Assembly: GCF_026125785.1 (NCBI RefSeq) | Contig: NZ_JAHCKL010000002.1 | Location: 124,001 to 188,000 of the forward strand | Length of the DNA: 64,000 bases | Direction of reading: 5' to 3' | Source: Hydrogenophaga sp. | GTDB taxonomy: Bacteria; Pseudomonadota; Gammaproteobacteria; Burkholderiales; Burkholderiaceae_C | In this document: positions 1 to 64,000 of the stretch, piece by piece | Layout of the letters: each line of letters starts with the position of its first letter | How positions within the stretch are numbered: position 1 is the stretch's first letter | Program-made: the position numbers and the translations under genes | The notes under the pieces: model-generated | The model's input: only the letters and a program-made list of their open reading frames with translations | Database searches by the model: none | What the model was told of the DNA's origin: nothing

Positions 1-819
1 AGCGCGCTCGGCCACCATGGGCAGCGGCATCTGCTGGTAGTCGTCGTTGAAGACCTCGAAGCTGTAGTCGCCCCGGTAGCCCAGGCGGTCGAGCTTGAGC
101 ACGAGGTCCACCAGTTGTTCGCTGTGCACGCCCTCGCCAGGGAACACGCGGAAGGTGCGCGCGGTGGTCATGCGCTCTTCGAAAGTGCGGGTTTCCTGCC
201 ACATGAAATCCGCGAGCTGGACCAGGAAGATCTTGTCCGGATCGAGGTAGTCGATCTCCTCCAGCGGCGTCTTGGCCGCGAAGATGTGGAACGAATCCAG
301 GCCCAGGCCCAGGTTGGGGCAGTCGGCGCGGCACACCACGTCCCAGGCGGTGGTGAACTCATTGACCGTGCGGCCCCAGGACAGGCCCTCATAGGCGATC
401 CGTATGCCCAGCGGGATGGCCAGCATCGCCAGCTTGCGCAGGTCGCGCGCAATGTGGTCGATGTCTTGCGAGGCGTGCACCGACGTGGACGAGCAGGCCA
501 GCAGCACGCGGCAGTCCAGCGCGGCGCACATCTCCAGCATGCTCTTGGCGATGTCCATCTTGTAGTGGTGCAGATGCCCCGACAGGCCCTCGAAGTCGCG
601 CAGCACCTGGAAGCCGGTGCCGCGCAGGCCGCTGTCTTTCACCGCCTGCACGGCGGCCTGCAGCCCGCCCGGGTGGCCGACCAGGTCGTTGGCCTTGAGC
701 ATGACTTGCGAGAAGCCTGCGGCTTTCATGGCGGCCAGCTTGGCCTCCAGCGGTCCCGCCAGGGTGATGGTGTCCATGCCGAAGCCGCCGATGGCTTCGC
801 TCGTGTCGCGTGCGTGCAT
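1..819 (-). CDS. 3-dehydroshikimate dehydratase-like TIM-barrel protein (partial, runs off left edge)
   Basis: This is a sugar phosphate isomerase/epimerase (AP-endonuclease 2-like TIM barrel) that probably converts 3-dehydroshikimate to protocatechuate in quinate/shikimate breakdown. The frame is open to base 1, giving 273 residues without a stop. The four expected metal ligands are visible: E144 (AYEGLSWG), D175 (GLDSFHIF), Q201 (LVQLADF) and E255 (FEVFNDD). It starts at ATG 819, or GTG 822, a few bases after the stop of the HPPD-like gene, so the two are surely co-transcribed. In Pseudomonas QuiC1 these two domains form one polypeptide in the order TIM barrel then HPPD-like; here they are separate and in reverse order. 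The substrate is inferred from family and context; a related sugar isomerase role is possible. Confidence 0.8.
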   Translation of the reverse strand, partial: MHARDTSEAIGGFGMDTITLAGPLEAKLAAMKAAGFSQVMLKANDLVGHPGGLQAAVQAVKDSGLRGTGFQVLRDFEGLSGHLHHYKMDIAKSMLEMCAALDCRVLLACSSTSVHASQDIDHIARDLRKLAMLAIPLGIRIAYEGLSWGRTVNEFTTAWDVVCRADCPNLGLGLDSFHIFAAKTPLEEIDYLDPDKIFLVQLADFMWQETRTFEERMTTARTFRVFPGEGVHSEQLVDLVLKLDRLGYRGDYSFEVFNDDYQQMPLPMVAERA

Positions 820-825
820 CACCGC

Positions 826-1743
826 TCAGGCCTTTTCGCTGTGAACCAGTTCAAACACCACCGACCCGAGGTAGGTCTTGGTGATGGCGCCGCGCTGCTC
901 GGTGTGCGCGGCGGCGGTTTCGACGAACTCCACACCCAGTGCGCGCAAGGCGTTGACCGCCGCCAGCACGTCGGGAACCCCCAGGCCGATGCGCTGCAGG
1001 CGCTCGTCGGCATCGACCACGTTGATCTCCGGTTCGATGAGTTGCAGCATGAAGCGCTTTGCGGGGTCCAGCGCCGGTGTGCGCAGCAGCGTGCCCTTGG
1101 GCATGATGCCGAAGCGTTGGTCATCCGGGATGAGCTCGGTGCCGAAAAGCTCGTTGTAGAACTCGATCCAGTCGTTGCTGCGTTCGGGTCCGATGTACTG
1201 CACGACGCCGAAGAAGTGCAGGCCGGCGGTGGCCGGTGGCCGCTGGTCCACCGAGGGGATGGGCACGAAATCCACGTCGTAGATCGAAAACTCCTTGTAC
1301 CGGTCGACAAAGTAGATGCGGCTGTTGCCCGCGCCGTGGATGGCCGGGATGTTGAGTTCCATCACCTCCGCGTGCGTGGGCACCGACCAGGCACCGCGTT
1401 CGAGCACATAGTGGTAGGCCGCTCGCGCGTCGCGCACGCGCAGCGCGATCGCGGAAATGAAAGGCACCTCACCGCCATGGCCACCGCCGCTGCGGGCGTC
1501 CGTGGGGTGCGCATTGACCACGATGTTGAGTTCCCCCTGGCGGTACAGCAGCACCTCGCGCGAACGGTGGCGCCCGACCGGGCGAAAGCCCATCATCTCC
1601 AGCACCTGCCCCAGGGCCTGAGGCTTGCTGGTCACGTACTCGATGAACTCGACGCCATCCAGGCCCAGCGGGTTGGCGGCGTCGCTGAAGGACGCCTGCA
1701 GGGGTTCGCGGCCAGCACTGGTGCTGAGAAGGAGATCGCTCAT
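826..1743 (-). CDS. 4-hydroxyphenylpyruvate dioxygenase-like (VOC fold) protein
   Basis: This 305-residue protein has two VOC-type domains, as in 4-hydroxyphenylpyruvate dioxygenase (HPPD) and in the C-terminal half of QuiC1-type dehydroshikimate dehydratases. The N-terminal module (GVEFIEYVTSKP, then HRSREVLLYRQGELN) is typical of the QuiC1-linked branch. In the C-terminal module the first iron ligand (LHFFGVVQ) and the last (VVFELVH) are present. The position that is usually QHIAF in true HPPD reads LQRIGLG, so the second His is Arg and ordinary dioxygenase activity is unlikely. It lies 6 bases upstream of the TIM-barrel gene in one operon and probably works as its partner subunit. ATG 1743 is preceded by GAGAG. 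Confidence 0.8.
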   Translation of the reverse strand: MSDLLLSTSAGREPLQASFSDAANPLGLDGVEFIEYVTSKPQALGQVLEMMGFRPVGRHRSREVLLYRQGELNIVVNAHPTDARSGGGHGGEVPFISAIALRVRDARAAYHYVLERGAWSVPTHAEVMELNIPAIHGAGNSRIYFVDRYKEFSIYDVDFVPIPSVDQRPPATAGLHFFGVVQYIGPERSNDWIEFYNELFGTELIPDDQRFGIMPKGTLLRTPALDPAKRFMLQLIEPEINVVDADERLQRIGLGVPDVLAAVNALRALGVEFVETAAAHTEQRGAITKTYLGSVVFELVHSEKA

Positions 1744-1899
1744 GAGGACACTCTCTGGGGTAAGGACAACGGTCGGACTTTAGGGCCAGCTCAGGGTTGA
1801 GCCCAAGCAGGCAGTCCCAAAAACGGTCGACAATCGGACATTCGCAATCGATGATCGATCAATATACGGGTTATCCCTAGACATCAAACCGAGCCTGCC

Positions 1900-2688
1900 A
1901 TGCCGACACCCCCTGCACCTGTGACACCGCATCCCCTGGAACGCCGCGACTGGATCGCCGGTCTGGAGCGGGGGCTTGCGGTCATCGAGGCCTTCGACGA
2001 CCAGCATCCCCGTCTGACCGCCAGCCAGGCGGGGACACGCTGCGGCATCACCCGCACCGCCGCACGGCGCTACCTGGCCACGCTGGCGCACCTGGGCTAC
2101 GTGAACACCGATGGCAAGCTCTTCTGGCTGACGCCGCGCATCCTGCGTCTGGGGCACGCCTACCTGGAGTCGGCCCGGCTGCCCCGCCTGGCGCAACCCT
2201 TTCTGCAGAGTATCGCGGCGGGCACGCAGGAGATCGCCTACCTGGCGGTGCTGGATGGCGACGACACGGTCTACATTGCACGCAGCGGTGCGCACCGGCT
2301 CATGAACACCGGCTACATGCTGGGCTCGCGCGTGCAGGCCCAGGTCACGGCCGCGGGCATGGCTTTCCTGGCGGGTCTGAGCGAGGAGGCTTCCGACGCG
2401 TGGCTGGCGCCGCGCACGCTGCGCGCCTACACGCCCTACACCATCTCCAGCAAGGAGCAGTTGCGCAGCGAACTGCAGCGGTTCCGCCGGCAAGGCTGGG
2501 CTTTGTCGGAGCAGCAGATGGAGCTGAACTACCGGGGCGTCGCGGTGCCGCTGTTCGACCGCAACAACGTGGTGCAAGGCGCCATCAGCATCACCATGCC
2601 GATCAACCAGGAGAACTCGGGCGACGCGGTGGCGCGCCTGCTGCCCGTGCTCAAGGAGGCCGCGCGCACGCTGCGCACGCTGATCTGA
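1900..2688 (+). CDS. IclR family transcriptional regulator (PcaR/PobR type)
   Basis: This 262-residue regulator has an N-terminal winged helix-turn-helix (about residues 20-80; LTASQAGTRCGITRTAARRY) and a C-terminal effector-binding IclR domain (about 95-260). The sequence resembles the PcaR/PcaU/PobR branch that controls protocatechuate and beta-ketoadipate genes. It is transcribed divergently from the dehydroshikimate dehydratase pair across a 156-base gap. That arrangement is typical of a local activator that controls the opposite operon and itself. The effector is not determinable from the sequence. Confidence 0.88.
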   Translation: MPTPPAPVTPHPLERRDWIAGLERGLAVIEAFDDQHPRLTASQAGTRCGITRTAARRYLATLAHLGYVNTDGKLFWLTPRILRLGHAYLESARLPRLAQPFLQSIAAGTQEIAYLAVLDGDDTVYIARSGAHRLMNTGYMLGSRVQAQVTAAGMAFLAGLSEEASDAWLAPRTLRAYTPYTISSKEQLRSELQRFRRQGWALSEQQMELNYRGVAVPLFDRNNVVQGAISITMPINQENSGDAVARLLPVLKEAARTLRTLI

Positions 2689-2690
2689 GT

Positions 2691-3677
2691 TCAGTTCACC
2701 AGCACCAGTTTGCCGCGCACCGCGCGCGAACCCATGATCTCGAACGCCCTGGGGAGCTCCCGCATGGGCAGGGTCTGGTCGATCACGGGCTTGATCTGGC
2801 CTTTGGCGTACATCGCCGCCAGCGTCTGCAGCGCCTGCGCGCTGGCCTTGGGCTCCCGGCGTGCAAAATCGCCCCAGAACACGCCGACGATGCTGGCGCC
2901 CTTGAGCAGGGTGAGGTTCAGCGGCAGGCTGGGAATGGGCCCGCTGGCAAAGCCCACCACCAGGTAGCGACCGCGCCAGGCGATGGAACGGAAGGCGGGC
3001 TCGGCGAAGTCACCACCCACCGGGTCGTAGATGACGTCGGGGCCCTTGCCGTCGGTCAGCGCCTTGATGGCGTCGCGCAGGCCTTCCTTGGGCGTGTGCA
3101 CGCTGTAGTTGATCGTTGCATCCGCGCCCAGTTGCCGGCAAAGCTCGCATTTCTCATCGCTGGAAGCCGCCGCAATGACGCGGGCCCCCGCGGCCTTGGC
3201 GATCTGGATCGCGGCCGTGCCCACGCCACCGGCCGCGCCCAGCACCAGCACTGTCTCGCCGGCCTGCAGCGCTCCCCGGTCCATGAGGGCGTGCCAGGAG
3301 GTCGCATAGATCATGATGAAGGCCGCCGCATCCACCGGCGGGAAGCCGGGGGGCAGCGGCATGCAGACCGCGGCCGGCACCACCGCATGTGTGCCAAAAC
3401 CGCCGGTGCCACCAAAGCACGCCACACCCTGGCCTACCTGCAGGTGTTTCACGCCTTCTCCCAGGCTGCGCACCACGCCGGCGTACTCGGCCCCAGGCAC
3501 GAAAGGCAGCGGTGGTTTGTGCTGGTATTTGTTCTGCACGATCAGCAGATCGGGAAAATTCAGGCTGGCTGCCTGGATCTCGATCAGCACCTCACCTGCC
3601 TTGGGCTCGGGTGTCGGCAGTTCTTTCCAGGTCAGCGCTTCCACGCCAACGGGGTTCTCACACAGCCAGGCTTGCAT
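2691..3677 (-). CDS. NADPH:quinone oxidoreductase (MDR family)
   Basis: This 328-residue medium-chain reductase has a GroES-like N-terminal domain (about 1-130) and a Rossmann domain with the nucleotide-binding motif LGAAGGVGTAAIQIAKAAGA. It lacks the zinc-binding Cys clusters of alcohol dehydrogenases, which fits the quinone oxidoreductase (Qor/zeta-crystallin) branch. Such enzymes reduce quinones or activated alkenes with NADPH in the cytoplasm. It converges on the IclR gene with only 2 bases between the stops. The physiological substrate is unknown. Confidence 0.87.
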   Translation of the reverse strand: MQAWLCENPVGVEALTWKELPTPEPKAGEVLIEIQAASLNFPDLLIVQNKYQHKPPLPFVPGAEYAGVVRSLGEGVKHLQVGQGVACFGGTGGFGTHAVVPAAVCMPLPPGFPPVDAAAFIMIYATSWHALMDRGALQAGETVLVLGAAGGVGTAAIQIAKAAGARVIAAASSDEKCELCRQLGADATINYSVHTPKEGLRDAIKALTDGKGPDVIYDPVGGDFAEPAFRSIAWRGRYLVVGFASGPIPSLPLNLTLLKGASIVGVFWGDFARREPKASAQALQTLAAMYAKGQIKPVIDQTLPMRELPRAFEIMGSRAVRGKLVLVN

Positions 3678-3808
3678 GGCATCTCCTCGTGATGTGACGG
3701 ATGTAGAGGCGTTTCATCATAGGCAGCGCACCTGCGCGGACGCAGAGGAAAAGCCCTGGCGATGTCCCGGGCGCGACCTTCCTTGCGACCTTCCCTAAAA
3801 TCTCCGCC

Positions 3809-4621
3809 ATGAAAATCCTCATCTCCAATGACGACGGGTACCAGGCACCCGGCATCGTGGCCTTGCATGACGCCCTGAAGGGATTGGCCGACGTGGAGGT
3901 GGTGGCTCCCGAGCACAACAACAGCGCCAAGTCCAACGCGCTGTCGCTGCATTCCCCGCTGTACGTGAACACCGCCCACAACGGATTCCGCTACGTGAAC
4001 GGCACGCCGGCGGACTGCGTGCACATCGCGCTCACGGGCCTGCTGGGCTACCGGCCTGACCTCGTGGTCTCCGGCATCAACAATGGCGCCAACATGGGCG
4101 ACGACACCATCTATTCGGGCACCGTCGGCGCGGCCATGGAAGGGTACCTGTTCGGCATTCCGGCTATCGCCTTTTCCCTGACGGAGAAGGGCTGGACGCA
4201 TCTGGACGCCGCCGCGCACATGGCCACGAAGCTGGTGGCCCAGTTGCTGCCTTCGCTGCAGGACACCGGTTCGCGCAGCGACCCCTGGCTGCTCAATGTG
4301 AACATTCCCAGCCGGCCGCTGGAGGAATTGCGTGGCTTCAAGGTGGCGCGGCTGGGCCGGCGGCATGCGGCGGAGCGCGTGATCGCGCAGACCAATCCGC
4401 GTGGCGAGACCATGTATTGGATAGGAGGCGCCGGCAAAGCCAAGGACGATGCCGATGGCACCGACTTCCACGCCACTTTGCAAGGCTTTGCCACCATCAC
4501 ACCGCTTCAGGTGGACCTGACCGACCACGAGCGCCTGCCGTACTGGGTGCCCATGGCAGCCAGCCTGTCCGCGCCTGCGGTACCGGTCGCCGAGGGACAT
4601 GCACGGGAGACCTCGCGGTGA
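3809..4621 (+). CDS. surE: 5'/3'-nucleotidase SurE
   Basis: SurE is a metal-dependent nucleotidase and exopolyphosphatase of the stationary-phase survival operon. The metal-site residues match the family: D8 and D9 in SNDDG, S39 in HNNSAKS and N92 in SGINNG. The length of 270 residues is slightly above the E. coli protein because of a C-terminal tail. The stop overlaps the GTG start of pcm (GTGA), so translation is coupled. The order surE-pcm-nlpD is conserved in many beta- and gammaproteobacteria. Confidence 0.96.
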
Positions 4622-5436
4622 AGCGGGCAAACCCGCCGACGCAGCCGGCCCGGGCTTCCCAGTTGCCATCCTCCTCCCCGCGCGCGCGACCAGGTTTTCC
4701 CGCGCGGCTGGACCTGGCGCCGGCCTCGCGCGCCAGCGCCGCCGCACCGATCGCGCGTTCTGCGCCGAAACCCCAGGCGCCCAGTGGGCTCGGCATGGAT
4801 TCTCTTGCGGTGCGCGCAGCCCTGGTCCGGAAGATCGAAGCCCAGGGCGTCAGCCATCCCGGTGTTCTGGCGGCCATGCGTGCCGTGGAGCGCCACCGTT
4901 TCGTCGACTCGGCGCTCGTGAACCAGGCGTACGAGGACACCAGCCTGCCGATCGGGCTGGGACAGACGATCTCCAAGCCTGGCGTGGTGGCGCGCATGAT
5001 CGAGCTGTTGTGCCAGGGGCATGAAGGGCGGTTGGGTCGTGTGCTGGAGATCGGCACCGGCTGCGGCTACCAGGCCGCAGTCCTCAGCCATGTCGCTCGC
5101 GAGGTCTACAGCATCGAGCGACTCAAGGGGCTGCACGAGAAGGCGCGCGAGAACCTCCGCTGGTTCAGGTTGTCGAACGTGCACCTGCTGTTTGGCGATG
5201 GCATGCTGGGCTATGCACGCGGCGCGCCGTATGCCGGCATCATCGCCGCAGCGGGCGGAGAGAACATCCCCGACGCCTGGATCGACCAATTGGCGGTAGG
5301 GGGGAGGCTGGTGGCTCCCGCCGTCACCGGCGCGGGCCGCCAGAACCTGGTGGTGGTGGAAAAGACGCCCAGGGGGGTGGTGCGCACCGAGCTCGAGGCG
5401 GTACTTTTTGTGCCTCTAAAATCGGGCGTTGCATGA
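4618..5436 (+). CDS. pcm: Protein-L-isoaspartate O-methyltransferase
   Basis: Pcm methylates isoaspartyl residues in aged proteins using S-adenosylmethionine, starting their repair. The SAM-binding motif [12 protein letters not shown] begins near residue 142, and the active-site segment GLGQTISKP precedes it. The GTG at 4618 overlapping the surE stop is preferred as start and gives 272 residues. The first 60 or so are a Pro/Ala/Ser/Arg-rich extension absent from E. coli Pcm. An ATG at 4795 ([10 protein letters not shown]) would give a protein of classical length, so the true start is open. Confidence 0.92.
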
Positions 5437-5532
5437 GCGGGTGCCGGCCCTTGGCGGCGCCGCGTTTTTTTGGACAGGCAGAGACCGGCGTGGCGTGTGC
5501 CGCGCGGACCTCTTGCCACAGTGGGAGTTTTC

Positions 5533-6426
5533 ATGAGCGAGCATGTTTTCCAGTGGTCGGGGCTGTCCCGTAAGACGGGACGACCGGCCTGGCAGAGTGC
5601 CGCGGTCATGACCGTGCTGGCCGCGGTGCTGCTGACGGCCGGGTGTTCCACGCGACGCGTCTCGGGCCCCGCTCCGGTGGAAGACCGTGGCATGGCGCGC
5701 AGCACCGAGGTGGCGCCTGCGGCACCGTTGCCGGGCGCAGAAAACGCGGGCAAGCCCGGCTTCTACACGGTGAAGGCGGGTGACACGCTGTTCCGCATTG
5801 CGCTGGACCATGGTCAGAACTGGCGCGATATCCAATCCTGGAACAGCCTTTCCAATCCGAATGCGCTGGAGGTGGGCCAGGTCCTGCGGGTGCTGCCGCC
5901 TGCCGCTGCGGTGGCCGCGCCGGCCCCTGCCACGGTGCCTTCCGGTCCTGCCACCAGCCCCATCGCCGGTTCGGGCGTGACCGCGCGTCCGCTGACCGAG
6001 CCCAGCGCTCCCGCACCCATTCCGCCCGCTCCCGCGCCGCAGTCATCTGCCGGCGCCGATGAGATCACCTTCATCTGGCCCGCGCAGGGCCAGGTGATCA
6101 CACCCTTCGACGAGACCAACAACAAGGGCATCTCGATCGCCGGCAAGATCGGGGATCCGGTCGTGGCGGCGGCTGACGGCCGTGTGGTCTATGCCGGCGC
6201 GGGACTGCGCGGCTATGGCAACCTGATCATCCTGAAGCACAACAACACCTACCTCACCGCCTACGCCCACAACCAGGCGCTGCTGGTGCGCGAGGACCAG
6301 GCCGTGCGCCAAGGCCAGAAGATCGCGGAAATGGGCAGCAGCGATACCGATCGCGTGAAACTGCACTTCGAAGTCCGCCGACTCGGCAAACCCGTGGACC
6401 CCATGGGCCATCTGCCCAAGCGGTGA
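5533..6426 (+). CDS. nlpD: NlpD-like lipoprotein, LysM and LytM (M23) domains
   Basis: This is a probable outer-membrane lipoprotein that activates cell-wall amidases during division. The signal peptide ends in the lipobox LLTAGC (C38). A LysM peptidoglycan-binding module spans about residues 77-121, a Pro/Ala-rich linker follows, and a C-terminal M23 domain occupies about 190-295. The M23 metal ligands are missing: the usual HxxxD region reads NKGISIAGK and the HxH motif reads KLH. It should therefore be a non-catalytic activator, as in NlpD/EnvC. The start at ATG 5533 is supported by GTGGGAG just upstream. It follows pcm by about 96 bases. Confidence 0.9.
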   Translation: MSEHVFQWSGLSRKTGRPAWQSAAVMTVLAAVLLTAGCSTRRVSGPAPVEDRGMARSTEVAPAAPLPGAENAGKPGFYTVKAGDTLFRIALDHGQNWRDIQSWNSLSNPNALEVGQVLRVLPPAAAVAAPAPATVPSGPATSPIAGSGVTARPLTEPSAPAPIPPAPAPQSSAGADEITFIWPAQGQVITPFDETNNKGISIAGKIGDPVVAAADGRVVYAGAGLRGYGNLIILKHNNTYLTAYAHNQALLVREDQAVRQGQKIAEMGSSDTDRVKLHFEVRRLGKPVDPMGHLPKR

Positions 6427-6494
6427 GGAGCATGGGCGGTCAGCGTTCAGCGTGAAATTCCCGTCCTGCGCGCAACCCGCAAGGTTCAATCGGC

Positions 6495-7280
6495 ATGCCC
6501 TGGCCCGTCCTCGTCTTTGACATTGAGTCGATCCCCGACGTGGCAGGGCTGCGCGCCTTGCGCGGCGCGGGAGCCGACCTGAGCGACGAACAGGTCCATG
6601 CGCAGTGGCTGGAAGAGCGCAAGGAAAAGGGCCAGAGCGATTTCATGCCGCTGCACCTGCAGCGCGTGCTGGTCATCAGCTGCGTCTTCCGAAACGCCGA
6701 GGGCTTGCGTGTGCATTCCTTCGTCGACCGTGACGGCCGCAGCGAAGGCAAGGTGATCCAGACCTTTTTCCACGCGATCGAGAAGCACACTCCTCAACTG
6801 GTGAGCTGGAACGGTGGCGGCTTCGACCTGCCGGTCCTGCACTACCGAGGGCTGCGCCATGGCGTGGAAGCCGGCAAGTACTGGGACCTGGGCGAAGACG
6901 ACCGCGAATTCAAGTGGAACAACTACATCAGCCGCTACCACATGCGCCACCTGGACCTGATGGACCTGCTGGCCATGTACTCGCCCAAGAACAACGCGCC
7001 GCTGGACGCCATGGCCAAACTGTGCGGTTTCCCGGGCAAGCTCGGCATGGACGGCTCCCAGGTGTATGCGCAGTACCTCGCGGGCCAGACCGAGGAGATC
7101 CGCCGGTACTGCGAGACCGACGTGATGAACACCTACCTGGTCTACTGCCGCTTCCAGAAGATGCGCGGCGGATTCACCGAGGCCGAGTACGAGCAGGAGG
7201 TCGCCATGGTCAAGGCCACCCTCGGACATCTGGCGCCCGATGAGCCGCACTGGGACGAGTACCTCAAGGCCTGGGTCTGA
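6495..7280 (+). CDS. PolB-like 3'-5' exonuclease (DEDDy type)
   Basis: This 261-residue predicted 3'-5' exonuclease is related to the proofreading domain of family B DNA polymerases but has no polymerase domain. Exo I is FDIESIP with D9 and E11. Exo II lies in SWNGGGFDLPVL. Exo III has the Tyr form, YCETD, placing it in the DEDDy class. The substrate and repair role are unknown. It sits 68 bases after nlpD, where rpoS is found in many relatives, and 18 bases before rlmD, so it is probably part of the same transcription unit. Confidence 0.85.
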   Translation: MPWPVLVFDIESIPDVAGLRALRGAGADLSDEQVHAQWLEERKEKGQSDFMPLHLQRVLVISCVFRNAEGLRVHSFVDRDGRSEGKVIQTFFHAIEKHTPQLVSWNGGGFDLPVLHYRGLRHGVEAGKYWDLGEDDREFKWNNYISRYHMRHLDLMDLLAMYSPKNNAPLDAMAKLCGFPGKLGMDGSQVYAQYLAGQTEEIRRYCETDVMNTYLVYCRFQKMRGGFTEAEYEQEVAMVKATLGHLAPDEPHWDEYLKAWV

Positions 7281-7298
7281 GCCTGAGACAATCGGCGG

Positions 7299-8750
7299 AT
7301 GACCGTTTCCGCCTCCCTCGACAACACCATCCTTCCCCCCGACAGCCCGTCGCCAGCCTGTGCATTGCCTGAAGGCTGGCTGGCTGTCGAATCGCTCGAC
7401 ATCGAAGCCCAGGGCATTGCCCACCGTCCCGACGGCAAGGTTGTCTTCATCGAAGGGGCGCTGCCCTTCGAGCACGTCAGCGTGAGCGTGCATCGCAAGA
7501 AGAACCAGTGGGAGGCGGGCACCGTGACGGCGGTGCACAGAGAGTCCTCGCAGCGCGTGCGGCCTGGCTGCCCGCATTTCGGCTTGCACGCAGGTGCCTG
7601 TGGTGGTTGCAAGATGCAGCACCTCCAAGCGTCCGCCCAGGTGGCCATCAAGCAGCGTGTGCTGGAAGACAACCTCTGGCATCTGGGCAAAGTCAAGGCC
7701 GAAACCTTGCTTCGCCCGATCGAGGGACCCGCATGGGGATACCGCTACCGCGCGCGCCTGTCGGTGCGCTACGTGCACAAGAAGGGTGAGGTGCTGATCG
7801 GTTTTCACGAACGCAAGAGCCGCTATGTGGCCGACATGCGCGTTTGCCCGGTACTGCCCGAGCATGTGAGCGCCCTGCTGGTGCCGTTGCGTGCACTGAT
7901 CTTCGAGATGGATGCCCGCGAAACCTGTCCCCAGATCGAGCTGGCCTGCGGCGACAGCGTGACCGCGCTGGTGCTGCGCCACTTGGAACCGCTGAGCGAG
8001 GACGACCTGGCGCGCCTGCGCGGATTTGCCCAGCGGCACGGCGTGCAATGGTGGCTGCAGCCCAAGGGGCCGGACACGGTGAAGCGGCTCGATGCTGGTG
8101 GCGAAGAGCTGTCCTACAGCCTGCCCGAGTTTGGCATCACGATGCCGTTCAAGCCGACGGACTTCACCCAGGTCAATCCTTTCATCAACCGCGTGCTGGT
8201 TGCGCGCGCGCTGCGCTTGCTCGCAGCCCGCGCGGACGAACGCGTGATCGACTGGTTCTGCGGCCTCGGTAACTTCACGCTGCCGATCGCGACCACGGCC
8301 GGCGAAGTGCTGGGCATCGAGGGCAGCGAGGCCCTGGTCGCGCGGTCGCGCGAAAACCTGGCGCTCAACCAGCGCAAGCGCTCGTTGGCGCCCACGGCGT
8401 TTGCCGCGCGCAACCTGTTCGAGATGACGCCCGCACAACTGGTGGCCGACGGCGTGGCGCAGAAATGGCTGGTGGATCCGCCGCGCGAGGGCGCGTTTGC
8501 ATTGGCCAAGGCCTTGGCCGATCTGTACCAGGACCCGGCACTGCGTGGCGACTGGACACCGCCGCAACGCATCGTCTACGTGAGTTGCAACCCGGCCACA
8601 CTGGCGCGTGACGCCGGCCTGTTGGTGCATCAGGCGGGATACCGCTGCGTGGCCGCTGGGGTGGTCAACATGTTTGCGCACACAGCGCATGTGGAAAGCA
8701 TGGCGGTGTTCGAACAGGGACAGGCATCGGCGCCGCAGCGAGACGCCTGA
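7299..8750 (+). CDS. rlmD: 23S rRNA (uracil-1939-C5)-methyltransferase RlmD
   Basis: RlmD methylates U1939 of 23S rRNA using SAM. The 483-residue protein has an N-terminal TRAM-type domain (about 25-90) and an iron-sulfur Cys cluster: three Cys in [14 protein letters not shown] and a fourth in RVCPVLPE. The methyltransferase domain shows [21 protein letters not shown] and the catalytic Cys motif [12 protein letters not shown]. The usual family length is about 430-480 residues. RumA is the older name; TrmA and RlmC are the nearest alternatives, and the [4Fe-4S] Cys set excludes TrmA. Confidence 0.95.
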
Positions 8751-8757
8751 GTACGGG

Positions 8758-9093
8758 TCAGGACGCGGAAGACTTCGCCGCCTTGCCGCCCGTTGGCGCA
8801 GGCTCAGCGGCAGCCGGCTCCGGCTGCGTGGGCATGCCCACGATCGAGTTCTCCCGCATGTACTCGTCCATTTCCTTCCAGCCGGCGAAGACCGCCGCCT
8901 TGGACGCCCGGGGGTTGCCGCCAAAACAGTCCTCTATGCTGCGCACCGCGTGCCGGCAGGCGCTGCCGATGGCCTTGCCCTCGGCCTCCTTGCGGGCATT
9001 GACCGTGGTCGCCGTCTCGATGCCCAGCGCGTCGCAGCCACTCAGCAAAGTGGCTGCGCCGGCAAGACAGAGGGTGAGGGCAGTGCGTCGCAT
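8758..9093 (-). CDS. Small predicted lipoprotein
   Basis: This 111-residue protein begins with a lipoprotein signal peptide and the lipobox LLSGC (C20). The mature part is short, with two more Cys (ACRHAVRS, EDCFGG) that could form a disulfide in the periplasm, and ends in an Ala/Pro/Lys-rich tail. I do not recognise a named family. It converges on rlmD with 7 bases between the stops and has its own upstream region at 9094-9315, shared with the divergent gene at 9316. Confidence 0.7.
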   Translation of the reverse strand: MRRTALTLCLAGAATLLSGCDALGIETATTVNARKEAEGKAIGSACRHAVRSIEDCFGGNPRASKAAVFAGWKEMDEYMRENSIVGMPTQPEPAAAEPAPTGGKAAKSSAS

Positions 9094-9315
9094 GGATGTG
9101 GTGGGTGGGTGCCTGCCTTGTTTCGGCGCTTTGTCGGCGAACTTGACGCCGAGCCCGGTACTTTTTCACCCGATCTTCCCGTGCGTCACCGTTCCGGCCG
9201 GAAAGTGATTTCGTGTGGCGCTGCTGTGGTTTGGGAACTTTTTTCCTATGGCGGCGGCAAATGCCTAGATTGGCCGTGGTCGCCACACGGGGCGACACAA
9301 GAACAGGAGTTCTCC

Positions 9316-10041
9316 ATGCTGCCGAATCAACCCTTGGACCCGATGCCGCACCCTGGCGCGGGCGGCCCCGCTCCGGGGCCTGCCGCTGTGCCGGCAGGCA
9401 GGCCGCCCATGCCGCACGGCGCTGCTGCCCCGGTGACCGATCCAGCACCCTCCCCGGAGAAAACAGCCGCAGCACCCGCAGCAGCGGCGCCGGAGGAAGA
9501 CAAGAACAAAGGCGCCGGGTTCTGGCCCATTGCCGCTCGCGCGCTGCAGTCGCGCGGTGTGCTGGTGATGGTCGCTGGCTTGGCGCTCATGGCTGTGGCA
9601 TGGCCCGTGGGCTTGGCCTTGCTGCTGGGTGGCGCCGCCCGGGTAGCCCAAAAAGCTGGCTCGGCGTATCTGAACACCAAGCAGCAAGGTGCCAAGCCTG
9701 CGACCGATGCCACCGCAGAGAAAGAGAAGAGCACAAAGGAAGCAGAACGCGGCCCCGAAGGCGGGGCAAAGGAAGCCGCGCTGCCGCCAGGCGCGACTCC
9801 CGGCCCCCAGGGCCGCATGGAGGCGCCCATTCCCGGTGGCATGGCCCATGGGGTCGCTGGGGGCGGGCTCGGGGCAGATCCAGGCGCAGCGCCAGCAGCG
9901 GCGGGCGGGGTGCCGCACTACCGAGATGTTCTTGCCGCACATGCGCAGCGCGCTGCAGCGTCTGCAGGGGCCGTGGCAGGGGCTCCTGGCGCACCGGTGG
10001 TACCGCCCCCCGCGCATCGCCACCCCATGCCTTACATGTAA
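9316..10041 (+). CDS. Pro/Ala-rich single-pass membrane protein of unknown function
   Basis: This 241-residue protein is not a family I recognise. It has a Pro/Ala/Gly-rich N-terminal third and one strongly hydrophobic segment near residues 78-105 (LVMVAGLALMAVAWPVGLAL). A Lys/Glu/Ala-rich stretch and a second Pro/Gly/Ala-rich tail ending in PPPAHRHPMPYM follow. The start at ATG 9316 is supported by CAGGAG upstream. A strong terminator follows 2 bases after the stop, so the gene is a single unit. Low-complexity composition makes homology searches unreliable, but the RBS, terminator and membrane segment argue that it is expressed. Confidence 0.6.
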   Translation: MLPNQPLDPMPHPGAGGPAPGPAAVPAGRPPMPHGAAAPVTDPAPSPEKTAAAPAAAAPEEDKNKGAGFWPIAARALQSRGVLVMVAGLALMAVAWPVGLALLLGGAARVAQKAGSAYLNTKQQGAKPATDATAEKEKSTKEAERGPEGGAKEAALPPGATPGPQGRMEAPIPGGMAHGVAGGGLGADPGAAPAAAGGVPHYRDVLAAHAQRAAASAGAVAGAPGAPVVPPPAHRHPMPYM

Positions 10042-10043
10042 CG

Positions 10044-10069
10044 AAAAAAGGACCCGAGGGTCCTTTTTT
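10044..10069. terminator. Bidirectional rho-independent terminator
   Basis: The sequence AAAAAAGGACCC is followed almost directly by its reverse complement GGGTCCTTTTTT. A run of T follows the stem on either strand. It sits between the convergent genes ending at 10041 (+) and 10091 (-), so it can serve both. Confidence 0.9.
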
Positions 10070-10090
10070 CATGGGAGCGCAGTACCTCGC

Positions 10091-10786
10091 TCAGTCGCGA
10101 TCGCCGCCAAACAGGCCCAGCAGCATCAGCAGGCTCTGGAAGACGTTGAACAGGCTCAGGTACAGGCCCAGGGTGGCGCTGATGTAGTTGGTTTCGCCGC
10201 CATCGATGATGCGCTTGAGGTCGAACAGCAGGTAGAGGCTGAAGACCACGATGGCCAGGGTAGCGATCACGGCCATGCCGGCGGTGCTGCCCACGAAGAC
10301 GTTGATGATGGCACCGATCATGATGGCGAGCGCGCCCACGAACAGCCACTTGCCCATGCCCGAGAGGTCGCGCTTGATCACGGTGGAGAGGTTGGCCATG
10401 ACGAAGAACACCACGGCGGTGCCGCCGAATGCGGTCATGATCAGGCTGGCGCCGTTGGAGAACCCCAGCACCGCAGCCAACAGGCGCGAGAGCATCAGGC
10501 CCATGAAGAATGTGAAAGCCAGCAGCACGGGGACGCCGGCTGCCGAGTTCTTGGTCTTCTCGATTGCGAACATGAAGCCGAATGCGCCGCCCAGGAAGAC
10601 GATCAGGCCCAGGCCTCCGGTGAGGCTGGCGGTGATGCCCGTCTGCACGCCGATCCAGGCGCCCAGCACTGTGGGCAGCATGGACAGGGCCAGCAGCCAG
10701 TAGGTGTTGCGCAGAACTCGGTTGCGTTGTACATCGGAGGACACGGCGGTGCCAAAGCGGCCGCTGGTCTGTACGTGGTCGGTCAT
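10091..10786 (-). CDS. Bax inhibitor-1/YccA family inner-membrane protein
   Basis: This 231-residue protein has seven hydrophobic segments and the family's typical C-terminal part (FDLKRIIDGGETNYISATLGLYLSLFNVF, quoted in two overlapping parts: FDLKRIIDGG and NYISATLGLYLSLFN). YccA in E. coli is a substrate and modulator of the FtsH protease; other relatives act as pH-sensitive Ca2+ leak channels. The ATG at 10786 is chosen because AAGGAGAT lies 7 bases upstream; two earlier in-frame Met codons overlap that Shine-Dalgarno sequence. It is monocistronic. Confidence 0.9.
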   Translation of the reverse strand: MTDHVQTSGRFGTAVSSDVQRNRVLRNTYWLLALSMLPTVLGAWIGVQTGITASLTGGLGLIVFLGGAFGFMFAIEKTKNSAAGVPVLLAFTFFMGLMLSRLLAAVLGFSNGASLIMTAFGGTAVVFFVMANLSTVIKRDLSGMGKWLFVGALAIMIGAIINVFVGSTAGMAVIATLAIVVFSLYLLFDLKRIIDGGETNYISATLGLYLSLFNVFQSLLMLLGLFGGDRD

Positions 10787-11032
10787 GGTGGTGATCTCCT
10801 TCATCATCTGACACGGGCCGGTGACCGTTCGGCGACATGCCGAACGACCGGGGAAAGTGCATTGTAGGGTGTCGGGTCTCCGAGGCGACAGTCGGTGCGT
10901 TGGCGCTTTTTTGGTATGGTCAGTTGTGACCGCATGGCAGCCAATCGGCGCGTTATCGTTCGCACTGCATACCCTGGATGACCCGGATCCCGTATTGCAG
11001 TTCCTTCTGACCTCTCAAATAGGACCAAGTTC

Positions 11033-11440
11033 ATGAAAAACAAGCCCGTTCTCGAGTCGGCCGATGTCAAGCTCATTGCCGCTGCCGCCGAGGCCGAAGC
11101 CCTGAAGAACCAATGGGCCGTCACCATCGCCATCGCCGACGATGGGGGGCACCTGCTCTGGTTGCAGCGCCTGGATGGCGTCGCCCCGATCTCCGCGCAC
11201 ATTGCACCGGCCAAGGCCATCACCGCCGCGTTGGGTCGCCGCGAGAGCAAGATCTACGAGGACATGATCAACCAAGGCCGGGTGTCGTTCCTGAGCGCGC
11301 CGCTGCTGGAGGGCATGCTGGAAGGCGGCGTGCCCATCGTCAAGGACGGTCAGTGCGTGGGTGCGATCGGTGTGAGCGGCGTGAAGTCCAGTGAGGACGC
11401 TCAGATCGCGCGGGCAGGGCTGGCGGCCATCGGCCTGTGA
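11033..11440 (+). CDS. GlcG/HbpS-type (DUF336) protein, possible heme binding
   Basis: This 135-residue protein is a small alpha/beta protein of the GlcG/HbpS/DUF336 family (segments VTIAIADDGGHLLWLQRLDG and GGVPIVKDGQCVGAIGVSG). Some members bind heme or corrinoids, while others sit in glycolate or diol catabolic operons with unclear function. It stands alone here, converging on the hemP end of the iron operon across the structured intergenic element at 11453-11676. A heme link is suggestive from this neighbour but unproven. Confidence 0.82.
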   Translation: MKNKPVLESADVKLIAAAAEAEALKNQWAVTIAIADDGGHLLWLQRLDGVAPISAHIAPAKAITAALGRRESKIYEDMINQGRVSFLSAPLLEGMLEGGVPIVKDGQCVGAIGVSGVKSSEDAQIARAGLAAIGL

Positions 11441-11452
11441 GCCTGCGTGTGG

Positions 11453-11555
11453 TAAAAAGCGGCCTGGCTACCGAAGCGTAAACCGCTTCCTGGCTGGCTG
11501 AAAACGACGCTCGGGGAAAGTGAAAAACCCCGGGTCGCCCCACGATGAAAATGAC
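11453..11555. repeat. Structured intergenic element, copy 1 (two hairpins)
   Basis: This is the first of two related units with a 125-base period. Hairpin 1 is GAAGCG/CGCTTC around a 5-base loop (about 11473-11489). Hairpin 2 is CTCGGGG/CCCCGGG around the loop AAAGTGAAAAA, and an outer CGA/TCG pairing can extend it. The conserved 3' end is CGCCCCACGATGA. Compared with copy 2, the stems differ in sequence but keep pairing. It lies in the 3' flank of both the GlcG-type gene and the tonB-exbBD-hemP operon, so the acting strand is not known. Candidates are a small RNA, a 3'UTR stability element or a REP-like repeat. Confidence 0.7.
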
Positions 11556-11577
11556 ATGCCTGTCTGTCTGGGCGGGC

Positions 11578-11676
11578 TGAAAAAATGCCTGGCTACTGAG
11601 ATACGGATCTCTTGGCTGGCTAAAAACGACGCCTGGGGAAAGTGAGATCCCCAGGGTCGCCCCACGATGAGATGAC
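11578..11676. repeat. Structured intergenic element, copy 2 (two hairpins)
   Basis: This is the second unit, sharing GCCTGGCTAC, TGGCTGGCT, AAAACGACGC, GGGGAAAGTGA and GGGTCGCCCCACGATGA with copy 1. Hairpin 1 is GAGAT/ATCTC around ACGG, entirely different in stem sequence from copy 1. Hairpin 2 is CCTGGGG/CCCCAGG around AAAGTGAGAT, extended by CGAC/GTCG with one bulged G. Pair changes relative to copy 1 are C-G to T-A and T-G to C-G. Both copies are preceded by a short A tract, which reads as a T tract on the minus strand. Confidence 0.7.
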
Positions 11677-11692
11677 GAGGCTGCGCTTCGGG

Positions 11693-11899
11693 CTATTTGG
11701 TGAGGATCAACTTGCCCTGGCGAGTGGCCTGCAGGCGGTAGAGCAGGCCGTTGTGGTCAATGGCCACCGATTTCTGGCCGCGCAGCAGCGTCGCACTGGC
11801 CAACACGGGCGTGTCGGCGGTGGCGCTCGTTGCTGGCGTGGCCGTTGTGTCCTGCGACGGGCGCTCGGACTGCGGGGGAATCGGTGGTGTCTGGTTCAT
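11693..11899 (-). CDS. hemP: Hemin uptake protein HemP
   Basis: This 68-residue protein has an unstructured Thr/Pro/Ser-rich N-terminus and the HemP signature at the C-terminus (LLRGQKSVAIDHNG, YRLQATRQGKLILTK). HemP/HmuP is a small protein required for hemin utilisation in several betaproteobacteria, where it acts on expression of heme receptor genes. Its ATG overlaps the stop of exbD (ATGA), placing it last in the tonB-exbB-exbD-hemP operon. No heme receptor gene lies in this window. Confidence 0.92.
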   Translation of the reverse strand: MNQTPPIPPQSERPSQDTTATPATSATADTPVLASATLLRGQKSVAIDHNGLLYRLQATRQGKLILTK

Positions 11900-12309
11900 G
11901 GTGCTACCGGTTCGGTGATGAAGCCGATCTTGCGCACGCCGGCGCGCTGTGCGGCCGCCATGGCGAGGGCCACGCGCTCATAGCGCACGGCTTTGTCGCC
12001 ACGGATGTGCAGTTCAGGTTGCGGGTCCTGCGCGGCGGCGGCTTGCAACCGGTTGGCGTACTCGGTGTCCTCCACGCGCTGGTCGTTCCAGAAATAGTGG
12101 CCTTCCGCATCGACGGCCAGCCGGATGTTTTCCGGTTTGTCCTGCACCTTCTCCACACTGGCCTGAGGGAGCTCGATGTTGACGGCGTGCTTGATGACGG
12201 GCACGGTGATGATGAAGATGATCAACAGCACGAGCATCACGTCGATGAACGGGATCATGTTGATCTCGCTCATCATCTCGTCGCTGTCCTGGGCGGTTCC
12301 GATGGCCAT
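11896..12309 (-). CDS. exbD: Biopolymer transport protein ExbD
   Basis: ExbD is the 137-residue inner-membrane partner of ExbB and TonB, converting the proton gradient into energy for outer-membrane receptors. A single N-terminal membrane segment carries the essential Asp, D23 in PFIDVMLVLL. A periplasmic domain of about 90 residues follows. A Shine-Dalgarno-like GGACAA lies before ATG 12309. It is between exbB and hemP in the same operon, and Fur regulation is likely through the site at 13978. Confidence 0.95.
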   Translation of the reverse strand: MAIGTAQDSDEMMSEINMIPFIDVMLVLLIIFIITVPVIKHAVNIELPQASVEKVQDKPENIRLAVDAEGHYFWNDQRVEDTEYANRLQAAAAQDPQPELHIRGDKAVRYERVALAMAAAQRAGVRKIGFITEPVAP

Positions 12310-12323
12310 GGTGGGTTGTCCTG

Positions 12324-13070
12324 TCAGGCTTTCTTCATGGAGAGAACCTTGCCCTCGCCGGTGGTTGTGACGCGGGCTCCGGTCACAAAGTAGGCGTGCA
12401 GGTCGTGCGCGAACCGGTTGAGCTGGTGCAGGACGCCTTTGTTGCCACGGACCAGGGCGTTGTAGCCCAGCACGGCGGGAATGGCGACGAGCAGGCCCAG
12501 CGCGGTCATGATCAGGGCTTCGCCGATGGGGCCGGCCACCTGGTCAATGCTGACCTGACCGGCGGCCCCGATGCCCAGCAGCGCGTGGTAGATGCCCCAG
12601 ACGGTGCCGAACAGGCCGACGAAAGGAGCGGTGGACGCCACCGACGCCAGCACGGAGAGGCCGCTCTGCGCGCGTGCGGTGAAGTCGTCGACGCTCTTGC
12701 GCAAGGCGCGCTCCACCCAGTCGCTGACATCCAGGCTGTCGTGCAACTGCCGCTGCGGCGGCGTGCCGGCGTGGGTGTCCTTGTGCAGGATGTGGCGGGT
12801 CGATTCACGGCCTTCCAGCGCGAGCGAGCGGAAGGGGTTGCCTTCGGCGGCGCCAAGCTTGTCCAGGCCTTCGGCGAAATCGGCGCTGTGCCAGAAGCCT
12901 TCGACGCCTTTGGCCTGGGCGCGCTGCGCGCGCTGGTCCAGAGCCTTCCACAGGATGATGACCCAGGTCGAGAGCGACATGATCAGCAGCACGATGGCGA
13001 CCGATCGGGTGACCCAGTCGCCTTGGGTCCAGACGTGGGCCAAGCCCGATGATGCGAGTTGCGGTTCCAT
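12324..13070 (-). CDS. exbB: MotA/TolQ/ExbB proton channel family protein ExbB
   Basis: This 248-residue ExbB has three predicted membrane segments. The first is near residues 18-38 (VAIVLLIMSLSTWVIILWKA). The others flank the conserved MotA/TolQ/ExbB region (STAPFVGLFGTVWGIYHAL, IGEALIMTALGLLVAIPAVL). It forms the proton-conducting channel with ExbD and powers TonB. The start at 13070 follows GGAGCAATC. TolQ is the main alternative, but the neighbours tonB and hemP favour ExbB. Confidence 0.94.
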   Translation of the reverse strand: MEPQLASSGLAHVWTQGDWVTRSVAIVLLIMSLSTWVIILWKALDQRAQRAQAKGVEGFWHSADFAEGLDKLGAAEGNPFRSLALEGRESTRHILHKDTHAGTPPQRQLHDSLDVSDWVERALRKSVDDFTARAQSGLSVLASVASTAPFVGLFGTVWGIYHALLGIGAAGQVSIDQVAGPIGEALIMTALGLLVAIPAVLGYNALVRGNKGVLHQLNRFAHDLHAYFVTGARVTTTGEGKVLSMKKA

Positions 13071-13109
13071 GGAAAGATTGCTCCGGATAGAAGAGGAAGA
13101 TCGGTGAAA

Positions 13110-13838
13110 TCAGGATGGCTTGATGTTGAAGCGGATGGGCACGGTGACCCACATGGCTTCCGGCACGCCGGCACGCTTGCCGGGCACGAAGCGCCAACGC
13201 ATCACGGTCTGCTGCGCCACCTCGTCTAGCCGCTCGTAGCCACTGGACTTGAGGATGTTGGCCTGGGAGGGTGAGCCATCGGCTTGCACGAAGACATTGA
13301 GGGTTACCGTGCCCTGTTCGCCCAGCCGCTTGGACAGCGGCGGGTAGGGAGGACTGGGGTTGCTGAGGTAGGCGGCATTGGTGGACGGCAACTCGATGCG
13401 CGGCGGGGCGGGCGGTGCCGGTGGAGCGGGCGGCGCCGCGGCCACGATGGGCTCCGGGGGCGCAGGTGGCGCCGGAGGGCTGGGTGGTACCACGGGGGCC
13501 AGCGGTGAAGGTTCGGGCGTGGGCGCGGCCACGGGCTGAGGTTGCGGAGGCGCGACCGGCTTGGGCCGCGGTTTGGGCGGCTCGGGCTTGGCCACGGGTG
13601 GCGCTGGCGGCACGGGCTCGACCTTGGGCTGCGGGGGCTCGATCAGCTCGGCCATCACCTGGACCGGAATCACCAGCTCGACCGCGCGACGGAGCAAGCC
13701 GGACTGCAGGGCCCAGAGCGCCAGGACGTGAAAGCCCACCACCGAGGCCACGATAGCGATGCGGCGGTTCACGCGAGGGGAGTCTGCGTGCTGCATGGGC
13801 GAGAGAGGCGGCGCAGCGCTGGCGCTGAGGGGGAGCAT
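13110..13838 (-). CDS. tonB: Energy transducer TonB
   Basis: This 242-residue TonB has a short cytoplasmic N-terminus and one membrane anchor (IAIVASVVGFHVLALWAL, with the conserved His). A long Pro/Ala/Glu/Lys-rich periplasmic spacer with PPAPPAPP repeats (about 60-155) follows, then the C-terminal TonB domain that contacts TonB boxes (YPPLSKRLGEQGTVTLNVFV; WRFVPGKRAG). ATG 13838 and ATG 13796 (MQHADSPRVN) are both possible starts, and neither has a clear ribosome site. It is followed by exbB, exbD and hemP and preceded by a tiny hydrophobic reading frame. Confidence 0.93.
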   Translation of the reverse strand: MLPLSASAAPPLSPMQHADSPRVNRRIAIVASVVGFHVLALWALQSGLLRRAVELVIPVQVMAELIEPPQPKVEPVPPAPPVAKPEPPKPRPKPVAPPQPQPVAAPTPEPSPLAPVVPPSPPAPPAPPEPIVAAAPPAPPAPPAPPRIELPSTNAAYLSNPSPPYPPLSKRLGEQGTVTLNVFVQADGSPSQANILKSSGYERLDEVAQQTVMRWRFVPGKRAGVPEAMWVTVPIRFNIKPS

Positions 13839-13859
13839 GAGTGTAGCGGTGGTGTTGTG

Positions 13860-13952
13860 TCAGGAACGCAGGACCCACCACAGCGCGACCAGCAGCAGCA
13901 TCAAACTGCTGCCCAGCATCAGGAGTCCTGTCATGGTCAGTGGTCCTTTCAT
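13860..13952 (-). CDS. Tiny hydrophobic membrane peptide upstream of tonB
   Basis: This short reading frame encodes 30 residues, or 24 if the second ATG at 13934 is used, nearly all of one membrane helix (TGLLMLGSSLMLLLVALWWV) ending in LRS. AAAGGA lies 9 bases before ATG 13934, a good Shine-Dalgarno position that favours the shorter form. It is the first reading frame after the Fur-like site and 21 bases upstream of tonB, so it would be co-transcribed with the uptake genes. I know no family for it. It could be a real small protein or a leader peptide coupling translation into tonB. Confidence 0.5.
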   Translation of the reverse strand: MKGPLTMTGLLMLGSSLMLLLVALWWVLRS

Positions 13953-13977
13953 GGTCGGGCGGTGGAGTTCTTATTCT

Positions 13978-13998
13978 AAACGAGAATTCTTCGCATTT
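13978..13998 (-). promoter_or_regulatory. Fur-box-like operator ahead of the tonB operon
   Basis: The + strand reads AAACGAGAATTCTTCGCATT plus one base. It matches the site ahead of the siderophore receptor (18205-18225) at 16 of 20 aligned positions, and both resemble betaproteobacterial Fur boxes with AATGCGAA and GAAT/TTCTCGTTT halves. It is about 25 bases upstream of the small reading frame and the tonB operon on the minus strand. Iron repression by Fur is inferred. Confidence 0.65.
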
Positions 13999-14046
13999 AC
14001 TTAATTGACGAAAGAATCGCGTGAAGTTTCTCTTCTGGCGCGGATT

Positions 14047-15171
14047 TCAATCTCTGGCGATCACGTTCGCGGCCTGGTCGAGCGTGCGGCAACCGGTCAG
14101 GGCCATGGCGATTTCCAGTTCGTCCCTCAGCAGACGCAGGACGTGGGCCACACCGGTGGCGCCGGCATTGGCCAGGCCATGCAGCACGGGCCTGCCCACC
14201 ATGACGGCCGAAGCGCCCAAAGCCATGGCCTTGAGCACGTCGGTGCCACGGCGGATGCCGCCATCGACGAGCACCGGCACCTCGCCTCGCGTGGCGCTCA
14301 CAACGGCCGGCAGAAGCCGGGCGGTGGCGGGCATGGTGTCCAGCGTGCGGCCGCCGTGGTTGGAGACGATCAGGCCTTGGGCTCCTGCATCGATGGCCTG
14401 CCGGGCGTCGTCCGGATGCACAAGGCCTTTGAGCAGCACGGGCAACCGGGTGATCGAGCGCAACCAGCCGATGTCATCCCAGGTTGGGGCGTGGCACATC
14501 AGGCCGTCGAACAGGGCGCTCTGACCCGCCTGCAGAGGTGGTCCGGCCGGCAGGGTCAGTCCGGCGAGATTGACGGCCGAGATGTCTGCCGGCAGGCTGA
14601 ACTGGGCGCGTCGCTCCTGGTCCCGGGCGCCTTGCACCGGCGCGTCAACGGTGAGGACCAGGGCCTCGAAGCCCGCGGTCTCGGCACGCTGGACCAGTTC
14701 ACGCACAAAGCCCCGGTCTGGCTGGAGGTAGAGCTGGAACCACAACGGTCCCCGTGAGGGTTCTGGCAGGTAGATCCTGGCCACGTCCTCCAGGCGTGTC
14801 GATGCCTGTGTGCTCAGCACCAGACCGGCGCCCAGGGCGGACGCCGCCAGGGCCGTTGCCTGCTCGCCATGGGGGTGCACGAGCCGCTGGTAGGCGGTGG
14901 GCGCAACCAGAATGGGGTGTGCCCATTCCCGGCCAAGCAATGGCACGCGCGTATGGCCACCGGCCAGCGGACGCAGCACGCGTGGAAGCAGCTCTATCTG
15001 CTGCCACGCGGTCTGATTGGCGCGCAGGGTGATTTCGTCGGCCGCTCCACCAAACAGGTAGGCACGCACCGCACGGTCCAATTGGCGCTCGGCGTGCCGT
15101 TCGTGGTCGGCGAGACTGACCAGGCCTTCAGGCAGCGTCGAGTACGCTGGTGGCGGGGAAGCCGGTTTCAT
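14047..15171 (-). CDS. FMN-dependent alpha-hydroxy-acid oxidase/dehydrogenase
   Basis: This 374-residue protein belongs to the family of lactate dehydrogenase LldD and glycolate oxidase, which oxidise 2-hydroxy acids with FMN. The catalytic His motif SNHGGRTLD and the FMN phosphate-binding stretch [20 protein letters not shown] are intact, as is the Lys of [14 protein letters not shown] 15171 overlaps the stop of piuC (ATGA). This is an unusual place for such an enzyme: last in an operon with a siderophore receptor and a PiuC hydroxylase. The substrate may be a siderophore-related hydroxy acid, or simply lactate; the sequence does not decide. Confidence 0.85.
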
Positions 15172-15854
15172 GTATCGGCCCACAGCCGCAGGAGGTTGTG
15201 GTAGGTGCCGGTCAAGGCCGTGGTTTCGGGTGTTTCGCCCAGGCGCTGGCGCAAGGCGAGCAGGTTCATGTCGAGGTCGAACAGCAGGCGCCGGTGCTGT
15301 TCGCTGCGCACCATGCTCTCGATCCAGAAGAAGCTGGCCACGCGTGCTCCGCGGGTGACGGGTTCTACGCGGTGCACGCTGGTGCCTGGGTAGATCACCA
15401 TGTCGCCCGCCGGTAGCTTGATGCGTCGCTCGCCGAAGCTGTCCTGCACCACGAGGTCTCCGCCGTCGTAGTCGGCGGGGTCGCTCAGGAACAGGGTGCA
15501 GGAGATGTCGCTGCGCACCCATTGCTGTGGGGCCTTGGAATGCAGCACGGCGCCATCGACGTGGGCGCCGTAGGTGTTGGTGGTCCCGCTGTAGCGGTTG
15601 AACAGCGGGTTGAATATCTTGCGCGGCAAGGCCGCGGAAAAGAACAGCGGGTCCTTCTGGACGGCACCCAGGACCAGCTCGCGCAACTGGCGCGCGTGTT
15701 CGCTGTCCTGGGCAAGCTGTTCGTTGTTCTTCTGTGTCTGAGCCTGGCTGCCCGCACTGCTGCGACCATCGATCCATGGTGCCTGGTCGCCCAGCAGGGA
15801 GCGGGCGGTCTGGAGTTGCTGTGGATCGAGGATGTTCCTGAGGTGCAGAAGCAT
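15168..15854 (-). CDS. piuC: Fe2+/2-oxoglutarate-dependent PKHD-type hydroxylase (PiuC/YbiX)
   Basis: This 228-residue protein is a PiuC/YbiX-type dioxygenase (family length about 226). The iron ligands are visible: HVD in [11 protein letters not shown], and the distal His in [11 protein letters not shown]. The 2-oxoglutarate-binding Arg is likely in [14 protein letters not shown] 15854 begins the family-typical [10 protein letters not shown]; upstream in-frame codons lie outside the conserved region. It sits 28 bases after the TonB receptor gene, as ybiX follows fiu in E. coli. Its biochemical role in iron uptake is not established. Confidence 0.92.
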
Positions 15855-15882
15855 GATGGCGTGGCGTGCGGGCTGGCCGGGA

Positions 15883-18123
15883 TCAGAACATTTTCTTGAG
15901 CGAAACCTGGATGCTGCGTGCGGCACCCGGTACGTAGAAGCCGCGGTACAGCGAGTCGGCGTACAGCTCGTTGGTCAGGTTGGTGACGTTGAGCTTGATG
16001 ACGGTGGAATCCGTCAGCGTGTACTCCGCCATCGCATCGACCGTGGTGAAGCTGTCTGCCGTGACATGGCGCGCACCTTCCGGATTCTGCTTGCCGCGGT
16101 AGTTCAGGCCGCCGCCAATGCGCAGTTTGGGCGTGACCAGGTAGGTCGTCCAGAGGCTGGCGCTGTGCTTGGGCGTGAGGCCTGGGCGGTCACCCTGCAC
16201 CTGCGCGCCGGTGCCTGCGTTGTTGAGCGCGACATTGCTCTTGTCGATCTTCGCGTTGGGGATCCAGGTGTGGTTGTAGAAGATCTCCCACTTCGGCGTG
16301 ATACGGCCGGCGAGGTTGAACTCCATGCCAGCGGCGTGGCGCTTGCCCGACAGCAACTGTTGCGTGGACGCGGTGTCCGGGTCGGTGTTGCGTTCGTTGT
16401 ACTTCTCCGAATAGAAGAACGCGGCACCCAGTGAGGCGCGCTTCTCGAACAGTTCGAACTTGCTGCCGATCTCCAGATTGCGGCTTTTCTCGGGCGGGGT
16501 GTTGGCGTCTTTGGTGTTCGGTGCGCCTGGGGTGAACTGGTAGGTGTCGCCCGAGGTATTGAACGAGGTGCCGTAGGAGATGTAGTAGGAGGTGTTCTCG
16601 TCCGGTTGGAAGAGCGCACCCACGCGCGGGCTCCAGAGGCTGGCCGAGACGCTGTTGGCCACGCCCGCGTTGGTCACGTACGACGCCTTGAAGTTGTCGT
16701 GGCGCAGGCCGCCGATGAGCTTGAACTCGGACGTCAGCGACACGGTGTCCTGGATGTACAGACCCAGGTTGCGCGCATCAAAGGTGTTGAAAGGCGGTGC
16801 GCCACGCGTATCGGCGCGCGAGTCACCGTCGTTGGGCGTGCCGACCAGGGTGGTGAGGCCGCTGTTGCCTCCGGGGAAGTTGTTGGCCCGCTTGGCGTCT
16901 TCCTGGTAGATGTCCACCCCCGCGATCAGGTCGTGCTTCTTGCCCAGCGCCTCGAAGCTGTTGACGTAGTCGCTTTGGATCTGCGTGGTGTCGCTGATGC
17001 CGACGCGACCTTTGGCGGTGCGGCCCAGGACGGTGTTGGGGCCGAGTGTGTTGATGGACGCGGCGACGCCGCCGGGTTGCTCCGCCGCCGGGCGGAAACC
17101 GATCACGCTGGCCCAGAGGTCGCGCTCATAGCGACCATGGCGCACCCGGGTGGTCAGGGAGCTCTGGCGGTCGAAACGGTAGGTGTGGCTGAAGGTGGCG
17201 TAGTCGGCCGAGGTATCCAGGTGGTCGCTGGCCAGACCGTAGTAGTTGCGCGCAGGCAGCGTCGGCACGATGACGCCGTTGCTTAGGAACCAGGGGTGGT
17301 TGTAGGTCGGCTTGCTCTCGGATTCGAGGTGGTAGAAGCCGATCGAGAACTCGTTGCGCGTGCCGATGCCCCAGCGGTAGGTGGGGGCGATGCCGCGCTT
17401 GTTCAGCTTGGCGCCGTAGTTGTCGGCGGTGTGCACCATCGCGTTGAGGCGGAAAGCCGAGTCTTCGCTCAGCATGAAGTTGAAGTCGCCGGTCAGGCGG
17501 TGCTCCTTGCCCGTGCCAAAGGTGTAGTCGACCTCGTGCTGGTCCAGCAGGTACGGCTGCTTGCTCACCTGGTTGACCACACCGCCGGTGGATCCCTTGC
17601 CGAACAACATCGAGGCCGAGCCCTTGAGCACCTCGACACGGTCGTTGTTGAACGTGTCGCGTTCGTAGAGCGCGCCGTCGCGGATGCCGTCGGTGTAGAT
17701 GTCGCCCGACTGCTGGAGGGAGAAGCCGCGCAGGCGCACGTCTTCTTCACCGGTCTCGCCGGCCTGGAAGGTCACGCCAGCGGTGGTGCGAAGCACCTCG
17801 CGGAAGTCATCGAGGTTGCGGTCGTCCAGCAGGCGCTCGGTCATCACCGTCACGGACTGCGGAATGTCGCGCAGTGCCTGCGTGCCTTTGCCGATGCGGG
17901 TATTGGTCGTGCGCAGCTCGTTCTTGGTCTGGGGCACCTCGGCCGACTCGGTCACTTCCACTGTTGGCAGTGTCACCGTGGCGGTCGTGGGGGCCGTCTG
18001 TGCCATGGCGCCGACCGAACCGGCGAGCAGCATCGCGCCCAAGGGAAGCAGGGTGGCCTGGGAGGCCGGTTGAAGAGGGGAAGAGGTGCGCGCGGGGCGC
18101 TGACGGTGTTTCCGCTGGGACAT
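15883..18123 (-). CDS. TonB-dependent siderophore receptor (Fiu/PiuA type)
   Basis: This outer-membrane receptor of about 746 residues imports ferric siderophores using TonB-ExbBD energy. A signal peptide ends near AMAQ (residue 42). A TonB-box-like LPTVEVTE, a plug domain ([46 protein letters not shown]) and a 22-strand barrel ending in the typical aromatic F follow. The neighbours piuC and the plug sequence suggest a catecholate receptor related to Fiu/PiuA. ATG 18123 gives a plausible signal peptide; ATG 18177 would add 18 residues and lies closer to the Fur-like site, so the start is uncertain. Confidence 0.92.
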
Positions 18124-18204
18124 GGTTGCAACGAGGGGAGGGCGGTTTTCGGCTGGCTGCAACGCGTCGCGCGTCATGGCTGGCTGGAGCTCTTGATCAT
18201 AAAT

Positions 18205-18225
18205 CAAACAAGAACAATTCGCATT
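18205..18225 (-). promoter_or_regulatory. Fur-box-like operator ahead of the siderophore receptor
   Basis: On the minus strand the site reads AATGCGAATTGTTCTTGTTT, a close match to Fur boxes known in betaproteobacteria. It lies 28 bases before ATG 18177 and about 80 bases before ATG 18123, where it would cover the promoter. It shares the consensus AAACRAGAAYNNTTCGCATT (+ strand) with the site at 13978-13998. Fur binding is inferred. Confidence 0.7.
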
Positions 18226-18317
18226 AATATGTAAAAACTCATAGCAAAAGACATGCAACTGCTGTGGCGCGAGAGACTCAGTCTCAATGCTGCGGAGCAA
18301 CAAAATCTATGACATCC

Positions 18318-18358
18318 ATAGTAACTATCAATTCAAACTATTGATAGTTTTGAGCTAT
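18318..18358 (+). promoter_or_regulatory. OxyR-like binding region upstream of ahpC
   Basis: A perfect 10-base inverted repeat, AACTATCAAT and ATTGATAGTT (18323-18332 and 18340-18349), is followed by ATAG-N7-CTAT (18344-18358), the LysR-type spacing seen in OxyR half-sites. A further ATAG/CTAT pair at 18318-18328 has only 3 bases between. The AT-rich island contrasts sharply with the GC-rich surroundings and lies about 60 bases before ahpC. Peroxide control by OxyR is the natural reading, but the spacing is not the full canonical four-element site. Confidence 0.6.
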
Positions 18359-18416
18359 GATTCTTCCGTCGCCTTCCTCTCAAGGCGCTTTTTTCTCAAC
18401 TCCACAAGGAAAGACC

Positions 18417-18980
18417 ATGTCCCTCATCAACACGACCGTTCAGCCCTTTTCCACCACCGCCTTCCACAACGGCAAGTTCGTGCCGGTGTCCGATGCGAGC
18501 CTGCGCGGCGAGTGGTCGGTCCTGATCTTCATGCCCGCAGCCTTCACCTTCAACTGCCCGACCGAAGTGGAAGATGCCGCCGACAACTACGCCGAGTTCC
18601 AGAAGCTGGGCGCCGAGGTGTACATCGTCACCACCGACACCCACTTCTCGCACAAGGTGTGGCATGAAACCTCCCCCGCCGTGGGCAAGGCCAAGTTCCC
18701 GCTGGTGGGCGACCCCACGCACCAACTGACGCGTGCTTTTGGCGTGCACATCGAGGAAGAAGGCCTGGCGCTGCGCGGCACCTTCATCATCAACCCCGAA
18801 GGCGTGATCAAGACCGCCGAGATCCATGACAACGCGATTGCCCGCGACGTCAAGGAAACCCTGCGCAAGCTCAAGGCCGCCCAGTTCGTGGCCAAGAACC
18901 CTGGCCAGGTCTGCCCGGCCAAGTGGCAGGAAGGCGCCAAGACCATCGCTCCGTCGCTGGAACTGGTTGGCAAGATCTGA
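18417..18980 (+). CDS. ahpC: Alkyl hydroperoxide reductase subunit AhpC
   Basis: AhpC is the 187-residue 2-Cys peroxiredoxin that reduces hydrogen peroxide and organic peroxides. The peroxidatic Cys is C47 in FTFNCPTEVED and the resolving Cys is C166 in GQVCPAKW, both exactly as in E. coli AhpC. ATG 18417 is preceded by AAGGA with a 6-base gap; an in-frame ATG at 18357 falls within the regulatory region and is rejected. It is followed by its reductase gene ahpF after 94 bases containing a strong inverted repeat. Confidence 0.97.
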   Translation: MSLINTTVQPFSTTAFHNGKFVPVSDASLRGEWSVLIFMPAAFTFNCPTEVEDAADNYAEFQKLGAEVYIVTTDTHFSHKVWHETSPAVGKAKFPLVGDPTHQLTRAFGVHIEEEGLALRGTFIINPEGVIKTAEIHDNAIARDVKETLRKLKAAQFVAKNPGQVCPAKWQEGAKTIAPSLELVGKI

Positions 18981-18999
18981 TCCCCGTTGAGGGTTTTGC

Positions 19000-19062
19000 G
19001 TTGAGCGTTGGGCGCATCGCGCCCAGCGCTCCTCGCAAAGCGCTGAACATCGAACGCTCAAC
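19000..19062 (+). promoter_or_regulatory. Nested inverted repeats between ahpC and ahpF
   Basis: An outer perfect 10-base pair, GTTGAGCGTT and AACGCTCAAC (19000-19009 and 19053-19062), encloses a 6-base hairpin GGGCGC-ATC-GCGCCC (19010-19024) and a pair of AGCGCT palindromes. The AAGGAG ribosome site of ahpF starts 2 bases after the outer stem. There is no T tract, so it is more likely an RNA processing, stability or attenuation element that sets the AhpC:AhpF ratio than a full terminator. Confidence 0.55.
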
Positions 19063-19074
19063 CAAGGAGTTCCC

Positions 19075-20670
19075 ATGCTTGACACCACCATGAAGACCCA
19101 GCTCCAGGGGTATCTGGAGATGCTGCGTCAGCCGATTCGACTGATCGCCTCGCTGGACGACAGCCAGGGCTCGCAGGAACTGCGCGAGTTGCTCCAGGAG
19201 ATCGCAGGCCTCTCGGACAAGGTGACCTTTGACGAGAGCGGCAATGACGCGCGCAAGCCGTCCTTTCTCATCGCCCGGGAAGGCGAGTCGACCGGCGTGC
19301 GCTTTGCCGCGATACCGCTGGGCCATGAGTTCACTTCGCTGGTGCTCGCTTTGCTGTGGACCGGTGGACATCCTCCCAAGGTGGAGCAGGCCACGCTCGA
19401 TGCCATCGATGGGCTTCGGGGCGATTTCCGCTTCGAGGTGTACATGAGCCTGTCCTGCCACAACTGCCCGGACGTGGTGCAGGCGATCTCGCTGATGGCG
19501 ATCCGCAATCCTGCCGCCGTGAAGGCGGTGGTCATCGACGGCGTGCACTTCCAGCAGGAAGTGGAGCAGCGCCAGGTGATGGCCGTGCCCATGGTCTTTC
19601 TCAATGGTGAGGTGTTCGGCTCCGGCCGCATGACGCTGGAGGAGATCGTGGCCAAGCTGGATGTGAATGCCGATCAGCGCGAGGCCGAGAAACTCAATGC
19701 CAAAGACGCCTTTGACGTGCTGATCGTCGGTGGCGGCCCAGCGGGTGCGGCAGCGGCGGTGTACGCCGCCCGCAAGGGCATCCGCGTGGGCGTGGCGGCC
19801 GAGCGGTTCGGCGGCCAGGTCAACGACACAATGGCGATCGAGAACTACATCAGCGTGCTCGAGACCGATGGCCCGAAGTTCGCGGCAGCTCTGGAGGCGC
19901 AGGTGCGCCACTACGACGTGGACATCATGAACCTGCAGCGGGCCGAGAAGCTGGTGCCCGCAACCGGCCCCGGCGAGTTGGTGCAGGTGCAGATGGCCAA
20001 CGGTGCCACGCTGCGCGCGCGCAGCGTGATCCTGTCCACCGGTGCCCGCTGGCGCAACGTGAACGTGCCCGGCGAAGCCGAGTACCGCAACAAGGGCGTG
20101 GCTTACTGCCCGCACTGCGATGGCCCGCTGTTCAAGGGCAAGCGCGTGGCGGTGATCGGGGGAGGCAACTCGGGTGTGGAAGCCGCTATCGACCTGGCCG
20201 GCATCGTGCAGCATGTGACGCTGATCGAATTCGCTGATGCGCTCAAGGCCGATGCCGTGCTGGTGAGCAAGCTCAAGAGCCTGCCCAACGTGGACATCCA
20301 CATCAACGCGCAGACCACCGAGATCACGGGAGCGGACGGCAAGGTCAATGGCCTGTCCTTCAAGGACCGCGTGAGCGGCGAGACGCGCCATGTGGAACTC
20401 GAAGGCGTGTTCGTGCAGATCGGTCTGGTGCCCAATACCGAATGGCTCAAGGGGACGGTCGAACTGAGCCGCTTCGGCGAGATTGTGGTGGATGCCAAAG
20501 GACACACGAATCTGCCGGGCGTGTTTGCCGCCGGTGACTGCACGACGGTGCCTTACAAGCAGATCGTGATCGCGGCAGGAGAAGGGTCGAAGGCTGCCCT
20601 GAGTGCCTTTGACCACCTGATTCGCCAGCCGCTGGTGGCGAACGAGACACCTCAGGCCGTGCCGGCCTGA
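19075..20670 (+). CDS. ahpF: Alkyl hydroperoxide reductase subunit F
   Basis: AhpF is the 531-residue flavoprotein that passes electrons from NADH to AhpC. The N-terminal double thioredoxin-fold domain (1-200) carries the redox pair C128/C131 (SCHNC). The C-terminal thioredoxin-reductase-like part has the FAD motif [15 protein letters not shown], the redox centre C345/C348 (YCPHCDG) and the second nucleotide site [16 protein letters not shown]. The length is the family norm. The start at ATG 19075 has AAGGAG upstream. Confidence 0.97.
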
Positions 20671-20674
20671 GGCT

Positions 20675-20700
20675 TCGCCCCCGGTTGGCACCGGGGGCGA
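20675..20700. terminator. GC-rich hairpin between convergent ahpF and actP
   Basis: TCGCCCCCGGT (20675-20685) pairs perfectly with ACCGGGGGCGA (20690-20700) around a TGGC loop. There is no T tract on either side. It lies between the ahpF stop and the actP stop on the opposite strand, so it can act as a bidirectional transcription end or 3' stabiliser. Confidence 0.6.
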
Positions 20701-20709
20701 GAGACGGCA

Positions 20710-22440
20710 TCAGTGACCGGATGCGCCAGCTGCGCCGATGCCGGTCTCCGAGCGAACCTGTTGTGCAAGGAAGCCTGCGCGGTCAATGCCCGCGCGGCGG
20801 CTGCGGTCCAGCACCGAGAACAACCAGATGCCGACAAACCCGATGGTCATGGAGAACAAGGCCGGCGAGGTGTAGGGAAACAGAGCCGATCCCTTGGGGT
20901 TGCCCAGGGTCGCTTCCCAGACAGACGGCGACACGATGGTCAGCGCGACCGAGGAGACCAGCCCGAGAAAGCCCCCGATCACCGCGCCGCGGGTCGTGCA
21001 GTCTTTCCACAGCACGCTCATGAACAGCACAGGGAAGTTGGCGGAAGCCGCGATGGCGAAGGCCAGCGACACCATGAAGGCGATGTTCTGCTTCTCAAAG
21101 GCGATGCCCAGCACCACGGCCACCAGGCCCAGCGCGATCGTCGTGAGCTTGGAGACGCGCAGCTCGGAGGCGCTGTCGGCCTTGCCCTGCTTGATCACGG
21201 TCGCGTACAGGTCATGAGAAACGGCCGATGCGCCCGACAGCGTGAGACCCGCCACCACAGCCAGAATGGTCGCGAAGGCCACGGCGGAGATGAAGCCCAG
21301 GAACACGTTGCCGCCCACGGCGTTGGCCAGATGCACCGCTGCCATGTTGCTGCCGCCCAGCAGGCCGCCCTTGGCATCCAGGAACTCGGGGTTGGTCAGC
21401 ACGAAGGTGATGGCACCAAAGCCGATGATGAAGGTCAGCAGATAGAAATAGCCGATCCAGCCGGTCGCCCACATCACGGACTTGCGCGCTTCCTTGGCGC
21501 TGGGCACGGTGAAGAAGCGCATGAGGATGTGCGGCAGACCTGCGGTGCCGAACATCAGGGCCATGCCGAAGCTGATCGCCGAGATCGGGTCCTTCACGAA
21601 GTTGCCAGGGCCCATGATGGATTGCCCCAGCGTGGCGGCCGCTTCGGCGGTCTTGCCATCCTTGAGCGCCAGGTCCTCCTTGATCTTGACCGCGCCGGCG
21701 AACATGGCTTCGGGGCTGAAGCCGAAGTGCCACAGCACGGACAGCGCCATGAAGGAGGCGCCACCCAGCAGCAGGCAGGCCTTGATGATCTGCACCCAGG
21801 TGGTGGCCGTCATGCCGCCGAAAAGCACGTAGACCATCATCAGCGCGCCCACGATGACCACGGCGATCCAGTACTCCAGGCCGAACAGCAGTTTGATCAA
21901 CTGGCCCGCGCCCACCATCTGCGCGATCAGGTAGAACGCCACCACCACCAGCGTGCCCGATGCGGCGAAGATGCGGATGGGCTTCTGGTTGAAGCGGAAT
22001 GCCGCCACGTCGGCAAAGGTGAATTTGCCCAGGTTGCGCAACCGCTCGGCCATCAGGAAGGTGATGACCGGCCAACCCACCAGGAACCCGATGGAGTAGA
22101 TCAGACCATCGAAGCCGCTGGCCATCACCGCCGCGGAGATGCCGAGGAAAGAGGCCGCGGACATGTAGTCGCCCGCGATCGCCAAGCCGTTCTGGAATCC
22201 GGTGATGCCACCACCGGCGGTGTAGAAGTCGGACGCCGAGCGCGTTTTCGCGGCAGCCCATTTGGTGATGTAGAGCGTGGCCAGCACGAACAGGGCAAAC
22301 ATGCCGATCGCCGTCCAGTTGGTGGGTTGTTTCTGCGCCTGCCCCAGGTCGGCACCTGCGGCCCAGACCGCCATGGAAACGGCAGACAGGCTCAGCAGCG
22401 TCAGCATCCTGCGCACGGTGTTGCGGGACATGATGTTCAT
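20710..22440 (-). CDS. actP: Cation/acetate symporter ActP
   Basis: This 576-residue sodium-solute symporter has a cleavable N-terminal signal-like segment ([18 protein letters not shown]) followed by about 13 membrane helices, as in E. coli ActP (549 residues). Family segments include [52 protein letters not shown] and [20 protein letters not shown]. It takes up acetate and other short carboxylates with a cation. ATG 22440 overlaps the stop of the DUF485 gene (ATGA), the same pairing as yjcH-actP. No acetyl-CoA synthetase gene is adjacent here. Confidence 0.93.
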
Positions 22441-22757
22441 TTCAGCACCGCCTTGTTGATGGCCTGGGAGAGATCGTCGAATTCGCTGTTGGCGCGTCTG
22501 ACGTAGAACGCCGTGATCACGATGGTGAACACGATCACCCCAAAGCCGATCGGGATGCCCAGCGTCATCACGCCGCTGCCCAGGCGCTGGGCCAGCAGGG
22601 ACTTGTCGAAGGCCACCAGCAGGATGAAGCCGTAGTAGACGACCATCATGGCAGCGGTGAGCCACCAGCCAAATCGCGAGCGCCGTGTCTTCAGTTGCTG
22701 GTAGTAGGGATTGCTCGCAATGCGTTGAGCGAGTTCGTCGTCCATGCCTGTCTCCAT
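22437..22757 (-). CDS. yjcH: DUF485 small inner-membrane protein (YjcH-like)
   Basis: This 106-residue protein has two membrane segments ([20 protein letters not shown] and [20 protein letters not shown]) and the start typical of DUF485 proteins ([20 protein letters not shown]). These proteins are almost always encoded directly before ActP-type acetate symporters and are thought to be accessory subunits. It overlaps actP by 4 bases. The 134 bases upstream separate it from ppsR on the same strand. Confidence 0.9.
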
Positions 22758-22891
22758 GGTTGTTTCGGTGGCATGGAGCGTAGGCGCGGGCTCTTACGGC
22801 CCACTGACCTCGGACTGACGCAAAACTGACCGGGCTCTTAAACCGGCGTCAGGAATGTCGCTGCGAAGACGATCGCCCTCTGCAACGCGGC

Positions 22892-23713
22892 TCAGTACTC
22901 CAGCCGCTCCGGTCGGATCTCCTGCAGGATGGTGGTGGCGATCTCCTCGATCGACTTCGTGGTTGTCGACAGCCATCGAATGCCTTCGCGGCGCATCATC
23001 GCCTCGGCTTCCGCCACCTCCATGCGGCAGTTATCCAGCTGCGCATAGCGTGAGTTGGGACGGCGCTCGTTGCGGATCTCGCTCAGGCGCTCGGGCGCGA
23101 TCGTCAGGCCGAAGATTTTCTTGCGGTGGGGCACCAACGCGGGGGGCAGCTTGCGCCGTTCGAAGTCCTCTGGGATCAGCGGGTAGTTCGACGCTTTCAG
23201 GCCGTACTGCATGGCCAGGTACAGAGAGGTGGGCGTCTTGCCGCTGCGGCTCACCCCCACCAGGATGACGTCCGAGCCCTCCAGGTCCTTGTGGCTTTGC
23301 CCATCGTCGTGAGCCAGCGAAAAATTGATGGCCTCGATGCGGTCGTGGTAGGCCTGGCTCTTGGAGGCGTCCGAGAAACGCCCGACGCGGTGGTTCGACT
23401 TGATGCCGAGTTCGTTCTCCATGGGTTCCACGAAGGTGCCGAACATGTCCAGCATCATGCCTTTGCAATGCGACTTGAAGACGTCCAGCACGTCCATGTT
23501 CACCACCGTGGTGAAGACCAGAGGGCGCCGACCTTCCAGCTCGGCCGTGTGGTTGATCTGCCGCACCGCCTGATGGGCCTTGTCCACGCTGTCCAGGAAG
23601 GGCAGGCGCACGCGTCGCACCGTGATCTCGAACTGGGCCAGAAGGGCGTTGCCGAAGGTTTCGGCGGTGATGCCGGTGCCGTCTGAGATGAAGAAGACCG
23701 TTCTGTTGGGCAT
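22892..23713 (-). CDS. ppsR: PEP synthase regulatory kinase/phosphorylase PpsR
   Basis: PpsR (DUF299 family, 273 residues) inactivates PEP synthase by ADP-dependent phosphorylation of a Thr and reactivates it by Pi-dependent dephosphorylation. The N-terminal signature [15 protein letters not shown] and the P-loop [15 protein letters not shown] are intact. It is divergent from its target gene ppsA across a 165-base gap, a common betaproteobacterial arrangement, so enzyme and regulator are probably expressed from one shared promoter region. Confidence 0.95.
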
Positions 23714-23878
23714 GAAGGGCGCGTCCTTACAATACTGAGTGTCGTGTTTCGGGGCATTATGGATTCAAGCGCCGAGACACCTGTTTCTGCGTTCCTGCCC
23801 GGTGCCTGACCCACAACAGAACCACAGGTCTTGCGATTGGCAGGGACTCCCCCGGTTTTTCAACCTTAGGAGCTTCCC

Positions 23879-26278
23879 ATGTCCAACCTGTTTGGCGCGA
23901 CCGATCTGGTCGTTCCGTTCGAGAAACTGAGAATGAGCGATGTCGAGGCGGTCGGCGGCAAGAACGCCAGCCTCGGCGAGATGATTTCGCAGTTGCCCTC
24001 GGGCGTGAAAGTGCCCACCGGCTTTGCCACCACGGCCCATGCCTTCCGCGAATTCCTGCGGCACGGCGGGTTGACCGAGCGCATCAACGCGCGTCTGTCC
24101 GCGCTGGACACCGAGGATGTCCGCGCCCTGGCCGCAGCCGGTGCCGAGATCCGGGGCTGGGTCGAGGCCCAGCCGTTCCCCGCCGATCTCGAAAAAGCCA
24201 TTCGTGAGGCTTTTGTCACGCTCAGCGCGGGTAACGACAAGGCGTCCTTTGCCGTGCGTTCTTCGGCCACTGCCGAGGACCTGCCCGACGCGTCTTTTGC
24301 GGGGCAGCAGGAGACCTTTCTCAACGTGGTCGGCATCGAGGATGTGCTGCACAAGATGAAGGAGGTGTTTGCCTCCCTGTACAACGACCGCGCCATCAGC
24401 TACCGCGTGCACAAGGGCTTCGCCCATGCCGATGTGGCGCTGTCTGCCGGTGTGCAGCGCATGGTGCGCTCCGACCTGGGGGCCGCCGGTGTGATGTTCA
24501 CCATCGACACCGAGAGCGGTTTCGAAGATGTGGTTTTCATCACCTCCAGCTATGGCCTGGGTGAAACGGTGGTGCAGGGCGCCGTGAATCCGGACGAGTT
24601 CTATGTCCACAAGCCCATGCTCAAGGCCGGCAAGCGGGCCGTGATCCGCCGCAACCTGGGGTCCAAGCTGATCCAGATGGTGTTCAGTTCCCCGCAGGAA
24701 AAAGCCGAGACCGGCAAGCTGGTCAAGACGGTGGACGTGCCCGTGGAGCAGCGCAACCGCTACAGCCTGACCGAGGCCGATGTGGAGCAACTGGCGAAGT
24801 ACGCCCTGGTGATCGAGCAGCACTATGGCCGGCCCATGGACATCGAGTGGGGCAAGGACGGCGCCGACGGCCAGCTCTACATCCTGCAGGCGCGGCCGGA
24901 GACGGTGAAGAGCCAGAGTGCAGGCAAGACCGAGGTGCGGTACAAGCTCAAGGGCAAGGGCGCGGTGTTGGCCAGCGGCCGCGCCATCGGCCAGAAAGTG
25001 GGCACGGGGCCGGTGCGCCTGGTGCACAGCATCGGCGAGATGGACAAGGTGCAGCCGGGCGACGTGTTGGTGACCGACATGACCGACCCCAACTGGGAGC
25101 CGGTGATGAAGCGTGCCAGTGCCATCGTCACCAACCGCGGCGGCCGCACCTGCCACGCGGCGATCATTGCGCGCGAGCTCGGCATTCCGGCAGTGGTGGG
25201 CTGCGGCGACGCGACCGAGAGCCTCAAGGACGGGACGCTGGTCACCGTGAGCTGCGCCGAGGGCGACACCGGCAACATCTACGACGGCCTGCTGGAGACC
25301 GAGATCACCGAGGTGCAGCGCGGCGAGATGCCCGCGATCGACGTGAAGATCATGATGAACGTGGGCAACCCGCAACTGGCTTTCGACTTTGCCCAGGTGC
25401 CCAACGGCGGCGTGGGTCTGGCGCGCCTGGAGTTCATCATCAACAACAACATCGGCGTGCATCCCAAAGCGATCCTGGATTACCCCAGCGTCGATGCCGA
25501 TCTGAAGAAGGCTGTGGAGTCCGTGGCGCGTGGCCATGCGTCGCCCCGTGCGTTCTACGTGGACAAGGTTGCCGAGGGCGTGGCTACCATCGCCGCGGCT
25601 TTCTGGCCCAAGCCCGTCATCGTGCGTCTGTCGGACTTCAAGAGCAACGAATACCGCAAGCTCGTCGGCGGCAGCCGCTACGAACCGGAGGAAGAGAATC
25701 CGATGCTGGGTTTCCGCGGGGCCGCGCGGTACGTGAGCGAGGATTTCCGCGAGGCGTTCGCCATGGAATGCGAGGCGCTCAAACGCGTGCGCGAGGACAT
25801 GGGGTTGACCAACGTGCAGGTGATGGTGCCTTTCGTGCGCACGCTGGCCCAGGCCGAGCGGGTCACGCAGTTGCTGGCCGATCGAGGACTGCGCCGTGGC
25901 GAGAACGACCTCAAGGTCATCATGATGTGCGAGATTCCCAGCAATGCCGTGCTGGCGCGCGAGTTCCTGAAGTTCTTTGACGGCTTCTCCATCGGCTCCA
26001 ACGACCTGACGCAGCTCACGCTGGGCCTGGACCGGGATTCCGGACTCGAACTGCTGGCGCACGACTTCGATGAGCGCGACCCGGCGGTCAAGGCCATGCT
26101 GTCCATGGCCATCGGTGCCTGCAAGGCCGAGGGCAAGTACGTTGGCATTTGCGGCCAGGGGCCGAGCGACCACCCGGACTTCGCCCAGTGGCTGCGTGAC
26201 GAAGGCATCAGCTCCATCTCGCTCAACCCGGACTCGGTGGTGGACACTTGGCAACTGCTGGCTTCCACGGGCGGTTGA
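23879..26278 (+). CDS. ppsA: Phosphoenolpyruvate synthase (pyruvate, water dikinase)
   Basis: PpsA converts pyruvate, ATP and water to PEP, AMP and phosphate, the entry step for gluconeogenesis from pyruvate or lactate. The 799 residues contain an N-terminal ATP-binding domain (to about 340; [20 protein letters not shown]), the phospho-His domain with H426 in GGRTCHAAI, and the C-terminal PEP/pyruvate barrel ([30 protein letters not shown]). The Thr before the catalytic His (GRTCH) is the expected PpsR target. A strong terminator follows 26 bases after the stop. Confidence 0.97.
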
Positions 26279-26304
26279 AGCTACGGCCTGTGAAGGCCTG
26301 ATGG

Positions 26305-26334
26305 ACGGCGGGGCCCAGCCCCGCCGTTTTTTTT
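26305..26334 (+). terminator. Rho-independent terminator after ppsA
   Basis: ACGGCGGGGC pairs with GCCCCGCCGT around a 3-base loop and is followed by eight T. It ends the ppsA transcript, so the downstream kinase operon must have its own promoter or depend on readthrough. Confidence 0.92.
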
Positions 26335-26414
26335 CGGCGGTTCGCGGGGCGAGGTCGTGCACAATCGGCCGCAGGCAGGCGGCTGCGCCGACCTCGCCGC
26401 AAGAGGAGACCCGC

Positions 26415-26627
26415 ATGTTCCAAGGTCTTGCCGCCCAGCGCCTGGTGGCTCTGTTTTTCGCTGGCTGGGCCTTGCTCAGCTTTCCGCTGCTTGCGCTGTG
26501 GGACCACGATGTGCAGGTCTGGGGGCTGCCGCTCTTTCCTTTGGCCCTGTTCGTGATCTGGGGTCTGTTGATCGCGGCGCTGGCCTGGGTGGTGGAGCGC
26601 GATACAGACGCCGACGCTGTCGATTGA
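26415..26627 (+). CDS. Small two-helix membrane protein (DUF3311-like) before the transporter-kinase
   Basis: This 70-residue protein has two hydrophobic segments (LVALFFAGWALLSFPLLAL and LPLFPLALFVIWGLLIAAL) joined by a short WDHDVQVWG loop. The layout resembles the small DUF3311 partners found next to sodium-solute symporters. It lies 9 bases before the transporter-histidine kinase gene and is almost certainly translated with it. It is plausibly an accessory subunit of the sensor's membrane part. AGAGGAG is present 7-13 bases upstream of ATG 26415. Confidence 0.75.
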   Translation: MFQGLAAQRLVALFFAGWALLSFPLLALWDHDVQVWGLPLFPLALFVIWGLLIAALAWVVERDTDADAVD

Positions 26628-26636
26628 GGCCACGCC

Positions 26637-29393
26637 ATGCTTCCTGCGCCCCTGGTCGTTGGCGTTTCGTTCGCCTACCTGCTGCTGCTGTTCGCGGTAG
26701 CGCATTGGGCCGACACGCGCGCCACCCAGGGCCGCTCGGTCATTGCCAGTCCCTGGATCTACGCGCTGTCGCTGGCGGTGTATTGCACCGCATGGACCTA
26801 CTTCGGCAGTGTGGGCCGGGCCGCCACCTCGGGTGTCTGGTTTCTGCCCACCTACCTGGGTCCCACGCTGGCCATGCTGCTGGCCTGGATGGTGGTGCGC
26901 AAGATGGTTCACATCGCCAAGACGTGGCGCATCACTTCCATCGCCGACTTCATCGCCAGCCGCTACGGCAAGAGCCCACTGCTGGCAGGCATGGTGACGC
27001 TGATCACGGTGGTGGGCATCGTGCCCTACATCGCCCTGCAGCTCAAGGCCATCGCTAGTGGCTACGCCGTGCTGACTTCGCCGCCAGGGCAACTCCTGTC
27101 GCAGGAAGTGCATTGGTGGAACGACGGCACTTTCTACGTTGCGCTGGCGTTGGCCGGCTTCACCATTGTCTTTGGCGCACGGCACCTGGACAGTACGGAG
27201 CGCCATGAAGGCATGGTGGCTGCCATCGCCTTCGAATCGGTGATCAAGCTGGTGGCTTTCCTGGCCGTAGGCCTGTTCGTGGCATTCGGTCTGTTTGCCA
27301 GTCCCGCGGCGTTGTTCGCCCAGGCGCAGACGGTGGCGGAGCTGCGTCCCCTGATGCAGTTTGGCGATGGCCAGCCCCATGTGTACGCGCAGTGGTTTGG
27401 CCATACCCTGCTGGCCATGCTGTCGGTGGTGTTTCTGCCGCGCCAGTTCCAGATGATGGTGGTGGAGAACGTGGACGAGCGGCATCTGCGGCGCGCGGTC
27501 TGGGCCTTTCCGCTCTACCTCTTGCTCATCAACCTCTTCGTGCTGCCCATTGCCTTGGGCGGCCTGCTGCATTTCGGTTCCGGTGCGATGAATCCCGAGA
27601 CCTTCGTGCTGTCGCTGCCGCTGTCCCAGGGGCAGCACGCCCTGGCGTTGTTCGCCTTCGTGGGCGGGCTGTCCGCGGCGACCGGCATGGTCATCGTGGA
27701 GGCGATCGCCGTATCGACCATGGTCTGCAACGATCTGGTGATGCCGCTGCTTCTGCGCATGCGGCGTTTCGGCGTGCGGGCCAGCAGCGACCTCACCTCC
27801 CTCTTGCTGACCATCCGCCGCCTGTCCATCCTGGGCATCCTGCTGCTTGGCTATCTGTACTTCTACCTCGCGGGCGAGGCCTATGCGCTGGTGAGCATCG
27901 GCCTGATCAGTTTTGCCGCGGTGGCGCAGTTCGCGCCGGCCACGCTGGGCGGCATGTACTGGAAGGGCGGCACGCAGGGTGGCGCATTCACAGGACTGTT
28001 GCTGGGCTTTGCCTTCTGGACGTACACGCTGATGCTGCCGTCCCTGGCCAAGTCGGGCTGGCTGCCGGACGCCTTTCTGTACCAGGGCCCTTGGGGCCAG
28101 GCCTGGCTCCGGCCCGAGGCGTTTCTGGGGTTGACCGGGTTGGACAACATCACCCACTCGCTGTTCTGGAGCCTGCTGGCCAACCTGGTGGGCTACGTGG
28201 GCGTCTCGCTGTGGCGTCCGCCGAGCGCACGCGAGACCAGCCAGGCGCTGCTGTTTGTCGATGTGTTTCACCGTGCGCCGGAGGCCCGGCCGGTGTTCTG
28301 GCAGGGCAAGGCCCAGGTCTCGGCCCTGTTGCCGCTGGTGGGGCGCTTCCTCGGGCCGGATGCGGCGCAGCGCCTGTTCGCGGGCTATGCCCGGCGCGTG
28401 GGCGCCGGCCACATCGACCAGATCCCGGCGGATGCGCGCCTGGTGCACTTCGTGGAAACCCAGCTGGCCGGCGCCATCGGCAGCGCCTCGGCGCGCGTGA
28501 TGGTGGCCTCGGTGGTGGAAGAGGAGACGCTGGATCTGGACGACGTCATGCGCATACTGGACGAGGCCTCGCAGTTGCGTGCCTACTCGCATGCCCTGGA
28601 AGACAAATCGCGTTCGCTGGAGCGCGCCACGGAGGAGTTGCGGGAAGCCAATGAACAGCTCAAGAGCCTGGACCGGCTCAAGGACGACTTCATGTCTTCC
28701 GTCACCCACGAATTGCGCACACCTTTGACGTCGATCAGGGCGCTGGCGGAACTCATGCGCGACGATGAGAACATGGAGACCGTGCAGCGTCAGCAATTCG
28801 TTGGCATCATCGTGGCCGAAACAGAACGCCTGAGCCGGCTGGTGAACCAGGTGCTGGACATGGCCAAGATCGAGTCCGGTCACGCGGAGTGGCACAACAC
28901 CACGCTGGACCTGCGAGAACTGCTGGAACAGGCGGCGCGCACCATGGTGGAAACTTGCCGCGAAGCCGGCGTGACGCTGGTCCTGGACCTGCCGGAACGG
29001 GTGCGGCCCATCCGCGCCGATGCCGACCGCCTCACCCAGGTGGTGCTCAACCTGCTGTCCAACGCAGCGAAGTACGCGCCGCGTGGCACCGGGAGGGTGG
29101 TGCTCAGCCTGAGAGAGGACGGGCAGGGGGTGTCGGTGGAAGTGCAGGACAATGGTCCCGGCATTGCCCAGGATCAGCAGGCCATGGTGTTCGAAAAGTT
29201 CCGGCAGGTGCAGGGCGACGCCCATTACCGCCCTGGCGGCACTGGCCTGGGCCTGCCGATCAGTCGGCAGATCGTGGCGCATTTCGGCGGTCGCATGTGG
29301 CTGCGCTCCACCCCGGGAGCCGGTGCCACGTTCGGGTTTTTCCTGCCGCACCGGCCGGTGGACGATGCACAAGAACGAGGAGACCGCGTGTGA
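26637..29393 (+). CDS. Sodium-solute-symporter-fold sensor histidine kinase (CbrA-like)
   Basis: This 918-residue protein fuses an SSF-type transporter (about 1-490, 12-13 helices) to a histidine kinase, as in CbrA-type sensors. A linker and a coiled coil (ALEDKSRSLERATEELREAN) precede the HisKA domain with phospho-acceptor H691 (SSVTHELRTPLTS). The ATPase has N box VVLNLLSNAAKYA, G1 VQDNGPGIA and G2 GTGLGLPIS. It may couple transport or occupancy of a carboxylate to phosphorylation of the following response regulator. Its GTG-TGA end overlaps the start of that gene. No receiver domain is attached. Confidence 0.92.
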   Translation: MLPAPLVVGVSFAYLLLLFAVAHWADTRATQGRSVIASPWIYALSLAVYCTAWTYFGSVGRAATSGVWFLPTYLGPTLAMLLAWMVVRKMVHIAKTWRITSIADFIASRYGKSPLLAGMVTLITVVGIVPYIALQLKAIASGYAVLTSPPGQLLSQEVHWWNDGTFYVALALAGFTIVFGARHLDSTERHEGMVAAIAFESVIKLVAFLAVGLFVAFGLFASPAALFAQAQTVAELRPLMQFGDGQPHVYAQWFGHTLLAMLSVVFLPRQFQMMVVENVDERHLRRAVWAFPLYLLLINLFVLPIALGGLLHFGSGAMNPETFVLSLPLSQGQHALALFAFVGGLSAATGMVIVEAIAVSTMVCNDLVMPLLLRMRRFGVRASSDLTSLLLTIRRLSILGILLLGYLYFYLAGEAYALVSIGLISFAAVAQFAPATLGGMYWKGGTQGGAFTGLLLGFAFWTYTLMLPSLAKSGWLPDAFLYQGPWGQAWLRPEAFLGLTGLDNITHSLFWSLLANLVGYVGVSLWRPPSARETSQALLFVDVFHRAPEARPVFWQGKAQVSALLPLVGRFLGPDAAQRLFAGYARRVGAGHIDQIPADARLVHFVETQLAGAIGSASARVMVASVVEEETLDLDDVMRILDEASQLRAYSHALEDKSRSLERATEELREANEQLKSLDRLKDDFMSSVTHELRTPLTSIRALAELMRDDENMETVQRQQFVGIIVAETERLSRLVNQVLDMAKIESGHAEWHNTTLDLRELLEQAARTMVETCREAGVTLVLDLPERVRPIRADADRLTQVVLNLLSNAAKYAPRGTGRVVLSLREDGQGVSVEVQDNGPGIAQDQQAMVFEKFRQVQGDAHYRPGGTGLGLPISRQIVAHFGGRMWLRSTPGAGATFGFFLPHRPVDDAQERGDRV

Positions 29394-29764
29394 GCACCAA
29401 GATCCTGATCGCCGATGACGAGCCCAACATCCTGATCTCGCTTGAGTTCCTGATGAAGAGGGAGGGCTACGAGGTGCTGCTCGCGCGGGATGGCCAGGAG
29501 GCCATCGACACCATCCTGCGCGAGCGCCCTGCGCTGGTGCTGCTGGATGTGATGATGCCGGTGAAGACCGGGTTCGATGTCTGCCACGAGGTCCGCAACA
29601 ACGAGGCCCTGCAGGCGACGCGCATTCTGATGCTCACGGCCAAGGGCAGAGATACCGATGTCGCCAAGGGTCTGGCCCTGGGGGCCGACGCCTACATGAC
29701 CAAGCCTTTTTCGACCCGCGACCTGGTGCAGAAGGTCAGGGAGATGCTGGAGCCCTCGGCATGA
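29390..29764 (+). CDS. Single-domain response regulator
   Basis: This 124-residue protein is a stand-alone receiver domain. The acidic pair D9/D10, phospho-acceptor D53 (LVLLDVMMP), T83 and K105 (YMTKPF) are all present. There is no output domain, so it should act through protein contact or as a phosphorelay step, unlike CbrB, which has a sigma-54 domain. The GTG start at 29390 overlaps the kinase stop, and its own stop overlaps the next gene, so the three proteins are translationally coupled. Confidence 0.93.
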   Translation: MSTKILIADDEPNILISLEFLMKREGYEVLLARDGQEAIDTILRERPALVLLDVMMPVKTGFDVCHEVRNNEALQATRILMLTAKGRDTDVAKGLALGADAYMTKPFSTRDLVQKVREMLEPSA

Positions 29765-31971
29765 AGGAGCGCCGGCTCTGGCTGGGTACGACGGCCGCGG
29801 TGCTGGGCGTGGCGGCCTGGCTGGGCTTCCTGCTGTTCATGGCCTGGTCCGCCTTGCGGGAGGTGCAGCGGCAGCGCCTCGCGCCCTTGTTGGCGGAGGC
29901 CTGGCGGGAGTCCGCGGTGGTGATGGCGGTGGTGACGGTGGCCGGCGTGGTGTTGGTGGCCATGGCCGTGCGGGCGCTGTTGCGCCACTTCGCTGAGCCC
30001 GCGGCTCGCCTGGCCGAGGAGGCGCGTGTGCTGGCGGCGTCTGAGGTGGAGCGCCCGCTGGGCGCGCAAGGGCCATCTGAGATCCGTGCGCTCGCCGACG
30101 TGATCAACCAGCTCGTGACCCAGCGCTCGCGCCTTAAGACCGAGATGGACGCCCGGGTGCTGGAGAGCAGCCGCAGCATCGAGCAGGAGCGCATCCGCCT
30201 GGCCGCTCTCATGGCGGAGCTCACGCAGAGTGTCGTGGTCTGCAACCTGGATGGACGCATCCTGCTCTACAACCAGCGCGCAAGGGCGCAGTTCCGTGCG
30301 CTGTCCCTGGCGCCTTCGGTGGCCGGTGGCGCGGAGTTGATCGGACTGGGCCGCTCCATTTACACGGTGTTTGACCGCAAGCTGGTCACGCACGCGCTGG
30401 AAAACATCCAGCAGCGCATGTTGCGCGGCGTCGAGGAGCCTTCCGCACAGTTCGTCACCACCACTGCTGCCGGCCAGTTGCTGCGTGTACAGATGGCACC
30501 GGTGCGCACGGTGCAGGCCATGAGCTTGCCCAGCACCGTTGACATGGTGGCAGACCGTGCCGATCTGAGCGGGTTCGTCCTGATGCTGGACAACATCACC
30601 CGCGCGTTCGAAGCCGAGTCGGCCCGGGACCAGGTGATGCATGCGCTGACCGAAGGCAGCCGTGCCGCGCTGGGCAACATGCAGGCTGCCTTGGATGTTC
30701 TGGAGTACCCGGACCTCGATGCGGCCGCACGGGAGCGCTTCCAACGGGTCATCCGCGAGGAAACCCGCGCGCTGGCGCAGCGCGTGGCTTCGCTGGAGGC
30801 GGACGCGGCGCGCGCCTTCATGACGCGCTGGCCGCTGGAAGACATGCTGGGCGTGGACCTGGTTGCTGCCGCCATGCGCCGCATAGAGACCGTGACCCGC
30901 CTGCAGGCGAGCACGCTGGAGGTTGATGCCGCGCTGTGGCTGCGGGTGGAGAGCTTCTCGCTGCTGCAGGCCCTGGTCTACCTGTCGGGCCGCCTGGCCG
31001 ACGAGTTCGAGGTGCGCTTCGTTCAGCTTCGCCTCGCGCCCGCGAGCGGCAGTCCGGGCAAGGCGCACCTGGATCTGGTCTGGTCGGGGCAGGCCATGAG
31101 CACCGAGACCGTGATGAGCTGGGAAATGGACGCCATGCGCGTGGGGGGCGAAGCCACGCCGCTGACGGTACGTGATGTGATCGAACGTCATGGCGGGGCC
31201 TTCTGGTTCGAGCGCGAGCGCACGCGGCACCAGGCCTTCTTCCGGCTGTTGCTGCCCATGGCCGAACCGCGCGAGCGCCTGCCCGCTCCCAGTCTGGTCC
31301 GGGGGGAGAGCCGGCCCGAGTACTACGACTTTGACCTCTTCAGGACGACCGAACAGACCCGCTCGCTGGACGAACGTCGGCTGTCCGACCTGGTCTATAC
31401 CGTGTTCGACACCGAGACCACGGGGCTGGACCCGGCGCAAGGGGACGAGATCATCCAGATCGGCGCCACGCGCATCGTCAATGGCAAGCTGCTGCACCAG
31501 GAGTGTTTCGAGCAACTGGTCGATCCGCAGCGGGCGATCTCGGCCGCCTCCATTCCCATTCATGGCATCACCCAGGACATGGTGATGGGGCAACCCAGCA
31601 TCGAAAAGGTGTTGCCGGCCTTTCACGCCTTCGCCCAGGACACCGTGCTGGTGGCGCACAACGCCGCCTTCGACATGCGCTTCCTGCAGCTCAAGGAGAA
31701 GGCGACCGGCGTGGTGTTTGAACAACCGGTGCTGGACACGCTGTTGCTCTCCGCCGTGATCCATCCCAACCAGGCATCCCACCGCCTCGAAGCCATTGCC
31801 GAACGCTTCGACGTGCCGGTCATTGGCCGCCACACGGCGATGGGCGACGCCATGGTGACCGCGGAGATCTTCATCAAGCTGGTTCCCCTGCTGGCCGAGC
31901 GCGGCATCGTCACGCTTGGCCAGGCGCGCGAAGCGGCGCAGCAGAGCTACTACGCGCGCCTCAGGTACTGA
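29761..31971 (+). CDS. Membrane-bound degenerate kinase fused to a DnaQ-type 3'-5' exonuclease
   Basis: This 736-residue protein starts with two membrane helices (about 8-28 and 55-75). A HAMP-like and PAS-like region (ELTQSVVVCNLDGRILLYNQ) and a segment resembling HisKA plus HATPase (QVMHALTEGSRAALGNMQAA; LLQALVYLSGRLADEF; VIERHGGAFWF) follow. No phospho-His, N-box Asn or G-box glycines remain in that segment. The C-terminal DEDDh exonuclease looks active: D550/E552 in FDTETTG, VAHNAAFDMRF, and H691/D696 in HTAMGD. It may respond to the preceding response regulator, using the dead kinase as a docking platform. It is annotated in relatives as a PolIII epsilon-like protein, but it is not replicative epsilon. 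Confidence 0.88.
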   Translation: MKERRLWLGTTAAVLGVAAWLGFLLFMAWSALREVQRQRLAPLLAEAWRESAVVMAVVTVAGVVLVAMAVRALLRHFAEPAARLAEEARVLAASEVERPLGAQGPSEIRALADVINQLVTQRSRLKTEMDARVLESSRSIEQERIRLAALMAELTQSVVVCNLDGRILLYNQRARAQFRALSLAPSVAGGAELIGLGRSIYTVFDRKLVTHALENIQQRMLRGVEEPSAQFVTTTAAGQLLRVQMAPVRTVQAMSLPSTVDMVADRADLSGFVLMLDNITRAFEAESARDQVMHALTEGSRAALGNMQAALDVLEYPDLDAAARERFQRVIREETRALAQRVASLEADAARAFMTRWPLEDMLGVDLVAAAMRRIETVTRLQASTLEVDAALWLRVESFSLLQALVYLSGRLADEFEVRFVQLRLAPASGSPGKAHLDLVWSGQAMSTETVMSWEMDAMRVGGEATPLTVRDVIERHGGAFWFERERTRHQAFFRLLLPMAEPRERLPAPSLVRGESRPEYYDFDLFRTTEQTRSLDERRLSDLVYTVFDTETTGLDPAQGDEIIQIGATRIVNGKLLHQECFEQLVDPQRAISAASIPIHGITQDMVMGQPSIEKVLPAFHAFAQDTVLVAHNAAFDMRFLQLKEKATGVVFEQPVLDTLLLSAVIHPNQASHRLEAIAERFDVPVIGRHTAMGDAMVTAEIFIKLVPLLAERGIVTLGQAREAAQQSYYARLRY

Positions 31972-31980
31972 GGCGCAAGC

Positions 31981-33465
31981 TCACAGCCGTCCGCCACCGA
32001 AGCGCTGCTCCAGCAGGTCCTGAACGTCGCGGACCACGCGCAAGGCATCACGCAGCTGGGTGCGCTCGAAGTTGGAGTGCGCGCGCGGGTCCAGGTGGTT
32101 GTCGGGAGCCTGGCCCTCGGCCATGAGCCGCGCCTGATGGCGTATGCGCAGCGTGGCCAGGAACTCGAGTGCGTCGCGCAGGTCGCGCGTGTCCTGCTCG
32201 CTCAGCACCGCCCCCTCGCCTGTGGCCTGCAGCCGCTCATGGCTGCCTATGGCGGCATCGCCGATGGCCAGGGCATGGATGCGCGCGATATCGACGATGG
32301 GCGCAATGCCATGGAGCTTGAGGTCGATGGTGCCTTTGTGCTCGCCGGTGCGCGCCGTCTGCAGCCGGCCAAACCAGCCCAGCGGCGGGCGCCGCCCCAA
32401 TGCATTGGCCACGAGATGCGCCAGCAGCAGGGTGTTGCCACGCGAGCGGGCCAGCACTTGCGTGCGCAACCGCTGCAGCAGCGTGGCCTGCCCGTGTACG
32501 CACCGCATGTCGAAGAAGACGCAGGTCAACATGAGGGCCGTGGGCTCGGGTTCGTTGGTCCAACTGGCGAAGAGTGCCGCCCACTGCGCCAGCGGCAGCC
32601 GCCACGCCGGGTTGCTCGCCATCATGTCGCCGGGGCAATAGACGTAGCCGCAGGCGTTCAGGCCATCGCACACAAAAGCCGCCAGTTGCCGGAAGTAGTC
32701 GCCGTGCCGTGCTTCGTCGTAGGCGTCGTCCAGCACCATGCAGTTGTCCTGGTCGGTCTTGGCGGTCTGCTCGCAACGCGCCTGTGAACCCGCGGCCACC
32801 CAGGCGTATGCCACCGGCGCGGGCCCCAGCCTGGCCTCGCCCAGTTGCAGGAGGCGGATGGTGAGGGCGTCGGTGATCGTGGTGACGATGTGGCCGGTGG
32901 CCAGAGCCGAAGCGTCTGCGTCCACCAGGCTCTGCAGCAGCCTCCGTACGGGGCCGCTGGCCTGGCGCAGGCCTTCCACGCTGGTCTGGCGATGGATGTT
33001 GCCCGCCAGGTAGATCGCGGACGTGTTGTTCGGCTCGTTCAGGTCGTTGGCGGTGACCATGCCCGCGATGCGTTGCCCATCCAGTACAGGGACGTGATGG
33101 ATGTTGTGACGCGTCATGAGCAGCATGGCCTCGAGGGCCGGGCTGTGCATGTCCACAGAGAAGGGGGCCAGGGTGGCAATGTCGGCGATGGGCCGCTCCG
33201 GATCCAGCCCCGCTGCCAGTACGCGGTTGCGCAGATCGCGGTCCGTCACCAGGCCAAACAGCAGGCCCTGTTCAACGATGATGACCGAGGAGACGCGCTG
33301 CTCCCGCATGCGCTGCGCGGCCTCCCGGATGCTGGCCTGAGGTGGCAGGGTCACCGGATCGCGCCGCAACAAGGCATGTATGGGCGTGTTCATCAGCCCC
33401 AGCGCGGGATCGCTGGCGGTGGTGGGCGGCAAGGCTCCGGGGGCGTCTGGGGAATGGGCGTCCAT
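31981..33465 (-). CDS. CBS-domain protein with DUF294 nucleotidyltransferase-like domains
   Basis: This 494-residue protein has a tandem CBS pair (about 27-145; VSSVIIVEQGLLFGLVTDRD, IHHVPVLDGQRIAGMVTAND), which usually senses adenine nucleotides. A GlnD-like nucleotidyltransferase domain follows with GSQAR (S227) and TKTDQDN-type acidic residues, then a C-terminal DUF294-associated helical domain. The family often lies near acetate symporters or DnaQ-like exonucleases. It is convergent with the exonuclease fusion, 9 bases between stops. The substrate is unknown; protein uridylylation or adenylylation is conceivable. Confidence 0.88.
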   Translation of the reverse strand: MDAHSPDAPGALPPTTASDPALGLMNTPIHALLRRDPVTLPPQASIREAAQRMREQRVSSVIIVEQGLLFGLVTDRDLRNRVLAAGLDPERPIADIATLAPFSVDMHSPALEAMLLMTRHNIHHVPVLDGQRIAGMVTANDLNEPNNTSAIYLAGNIHRQTSVEGLRQASGPVRRLLQSLVDADASALATGHIVTTITDALTIRLLQLGEARLGPAPVAYAWVAAGSQARCEQTAKTDQDNCMVLDDAYDEARHGDYFRQLAAFVCDGLNACGYVYCPGDMMASNPAWRLPLAQWAALFASWTNEPEPTALMLTCVFFDMRCVHGQATLLQRLRTQVLARSRGNTLLLAHLVANALGRRPPLGWFGRLQTARTGEHKGTIDLKLHGIAPIVDIARIHALAIGDAAIGSHERLQATGEGAVLSEQDTRDLRDALEFLATLRIRHQARLMAEGQAPDNHLDPRAHSNFERTQLRDALRVVRDVQDLLEQRFGGGRL

Positions 33466-33648
33466 GAGCGGATGACGAACACATCGTCTATGCGAACGAG
33501 TACTTTGGTCATCCTACACGGGCGCGCAGGCTGGTTTTCCGGGTTTTCCCTCACAGGGTTTGACCTGCCTCAAGACCTGCATGCGTCCGTTTGTAAGAAG
33601 TCGGTAAGTTCCGGACCAAGAATGGCCGCAGACCCTGGACCACCTCCC

Positions 33649-33948
33649 ATGTTGCTGTTCATTTCTGCTCTCAAGCTCATCGCCGAAATCGCTCTGCTGG
33701 CCTTGCTGGGTCAGTGGGTGCTGGGTTTGCTGGCGGGACAGCGCCGGGACCAGAACGTCTTCTACCAGGTGCTTCAGATGATCGGCCGGCCTTTCGTGCA
33801 GGTCGCGCGCCTGGTGACGCCGCGCAAGGTGGTGCTGGAGCGGCACCTGCCGCTGGTGGCCTTCCTGCTGCTGGCGCTTGCGTGGTTCGCCGTGACGGCC
33901 TGGAAGGTGAGTCACTGTCTGCAGATTGGCATGGAGTTGTGCAAATGA
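33649..33948 (+). CDS. Small two-helix membrane protein of unknown function
   Basis: This 99-residue protein (from ATG 33649; ATG 33622 would add nine residues) has an N-terminal helix (ALKLIAEIALLALLGQWVLG), a basic central loop (GRPFVQVARLVTPRKVVLER) and a second helix (LPLVAFLLLALAWFAVTAW). The ending HCLQIGMELCK has two Cys. I do not recognise a characterised family. Its stop overlaps the ATG of the TPR gene (ATGA), so the two probably work together, perhaps as a membrane anchor for the TPR protein. Confidence 0.75.
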   Translation: MLLFISALKLIAEIALLALLGQWVLGLLAGQRRDQNVFYQVLQMIGRPFVQVARLVTPRKVVLERHLPLVAFLLLALAWFAVTAWKVSHCLQIGMELCK

Positions 33949-34520
33949 AGACTTCCCTGAACCGGTGGTACCTGCGCTGGCAAGTTCGGGCCATGCTGCT
34001 GCTGGGGCAGCGCGCGCAGGCGCTGGCCCGCATAGAAGGGCATCTGGCTCGCGACACCACCGACCTGTACGCATGGGCCACGCGCGCGCATCTGCTGGCC
34101 GAGCAGGGTGACAAGGCCGGCGCGCTGAAGACCCTGCAGCATCTGGTGACGCTCACGCCCGACCAGGCTGCCGCCTGGTTCAACCTGGGTTTTCTCTGCG
34201 AGGAAATGGGCGAACTCAGTCAGGCCGAAGCCGCCTTCCGGCGCGCCACCGACATCGATCCCAAGCTGGACCGCGCCTGGTACGGACTGGCCCTGAGCCT
34301 GATCCGCCAGCATCGGTTCGACGACGCCGTCGTCGCCCTGCGCAAGAACACCGAACTGCAACCCATGAGCCCCTACGGCTGGTACCAGCTGGCCAGGGTT
34401 CATGTCGACCGGCAAGAGCCCGAGGAGGCGGCGAAGATCATTCGCCACCTGCGCAGGTTCGAGCCCAAAGTGGCTGCACAGCTGGAGCGCGAGACCGGCC
34501 TGGGGCAAGCCCAGGCCTGA
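33945..34520 (+). CDS. Tetratricopeptide repeat protein
   Basis: This 191-residue soluble protein consists of about four to five TPR units, seen in AWFNLGFLCEEMGELSQAEA, AWYGLALSLIRQHRFDDAVV and GWYQLARVHVDRQEPEEAAK. TPRs bind partner proteins; no catalytic motif or signal peptide is visible. It overlaps the preceding membrane protein by 4 bases and is followed by the DUF4212/symporter pair after 145 bases. The function is unknown. Confidence 0.85.
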   Translation: MKTSLNRWYLRWQVRAMLLLGQRAQALARIEGHLARDTTDLYAWATRAHLLAEQGDKAGALKTLQHLVTLTPDQAAAWFNLGFLCEEMGELSQAEAAFRRATDIDPKLDRAWYGLALSLIRQHRFDDAVVALRKNTELQPMSPYGWYQLARVHVDRQEPEEAAKIIRHLRRFEPKVAAQLERETGLGQAQA

Positions 34521-34665
34521 GTGGCGCGCTGCCGCCGTGCAGCAAGAAAAGGGGTGATGGGCGCCAGCCCTTCACCGAAAAACGCGGACCGGTTGCAGGC
34601 TGCCTGGGGGACAGGGCAGTGTCCGTGACGTGCCCGAGAGGGTTTTGTTGATGGAGGTCGATCGC

Positions 34666-34926
34666 ATGGAACTGACTGACAAGCACCGCCGATACTGGCG
34701 CAAGAACCTCAACATCACGGCCATATTGCTCGTGATCTGGTTCGTGGTGACGTTCGTCGTGGGCTACTACGCCCGCGAGCTGAGCTTCAACTTCTTTGGC
34801 TGGCCGTTCAGCTTCTGGGTGGGAGCCCAGGGCGCCCTGGTGGTGTACTGCCTGATCATCGGGTACTACGCCTGGTACATGAACAAGCTCGACATCGAAC
34901 ACGGTGTCGAAGAGAACGAGGACTGA
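34666..34926 (+). CDS. DUF4212 small subunit of a sodium:solute symporter
   Basis: This 86-residue protein has the DUF4212 signature: a DKHRRYWRKNL start, two membrane helices (ITAILLVIWFVVTFVVGYYA and GAQGALVVYCLIIGYYAWYM) and an acidic tail. Such proteins are encoded just before VC_2705-type symporters and are regarded as their small subunit. ATG 34666 is chosen because GGAGG lies 7 bases upstream; an in-frame ATG at 34651 overlaps it. The gap to the symporter gene is 4 bases. Confidence 0.92.
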   Translation: MELTDKHRRYWRKNLNITAILLVIWFVVTFVVGYYARELSFNFFGWPFSFWVGAQGALVVYCLIIGYYAWYMNKLDIEHGVEENED

Positions 34927-34930
34927 CACC

Positions 34931-37048
34931 ATGGCAGGCATATTCGAAACCAAGGCCGGTGTCAGCTCCGGCGAAGCCAACCGGGCCTTCAAGGCCCAGC
35001 TCAACAAGGTCTACACCTGGTACACAGGCGGCTTCTTCATCTTCGTGGTGGCGCTGGCCATCCTGGAGCAGTTGGGCCTGTCGCGCGAGTGGATCGGCTT
35101 CATCTTCCTGCTCGCCACCATCGGGCTGTACGCCGGCATCGGCATCATGAGCCGCACCACCGACGCCGCCGAGTACTACGTGGCGGGTCGGCGTGTGCCG
35201 GCGGTCTATAACGGCATGGCCACGGGCGCGGACTGGATGTCGGCCGCGTCCTTCATCGGCATGGCCGGTACGCTGTACCTGACCGGCTACAGCGGTCTGG
35301 CTTTCATCATGGGCTGGACCGGGGGCTACTGCCTGGTGGCGCTGTTCCTCGCACCTTACCTTCGCAAGTTCGGGCAGTTCACCATTCCCGACTTCCTGGG
35401 CGAGCGCTACGGCGGCAACCTGCCGCGCTTCCTGGGCATCTGCGCGGCCATTCTCTGCTCCTTCACCTACGTGGTGGCGCAGATCTATGGCGTGGGCCTG
35501 ATCACCTCGCGTCTGACCGGCGTGGCCTTCGAGCTCGGGATTTTCCTGGGTCTGGGCGGCATCCTGGTCTGCTCGTTCCTGGGCGGCATGCGCGCCGTCA
35601 CCTGGACGCAGGTGGCGCAGTACATCATCCTAATCGTGGCCTACATGATCCCGGTGGTGTGGCTGTCGGTGAAGCAGACCAGCGTGCCCGTGCCGCAGGC
35701 CATCTACGGCGTGCAGCTCGAGAAGGTCACGGCCAAGGAAAAACTCCTGGCCAACGACCCCAAGGAACTTGAGGTCCGTGAGATCTTCAAGCAGCGCTCT
35801 GCCGCACTGGCCGAGAAGCTGAAGGACCCGGCTGCTGCGCTGGCCGCCGACAAGGCGGCAGCCGAAGGCAAGCTGGCCCAGCTCCGCTCTGCCAACGCGC
35901 CCACGGCAGAAATTGCCGCGGCCGAGAAGGCTGTCGCCGACCTGCCCAAGGACGCTGCCGCCGCCACCGCCGCCTGGACCCGTGCCAAGGCCGGGGCAGA
36001 CGCCAAGGCCCGGCCGCTCAACGGCATGCCGCCGCACGCGCAACAGTACGCCGGTGATCCCAAGGGCGATGCCAAGGCCGTGGAGACCTACGACACCTCG
36101 CGCCGCAACTTCCTGGCGCTGATCTTCTGTCTGATGGTGGGTACCGCCGCGCTGCCGCACATCCTGATGCGGTACTACACCGTGCCCAGCGTGAGGGAGG
36201 CGCGGCAGTCGGTGACCTGGTCGCTGTTCTTCATCTTTTTGTTGTACTTCACGGCGCCTGCCCTGGCGGTACTGGTCAAGTACGAGGTGTTCCACGTTCT
36301 GGTGGGCACGCCGTTCGACCAGATGCCGGCCTGGGTGGCGTCGTGGAACAAGGTGGATCCGAGTCTGCTGTCCATCACCGACATCAACAAAGATGGCCTC
36401 CTGCAGCTCAACGAGATGACCATCGGTGGCGACATCATCGTGCTGGCAACCCCGGAAATCGGTGGTCTCCCGTACGTGGTCTCCGGCCTGGTTGCTGCCG
36501 GTGGCCTGGCCGCCGCGCTGTCCACCGCCGACGGTCTGCTGCTGACCATCGCCAACGCGCTGTCGCACGACCTGTACTACAAGATGATCGATCCCAACGC
36601 CTCGACCGCCCGCCGCGTGACCATTTCCAAGGTCCTGCTGCTGGTGGTGGCGCTGGCCGCGGCCTACGTGGCGGCGCAGAAACCGGCGGACATCCTGTTC
36701 CTGGTGTCTGCGGCGTTCTCGTTCGCGGCGGCGGCGTTCTTCCCGGCGCTGGTGCTCGGCATCTTCTGGAAGCGTGCAACCGGCATCGCCGCCTCGCTGG
36801 GCATGATCGCTGGCCTCGGCGTGACGTTCTACTACATGGTGACCACCCAGCCCTGGCTGCGCGGCATCTTTGGCGTGACTTCGCCGATCGAGCTCTGGTG
36901 GGGCATCCAGCCCATCTCGGCGGGCGTCTTCGGCGTGCCGGTGGGTTTTGCCGTGATCATCCTGGTGAGCCTGGTCACGCCGGCCCCCAGCAAGAAGATC
37001 CAGGACCTGGTGGAGCACGTGCGTTACCCCAACCTGAAGATGGCTTGA
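34931..37048 (+). CDS. VC_2705-type sodium:solute symporter with EF-hand loop
   Basis: This 705-residue SSF transporter is related to ActP (DAAEYYVAGRRVPAVYNGMA; ATGADWMSAASFIGMAGTLY; GTAALPHILMRYYTVPS). It is longer than ActP because of a hydrophilic Ala/Lys/Glu-rich insertion of about 110 residues (about 265-385) and a second loop around 450-500. That loop contains a canonical EF-hand calcium loop, DINKDGLLQLNE (484-495). With the DUF4212 protein it probably imports acetate, propionate or a similar carboxylate. A terminator ends the unit at 37084-37117. Confidence 0.93.
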   Translation: MAGIFETKAGVSSGEANRAFKAQLNKVYTWYTGGFFIFVVALAILEQLGLSREWIGFIFLLATIGLYAGIGIMSRTTDAAEYYVAGRRVPAVYNGMATGADWMSAASFIGMAGTLYLTGYSGLAFIMGWTGGYCLVALFLAPYLRKFGQFTIPDFLGERYGGNLPRFLGICAAILCSFTYVVAQIYGVGLITSRLTGVAFELGIFLGLGGILVCSFLGGMRAVTWTQVAQYIILIVAYMIPVVWLSVKQTSVPVPQAIYGVQLEKVTAKEKLLANDPKELEVREIFKQRSAALAEKLKDPAAALAADKAAAEGKLAQLRSANAPTAEIAAAEKAVADLPKDAAAATAAWTRAKAGADAKARPLNGMPPHAQQYAGDPKGDAKAVETYDTSRRNFLALIFCLMVGTAALPHILMRYYTVPSVREARQSVTWSLFFIFLLYFTAPALAVLVKYEVFHVLVGTPFDQMPAWVASWNKVDPSLLSITDINKDGLLQLNEMTIGGDIIVLATPEIGGLPYVVSGLVAAGGLAAALSTADGLLLTIANALSHDLYYKMIDPNASTARRVTISKVLLLVVALAAAYVAAQKPADILFLVSAAFSFAAAAFFPALVLGIFWKRATGIAASLGMIAGLGVTFYYMVTTQPWLRGIFGVTSPIELWWGIQPISAGVFGVPVGFAVIILVSLVTPAPSKKIQDLVEHVRYPNLKMA

Positions 37049-37083
37049 TGCCCGGGGGCTGTGCCCCCTGACTTCCCAGCCGG

Positions 37084-37117
37084 AACCCGGCCAGTTTGCT
37101 GACTGGCCGGGTTTTTT
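37084..37117 (+). terminator. Rho-independent terminator after the symporter
   Basis: AACCCGGCCAGT and ACTGGCCGGGTT form a perfect 12-base stem around TTGCTG, followed by T residues. The same DNA carries the -35 element of the next promoter. Confidence 0.93.
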
Positions 37118-37125
37118 GCTAGAAT
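37096..37125 (+). promoter_or_regulatory. Sigma-70 type promoter of the rpsF operon, overlapping the terminator
   Basis: TTGCTG (37096-37101, the loop of the upstream terminator) and TAGAAT (37120-37125) are spaced by 18 bases and fit a strong housekeeping promoter. Transcription would start near 37132 and leave a leader of about 95 bases before rpsF. Confidence 0.6.
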
Positions 37126-37161
37126 CGCGGGCTTGCCTTGCTGCACCCTGTGTTGACGCCA

Positions 37162-37200
37162 GGGGCAGCTTTCATCCCTGGCCAGGGCTATTTTTGCCCC
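37162..37200 (+). ncRNA. Structured leader of the rpsF operon (possible S6:S18 control element)
   Basis: GGGGCA (37162-37167) can pair with TGCCCC (37195-37200), enclosing a CCCT-GGCC-AGGG hairpin. Bacterial rpsF operons often carry a leader bound by the S6:S18 complex for feedback control. The place and general shape fit, but I cannot confirm the conserved CCG bulge, so the assignment is tentative. Confidence 0.35.
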
Positions 37201-37225
37201 GGCCGGTCATCCACAAGGAGAGTCC

Positions 37226-37609
37226 ATGCGTCACTATGAGATCGTTTTGCTGATCCATCCGGATCAAAGCGAACAGGTTCCAGCCATGCTGGAGCGCTAC
37301 AAGGGCATGATCACCGCCGGCGGCGGCAAGATCCACCGTGTTGAAGACTGGGGCCGTCGTCAGCTGGCTTACCAGATCAACAAGCTGTCCAAGGCCCACT
37401 ACCTGTGCGTCAACATCGAGGCCGACCAGGCCGTGATGGGTGAACTGGAGCATGCCTTCAAGTTCAACGACGCCGTTCTGCGTCATCTCACCGTGCAGCG
37501 CAAGAAGGCCGACACCGCACCGTCGGCCATGATGCGTTCGGTCGAGCGCGAGGAAGCCCGCAAGCTCCAGCAGCCCGCCCAGCACGCTTCGCAGGAACAG
37601 GCCGCCTAA
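37226..37609 (+). CDS. rpsF: 30S ribosomal protein S6
   Basis: This 127-residue protein starts [18 protein letters not shown] and contains [19 protein letters not shown], both diagnostic of S6. S6 pairs with S18 on the platform of the 30S subunit. AAGGAGAG lies before the ATG. It heads the operon rpsF-priB-rpsR-rplI. The C-terminal tail is Ala/Gln/Glu-rich as in other betaproteobacteria. Confidence 0.98.
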
Positions 37610-37633
37610 GTTCGCGGCGCCCATCGTCAGCGG

Positions 37634-37921
37634 GTGAACCAGTTCCAGTTGTCGGCCGTCGTGGTGCAGGTCCAGAGCCTGCGGTACACACCGGCAGGCA
37701 TCCCGGCCGTCAACCTCGTGCTTGAACACGAGTCACAGATCGTCGAAATGGATACCCCGCGGCAAGTGAAAGTGCAACTGAGGGCCATTGCCTTCGGTGC
37801 GCAGGCTGAGATCCTGTCCCGCCAGGGACTTGAAGCGGTCTGTGAGTTTCACGGCTTTCTGACGAATGCGCGCAACGGCAAGGGCGTGGTGTTCCACATC
37901 CAGGATTTCAGCAAGACATAG
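37634..37921 (+). CDS. priB: Primosomal replication protein N (PriB)
   Basis: This 95-residue OB-fold single-stranded-DNA-binding protein helps restart stalled replication forks with PriA and DnaT. It is recognised by its position between rpsF and rpsR and by [20 protein letters not shown] and [20 protein letters not shown]. The start is GTG 37634. Length is close to the E. coli protein (104 residues). Confidence 0.93.
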
Positions 37922-37932
37922 GAAGGCCCATC

Positions 37933-38214
37933 ATGGCTGCACCCAAGCGTTTCAACAAAGACAAGCGCCCCAAGCGCAATACCCAGTCGCTGCTCTTCAA
38001 GCGCAAGCGCTTCTGCCGTTTCACCGTCGCCAACGTCGAAGAAGTGGACTACAAGGACATCGACGTCCTGCGTGACTTCGTCGCCGAGAACGGCAAGATC
38101 ATTCCCGCCCGCCTGACCGGTACCCGCGCGTTCTACCAGCGCCAGGTCAACACCGCGATCAAGCGCGCCCGCTTCCTGGCCATGCTGCCGTACAGCGACC
38201 AGCACCGCGTCTGA
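37933..38214 (+). CDS. rpsR: 30S ribosomal protein S18
   Basis: This 93-residue protein contains the S18 hallmarks [37 protein letters not shown] and [16 protein letters not shown]. It binds S6 and 16S rRNA. It starts 11 bases after priB with AGGAAGG before the ATG. Confidence 0.98.
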
Positions 38215-38227
38215 AAGAGAGCCTGAC

Positions 38228-38680
38228 ATGCAAATCATCCTGCTCGACAAAGTGATCAACCTCGGCGCCCTGGGCGACGTGGTCAAGGTCAAGGACGGCT
38301 ACGCCCGCAACTTCCTGATTCCCACCGGCCGTGCCCGTCGCGCCACCCAGAGCGCCATCGCCGAGTTCGAGGCCCGCCGTGCCGAACTGGAAAAGGTCGC
38401 CGCGGCCAAGCACGCCGAAGCCCAGGCCCTGGGCGAGAAGCTGGGCGCCGCGTCCATCAAGCTGACGCAGAAGGCCGGCGTGGACGGCCGCCTGTTCGGC
38501 TCCGTCACCAACCACGACGTGGCCGATGAGCTGAACAAGCAAGGCTTCAAGGTCGCCAAGGCGCAAGTGCGCATGCCCAATGGTCCGCTCAAGAACGTGG
38601 GCGACTACACGGTCAGCGTGCACCTGCATACCGACGTGACGGTGGACCTCGCTGTTTCGGTGCTCGGCGAAACCGCCTGA
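38228..38680 (+). CDS. rplI: 50S ribosomal protein L9
   Basis: L9 has 150 residues, an N-terminal domain starting [19 protein letters not shown] with [16 protein letters not shown], a long connecting helix and a C-terminal domain. It binds 23S rRNA near the L1 stalk. It is the last gene of the ribosomal operon and is followed by a strong terminator. Confidence 0.98.
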
Positions 38681-38703
38681 ACCCGGCAAGCCGTCCGCGG
38701 CCC

Positions 38704-38734
38704 AAAGCCGCTGCCTTCAGGCAGCGGCTTTTTT
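38704..38734 (+). terminator. Rho-independent terminator after rplI
   Basis: AAAGCCGCTGCC and GGCAGCGGCTTT form a 12-base stem around TTCA, with six or more T at the 3' end. It separates the ribosomal operon from dnaB. Confidence 0.94.
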
Positions 38735-38862
38735 CTTTCTGCGTGCAACCGGGGCGGACTTGTCCTCCGATGTGCACGGGACGTCCACCGCTTGTCCACA
38801 GGCTTATCCCATGACTTGTCGGACCCCTGGGGGTACGATAGAACGCCACCGCTGCTTCGCCC

Positions 38863-40290
38863 ATGTCTGCTTCTTTTCCCACCTCCTTTTCGTCCTTCGA
38901 CCCCGGATTCGATGAGGCCGGCGCGATCGCGGATCCGCAACTGGCCCAGTTGCGCGTACCACCGCACTCCATCGAAGCGGAATCCAGCGTGCTGGGTGGG
39001 CTGCTGCTCGACAACGGTGCCTGGGACCGCGTCGCCGACTTGGTCAACGACTCCGATTTCTACCGCTACGAGCACCGCCTGACGTACTCCGCCATTGCGG
39101 CACTGGTCAATGCCAGCAAACCGGCGGACGTGGTGACGGTGTTCGAGCATCTCCAGAGCCTGGGCAAGGCCGACGAAGCGGGGGGACTGGCCTACTTGAA
39201 CTCCCTGGCGCAGTACGTGCCCAGTGCAGCCAACATCCGCCGTTATGCGGAGATCGTGCGCGAGCGTGCCATCCTGCGCAAGCTGGTCGCGGCCAGCGAT
39301 GAGATCGCCACCTCGGCGTTCAACCCTCAAGGGCGTGCGGTCGACAAGATCCTGGACGAGGCCGAGCAGAAGATTTTCAACATCGGGGAAGAGGGCTCCC
39401 GCATGAAGGAAGGCTTCCAGGGCATGGACAAGTTGGTGGTCGACCTGCTTGACCGCGTGCAGGAGATGGCCGACAACCCGAATGACATCACCGGCGTACC
39501 CACGGGTTTCGTCGACCTTGACCGCATGACCTCAGGCCTGCAGGGCGGAGACCTGATCGTGCTGGCCGCGCGCCCATCCATGGGCAAGACCGCCTTTGCG
39601 ATCAATATTGCAGAACATGTGGCCCTCAATGAAGGCCTGCCCGTGGCCGTGTTCTCCATGGAAATGGGGGCCTCTCAGCTGGCGGTGCGTATCGTCGGCT
39701 CGATTGGCCGCATCAACCAATCTCACCTGCGCAACGGCAAGCTCACCGACGACGAATGGCCGCGGCTGACCGAGGCGATCGAGAAGCTGCGCAACGTTTC
39801 TCTGCACATCGATGAGACGCCAGGTCTTACACCCAGCGTGCTGCGGGCCAATGCGCGGCGCCTTTCTCGCCAGTGTGGCAAGCTGGGGTTGATCGTGGTG
39901 GATTACCTGCAGCTCATGAGCGGCAGCAGCAGCGATGGCGAGAACCGCGCTTCCGAACTGGGAGAGATCTCGCGGGGCCTGAAGATGTTGGCCAAGGAGT
40001 TGCAGTGCCCCGTGATCGCGCTGTCGCAGCTCAACCGCAGCGTGGAGACCCGCACCGACAAGCGTCCCATGATGAGCGATCTGCGCGAGTCCGGCGCCAT
40101 CGAGCAGGATGCGGACATCATCATGTTCATCTACCGCGATGAGTACTACACCAAGGACGCCTGCAAGGAGCCGGGTGTTGCGGAGATCATCATCGGCAAA
40201 CAGCGTAACGGCCCCACCGGCACGGTCAAGCTGGCCTTCCTGAACATGCTCACCCGATTCGAAAGCCTGGCGGGCGGCGGTGATTTCTGA
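38863..40290 (+). CDS. dnaB: Replicative DNA helicase DnaB
   Basis: This 475-residue hexameric helicase has the N-terminal primase-interaction domain (LRVPPHSIEAESSVLGGLLL) and a RecA-like motor with Walker A ARPSMGKTAFA (about residue 236) and Walker B LIVVDYLQLM. The C-terminal motif SDLRESGAIEQDADIIMFIY is also present. There is no intein, although dnaB is a frequent intein host. It lies 129 bases after the rplI terminator. Confidence 0.97.
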   Translation: MSASFPTSFSSFDPGFDEAGAIADPQLAQLRVPPHSIEAESSVLGGLLLDNGAWDRVADLVNDSDFYRYEHRLTYSAIAALVNASKPADVVTVFEHLQSLGKADEAGGLAYLNSLAQYVPSAANIRRYAEIVRERAILRKLVAASDEIATSAFNPQGRAVDKILDEAEQKIFNIGEEGSRMKEGFQGMDKLVVDLLDRVQEMADNPNDITGVPTGFVDLDRMTSGLQGGDLIVLAARPSMGKTAFAINIAEHVALNEGLPVAVFSMEMGASQLAVRIVGSIGRINQSHLRNGKLTDDEWPRLTEAIEKLRNVSLHIDETPGLTPSVLRANARRLSRQCGKLGLIVVDYLQLMSGSSSDGENRASELGEISRGLKMLAKELQCPVIALSQLNRSVETRTDKRPMMSDLRESGAIEQDADIIMFIYRDEYYTKDACKEPGVAEIIIGKQRNGPTGTVKLAFLNMLTRFESLAGGGDF

Positions 40291-40353
40291 AAGCGCCGGT
40301 GTGCGGTACTGAGCGCTTCTTCTCGCTCCACACCGCACGCTGGACGCTCGACC

Positions 40354-42111
40354 CTACAACACCTCGCTGGCGAAATCGGCCAGGCGAGAGCGCTCGCCGC
40401 GTGCCAGCGTGATGTGGCCACCATGTGGCCAGCCTTTGAAACGGTCCACCGCATACGTCAATCCCGAGGAGCCCTCGGTGAGGTAGGGCGTGTCGATCTG
40501 CGCCAGATTGCCCATGCAGATGATCTTGGTGCCGGGGCCGGCACGGGTGATCAGGGTCTTCATCTGCTTGGGGGTGAGGTTCTGCGCTTCGTCGATGATC
40601 ACGTAACGGTTCATGAACGTGCGCCCCCGCATGAAGTTCATGCTCTTGACCTTGATGCGGCTGCGGATGAGCTCGTTGGTGGCGGCACGGCCCCATTCGC
40701 CCGCATTGCCTCCGTCGCCCTTGGCCAGGAACTCCAGGTTGTCGTCCAGCGCACCCATCCAGGGGCCCATCTTCTCTTCCTCGGTGCCGGGCAGGAAGCC
40801 GATGTCCTCGCCCACGCTCACGGTGGCGCGGGTCATGATGATCTCGGTGTAGCGGCGGTCATCGAGGACTTGGGTGAGGCCACTGGCCAACGCCATCAGC
40901 GTCTTGCCGGTGCCGGCAGTGCCGGCCAGCGTGACGAAGTCCACCTCCGGGTCCATCAGGAGGTTGAGCGCGAAGTTCTGCTCGCGGTTGCGGCTGGTCA
41001 CACCCCAGACTGCGTTCTTGAGGTGCGTGTAGTCCTTGAGTGTCTTGAGCACCGCCGTCTTGTCACGGATCTCGGTCACCCGTGCATACAGCGAGGGCTC
41101 ACCCGGAGCCTCGAAGTAGACAAACTGGTTGATGTGGAACTGGCCCACCGTCGGCCCGCTCACGCGGTAGAAGGTGTGGCTGCCGCTTTGCCAGCTTTCG
41201 ATGGTCTTGCTCTGGCGGGTCCAGAAATCCTGTGGCAGAGCGAGCGCCCCCGAGTAGAGCAGCTCACCGTCGTCCAGCGTCTTGTCGTTCTGGTAGTCCT
41301 CGGCCGCCAGACCCAGCGCGCGGGCCTTGACGCGCATGTTGATGTCCTTGGAAACCAGGATCACCTCGCGCTGCGGATGCCGTTCGCGCAGCGCATGTAC
41401 CACGCCAAGGATCTGGTTGTCCGCCTTGCCCTGCGGCAGGCTGGAGGGCAGGTTGTCGCTCAACGGTTCGGTTTGGAAGAACAGCAGGCCGCGCGCCGAC
41501 TGGTGGCCGGTGGCCGAGAGCTTGAGGCCCCTGGCCATGTCGCCCCCTTGCTGGGCCACGAGGGCGTCCAGCGTGCGGCTGGTCTGGCGGCCATTGCGCG
41601 CAACCTCGGTCATGCCTTTCTTGTGGCCGTCCAGTTCCTCCAGCACGATCATCGGCAGGAAGATGTCGTGTTCCTCGAAGCGGAACAGGCTGGTCGGGTC
41701 GTGCAGCAACACGTTGGTGTCGAGCACGAACAGGCGCGTTGGCCCCGTGGCGGCGGACCGACCTGTGCCGCGCCGGCGCACACTCGCCACCGGGGTCGCT
41801 TGAGCAGGTGCCGCGGAGGGCGTGGATTCCGCCGGCTTGCGGTTGGGGGCCTTCGCGACCGTGGGCTCCTCGCGTGTCGGAGGCGCCGGAGCCAAGGCCA
41901 CTGGTGGCGGAGCGGTTGTGGCCTCGGTCTTGCGTCCCCGTGCAGGTTGGCGTGCCGGGGGCGATTGCCGGGCGGGGGGCGCCGCGTCGACAGGCCTGGG
42001 TGCGGGTTCCAGGGCAGCGGCGAAGTCGAGCGACTCTTCGGCGGCTTTGAGGGTGTAGGCGTCGGGAGCGAGGAGGGCGGCGCGTTTGGTGGGGGCGGGC
42101 GGCAGGGGCAT
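40354..42111 (-). CDS. phoH: PhoH family ATPase with N-terminal PIN domain
   Basis: This 585-residue protein has a Pro/Ala/Arg-rich N-terminal region (1-140) and a PIN nuclease-like domain (about 145-280; LFVLDTNVLLHDPTS, with acidic positions). The PhoH ATPase domain carries Walker A GTAGTGKTLMA and Walker B RYVIIDEAQNLTP. This is the PhoH2/YlaK-type architecture of a proposed RNA helicase/RNase. The length above 550 comes from the low-complexity N-terminus. It converges on dnaB. The gene name follows common annotation, not proven phosphate control. Confidence 0.9.
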   Translation of the reverse strand: MPLPPAPTKRAALLAPDAYTLKAAEESLDFAAALEPAPRPVDAAPPARQSPPARQPARGRKTEATTAPPPVALAPAPPTREEPTVAKAPNRKPAESTPSAAPAQATPVASVRRRGTGRSAATGPTRLFVLDTNVLLHDPTSLFRFEEHDIFLPMIVLEELDGHKKGMTEVARNGRQTSRTLDALVAQQGGDMARGLKLSATGHQSARGLLFFQTEPLSDNLPSSLPQGKADNQILGVVHALRERHPQREVILVSKDINMRVKARALGLAAEDYQNDKTLDDGELLYSGALALPQDFWTRQSKTIESWQSGSHTFYRVSGPTVGQFHINQFVYFEAPGEPSLYARVTEIRDKTAVLKTLKDYTHLKNAVWGVTSRNREQNFALNLLMDPEVDFVTLAGTAGTGKTLMALASGLTQVLDDRRYTEIIMTRATVSVGEDIGFLPGTEEEKMGPWMGALDDNLEFLAKGDGGNAGEWGRAATNELIRSRIKVKSMNFMRGRTFMNRYVIIDEAQNLTPKQMKTLITRAGPGTKIICMGNLAQIDTPYLTEGSSGLTYAVDRFKGWPHGGHITLARGERSRLADFASEVL

Positions 42112-42141
42112 GAGGGCTGGATCAGCGAAGGGCCGAAAAGC

Positions 42142-42170
42142 AAAAAGCCGCCAGGGAGACCGGGCGGCTT
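42142..42170 (-). terminator. Rho-independent terminator between bcp and phoH (minus strand)
   Basis: On the minus strand AAGCCGCC and GGCGGCTT form a stem around CGGTCTCCCT and are followed by T residues. It ends the bcp transcript upstream of phoH. Confidence 0.8.
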
Positions 42171-42309
42171 CGAGGGCTGCGGGAACGTCGGGCAGAAAGG
42201 GGCGGAGCGCAGTGGCTTGCCGTCATCGTCATGAATTCATTATGCATGACTCAGGTGACATTGCACGCTGGCGCACCGAGGTCGTGACACCGGCGGTTGA
42301 CAAAGGCGC

Positions 42310-42786
42310 TCAGGCGGCCTTCTTGAGGGCCTTGACCGCCTTGAGCACTTCTTCCACGTGGCCTGGCACCTTCAGGCCACGCCACTCCTGCTTCAGCACG
42401 CCGTCCGGGCCAATGAGGAAGGTGCTGCGCTCGATGCCCTTGACCTTCTTGCCGTACATGATCTTGTTCTTCACGACGCCGAACATGTGGCACATCTTTT
42501 CTTCCGTGTCGGCAATGAGCTCGAACGGCAGTTCCAGCTTGGTCTTGAAGTCCTCGTGCGACTTCATGTTGTCGCGAGAAACGCCGAAGACCTGGGCGCC
42601 AGCCTTGACGAAGTCCCGGTACTTGTCGCGGAACTGCATGGCCTCGGTGGTGCAGCCGGGGGTGTTGTCCTTGGGGTAGAAGTACAGCACGACCGTCTGG
42701 CCCAGGTGCGACTGGTTGCTGACCTTGACGCCGCCGGTGGCCAGGGATTCGAATTCGGGAATGGGTTTGTTGACAACGACGGCCAT
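42310..42786 (-). CDS. bcp: Thioredoxin-dependent peroxiredoxin Bcp (PrxQ)
   Basis: This 158-residue peroxiredoxin removes peroxides using thioredoxin. The peroxidatic Cys is C45 in PKDNTPGCTTEAM. Position 50, the resolving Cys in E. coli Bcp, is Met here; another Cys in EEKMCHMFG could serve, as in some Bcp subclasses, or the enzyme may be 1-Cys. ATG 42786 begins the family start MAVVVNKPIPEF; a longer in-frame extension to 42954 has no family match. Confidence 0.94.
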   Translation of the reverse strand: MAVVVNKPIPEFESLATGGVKVSNQSHLGQTVVLYFYPKDNTPGCTTEAMQFRDKYRDFVKAGAQVFGVSRDNMKSHEDFKTKLELPFELIADTEEKMCHMFGVVKNKIMYGKKVKGIERSTFLIGPDGVLKQEWRGLKVPGHVEEVLKAVKALKKAA

Positions 42787-42943
42787 AACTGCGTGGACCC
42801 CTGACGTAAGTTGGTGGTGATGCGTTGGCTTCCCGGTCGTCCCGCGGGGCACCCTGTGGCAGGATGCAGGACGTGGGAGAGGGAAACAAGGGTCTATTTT
42901 ACCCTGAACGGTATGGCCCGTCCGGGGCCCTGTCCCGGGCGTC

Positions 42944-43324
42944 TCAGGACTCAATCAGCAGCGCCGCTACCACCCGTCGGCCTTCGCCGGCCAGGATGTT
43001 GAATGTGCGGCAGGCGGCGGCCGTGTCCATGGTTTCCACGCCGATACGCCGAGCCATCAGGCTCTGCAGCAACGCCGGGCGCACGAAGCGCAGACGTTGC
43101 CCGCTGCCAAAGACCACCAGCTCCGGCGTTTCGTCTCCCAGCGTGGCCAGTTTCTCGAAGTGGGCGGCGGTCAAGGCCTCGAAGCGGTCGCAGTCCCAGG
43201 CCAGCAGGGGGCCGCCGCTGCTGAGCAGCAGGCTGTTGGCATGCCGCTGGCCATTGACGGCCACCCAGCCTGGGCCGTAGGCGGTGATGGTCTGGCTGTC
43301 TGGCTTGTCAGCGTGAAGTTTCAT
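42944..43324 (-). CDS. Mth938/NDUFAF3-like (DUF498) domain protein
   Basis: This 126-residue protein fits the Mth938/DUF498 fold (ITAYGPGWVAVNGQRHANSL; ELVVFGSGQRLRFVRPALLQ; VETMDTAAACRTFNILAGEG). Its eukaryotic relative NDUFAF3 is a complex I assembly factor; the bacterial role is unknown. ATG 43324 begins MKLHADKPDS. It lies divergent from alaA and 157 bases upstream of bcp on the same strand. Confidence 0.85.
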   Translation of the reverse strand: MKLHADKPDSQTITAYGPGWVAVNGQRHANSLLLSSGGPLLAWDCDRFEALTAAHFEKLATLGDETPELVVFGSGQRLRFVRPALLQSLMARRIGVETMDTAAACRTFNILAGEGRRVVAALLIES

Positions 43325-43466
43325 GGGGCAGCAGCCGGGCTGATAGGCCTTGGAACTGTGGTCAAATGGCAGGTTTTCCCTGACGCAGGCGGGAAATATA
43401 CCCCTCGTCGCCAGTGACCGCGGCTCTGGCCGCCCCATGACCCTTTGACCCCCTCCGGGAGGGACT

Positions 43467-44699
43467 GTGAAGACCATCAAGAAATCCGCCAAGCTAGCCA
43501 ACGTCTGCTACGACATCCGTGGACCCATCATGGATGCGGCGCGCCAGATGGAGGAAGAGGGTCACAAGATCATCAAGCTCAACATTGGCAATCTGGCGGT
43601 GTTCGGCTTCGACGCCCCGGAAGAGATTCAGCAGGACATGATCCGCAACCTGCCGAATTCGGCAGGTTACTCGGACAGCAAGGGCATCTTTGCCGCGCGC
43701 AAGGCGGTGATGCACGAAACGCAGAAGCAGGGTGTCAAGGGCGTGACGCTGGACGACATCTACCTGGGCAATGGCGCGAGCGAGCTCATCGTCATGGCGA
43801 CCAATGCCCTGCTGGACGACGGCGACGAGCTGCTGCTGCCGGCGCCCGACTATCCGCTGTGGACCGCGGCGGTGAGCCTTTCGGGCGGTACGCCGGTGCA
43901 CTACATGTGCGACGAGTCCAACGGCTGGATGCCGGATCTGGACGACATCCGCCGCAAGATCACACCGGCCACCAAAGGCATCGTGGTCATCAATCCGAAC
44001 AACCCCACCGGCGCACTCTATTCCACCGAACTGCTGCAGGCCATCGTGCAGATCGCCCGCGAGCATGGGCTCGTGATCCTGGCCGACGAGGTGTACGACA
44101 AGGTGGTGTACGACGACGCGAAGCACACCGCGATCGCCAGCCTGTCGGAGGATGTGCTCACGCTGACGTTCAATTCCCTGTCCAAGAGTTACCGGTCCTG
44201 CGGTTACCGCGCCGGCTGGCTGGTCGTCTCGGGTGACAAGAAGCCTGCCCGTGACTATATCGAGGGCCTGAACATGCTCTCGAACATGCGGCTGTGCGCC
44301 AACGTGCCTGGCCAATGGGCGATCCAGACCGCGCTCGGGGGGTACCAGAGCATCAACGACCTGGTGTGCGAGGGTGGGCGTCTGCGCCGCCAGCGTGACC
44401 TGGCCTATGAGCTCATCACCGCGATTCCTGGCGTGACCTGCAACAAGCCGGCTGCGGCGCTGTACATGTTTCCCCGCCTGGACCCGAAGATGTACCCCGT
44501 CGAGGACGACCAGCAGATGTTCCTGGAGCTGCTGCAGGAGACGCGGGTGATGCTGGTGCAGGGTTCGGGCTTCAATTACCCCGACAACCAGCATTTCCGC
44601 ATCGTGTTCCTGCCGCACGAGGACGATCTGCGCGAGGCCATTGGCCGCGTGGCCAAGTTCCTCGAGAGCTGGCGCAAGCGCCATGGGGCCGCAGGCTGA
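43467..44699 (+). CDS. alaA: Alanine transaminase AlaA-like PLP aminotransferase
   Basis: This 410-residue fold-type I aminotransferase is very similar to E. coli AlaA/YfbQ, from KLANVCYDIRGPI and KLNIGNLAVFGFDAPEE onward. It makes alanine from pyruvate and glutamate. The PLP lysine is in SLSKSYRSCGYRAGW, and VINPNNPTGALYS and FRIVFLPHEDD are conserved. The start is GTG 43467 (VKTIKKSAKL), with GGGAGGGA just upstream. It precedes hom and thrC, a typical betaproteobacterial order that suggests a shared amino-acid transcription unit. Confidence 0.93.
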   Translation: MKTIKKSAKLANVCYDIRGPIMDAARQMEEEGHKIIKLNIGNLAVFGFDAPEEIQQDMIRNLPNSAGYSDSKGIFAARKAVMHETQKQGVKGVTLDDIYLGNGASELIVMATNALLDDGDELLLPAPDYPLWTAAVSLSGGTPVHYMCDESNGWMPDLDDIRRKITPATKGIVVINPNNPTGALYSTELLQAIVQIAREHGLVILADEVYDKVVYDDAKHTAIASLSEDVLTLTFNSLSKSYRSCGYRAGWLVVSGDKKPARDYIEGLNMLSNMRLCANVPGQWAIQTALGGYQSINDLVCEGGRLRRQRDLAYELITAIPGVTCNKPAAALYMFPRLDPKMYPVEDDQQMFLELLQETRVMLVQGSGFNYPDNQHFRIVFLPHEDDLREAIGRVAKFLESWRKRHGAAG

Positions 44700-44729
44700 C
44701 GAAGTTTCCGTTTTCCAACCAAGACCGAC

Positions 44730-46052
44730 ATGAAACCGATCCAAGTAGGCCTGCTGGGCATTGGCACCGTGGGCAGCGGCACGTTCAACGTGCTCAAACG
44801 CAACCAGGAAGAGATTCGCCGCCGCGCCGGCCGTGGCATCGAGATCACCATGGTGGCCGACCTCGACACCGCGCGCGCCCAGTCCGTGGTGGGTGCCGGC
44901 GTCAAGGTGGTGAAGGACGCCCGTGAGGTCATTGCGAATCCGGATATCGACATCGTGATCGAGCTCATTGGCGGTTACGGTATCGCCCGTACGCTGGTGA
45001 TGGAGGCGATCGCGGCCGGCAAGCACGTGGTGACCGCCAACAAGGCGCTGCTGGCGGTGCACGGTACCGAGATCTTTGCGGCGGCGTCCGCCAAGGGCGT
45101 CATGGTGGCGTTCGAGGCGGCGGTCGCTGGCGGCATTCCGATCATCAAGGCCCTGCGTGAGGGACTCACCGCCAACCGCATCCAGTGGATCGCGGGGATC
45201 ATCAACGGCACCACGAACTTCATCCTGTCCGAAATGCGCGACAAGGGCCTGGACTTCGGTACGGTGCTCAAGGACGCCCAACGCCTGGGGTACGCCGAGG
45301 CCGACCCCACCTTCGACATCGAGGGCGTGGATGCCGCGCACAAGGTCACGCTGATGAGCGCCATTGCCTTTGGCATTCCGGTGCAGTTCGACAAGGCCTA
45401 TGTGGAAGGCATCACCCAGTTGGGCGCCACCGACATCCGGTACGCCGAGCAACTGGGCTACCGCATCAAGCTGCTGGGCATCACCAAGCGCGTGGCCAAG
45501 GGCGTGGAACTGCGGGTGCACCCCAGCCTGGTGCCGGCCAAGAGGCTCATCGCCAACGTGGAAGGCGCCATGAACGCCGTGGTGGTGCATGGCGATGCCG
45601 TGGGCGCCACGCTCTACTACGGCAAGGGCGCTGGCAGCGAGCCCACCGCCAGCGCCGTGATCGCGGACCTGGTGGACATCACGCGCCTGCACACGGCCGA
45701 TCCGCACCACCGCGTGCCGCATCTGGCTTTCCAGCCCGACGCATTGAGCGACATCTCGGTGCTGCCCATGAGCGAGGTGGTGACCAGCTACTACCTGCGC
45801 CTGCGCGTGGCCGACGAGGCCGGCGTGCTGGCCAAGGTGACCGGTCTGCTCGCAGGCGCCGGTATCAGCATCGACGCGGTGCTGCAGCGCGAGGCCGACG
45901 AGGTGAGCGGTGAAGGCGGTACTTCGACCGACCTGATCATCCTGACGCACAACACGCGTGAAGGCACCATGAGCGACGCGCTGGCGCAACTGCAGCAACT
46001 CCCCACCGTGCTGGCGCCCATCGTGCGGATTCGCAAGGAAGAGCTGAACTGA
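44730..46052 (+). CDS. hom: Homoserine dehydrogenase
   Basis: This 440-residue enzyme reduces aspartate semialdehyde to homoserine, on the path to threonine, methionine and isoleucine. The NAD(P) motif VGLLGIGTVGSGTFNVL is at the N-terminus. The catalytic region contains IINGTTNFILSEM and YAEADPTFDIEGVDAAHK. A C-terminal ACT domain (about 350-440; YYLRLRVADEAGVLAKVTGL) suggests threonine feedback. Its stop overlaps the ATG of thrC. Confidence 0.97.
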   Translation: MKPIQVGLLGIGTVGSGTFNVLKRNQEEIRRRAGRGIEITMVADLDTARAQSVVGAGVKVVKDAREVIANPDIDIVIELIGGYGIARTLVMEAIAAGKHVVTANKALLAVHGTEIFAAASAKGVMVAFEAAVAGGIPIIKALREGLTANRIQWIAGIINGTTNFILSEMRDKGLDFGTVLKDAQRLGYAEADPTFDIEGVDAAHKVTLMSAIAFGIPVQFDKAYVEGITQLGATDIRYAEQLGYRIKLLGITKRVAKGVELRVHPSLVPAKRLIANVEGAMNAVVVHGDAVGATLYYGKGAGSEPTASAVIADLVDITRLHTADPHHRVPHLAFQPDALSDISVLPMSEVVTSYYLRLRVADEAGVLAKVTGLLAGAGISIDAVLQREADEVSGEGGTSTDLIILTHNTREGTMSDALAQLQQLPTVLAPIVRIRKEELN

Positions 46053-47494
46053 TGCGGTACCTGTCCACGCGTGGCGACCCGGGGCGCAAACGCTTCTGCG
46101 AAATCCTGCTGGAAGGTCTGGCTCCGGACGGCGGGCTGTACCTGCCCGAGCACTATCCCCGGGTGGATGCCGCCACCCTGGCGCGCTGGCGTGCGGTGTT
46201 CAACAACGGCGCGCCGGGCGGTTACGCGGCGCTGGCGTTCGAGATCCTCTCCCTCTACATCGACGACATTCCTGCCGCCGATCTGCGGGCACTGTGCGAG
46301 AAGACCTACACCGAAGCGGTGTATGGCACGCCGCAGATCGTGCCGCTCAAGCGGCTCGACCCGGGTCTCTGCCTGGAGGCCCTGTCCAATGGCCCGACGC
46401 TGGCGTTCAAGGACATGGCCATGCAGTTGCTGGGCAACCTGTTCGAGTACGAACTGGGCCGACGGGGTGCGGAGCTCAACATCCTGGGCGCCACCAGCGG
46501 CGATACGGGCAGCGCGGCCGAGTACGCGATGCGTGGCAAGAAGGGGGTGCGGGTGTTCATGCTCAGCCCGCACGGGCGCATGAGCCCCTTCCAGCAGGCG
46601 CAGATGTTCAGTCTGATGGACGAGAACATCCACAACATCGCCATCGCCGGCGTGTTCGACGATTGCCAGGACATCGTCAAGAACGTCAGCAACGACCTGG
46701 CCTTCAAGCGCGACTACCGCATCGGCACGGTCAACTCCATCAACTGGGCGCGGTTGCTGGCCCAGGTCGTGTACTACTTCGCGGGCTATTTCCAGGCGAC
46801 GGTGAAAGACACGGAGCCTGTCTCATTCACCGTGCCGTCAGGCAACTTTGGCAATGTCTGCGCCGGCCATGTGGCCCGGCAGATGGGCCTGCCCATCGAC
46901 AAACTGGTGGTCGCCACCAACGAGAACGACGTGTTGGACGAGTTCTTCCGCACCGGCACCTACCGCGTGCGCGGCGCGGCGGACACGCACGAGACCTCCA
47001 GCCCGTCCATGGACATCTCCAAGGCGAGCAACTTCGAGCGTTTTGTCTTTGACCTGCTGGGGCGTGATGGCGCGCGTACCAAGGCGCTGTTTGGTGACAC
47101 GCTGGCGCGTACCGGTCGTTTCGACCTTGGTGCCGATCCGGTGTTCGCCGATGCGGCGCGTCGCTATGGTTTTCGGAGCGGCAAGAGCACGCATGCAGAC
47201 CGCCTGGCGACCATTCGCAGCGTCTTTGAACGCCATGGCGTGATGATCGACACGCACACGGCCGACGGGGTGAAGGTGGCGCAGGAGCACCGTGATGCCG
47301 GCGTGCCCATGGTCGTTCTGGAGACGGCCTTGCCGATCAAGTTCGCCGACACCATCGTCGAGGCGCTGGGCCGTCCGCCTGAGCGGCCGGCCAGGTTCGA
47401 AGGTATCGAAGACCTACCCCGGCGTGTGCACGTGATGCCGGCAGACACAGCCGCGGTGCAGGCCTACATCGCCGCGCATTGCAAGCCGGTGTGA
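46052..47494 (+). CDS. thrC: Threonine synthase
   Basis: This 480-residue PLP enzyme converts phosphohomoserine to threonine. The PLP lysine lies in GPTLAFKDMAMQLLG, preceded by the family start MRYLSTRGDP. SGDTGSAAEYAM and VPSGNFGNVCAGHVARQMGL bind the cofactor phosphate. The long form of about 480 residues is usual for proteobacteria. It overlaps hom by one base (TGATG), so the two are coupled. A homoserine kinase gene is not in the window. Confidence 0.97.
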   Translation: MRYLSTRGDPGRKRFCEILLEGLAPDGGLYLPEHYPRVDAATLARWRAVFNNGAPGGYAALAFEILSLYIDDIPAADLRALCEKTYTEAVYGTPQIVPLKRLDPGLCLEALSNGPTLAFKDMAMQLLGNLFEYELGRRGAELNILGATSGDTGSAAEYAMRGKKGVRVFMLSPHGRMSPFQQAQMFSLMDENIHNIAIAGVFDDCQDIVKNVSNDLAFKRDYRIGTVNSINWARLLAQVVYYFAGYFQATVKDTEPVSFTVPSGNFGNVCAGHVARQMGLPIDKLVVATNENDVLDEFFRTGTYRVRGAADTHETSSPSMDISKASNFERFVFDLLGRDGARTKALFGDTLARTGRFDLGADPVFADAARRYGFRSGKSTHADRLATIRSVFERHGVMIDTHTADGVKVAQEHRDAGVPMVVLETALPIKFADTIVEALGRPPERPARFEGIEDLPRRVHVMPADTAAVQAYIAAHCKPV

Positions 47495-47595
47495 GGTCGG
47501 CGGGCTTTGCGCCCAGGCGGTGACGGCGTGGGCTGCTTGTTCGACAATGCGGTGCCGACCGGGTGACGCCACCCGGCATTCCAGACGAATCCGAC

Positions 47596-48879
47596 ATGAG
47601 CAGAACCGCCCGCGCCCCCCTGATGACGCTCGACGCCGCCCTGGCCGACCTGCTGGGCCGTGTGCAGGCGCTGGACGGCGAGGAAACCGTTCCCACCTTC
47701 GAGGCCGATGGCCGCGTGCTGGCCGAGGATCTGGTGTCGGCGCTGCAGGTGCCGCCTCACGACAACGCATCCATGGATGGCTACGCACTGCGCGTGGCCG
47801 ACGTGCGCGAGGCCAGCCAGGTGCTGCCCGTGAGCCAGCGCATCGCGGCGGGGCACATGGGCGAGGCCCTCCAGCCGGGCACCTGTGCCCGCATCTTCAC
47901 CGGCGCACCCCTGCCCGAAGGGGCCGACGCGGTGGTCATGCAGGAGGACACCACCGAGGTGGGGGGGGACATCCATGCCGTCCACATCCATGCCATGCCG
48001 GAGCCTGGCCAATGGGTGCGGCGAGCCGGCGAGGACGTGCGCCGTGGCGCGGTGGTCCTCGCACGTGGAGAGCGCCTCTCACCGGCCAGCCTGGGCCTGG
48101 CGGCGAGCCTGGGACGCGCCCAGGTGCGCGTCGTGCGCCGCCCACGCGTGGCCCTCTTTTCCACGGGCGACGAGCTCGTCATGCCCGGCGAGGTGGCGCC
48201 AGAAGCCATGCCGCCGGGCGCGATCTACAACGCCAACCGGTTTTTCCTGCGCACGCTGCTGCAGCGCATGGGCTGCGAGGTCAGTGACCTGGGCATCGTG
48301 CCCGACCGTCGCGACGCAACCCTGGCCGCGCTCAAGACGGCGGCGGACCACCACGACCTCATTCTGACCAGCGGTGGGGTGTCGGTCGGCGAGGAAGACC
48401 ACGTCAAGCCCTCGGTGCAGCAACTGGGCAGCCTGGACCTCTGGCAGATCGGGATGAAGCCCGGCAAACCGTTCGCCTACGGCAGTGTGCGGCGCGACGG
48501 GGGTGCAGGCAGTGCGTCCGGGCAGTCCTGCCACTTCATCGGCTTGCCAGGCAACCCCGTTTCCAGTTTCGTCACCTTCCTGCTGCTCGTGCGGCCGTTC
48601 CTGCTCAAGCTGCGGGGGGTTCCGGCACAGCGCATCCTGGCCTTGCCACACGCGATCCAGCTGCCGGCACACTTTGTGGTTTCGCGCGCGGACAAACGCC
48701 GCGAGTTCCTGCGCGTGCGCCGCAATGCATCGGGCGGGCTGGACCTTTTCCCCAACCAGAGTTCGGGTGTGCTGACCTCGATGGCCTGGGGGGATGGGCT
48801 GGTCGACAACCCGGCTGGCGCCACCATCGCACATGGCGATCTCGTCAGCTTCATCCCGTTTGCGGAACTGCTCGCATGA
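47596..48879 (+). CDS. moeA: Molybdopterin molybdenumtransferase MoeA
   Basis: MoeA (427 residues) inserts molybdate into adenylylated molybdopterin. Visible motifs are DNASMDGYALRV, RIFTGAPLPEGADAVVMQED, FSTGDELV and TSGGVSVGEEDHV, followed by the C-terminal domain with GLPGNPVSS. ATG 47596 is taken as start; a GTG at 47563 is possible. It is followed by moaD and moaE with overlap or short spacing, forming a cofactor gene set; moaA, moaC and mogA are not in the window. Confidence 0.96.
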   Translation: MSRTARAPLMTLDAALADLLGRVQALDGEETVPTFEADGRVLAEDLVSALQVPPHDNASMDGYALRVADVREASQVLPVSQRIAAGHMGEALQPGTCARIFTGAPLPEGADAVVMQEDTTEVGGDIHAVHIHAMPEPGQWVRRAGEDVRRGAVVLARGERLSPASLGLAASLGRAQVRVVRRPRVALFSTGDELVMPGEVAPEAMPPGAIYNANRFFLRTLLQRMGCEVSDLGIVPDRRDATLAALKTAADHHDLILTSGGVSVGEEDHVKPSVQQLGSLDLWQIGMKPGKPFAYGSVRRDGGAGSASGQSCHFIGLPGNPVSSFVTFLLLVRPFLLKLRGVPAQRILALPHAIQLPAHFVVSRADKRREFLRVRRNASGGLDLFPNQSSGVLTSMAWGDGLVDNPAGATIAHGDLVSFIPFAELLA

Positions 48880-49127
48880 AAGTCCATCTCCGTTACTTCG
48901 CCTCCATCCGCGAGACCCTGGGCACCGGCACGGAAACCCTGGAGACGGCGGCGCCCACCCTGGGCGCGCTGCGCGAGGAACTGGTGGCGCGCGGTGGCGC
49001 GCATGCCCAGGCCCTGGCGCGCGGACGCGCAGTGCGCATGGCCTTGAACCAGGTCATGAGCGACGAGTCCGCCGCGCTCACCGAGGGGGCGGAGGTCGGC
49101 GTTTTTCCGCCGGTCACCGGAGGCTGA
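48876..49127 (+). CDS. moaD: Molybdopterin synthase sulfur carrier subunit MoaD
   Basis: MoaD is an 83-residue ubiquitin-fold protein ending in the required Gly-Gly (PPVTGG), whose thiocarboxylate donates sulfur. It starts MKVHLRYFASIRETLG and contains RMALNQVMSDESAALTEGAE. The ATG overlaps the moeA stop (ATGA). Its partner MoaE follows after 4 bases. Confidence 0.95.
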   Translation: MKVHLRYFASIRETLGTGTETLETAAPTLGALREELVARGGAHAQALARGRAVRMALNQVMSDESAALTEGAEVGVFPPVTGG

Positions 49128-49131
49128 GGCC

Positions 49132-49611
49132 ATGACGACCATGCGCGTCCGCATCCAGACCGCCGACTTCGATCTGTCGGCCGAGATTGCCGCGTTGCGC
49201 GCGCAAGACCGGCGCGTGGGAGCGGTGTGCAGCTTCCTGGGCACGGTCCGGGACCGCAATGACGGCCAGGACGTGAGTACGCTGGAGCTCGAGCACTACC
49301 CTGGCATGACCGAAAAGTCCATCGAGGCCATGATCGACGAGGCCCATCGGCGTTTCGACATCTTCGCCGCCCGCGTGGTGCACCGTGTGGGGCTGCTGCA
49401 GCCCCTGGACCAGATCGTGCTGGTGGCGGTCAGCTCCTCGCACCGGGGCGAGAGCTTCCGCGCCTGCGAATTCCTCATGGACTACCTCAAGACGCAGGCA
49501 CCGTTCTGGAAGAAGGAGCAGACCCCCGAGGGCGCGCGCTGGGTGGACGCCCGTGTGAGCGACGACGAGGCCCTGGCGCGCTGGGGCATACAAGCCAGCA
49601 ACCAGGGTTGA
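49132..49611 (+). CDS. moaE: Molybdopterin synthase catalytic subunit MoaE
   Basis: MoaE (159 residues) makes molybdopterin from precursor Z with MoaD. Family features include GAVCSFLGTVRDRNDGQDV, LELEHYPGMTEKSIEAMIDE, SSSHRGESFRACEFLMDYLK and the catalytic Lys region FWKKEQTPEGARWV. It follows moaD directly, as expected for the two-subunit enzyme. Confidence 0.96.
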   Translation: MTTMRVRIQTADFDLSAEIAALRAQDRRVGAVCSFLGTVRDRNDGQDVSTLELEHYPGMTEKSIEAMIDEAHRRFDIFAARVVHRVGLLQPLDQIVLVAVSSSHRGESFRACEFLMDYLKTQAPFWKKEQTPEGARWVDARVSDDEALARWGIQASNQG

Positions 49612-49615
49612 GCAC

Positions 49616-50365
49616 ATGGGTCCTGCGGATGTCGAAACCCTGGAGCGCGCCACATTGCAGGCGGTGGCGCCGCAGGCCGTGGAGACCTGGCCGGGCTGGC
49701 TGCTGCCCATGGACGCTGGCACTGTGGGCCGCGCCCACAGCGCGGTGCCCCTGAGCCACGCCGTACCGGCCGCCGAAGCCGCTTCGGCCATCGTGGCGCG
49801 CTACGAGGCCCGTGGGTTCGCACCGGTGTTCCGCCTGCCCGATCTGGCGGCGTTCGAGGGCATGCAGCGCGAGCTGCAGGGGAAGGGATTCCAGCGCCAC
49901 CAGCCTACCTTGACGCAGACCACCCAGGTGGAGCGCCTGCTCGCGGTGCCCACCGCCGGCCCACCCGGCGAACTCGCAACCCGGCCCGACGCCGCCTGGA
50001 TGGCCATGTTCCTGGGTGAAGGCCTGGACCCGGTGGACGGCGCCAGCCGCTCCCGAGCCCTGGGCCGCGCCAGCGGCACCCTGTTCGCCAGCCTGCGCGA
50101 GGACGGGCAGACCCTGGCCTGCGGCGCAGCCTCTTTCGGGCACGGCTGGCTGGGCGTGCACGGCATGCGCACGGCGGCCGCCCAGCGGGGCAGGGGACTG
50201 GCTGGCCGGCTGCTGCACACCATGGCGCTGGAGGCCAGGCGGCGTGGCATCGACCGCGTGTTCCTGCAGGTGGACGCCAGCAACCAGCCGGCCCTGGCGC
50301 TCTACCGCCGCCTCGGCTTCGCCACCGCCTGGCCTTACGCCTACTGGCGCCGCGGCGACGCTTGA
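49616..50365 (+). CDS. GNAT family N-acetyltransferase
   Basis: This 249-residue protein has a C-terminal GNAT domain (about 130-245) with the acetyl-CoA binding motif AAAQRGRGLAGRLLHTMALE and the terminal NQPALALYRRLGFATAW. The N-terminal half is divergent and may bind the substrate. It starts 4 bases after moaE and is probably co-transcribed, but a functional link to molybdenum cofactor synthesis is not evident. The substrate is unknown. Confidence 0.87.
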   Translation: MGPADVETLERATLQAVAPQAVETWPGWLLPMDAGTVGRAHSAVPLSHAVPAAEAASAIVARYEARGFAPVFRLPDLAAFEGMQRELQGKGFQRHQPTLTQTTQVERLLAVPTAGPPGELATRPDAAWMAMFLGEGLDPVDGASRSRALGRASGTLFASLREDGQTLACGAASFGHGWLGVHGMRTAAAQRGRGLAGRLLHTMALEARRRGIDRVFLQVDASNQPALALYRRLGFATAWPYAYWRRGDA

Positions 50366-50475
50366 TCTGGGTCAAGGGCAGCGGCCTCGGTGGTTGGCTT
50401 GGCCGCCCGCCGCCTTGAAAATGGCGCAGGCACTCCCATGTGCTGGGAAGTTCTGAATACACGGAGAGCCCATCC

Positions 50476-53082
<2,607 letters not shown>

Positions 53083-53086
53083 ACGC

Positions 53087-53125
53087 GAGCCCGGCCGCCA
53101 TCCATCGCGGATGGAGGCCGGGCTC
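53087..53125 (+). terminator. Long GC-rich hairpin after clpB
   Basis: GAGCCCGGCC (53087-53096) pairs with GGCCGGGCTC (53116-53125), and inside, TCCATC-GCG-GATGGA forms a second stem across a 4-base bulge. There is no T tract, so it may protect the 3' end of the clpB message or act with Rho. It lies before the aldehyde dehydrogenase gene. Confidence 0.55.
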
Positions 53126-53152
53126 TACCCACGGCGGCATCGCCGGCCTATC

Positions 53153-54586
53153 ATGGCCCATATGACGCAGATCCCGCCCACCATCCCCCCGCAGGCGATC
53201 TTCGAGGCGCAGTACAGCGCCAGCCGCGCCCAGATCGACGTGCCGCTGAGCCTGCGCCGCGACCGGCTCGGGCGCCTGCGCACCCTGATCGAAACCCACG
53301 CCGACACGCTCAGCGAAGCCGTTGCAGCCGACTTTGGCGTGCGTGCGAAAGCGCTGACCGAAGTGGCCGACCTGTTCGTGCTGCGCGCCGCCATCGGCCA
53401 GTTGCACCGCCAACTGCCGCGCTGGATGAAGCCCCGCCGCGTGGCCACGCCGCTGTACCTGATGCCCGCGCGCGGCCACGTGCAGCGGCAGCCACTGGGG
53501 GTGGTTGGCGTCATCGGGCCCTGGAACTACCCCCTTCAGCTCACGTTCGGCCCCGCCGCTGCGGCCTTGGCGGCCGGCAACCGCGTCATGCTCAAGCCCA
53601 GCGAGCTCACGCCACACACCTCGGCGCTCATGGCCTCGCTGGTGCAGCAGGTTTTCGCGGCCGACGAATTCAGCGTCGTGCTGGGCGGTGCCGATGTCGC
53701 GCAGGCCTTTGCCCAACTGCCGTTCGACCACCTCTTCTTCACCGGCTCCACCGCCGTCGGCCGTCTGGTGGCCACCGCTGCGGCGGCCAACCTCACACCC
53801 ACCACACTGGAGCTTGGCGGCAAATCCCCCTGCGTGATCGACGCTTCCTGCGACCTGGGCGATGCCGCCATCAAGATCGCCCACGGCAAGCTCTTCAACG
53901 CGGGGCAGACCTGCATCGCGCCAGACTACGTGATGATCCCGCGCGGCCAGGAGGCCGCCTTTGAAGCCGCCTACACCGCCGCCGTGGCCCGGCTCTTCCC
54001 CACCATCGCCGGCAACCCCGACTACGCCGCCATCGTCAGCGATCGCCACCTCGCGCGCCTGCAGGCGCTGCTGGACGAAGCCCGCACCAGCGGCGCGCGC
54101 GTGGTCGACGTCTCGCCCACCGCCCCCGCCATCCAGGCCACGTCGCGCCAGATGAACCCCACGCTGGTGTTCAACCCACAGGCCGACACGCGGCTGATGA
54201 ACGAAGAACTCTTCGGCCCCATCCTCCCGGTGCTGAGCTACGACAACCTGGACGACGCCATCACCACCATCAACCGCCGCCCGCGCCCGCTGGCGCTCTA
54301 CTGGTTCGGCCGCGACACCGCCGCGCGCGACCGTCTGCTCAACAACACCGTGAGCGGCGGCGTGACCGTCAACGACACCCTCATGCACGTCGCCCACGAA
54401 GGCCTGCCCTTCGGCGGCGTGGGTGAGAGCGGCTGGGGTGCCTACCACGGTGAAACCGGCTTCCTGCGCTTTACCCAGCAGAAGCCCGTGCTGGTTCAAT
54501 CCCGCTGGGCCATGGGCAACCTGTTCTACCCGCCCTATGGGCCGAGGTTCGAGCGGGTGATGGGATTGATCAAGCGCTGGCTTTGA
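53153..54586 (+). CDS. Coniferyl-aldehyde dehydrogenase-type aldehyde dehydrogenase
   Basis: This 477-residue NAD(P)-dependent dehydrogenase oxidises an aldehyde to its acid. The general base lies in LELGGKSPCVID and the catalytic Cys in NAGQTCIAPDYVMIP; GVIGPWNYPLQL and FTGSTAVGRLV contact the cofactor. The sequence is closest in feel to coniferyl aldehyde dehydrogenase (CalB) and fatty aldehyde dehydrogenases (class 3). ATG 53153 (MAHMTQ) and ATG 53162 are both possible starts. A hydrophobic end (NLFYPPYGPRFERVMGLIKR) is common in this subgroup. Confidence 0.88.
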   Translation: MAHMTQIPPTIPPQAIFEAQYSASRAQIDVPLSLRRDRLGRLRTLIETHADTLSEAVAADFGVRAKALTEVADLFVLRAAIGQLHRQLPRWMKPRRVATPLYLMPARGHVQRQPLGVVGVIGPWNYPLQLTFGPAAAALAAGNRVMLKPSELTPHTSALMASLVQQVFAADEFSVVLGGADVAQAFAQLPFDHLFFTGSTAVGRLVATAAAANLTPTTLELGGKSPCVIDASCDLGDAAIKIAHGKLFNAGQTCIAPDYVMIPRGQEAAFEAAYTAAVARLFPTIAGNPDYAAIVSDRHLARLQALLDEARTSGARVVDVSPTAPAIQATSRQMNPTLVFNPQADTRLMNEELFGPILPVLSYDNLDDAITTINRRPRPLALYWFGRDTAARDRLLNNTVSGGVTVNDTLMHVAHEGLPFGGVGESGWGAYHGETGFLRFTQQKPVLVQSRWAMGNLFYPPYGPRFERVMGLIKRWL

Positions 54587-54647
54587 CGTGGTGTTGGAGT
54601 GGCTTGCTTTCGCTCGTACTGTGGGTGGGGCGGCCGATTGGGCTAAT

Positions 54648-55748
54648 TCAAGGCGTGATCGCCACCTTCAGGACCCCGTCCCGCTGGTGCGAGAACAGGT
54701 CGTACGCGGCCACGATGTCGTCCAGCCGGTAGTGGTGGGTCACCATCAATCCCAGGTCCAGGCGTTGGGACGCCAGCACGTTCATCAGGCGGCGCATGCG
54801 TTCCTTGCCGCCGGGGCACAGGGCGGTGACGATGCGGTGGTCGCCCAGGCCGGCGGCGAAGGCGGAGAGCGGAATGGTGAGGTCGCTCGAGTACACGCCC
54901 AGGCTGGAGAGCGTGCCACCCGGCTTGAGCACGCGCAGCGCGGACTCGAAAGTGCCTTGGGTACCCAGGGCCTCGATGGACGAGTCGGCCCCTTTGCCGC
55001 CGGTGATCTTCATCACTTCGTCGACCACATCGCACTGATGGAAATTCAGCGTCACGTCCGCGCCGAGCTTCTTCGAGATGCCCAGGCGGTGCTCGTTGCC
55101 ATCGACCGCGATGATGGTGGAGGCACCCAGCAACCGCGCGCCCGCCGTGGCGCACAGGCCGATGGGGCCCTGCGCGAACACCACCACGGTGTCGCCGATG
55201 CGGATGTTGGCGTTCTCCGCGCCTTTGAAGCCGGTGGACATGATGTCCGGGCACATCAGCACCTGCTCGTCGGTCAGCCCGTCGGGGATCGGTGCCAGGT
55301 TGGCCTGTGCGTCGGGCACCAGCACGTACTCGGCTTGCGTGCCGTCGATCAGGTTGCCGAAGCGCCAGCCAGCCGTGGCTTTGTAGCCGTGGCAGCCACA
55401 CAGGCCCTGCGGGACCAGGTAGCTGCCGTCCTGCGAGGGTGCGCCGTCCTGCGCGGCGTAGGAGTTGAAGTTGGGGCAGATGGCGCCGGCGATCACGCGC
55501 TGGCCTTCTGTGTAACCCATCACCGCGCTGCCCAGTTTCTCGATCACGCCCACCGGCTCATGGCCCACGGTCAGGCCCTTGGCCACCGGGTATTCGCCTT
55601 TGAGGATGTGGACGTCGGTGCCGCAGATGGTGGTGGTGGTGATGCGCACCAGCGCATCGTTGGGACCGACGTCAGGGACGCGTTTGTCCGCGAGTTCGAT
55701 GCGGCCGGGTTCGACGAACACAGCCGCTCTCATCATTGCCTTGCCCAT
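54648..55748 (-). CDS. Zinc-dependent alcohol dehydrogenase (MDR family)
   Basis: This 366-residue medium-chain dehydrogenase keeps the catalytic zinc ligands (ICGTDVH and GHEPVG) and a Rossmann motif (FAQGPIGLCATAGARLLGAS). The four-Cys structural zinc lobe is not present in classical form; that region reads GAICPNFNSYAAQDGAP and GLCGCHGY. It resembles secondary-alcohol or isopropanol-type dehydrogenases. ATG 55748 is supported by AAGGAGCAACACC; earlier in-frame codons are rejected. It converges on the aldehyde dehydrogenase gene, which may use its product, but this is only positional. Confidence 0.88.
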   Translation of the reverse strand: MGKAMMRAAVFVEPGRIELADKRVPDVGPNDALVRITTTTICGTDVHILKGEYPVAKGLTVGHEPVGVIEKLGSAVMGYTEGQRVIAGAICPNFNSYAAQDGAPSQDGSYLVPQGLCGCHGYKATAGWRFGNLIDGTQAEYVLVPDAQANLAPIPDGLTDEQVLMCPDIMSTGFKGAENANIRIGDTVVVFAQGPIGLCATAGARLLGASTIIAVDGNEHRLGISKKLGADVTLNFHQCDVVDEVMKITGGKGADSSIEALGTQGTFESALRVLKPGGTLSSLGVYSSDLTIPLSAFAAGLGDHRIVTALCPGGKERMRRLMNVLASQRLDLGLMVTHHYRLDDIVAAYDLFSHQRDGVLKVAITP

Positions 55749-55881
55749 GGTGTTGCTCCTTGCATCGGGTCGAAAACGCAAGGCCCACTGTAGGCAGGCA
55801 CCCGCCGCTGATCAAGCTCGCAGGGCGTGCGGACAGCCGCATTCGACAGCTTGCTTGATGCAGGTCAACCGGACTGGCCGC

Positions 55882-56136
55882 TCAGGCATCGGAGAGGGCG
55901 TCGTCGTCGACGGCGACGGAGGCGCTGGCCGTGGTTGTGTCGTACAGATAGCCTTGCTGCTGCAAGGTGCGGGCGAGACCCGAGACATCTTCGCCGAGCA
56001 GCAGGGACAGCTCGTGCACGCCGCGCCGCCCGTTGGCCATGAGCACCAGTGTGTGGGCCTGCCGGCCCAGCAGGTCGGGGCGGGCCAGGGCCTCCCAGGC
56101 CTGGGGGGTCTTGTTGTAGCAGTGGATGTCCGGCAT
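55882..56136 (-). CDS. Small hypothetical protein
   Basis: This 84-residue soluble protein is not a family I can name. It starts MPDIHCYNKTPQAWEAL and contains HTLVLMANGRRGVHELSLLL and LARTLQQQGYLY, a pattern suggesting a small winged-helix-like or response-type fold, then an acidic Ala/Asp-rich end. ATG 56136 has GGGAGAAC 5 bases upstream. It is divergent from the ArsC-like gene. Confidence 0.7.
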   Translation of the reverse strand: MPDIHCYNKTPQAWEALARPDLLGRQAHTLVLMANGRRGVHELSLLLGEDVSGLARTLQQQGYLYDTTTASASVAVDDDALSDA

Positions 56137-56227
56137 GTTGTTTGTTCTCCCTGAATGCGCGGGCGATTGTGCCCGCTTCCTGTGACAGGTTTTTGTACCC
56201 TGCAGGGCTCCGGTATCCTCGCCGGCC

Positions 56228-56602
56228 ATGAACGCACCCCAGTCCACCTCCCCAGCCGACGTCACCATCTTCCACAACCCCGCCTGCGGCACGTCGCGCC
56301 AGGTGCTGGCCACGATCCGCGAAGCGGGGATGGAACCGATGGTGGTGGAGTACCTCAAGACGCCCTACACGCGGTCACAGCTGGTGGCGTTGATGACGGC
56401 GGCCGGCCTGGGGGCCCGTGAGCTGTTGCGCAGCAAGGGCCCTCTGTACGAAGAACTCGGCCTGGCGGCCGGCCATTGGACGGAAGAACAGCTCATTGAC
56501 CAGATGGTGGCCCACCCGGGGCTGGTGAACCGGCCCATCGTCGTCACGCCCAAGGGCACGCGCCTGTGCCGTCCTGCGGACGTGGTGCGCGAGATTCTCT
56601 GA
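56228..56602 (+). CDS. arsC: Arsenate reductase ArsC family protein (glutaredoxin-dependent type)
   Basis: This 124-residue protein carries the ArsC catalytic Cys C20 in FHNPACGTSRQVL, and VEYLKTPYTRSQL and NRPIVVTPKGTRLCRP match glutaredoxin-dependent arsenate reductase. It would reduce arsenate to arsenite with glutathione and glutaredoxin. There is no arsR or arsB nearby, so a housekeeping or YffB-like role is an alternative; the RPIV motif favours true ArsC. Confidence 0.85.
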   Translation: MNAPQSTSPADVTIFHNPACGTSRQVLATIREAGMEPMVVEYLKTPYTRSQLVALMTAAGLGARELLRSKGPLYEELGLAAGHWTEEQLIDQMVAHPGLVNRPIVVTPKGTRLCRPADVVREIL

Positions 56603-56801
56603 TCCGGGGCTAACACCCCCGCCTGCGGTACCCAAAGGGGAGGTGCCCGCATGCGCCAACAATTGCGCTGGATCGGCTGAAGGTCGCGCATTGCAGCTGG
56701 GCGTGCATTTCGGGAACTGCGCCCAGTTCATGTGCTGGGGCGGGCAGTGCGACGTGCGGGTCGAGCCGTAAGCGGGCCGCCGCAGACCGCGCCCAGGCAG
56801 C

Positions 56802-57641
56802 TCAGGCCTGTTGTCCCTGCGCCTGCAAACCCCAGCGCGTGGGCGCATGGCCCATGGCGGCCTTGAACATCGCGCTGAAGGCGCTGTCGCTCGCATAGCC
56901 CGTGGCCGCCGCCACCTGGCCGATGGGCACGCCGCGCGCCAGCAGGGGCAGGGCGTGCGCGAGCACGGCCTGTTGCCGCCAGCGCTGGTAGGTGGTGCCC
57001 AGTTCCTCGCGGAAAAGCCGCGCCACGGTGCGCTCGCTGGCCCCCGTGTCGGCGGCCCACTGCGCCAGCGTGGCCCGTTCGCCCGGGGCGTTGAGCACCG
57101 CCTCGCACAAGGCTCGCAGGCGCTTGTCGCGCGGCAGGGGGACTCCCAGAGACTGCGTGTCGGCATGGGCCAGCTCGTCCAGCACCAGGCGGATGAGCAG
57201 CTGCTCGCGCGCGGGTTCGGCGGCGCGGCGGGTGGCCGCGTCCATGGCCTGCACCAGTTCGCGCAACAGCGAAGAGACCACGATCATGCGGCAGGACAGC
57301 CAGCCCGGCGGCGTCGCCTCGGCGTGGACGTAGAGCGTGCGCAGCTCGGCGGCTTCCTTCACGGTGACCGCATGGCGCGTGCCGGGTGGAATCCAGACCG
57401 CGCGAGAGGGCGGCACGATGTAGGTCACGGCCTGCAGGTTGGCCTCGTCGGGCGCGGCCATCACCTGCACGATGCCGGTGGCGCAGTAGGCGAGTTGGCC
57501 CCAGGGGTGGCGATGCGGCTCGAAGTGGGTGTCGGCGGCCAGGGCGCGGGCGCGCACCCGCACGGGGCGCGCCGTGTCCGGGGTGAAGGCATCCGAGTCA
57601 CCCAGGGGGGTGGGGCGGGGCTTGCGGCGGGGAATCGGCAT
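56802..57641 (-). CDS. AraC family transcriptional regulator
   Basis: This 279-residue regulator has an N-terminal cupin sensor (FEPHRHPWGQLAYCATGIVQ; RAVWIPPGTRHAVTV) and two C-terminal AraC helix-turn-helix motifs (TLAQWAADTGASERTVARLF; IGQVAAATGYASDSAFSAMF). ATG 57641 (MPIPRRKPRP) is preferred; a start at 57692 is possible. It is divergent from the MFS transporter gene with a 76-base gap and is probably its regulator. The effector is unknown. The 199 bases downstream, before arsC, hold no supported gene. Confidence 0.9.
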   Translation of the reverse strand: MPIPRRKPRPTPLGDSDAFTPDTARPVRVRARALAADTHFEPHRHPWGQLAYCATGIVQVMAAPDEANLQAVTYIVPPSRAVWIPPGTRHAVTVKEAAELRTLYVHAEATPPGWLSCRMIVVSSLLRELVQAMDAATRRAAEPAREQLLIRLVLDELAHADTQSLGVPLPRDKRLRALCEAVLNAPGERATLAQWAADTGASERTVARLFREELGTTYQRWRQQAVLAHALPLLARGVPIGQVAAATGYASDSAFSAMFKAAMGHAPTRWGLQAQGQQA

Positions 57642-57717
57642 GTGGGTTGGCGGGTATTCTTGGAAAGGTGTCGGATCGTCGCGATCCAGCACCGGGTGCC
57701 AAGTCTACGATCTCGCC

Positions 57718-58968
57718 ATGTCTTCCTCAAGCTCCGCCCTTCCCGCTGCACCCGTTCCCCTGCGCCAGGACGCCAGCCTCATCGGCCTGGTAGGACTGGC
57801 CCACATGGTCAGCCACTTCAGCCAACTGTTGCTGGCGCCGCTGTTCCCCTGGCTCAAGGAAGCGTTCAACGCCAGCTACGCCGAGCTGGGCTTTCTCATG
57901 ACGATTTTCTTCGTCGTCTCTTGCGGCGTGCAGACCGCCTCCGGCTTCGTGGTGGACCGCTTTGGGCCACGCCCCGTGCTCTTTGGCGGGCTGGCGCTGC
58001 TGGGGGTCGCGGGCCTGGGGTATGCCATGAGCACCAACTACTGGATGATGGCGTTCTTCGCCGCCGTGGCCGGCGTGGGCAACGGGGTCTTTCACCCGGT
58101 GGACTACACCCTGCTCAACCGCAAGGTCAGCGCGCCGCGCCTGGGCCACGCCTACAGCGTGCATGGCATTACCGGTAGCCTGGGCTGGGCGATCGCGCCC
58201 GCCTTGGTGGTGCCCATCGCCATGGCGTATTCCTGGCGCGTGGCACTGGCCTGCGCTGCCGCGGTGGCCTTCGTGGTGCTGGCGGTGCTGTGGTTCCACC
58301 GCGAGCGCCTGAGTCTGCCGGCCGCGCCGCGCGCCACCCCGGCCACCGGGGCCACGGCTGCGGTGCAGGAGCACCCCATGGCCTTCATGCGCATCCCGGC
58401 GGTGTGGATGTGCTTCGCGTTTTTCTTCTTCTACGCCATGGCCTTGAGCGTGGTGCAGGCCTTCGCGCCGGAGGCGGCGCGCCAGCTTCACGGCGTGCCG
58501 CTGACCCTGGTGGCGGTCTGCCTGTCCACCTACATGGTGTGCTCCGCCTCGGGCATGGTGCTGGGGGGCTTCCTGGCGTCCGACCCCGCGCGCTGCGAGC
58601 GCGTGGTCGGCGTGGGCTTTGGCATCGCCGCGGCCATTGCGCTGCTGCTCGGGCTGGGCCACCTGCCGTCCCTGATGGTGCCGGTGCTGTTCGGCGCCAT
58701 GGGCTTCGCCGCCGGCATCGCCGGGCCTTCGCGCGACCTGCTGGTCAAGCGCTCCACCCCCGAGAACGCCACCGGCCGGGTCTATGGCGTCGTGTATGCC
58801 GGGCTGGACATCGGCCAGGCCGTGGCGCCGCTGATCTTCGGTGTGCTGATGGACCACGGCCAGTTCCGCGGTGTGTTCATCGGGCTGGCGGTGGTGCAGG
58901 CGGTGCTGATCGCCAGCGCCTTCAACGTGCGGCGGGTCCGGCGCACCGTCCTGGTGCCTGCGGTTTGA
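57718..58968 (+). CDS. Major facilitator superfamily transporter
   Basis: This 416-residue protein has 12 predicted helices and the MFS loop motif SGFVVDRFGPRPVLFGG between helices 2 and 3. The pattern resembles FsrR/fosmidomycin-resistance-like or cyanate-type permeases. The adjacent divergent AraC gene suggests inducible drug or aromatic-compound efflux. The substrate is not inferable. ATG 57718 is the start after the shared 76-base promoter region. Confidence 0.88.
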   Translation: MSSSSSALPAAPVPLRQDASLIGLVGLAHMVSHFSQLLLAPLFPWLKEAFNASYAELGFLMTIFFVVSCGVQTASGFVVDRFGPRPVLFGGLALLGVAGLGYAMSTNYWMMAFFAAVAGVGNGVFHPVDYTLLNRKVSAPRLGHAYSVHGITGSLGWAIAPALVVPIAMAYSWRVALACAAAVAFVVLAVLWFHRERLSLPAAPRATPATGATAAVQEHPMAFMRIPAVWMCFAFFFFYAMALSVVQAFAPEAARQLHGVPLTLVAVCLSTYMVCSASGMVLGGFLASDPARCERVVGVGFGIAAAIALLLGLGHLPSLMVPVLFGAMGFAAGIAGPSRDLLVKRSTPENATGRVYGVVYAGLDIGQAVAPLIFGVLMDHGQFRGVFIGLAVVQAVLIASAFNVRRVRRTVLVPAV

Positions 58969-59135
58969 ATCCTTTCTGCTTCATCTGACCGCTGCCGCCC
59001 AGGGGCAGGTCGCGGCCACGCGACCTCCGGTGGCGGTGGCGCTCCAGGTGGTCACGTCTTTTACCGTTGCCCGGGGTATAACAACAACTCGTTTCCCCTC
59101 TCTTACCGCGCGGCAGAACACCGCAGACAGAGTCC

Positions 59136-61688
59136 ATGACGGTGCCTTCCCGATTGCTGCAGCAGTGCTTCCAGGAAGCACGCAACAGCGCTGCCGAACT
59201 GATCGCGCGCAGCACAGACGCGGCCATCGCGAGCCTGCAGGCGGCGGAAAAGGCCTCGGGAGAAGTCCGCCAGCGCGACCGCCTGGCGCTGGCCTGGTGG
59301 GGGCTGCTGCAGAACAAGATCCATTGGGGCAACAGCTTTCCCCAGCAACTCCATGAAGCGCTGGAGGCCGCCCCCGAGGTGCAGAGTTCGCGCCCCTCGC
59401 TGCTGGGCGAGTCTTCGCTGCTTTCGCTGGTGGAAGACGAAGCGGTCAACGAATCCCTGGAATCCGCGCGCCTGGTGCACAGCCTCATGCCCGCCGTGGA
59501 GCAGCAGCTCGGCGTGCTCGACGCCCTCATGAGTTCGGTGCTGGGGCTGCCCACCGTGCAGCCCGAGCGCAATCCCATGCGCCCCTCGGTGTTCGTGCGT
59601 GCCCTGGGCGAAACCATGGCCGCGGTGGAGCAGGATCCGGAGATGCGCGGCCTGTGGTTGCGGCACATGGGCACCGCGCTGGGCAGCGAACTCCAGAAGC
59701 TCTACGAACGCATCGCGCTGATGCTGCAGCGGGCCAATGTGCGCGAGGCCGGCTACCGCGTGCGCCTGGCCGCCGACGGCGGCCACTCGACACGCTCGGG
59801 CGGCTTGTCCACGCGCTCAGGTGGCCTGTCCACCCGCTCGGGGGAGCTGGGCGGCGGCCACGCCAGTGCCAGCCATTGGGCCGATCTCAGCGGCCCGGTC
59901 AGCCTGCCCGACCGCCCGAGCTGGGCCATGGCCGAAGCCCTGCCGCCCATGCACGAGCTCGCGCGCCTGCGCAGCGCCGTCGACAACCAGGTGTTCCATG
60001 AATTCCTGAACCACGGCGGCAGCCATTTCGACCAGGCGCTGACCGCGGACTACTACGAGCAGGCCAGTGAGGAGCTGGCCGCCATCGAGGCCTTCGCCGC
60101 GATCCCGGTGCTCGACGAGTCCATGATCCTGGAGCAGAGCACGCGCTACCGGGACCTGCCCGTGGTGGACCGGCCCGCCCGCGAGGTGGGCACCGCCAGC
60201 CAGCTCAGCAGCAAGGCCTGGGGCGAATTTGCCGCCGCCCACGAGCGCGCGCGCGTGCTCATCCACCTCAAGCAGAAAGCCCAGCGCGTGGCCCAGGCCG
60301 TGGGCCTGGACCTGGTGCGCACCCTGGTCAGCCAGGTGGCGCGCGACCCGCTGCTGCTGGCGCCGGTGCGCGAAGCCGTGGTGGCGCTGGAGCCCGCGCT
60401 CCTGCGGCTGGCCCTGGCCAATCCACGCTTCTTCAACGAGGACCACCACCCCGGCCGGCGCCTGGTGGAGAGCGTCGCCCAACGCAGCTTCAAGTACAAC
60501 GACGAGTTCCTGCCGGAGTTCGATGCCTTCTTCGAGCCCGTGCGCAAGGCCTTCAGCGGCCTCAATGCCAGCGCCACCAGCGACCCCCAGGTCTTTGCCG
60601 ACGCGCTGGCCGGCCTGCAGGGCCGGTGGGAGCAGGAAGACCGCCAGGAGCAGCAGGCGCAGGACCCCAGCCTCAAGGCCATCCGCTTCGCCGAAGAGCG
60701 CCAGGCCCTGGCCGACCAGATCGCCTGGGAGCTCAGCCAGCGCCCCGATGTGGAAAACGCACCCGGCGTGATCCTGGACTTCCTCTATGGCCCCTGGTCG
60801 CTGGTGATCGCCTCCGCCCAGCTCAACGACAGCCAGCGCCAGGCCGACCCCGGCGGCTACCGCAAGACCGTCTCCAACCTGCTGTGGAGCGTCAAGAAGG
60901 AGGTCACGCTCAAGCTGCCCAAGCAACTCTTCGCCATGGTGCCCGGCATGCTCGCCAACCTGCACGAAGGCCTGGACATGCTGGGCAAGACGCGCGAGGA
61001 AACCAAACCCTTTTTCGATGCGCTCATGCGCCTGCACCAGCCGGTGCTCGGCCTGCGCCGCGCGCGCATACGCCACGACGCGCAGAACTCCGCGCTCGAA
61101 CACGCGGAAGCCACCGATTCGGCGCCGCCGTCCTCCATGAACATGGAACTCGACGAAACCCTGCCGGCCACGCCAGAGCAGCGCAAGCCGCGCCCCCAGG
61201 CCCAGCCCTGGCTGGCCCAGCGCGAGCTCGAAGCAGCGGGGTTCCAGGACACGCAGCCCAGCGACCACGGCGAACTCGAATCCCGCCCCGCCGCAGAGCC
61301 CATGCCCGAAGCGCACGACGCTGCGGAAGACCTGCCGCCCACCGTGCCGGGCCTGAGCGCGCAGGAAGCGCAGGAGCTGCAATCCATCCAGGCCGAAGCC
61401 ATCCTGGCTGGCCTGCGCGAGGGCGACTGGGTCGACCTCTACTCGCACCGGGAATGGCTGCGCGCCCAACTCGTCTGGGCCAGCAACAAAGGCACGCTGT
61501 TCATGTTCGTCAGCCACGGTGGCCGCCCGCACTCCATGACCAAGCGCAGTTGCGAACGGCTGATTGCCAACCGCCAGTTGCGGCCGATCGACGCGCAGGG
61601 CGGCGTGGTGAAAAAGGCGCTCAAGGCCATGAAGAACGCCGAGACGCATCCGGCCCAGGCCCGGGCGGTGGCGCCCGAGGCGGCCTGA
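59136..61688 (+). CDS. DUF1631 family protein
   Basis: This 850-residue protein belongs to DUF1631, large cytoplasmic proteins of beta- and gammaproteobacteria with no settled function. Family-like parts are QDPSLKAIRFAEERQALADQ, AWELSQRPDVENAPGVILDF, YGPWSLVIASAQLND and the C-terminal WVDLYSHREWLRAQLVWASN, which looks like a PilZ-type or DUF1631-specific end domain. Residues 218-238 hold a threefold heptapeptide repeat. The 167 bases upstream contain an AT-richer patch that may be its promoter. The gene is monocistronic. Confidence 0.87.
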   Translation: MTVPSRLLQQCFQEARNSAAELIARSTDAAIASLQAAEKASGEVRQRDRLALAWWGLLQNKIHWGNSFPQQLHEALEAAPEVQSSRPSLLGESSLLSLVEDEAVNESLESARLVHSLMPAVEQQLGVLDALMSSVLGLPTVQPERNPMRPSVFVRALGETMAAVEQDPEMRGLWLRHMGTALGSELQKLYERIALMLQRANVREAGYRVRLAADGGHSTRSGGLSTRSGGLSTRSGELGGGHASASHWADLSGPVSLPDRPSWAMAEALPPMHELARLRSAVDNQVFHEFLNHGGSHFDQALTADYYEQASEELAAIEAFAAIPVLDESMILEQSTRYRDLPVVDRPAREVGTASQLSSKAWGEFAAAHERARVLIHLKQKAQRVAQAVGLDLVRTLVSQVARDPLLLAPVREAVVALEPALLRLALANPRFFNEDHHPGRRLVESVAQRSFKYNDEFLPEFDAFFEPVRKAFSGLNASATSDPQVFADALAGLQGRWEQEDRQEQQAQDPSLKAIRFAEERQALADQIAWELSQRPDVENAPGVILDFLYGPWSLVIASAQLNDSQRQADPGGYRKTVSNLLWSVKKEVTLKLPKQLFAMVPGMLANLHEGLDMLGKTREETKPFFDALMRLHQPVLGLRRARIRHDAQNSALEHAEATDSAPPSSMNMELDETLPATPEQRKPRPQAQPWLAQRELEAAGFQDTQPSDHGELESRPAAEPMPEAHDAAEDLPPTVPGLSAQEAQELQSIQAEAILAGLREGDWVDLYSHREWLRAQLVWASNKGTLFMFVSHGGRPHSMTKRSCERLIANRQLRPIDAQGGVVKKALKAMKNAETHPAQARAVAPEAA
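59787..59849 (+). repeat. Threefold 21-base tandem repeat inside the DUF1631 gene
   Basis: Three in-frame 21-base units encode STRSGGL, STRSGGL and STRSGEL. The units differ mainly at third codon positions, so the repeat has been kept at protein level. It lies in a linker of the DUF1631 protein, between its N-terminal region and the conserved core. Confidence 0.8.
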
Positions 61689-61700
61689 CGAGGCCCGGCC

Positions 61701-62018
61701 TCACGGCCGCCGCAGGTCCTGCACCACGGTCTCCTGCAGCGTCCGGGTGTCTTGCAGCAAGGCGTCTATCTGCCTCTGCATCTCTTCGTTGAACGCCCGC
61801 ACCATGGCCGCCAGATGGCCATGTACCTCGCGCCAGGCCTGGGCATCCAGGTCGTCGCCCGGGCCCTGCGCCAGGGCTTGCCCGAGGCCGGCGTAGGCGC
61901 CCATGAAGACCTTCAGCCCCCAGGCCTGCTGGGCGGACCGGGCGACCAGGGCGAGGACTTCGGGCGGGTACGGCGAGGTGTAGGTGTCGGGTTGGCGCTT
62001 GTGCGCGGTTTCGGTCAT
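61701..62018 (-). CDS. Hypothetical helical protein, polyhydroxyalkanoate-phasin-like
   Basis: This 105-residue protein is predicted to be mostly helical: YPPEVLALVARSAQQAWGLK, FMGAYAGLGQALAQG and HLAAMVRAFNEEMQRQIDAL. The amphipathic helices and small size recall phasins or similar granule-coating proteins, but no signature proves this. ATG 62018 follows AGGAGG. It converges on the DUF1631 gene with 12 bases between stops and is divergent from the XRE regulator. Confidence 0.65.
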   Translation of the reverse strand: MTETAHKRQPDTYTSPYPPEVLALVARSAQQAWGLKVFMGAYAGLGQALAQGPGDDLDAQAWREVHGHLAAMVRAFNEEMQRQIDALLQDTRTLQETVVQDLRRP

Positions 62019-62069
62019 GGGTGGCCTCCTGGCAGACTGGCGCCGCCGTTTCCATGGTTGATTTGAGAA

Positions 62070-62102
62070 GCAAAATCCGTGGATGCAAATGTAGCATTTT
62101 GC
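62070..62102. promoter_or_regulatory. Inverted repeat in the start region of the XRE gene
   Basis: GCAAAAT (62070-62076) and ATTTTGC (62096-62102) form a perfect 7-base inverted repeat with a 19-base spacer, in an AT-richer patch between divergent genes. A helix-turn-helix protein is encoded here, so this may be its own operator. The predicted GTG start at 62079 lies inside it. Confidence 0.4.
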
Positions 62103-62369
62103 GATTCTCGCGAGGTGCCTGCGAAACCCACTCCCCCTAGAAAGAAGCCCGCAAAGGGTGATCTGCGTGGCGTTCTCGCCTGGCATGTGCGCACGCTCCG
62201 GGTGGAGCAGGGCTGGTCCCAGGAGGCGCTTGCTCACGCCTGTGAACTCGACCGGACGTACGTCTCCGCCATAGAGCGCAGCGTCTGGAATGTGTCGCTG
62301 TCCAATATTGAGCGGCTGGCGAATGCGCTGGGCGTGGAGGCTTGGGAACTGCTCAAGCCGATTCCCTGA
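62079..62369 (+). CDS. XRE family helix-turn-helix regulator
   Basis: This protein of up to 96 residues consists of a short basic N-terminus and one Cro/C1-type HTH domain ([41 protein letters not shown]). The start is uncertain: GTG 62079 has GAGAAG upstream, while GTG 62115 would give 84 residues. It is 30 bases before the VOC gene and may control it and the divergent gene at 61701. No sensor domain is attached. Confidence 0.82.
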
Positions 62370-62398
62370 TCTGATAGGCCTTTCCAAGGAGACAAGCC

Positions 62399-62779
62399 AT
62401 GTCCGCAAACGCCCACGCCATCAGTTGGTTCGAGATCCCGGTCCGGGACTTCGAGCGTGCCAGGGCCTTCTACGCAGCGGTGCTTGGGCGCCCGGTGCAG
62501 TCCATGGACATGGGGCCGGTCAAGATGGGTTTTCTCGCGCCCGAGCCCGGTGTGGTGGGTGGGGCCATCGTGCAGGGTGAGGACGGCACCGCGCCGTCCC
62601 GGCAGGGCACCACCGTGTACCTGAACGGCGGCGATGACCTGGCGGCCATGCTGGCCCGGGTGGAGCCCGCGGGCGGTTCGATCGCCGTGCCCAAGACCGA
62701 GATCGGCAACGACTTCGGCTTCTTCGCGCACTTCATCGACACCGAAGGCAACAAGGTCGGGCTGCATTCGATGCGGTGA
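62399..62779 (+). CDS. VOC family (glyoxalase-like) protein
   Basis: This 126-residue protein has the single-domain VOC fold (SWFEIPVRDFERARAFYAAV; GNDFGFFAHFIDTEGNKVGL). The C-terminal D-TEGN motif is typical of the YdcJ/PhnB-like and antibiotic-resistance-like branch. The metal ligands are incomplete for a true glyoxalase I, so the activity is unknown. AGGAGA lies 7 bases before ATG 62399. It may be co-transcribed with the XRE gene. Confidence 0.87.
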   Translation: MSANAHAISWFEIPVRDFERARAFYAAVLGRPVQSMDMGPVKMGFLAPEPGVVGGAIVQGEDGTAPSRQGTTVYLNGGDDLAAMLARVEPAGGSIAVPKTEIGNDFGFFAHFIDTEGNKVGLHSMR

Positions 62780-62804
62780 CGGTGGGCGGTGGCGCGGCGC
62801 CCGG

Positions 62805-63500
62805 TCAGGGCGTTTCAGGGGCGTTGCCGCATTGGTTGTTGAGACAGGGGAAGACGTTGTGAAAGAGCACCCCCCAGGTGTTCTTGTCCACGGCCATCAC
62901 CCAGATGGGTTCATGCACGCGGTTGCCGTCCTTGAACGTCGTGACGAACGCATACAGCCTGAAGGGTCCGACGGTCCCATCCGGCAGTGTTGCAACGCTT
63001 GACACACCGTTGCGCACCCTCTTTTCAACATCACCGAAAGGGGTCCTGTGCGTGCGGAACACTTCGATCACTTCGTCTCGCGAGAAGCGCTTCTTGCCTT
63101 CGGGAGACAGCGCGTCGTAGGCTTCGCCGTAGCGCCCGGCGTCGGTCAGCCTGAGATGGTCTTCGACGACCCGGGATGGGTCGGTCTTGGGCCACACCCC
63201 TGGCGGTGTGACGGCGCGCTCGGGCTGAAAGACGTACACAAGGACGAAAAGCGCCAAGGAACCGCTGGCGCGCAACAGCCAGCGGTGCCTGACCTGCAGT
63301 CTGCCCGGCAGCGCGGCACCGAACCCGGCCGCGGCCAACGCCGAGACCAGATGCACGAGCCTGGCCTGGTCTTCCGTGAGTGGCGCGTCGGTCCTGAAGA
63401 CCAGCCACAGCAGCACAGAGATGAACAGCACCCCAAAGACGAAGACCAGGTACTTGTCCAGAACGGCAGGGGCCGTACCGGATGGAGAGGATGCGTTCAT
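62805..63500 (-). CDS. Membrane protein with DUF4019-like C-terminal domain
   Basis: This 231-residue protein has three predicted N-terminal hydrophobic segments (YLVFVFGVLFISVLLWLVF; LVHLVSALAAAGFGAALPG; WLLRASGSLALFVLVYVF). A C-terminal domain of about 120 residues resembles DUF4019 (VVEDHLRLTDAGRYGEAYDA; SRDEVIEVFRTHRTPFGDV; RLYAFVTTFKDGNRVHEPIW). ATG 63500 is the start. The function is unknown. It lies 38 bases downstream of the peptidase gene on the same strand, so the two may form an operon. Confidence 0.7.
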   Translation of the reverse strand: MNASSPSGTAPAVLDKYLVFVFGVLFISVLLWLVFRTDAPLTEDQARLVHLVSALAAAGFGAALPGRLQVRHRWLLRASGSLALFVLVYVFQPERAVTPPGVWPKTDPSRVVEDHLRLTDAGRYGEAYDALSPEGKKRFSRDEVIEVFRTHRTPFGDVEKRVRNGVSSVATLPDGTVGPFRLYAFVTTFKDGNRVHEPIWVMAVDKNTWGVLFHNVFPCLNNQCGNAPETP

Positions 63501-63538
63501 GGACAGACCTCCGGCGGAGTGGGGCGGGCGAGGGCCCG

Positions 63539-64000
63539 TTACTGGATCTGGTGAATGGTGTTGGCCCAGTTCATCAATGACACGAAGGCCGCATGGCTCA
63601 CCGAGTACTGGCCCGGGCGGGTCTGGGTACCGCCCGCGATGAAGTAAGGGTTGGGCTGGAGGGGAAACGCCGCGTAGGGGAAGGGATCGTTCACGATGAG
63701 GCGCGCACCTCCGCCGGTGGCGTCGTACCCCACGATGACGGCGATGTGTTGTGACAGATTGGGATAGGCGTAGCCTCCTGGCGAGATGCCTGCCACGATG
63801 GGGCGGTTGCCGTTGATCTGAGCGGCCACCTGATCGAACGACAGCGGGCTGAACAACAGGGCGCTGGAAAGGTGGCGAGACGGCGTGACGCGCGAGACGA
63901 CGGCGCCATAGTTGTTGATCAGCACGTGCATCTGACTCATGGGGCCGATGGCTTGCACGCAGGTGAAGCAGTTGACCGCGCATGGGCCACCGAAGTACGC
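63539..64000 (-). CDS. C39-like papain-fold cysteine peptidase (partial, runs off right edge)
   Basis: The frame is open to the window edge, so at least 154 residues are encoded and the N-terminus is missing. The visible start, AYFGGPCAVNCFTCVQAIGP, resembles the Cys helix of C39/C70-type peptidases. The His motif QHIAVIVGYDA and the Asn/Asp motif LIVNDPFPY complete the expected triad. The gap region shows PIVAGISPGGYAYPN. It may process a secreted peptide or its own precursor. The following gene is a DUF4019-like membrane protein. Confidence 0.75.
   Translation of the reverse strand, partial: AYFGGPCAVNCFTCVQAIGPMSQMHVLINNYGAVVSRVTPSRHLSSALLFSPLSFDQVAAQINGNRPIVAGISPGGYAYPNLSQHIAVIVGYDATGGGARLIVNDPFPYAAFPLQPNPYFIAGGTQTRPGQYSVSHAAFVSLMNWANTIHQIQ

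What the first reader, a model, noticed from the sequence alone, without database searches (positions are those of the whole stretch)
11453..11676. Twin 100-base intergenic element with covarying hairpins
Two related units 125 bases apart share loops and joining segments (GCCTGGCTAC, AAAACGACGC, GGGGAAAGTGA, GGGTCGCCCCACGATGA) but have different stems that still pair. Hairpin 1 is GAAGCG/CGCTTC in one copy and GAGAT/ATCTC in the other. Hairpin 2 is CTCGGGG/CCCCGGG versus CCTGGGG/CCCCAGG. Coordinated changes on both arms mean the structure, not the sequence, is kept. The unit lies in the 3' flank of the iron operon and of a GlcG/HbpS-type gene. No T tract follows on the + strand, so it is not a simple terminator. 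It may be a small RNA family, a paired-domain sensor or a lineage-specific repeat. A weaker match to AACGAC plus GGGGAAAGTG occurs at 10843-10859 without the pairing arm.
Basis: partly seen in the sequence, partly recalled or inferred. Interest (0 to 1): 0.8.

Follow-up and report, generated by a model that had tools for sequence, protein, structure and literature searches.

The report
Twin iron-starvation small RNA genes
The paired element is probably two back-to-back copies of a small regulatory RNA read from the opposite strand, just after the haem-uptake gene hemP; its anatomy and relatives suggest that it saves iron by switching off iron-using enzymes, and its family turns up in many relatives such as Acidovorax, Variovorax and Comamonas.

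Summary
The twin units are real, their stems covary, and they belong to a conserved RNA family, but the RNA lies on the MINUS strand. Each unit reads 5'-UUUCAUCGUGGGG, hairpin 1, U tract, GCCAGCCA, hairpin 2, UAGCCAGGC, U tract, behind hemP of a tonB-exbB-exbD-hemP operon. A covariance model finds it in 78 of 299 genomes of the family (39 of 141 genera); in 300 genomes of the order, matches outside the family are weak. Of 102 copies, 80 follow hemP; 22 stand alone behind Fur-box-like sites, 13 of these with a good -10 box. This fits a Fur-controlled iron-sparing sRNA, a counterpart of Burkholderia BrrF/BTH_s39 (also in the hemP 3' end, also with a 5' GUGGGG, which BrrF needs for most tested targets). 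Rfam's BTH_s39 model does not detect it, so it is not filed as a member. Its 5' end fits the start codons of fumA (12 of 15 genomes) and sdhC (8 of 15) better than most genes; sodB and acnA give no support. Tandem copies arose more than once. No transcript data were available; my searches found no description in print.

The parts
11580..11672 (-). sRNA copy A (first after hemP), 93 nt, T6 at its 3' end
   Evidence: R1 83.6 bits, E 2.6e-21 in own genome
11454..11550 (-). sRNA copy B (second of the tandem pair), 97 nt, T5 at its 3' end
   Evidence: R1 70.4 bits at 11455-11550, E 2.9e-17; sequence
11660..11672 (-). 5' segment (putative seed) of copy A, UCUCAUCGUGGGG
   Evidence: CATCGTGGGG identical in 91 of 102 copies
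11538..11550 (-). 5' segment (putative seed) of copy B, UUUCAUCGUGGGG
   Evidence: as above
11627..11659 (-). hairpin 1 of copy A (CGAC...GUCG with variable inner stem), followed by a U tract
   Evidence: fold; covariation
11505..11537 (-). hairpin 1 of copy B
11580..11620 (-). GCCAGCCA - hairpin 2 - UAGCCAGGC - T tract of copy A (putative terminator)
   Evidence: the simple terminator scan did not report it
11454..11498 (-). the same region of copy B; competing folds
   Evidence: not reported by the terminator scan
11693..11899 (-). hemP, 20 nt upstream of copy A
   Evidence: Pfam PF10636 E 2.1e-16; distance
11896..12309 (-). exbD
   Evidence: Pfam PF02472
12324..13070 (-). exbB
   Evidence: Pfam PF01618
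13110..13838 (-). tonB
   Evidence: Pfam PF03544
13982..14000 (-). Fur-box-like site upstream of the operon, 12 of 19 consensus matches
   Evidence: not significant alone: 12 sites of the window score 12 or 13
11033..11440 (+). HbpS-like (GlcG/HbpS) gene, convergent neighbour, not part of the RNA
   Evidence: Pfam PF03928

Best explanation
The twin units are two tandem genes of a trans-acting small regulatory RNA of 93 and 97 nt on the minus strand. Shown: conserved covarying structure, constant 5' segment, T tract at the 3' end, position behind hemP, and stand-alone relatives with Fur-box-like sites and -10 boxes. Inferred: when iron is scarce, Fur releases the tonB-exbB-exbD-hemP operon (or, in stand-alone copies, the RNA's own promoter). 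The RNA is cut from the hemP 3' end near UUUCAUCG and ends at its own terminator. Its 5' segment UCAUCGUGGGG pairs with C-rich translation starts such as CCCCACC-AUGA of fumA and sdhC, covers the start codon and lowers translation of iron-using enzymes; Hfq help is likely but untested. The second copy would raise dose or give a redundant regulator (same seed, different stems), as PrrF1/PrrF2 do in Pseudomonas (recalled). Step by step: minus-strand sRNA about 0.85, iron-sparing role about 0.7, start-codon masking about 0.4.
For: Gene and strand: 101 of 102 copies have a T run of 5 or more at the 3' end and 91 of 102 share CATCGTGGGG; of 91 named hemP-linked copies 73 start 0-29 nt after the hemP stop. 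Structure under selection. Breadth: 78 of 299 family genomes, 48 of 60 of the genus. Iron link: 80 of 102 copies lie behind hemP; the 22 stand-alone copies score higher for a Fur consensus at -105..-35 than linked ones (p 1e-12; 12 of 22 reach 13 or more of 19 against 1.2% of mononucleotide-shuffled regions); -10 hexamer of 5/6 or better in 13 of 22 against 0 of 80. Named set (partly the same species): 125 copies, 91 linked by script, 34 not, p 1e-15. Analogy: BrrF is cut from hemP mRNA, rises more than 50-fold in low iron, and changing its 5' G residues at positions 8 and 9 abolished or reduced its effect on the tested genes other than sdhA and sdhC (PMC7377471; abstract, passages, sections 6 and 15). 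Targets: start-codon pairing is within the strongest 5% of 210 background starts for fumA in 12 of 15 genomes (window's own genome: 3.3%) and sdhC in 8 of 15 (own: 0.5%), against sodB 2 of 12, acnA 1 of 9, leuC 2 of 10, sodA 0 of 8; with a first-ATG background 12, 8, 1, 1, 2, 0.
Against: No transcript was seen. BrrF's effect on sdhC did not depend on its 5' end, and that paper places only 17% of its predicted sites at the first 10 nt before the start and favours mRNA decay, so start-codon masking is not what is known of BrrF. sodB and acnA show no pairing beyond background. Over a wider region (-40..+30) own sdhC ranks at 2% but fumA 19%, leuC 14%, acnA 44%, sodB 70%; duplex z-scores over -90..+50 are weak. 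Against any ATGA in 464 kb, fumA keeps 6 of 15 and sdhC 0 of 15. Copies and genomes are related, so p-values overstate independence. The window's Fur-like site is not significant alone; no sigma-70-like promoter in 11400-14100, and the terminator scan did not report hairpin 2 of either copy. Single-sequence fold z-scores are modest, -1.3 to -3.2 in 8 sequences, copy B -1.5. Hfq binding was not tested.
Confidence: 0.75

Rival explanations
1. The unit is only the transcription terminator and 3' stabiliser of the hemP operon; the twin is a double terminator with no action in trans.
For: Position right behind hemP and a T tract at the end; tandem terminators occur (recalled).
Against: A terminator does not need CATCGTGGGG, identical in 91 of 102 copies; 22 of 102 copies stand behind Fur-box-like sites without hemP.
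Confidence: 0.12
2. A cis-acting element or riboswitch-like sensor of paired domains in the hemP 3' region.
For: Twin arrangement and two conserved hairpins.
Against: 56 of 78 genomes have one unit; in the ten stand-alone copies looked at, downstream genes differ; no Rfam riboswitch match in the window.
Confidence: 0.05
3. An RNA on the + strand in the 3' end of the HbpS-like gene, or a bidirectional terminator.
For: The + strand folds slightly better (z -2.2 and -4.6 against -1.5 and -4.1); the HbpS-like gene ends just before it.
Against: On the + strand the conserved run is A, not T, and precedes the structure; hemP, Fur-like sites and -10 boxes lie on the other side.
Confidence: 0.04
4. A dispersed repeat of REP or MITE type spreading in Comamonadaceae.
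For: 22 of 78 genomes with a match have two or three copies.
Against: At most 3 matches per genome, constant neighbourhood and orientation, constant 5' segment.
Confidence: 0.02

Closest known systems
BrrF / ncS63 / BTH_s39 (Rfam RF02692), Burkholderia hemP 3'-end iron sRNA
   Same: Same place behind hemP; GUGGGG near the 5' end just before a hairpin; then AGCCAGC, a second hairpin, AGCCA(A/G)GC and a U tract, seen by eye in Burkholderia-type loci L341-L344 (AGCCAGC in L341-L343). RF02692 finds L341-L343 at gathering and L344 at 45.9 bits against a cut-off of 77. Published BTH_s39 primer and probe hold GTATTGTGGGG and TAGCCAGCCA (PMC4035088, passages).
   Different: RF02692 does not report the window units at E<=10 nor 7 of 7 own-family loci tried; R1 does not find the Burkholderia type (E 0.57 or worse). 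BrrF is 126 nt, always behind hemP, without a Fur box of its own and not reaching the terminator stem (PMC7377471); here copies are 73-110 nt, some stand alone and some are tandem.
RyhB and PrrF1/PrrF2
   Same: Proposed iron-sparing role; stand-alone copies directly behind Fur-box-like sites; tandem copies as for PrrF (recalled).
   Different: No Rfam family matched the window at gathering or convincingly at E<=10; most copies follow hemP.
HrrF (Haemophilus) and NrrF (Neisseria)
   Same: Fur-regulated sRNA idea (HrrF seen in a search listing only; NrrF recalled).
   Different: No Rfam match.

Membership tests
BrrF / BTH_s39 (RF02692) | Reaches the family's covariance model cut-off (77 bits) | tested here: not met
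   Absent at gathering for the window and at E<=10 for 11400-11720; absent at E<=10 for L038, L040, L023, L013, L120, L009, L271, while Burkholderia-type L341-L343 pass
BrrF / BTH_s39 (RF02692) | Located in the 3' end of hemP | tested here: met
   Copy A is 20 nt behind hemP
BrrF / BTH_s39 (RF02692) | 5' GUGGGG before hairpin 1, then AGCCAGC and a second hairpin | tested here: met
   By eye, A2 against L341-L343; significance not computed
BrrF / BTH_s39 (RF02692) | Iron-repressed, cut from hemP mRNA, acts on acnA, fumA, sdhC, sodB, katB | not testable with these tools
   No expression data; only start-region pairing tested
RyhB / PrrF / other Rfam sRNAs | Rfam model match | tested here: not met
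Fur-controlled iron-sparing sRNA (functional class) | Fur-controlled promoter | tested here: inconclusive
   Strong for 22 stand-alone copies; the window's site has 12 of 19 matches only
Fur-controlled iron-sparing sRNA (functional class) | Base pairing to mRNAs of iron-using enzymes | tested here: inconclusive
   fumA 12 of 15, sdhC 8 of 15 supportive; sodB 2 of 12, acnA 1 of 9 not; weaker against any ATGA
Hfq-dependent sRNA | Binds Hfq; terminator with U tail | tested here: inconclusive
   U tail met; binding not testable

The most novel reading that the evidence does not exclude
The hemP 3' end of Burkholderiales carries an old, order-wide sRNA core (paired AGCCAGC motifs around a hairpin), to which Comamonadaceae and Burkholderia both add a GUGGGG seed hairpin. 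In Comamonadaceae the RNA has escaped to autonomous Fur-controlled genes and been duplicated in tandem more than once, and its seed (anti-start UCAU plus GUGGGG) masks the start codons of fumA and sdhC directly.
Probability: 0.33. Interest if true: 0.75.

Novelty: new variant of a known kind. Interest (0 to 1): 0.6.

Why it matters
It would give a large group of environmental bacteria a RyhB/PrrF counterpart, show a 3'-UTR-derived sRNA and its promoter-driven, independent form side by side in one family, and offer a seed with a defined, testable start-codon target. It also suggests that BrrF, which its authors found in Burkholderia, Paraburkholderia, Pandoraea and in part Cupriavidus (PMC7377471), belongs to a wider hemP-linked group.

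Tried and rejected
Rfam for the region: nothing at gathering, four chance-like matches at E<=10. The extra match at 10843-10859: chance. Viral contigs pattern: 0 hits. Order-wide R1: 8 genomes outside the family match weakly (best 26.3 bits, E 3.4e-4, L274); L274 was read and shows no GTGGGG seed; the other 7 were not inspected. L122 (22.7 bits) was dropped as a likely false match before the counts with n=102 (103 matches). Duplex energies over -90..+50: weak for every gene; middle and terminal segments of the RNA: no enrichment. Seed permutations keeping UUUCAU: only 42 distinct ones exist; at least as selective in fumA 0, sdhC 29, acnA 42, sodB 66, leuC 259, sodA 264 of 400 draws. Shuffling the 14 nt before the start: mean fraction as strong fumA 0.17, sdhC 0.22, sodB 0.33, leuC 0.42, acnA 0.43, sodA 0.71. 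The SD-chosen background may be biased against C-rich starts, so first-ATG and any-ATGA backgrounds were added; the latter weakens the claim. Rows used: SOD 20 of 22 matches (12 sodB, 8 sodA; two of G122 unusable); sdhC 15 of 31 Sdh_cyt matches (the others are mostly sdhD and one second copy); fumA 15 of 16; of the aconitase matches 9 acnA and 10 leuC. Gene starts were picked by homology and hand.

Full report
What is there. The two units at 11453-11676 are real and their stems differ while still pairing. The window is G000:C12:124001-188000. Its genus is very probably Hydrogenophaga: a same-genus genome (G208) has a contig of the same length, 694182, as H. taeniospiralis NZ_BCWR01000001. Between an HbpS-like gene on the + strand (11033-11440) and the end of a tonB-exbB-exbD-hemP operon on the minus strand (13838-11693) lie two oriented copies of one RNA. 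Read on the minus strand, copy A (11672-11580) starts 20 nt after hemP; copy B (11550-11454) follows 29 nt later.

Breadth. A DNA query matched 49 of 299 genomes of the family; the 29 relatives' loci returned with it (best matches) all have the same architecture on the RNA strand. They and the two window copies gave alignment A2 (31 rows) and model R1. R1 matches 78 of 299 genomes of the family, 39 of 141 genera, 103 matches in all; 22 of the 78 have two or three. It matches 48 of 60 genomes of the genus and only the two units in the own genome. In 300 genomes of the order 14 match, 6 of them own-family with strong scores and 8 others weakly. The counts are lower bounds: the genome searches use strict filters, and a divergent own-family copy (L271, 30.6 bits) belongs to a genome without a match. 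Titles name Variovorax, Acidovorax, Paracidovorax, Comamonas, Delftia, Hydrogenophaga, Ramlibacter, Curvibacter, Xylophilus, Lampropedia, Vandammella and others, MAGs and one isolate with higher-rank names, and two 'Pantoea sp. 18069' contigs (that the genera are Comamonadaceae is recalled).

Structure and selection. The RNA reads UUUCAUCGUGGGG; hairpin 1 with a CGAC/GUCG base and a variable inner stem; U tract; GCYAGCCA; hairpin 2 with a variable stem; UAGCCARGC; U tract. Pair counts on the unfitted alignment exceed shuffles and slid controls. Arms match their own partner: native stronger than the mean of swaps in 81 of 83 (hairpin 1) and 63 of 77 (hairpin 2) distinct sequences (16 of 103 not parsed). 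Single-sequence fold energies alone are only modestly below shuffles (z -1.3 to -3.2 in 8 sequences). CATCGTGGGG is identical in 91 of 102 copies; in most folds shown it is unpaired or in weak G-U pairs.

Gene form. Of 102 copies (one weak match dropped) 80 follow hemP (77 by script, 3 by eye) and 22 do not. The 22 have Fur-like sites 57-89 nt upstream with 10-15 of 19 matches; linked copies have 7-11 in the same interval (p 1e-12); 12 of 22 reach 13 or more, against 1.2% of mononucleotide shuffles. A -10 hexamer of at least 5 of 6 is present in 13 of 22 against 0 of 80. The named set repeats this: 125 copies, 91 linked by script and 34 not, one of which (L157) is linked by eye; p 1e-15. Neighbours of some stand-alone copies: a Fur-family-like regulator (L030, L081) and a DUF2325-like gene (L112), named from translations without a profile; a Sod_Fe_C gene lies about 1 to 1.5 kb downstream in G136 and G283. 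Copy A is 73% identical to copy B but 85% to the single copy of another genome of the genus (L284), whereas the G625 twins are 84% identical to each other: tandem duplication seems to have happened more than once.

Link to BrrF. Burkholderia cenocepacia BrrF is cut from hemP mRNA, rises more than 50-fold in low iron, and acnA, fumA, sdhA, sdhC, sodB and katB fall in low iron only when it is present; changing the G residues at positions 8 and 9 abolished or reduced its effect on the tested genes except sdhC and sdhA (PMC7377471; abstract, passages, sections 6 and 15 read). Burkholderia-type loci L341-L343 match RF02692 BTH_s39 at gathering and L344 at 45.9 bits. They share with the window RNA the place, GUGGGG before hairpin 1, AGCCAGC (L341-L343), a second hairpin and AGCCA(A/G)GC or a close form with a U tract. 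But the models do not recognise each other's RNA. I therefore call it a counterpart, not a member. Downstream of hemP in other families of the order AGCCAGC occurs 39 times in sense and once in antisense orientation, in 18 of 25 parsed loci (of 29): a wider core is possible.

Targets. Testing genes named beforehand by the BrrF work, the 5' segment pairs at the start codon of class I fumA within the strongest 5% of 210 background starts in 12 of 15 genomes and of sdhC in 8 of 15; sodB (2 of 12), acnA (1 of 9) and the controls leuC (2 of 10) and sodA (0 of 8) do not stand out. Starts such as CCCCACC-AUGA fit GUGGGG and UCAU with one C.C mismatch (sequences). The order of bases before the start matters beyond composition for fumA and sdhC, but against all ATGA sites the effect is weak for fumA (6 of 15) and absent for sdhC, and over wider regions it is weak. 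In Burkholderia the effect on sdhC did not depend on the 5' end. The target step is inferred, not shown.

Literature. My searches (open-licence PMC papers only) found no description of this RNA in Comamonadaceae. The word start 'comamon' does not occur in the main texts of the BrrF and BTH_s39 papers or of a review of Burkholderia cepacia complex sRNAs, and hemP, Variovorax, Acidovorax, Comamonas and Delftia do not occur in two structured-RNA surveys. I saw these papers by word search and passages only, apart from the sections named above.

Noticed in passing
L312-L340 and L341-L360, 250 nt downstream of hemP: AGCCAGC is strongly oriented downstream of hemP across Burkholderiales families (39 sense and 1 antisense in 25 parsed loci; 14 and 0 in 19 more), often as two GCCAGC motifs 10-50 nt apart.
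   Followed up: partly
L112 (G136:C60) and L119 (G283:C1): Divergent stand-alone copies lie about 1 to 1.5 kb upstream of a Sod_Fe_C gene of SodA type, with a DUF2325-like gene between (the latter name without a profile).
   Followed up: partly
L030, L081: Stand-alone copies sit just upstream of what reads as a Fur-family regulator; not confirmed by a profile.
   Followed up: no
window 11632-11655 minus: The stem of hairpin 1 with its T tract looks like a terminator itself (2 such sites found, 2.0 expected by chance), so a shorter RNA of about 50 nt is conceivable.
   Followed up: no
L196, L224 (NZ_CACSJA010000012.1, NZ_CACSJA010000062.1): Contigs titled Pantoea sp. 18069 carry this RNA, suggesting a wrong label or contamination.
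   Followed up: no
L271 (G210:C14): A divergent member (30.6 bits) with hemP upstream, in a genome not among the matches.
   Followed up: partly
window 15883-18303 minus: A TonB-dependent receptor gene lies upstream of the tonB operon, widening the iron context.
   Followed up: no
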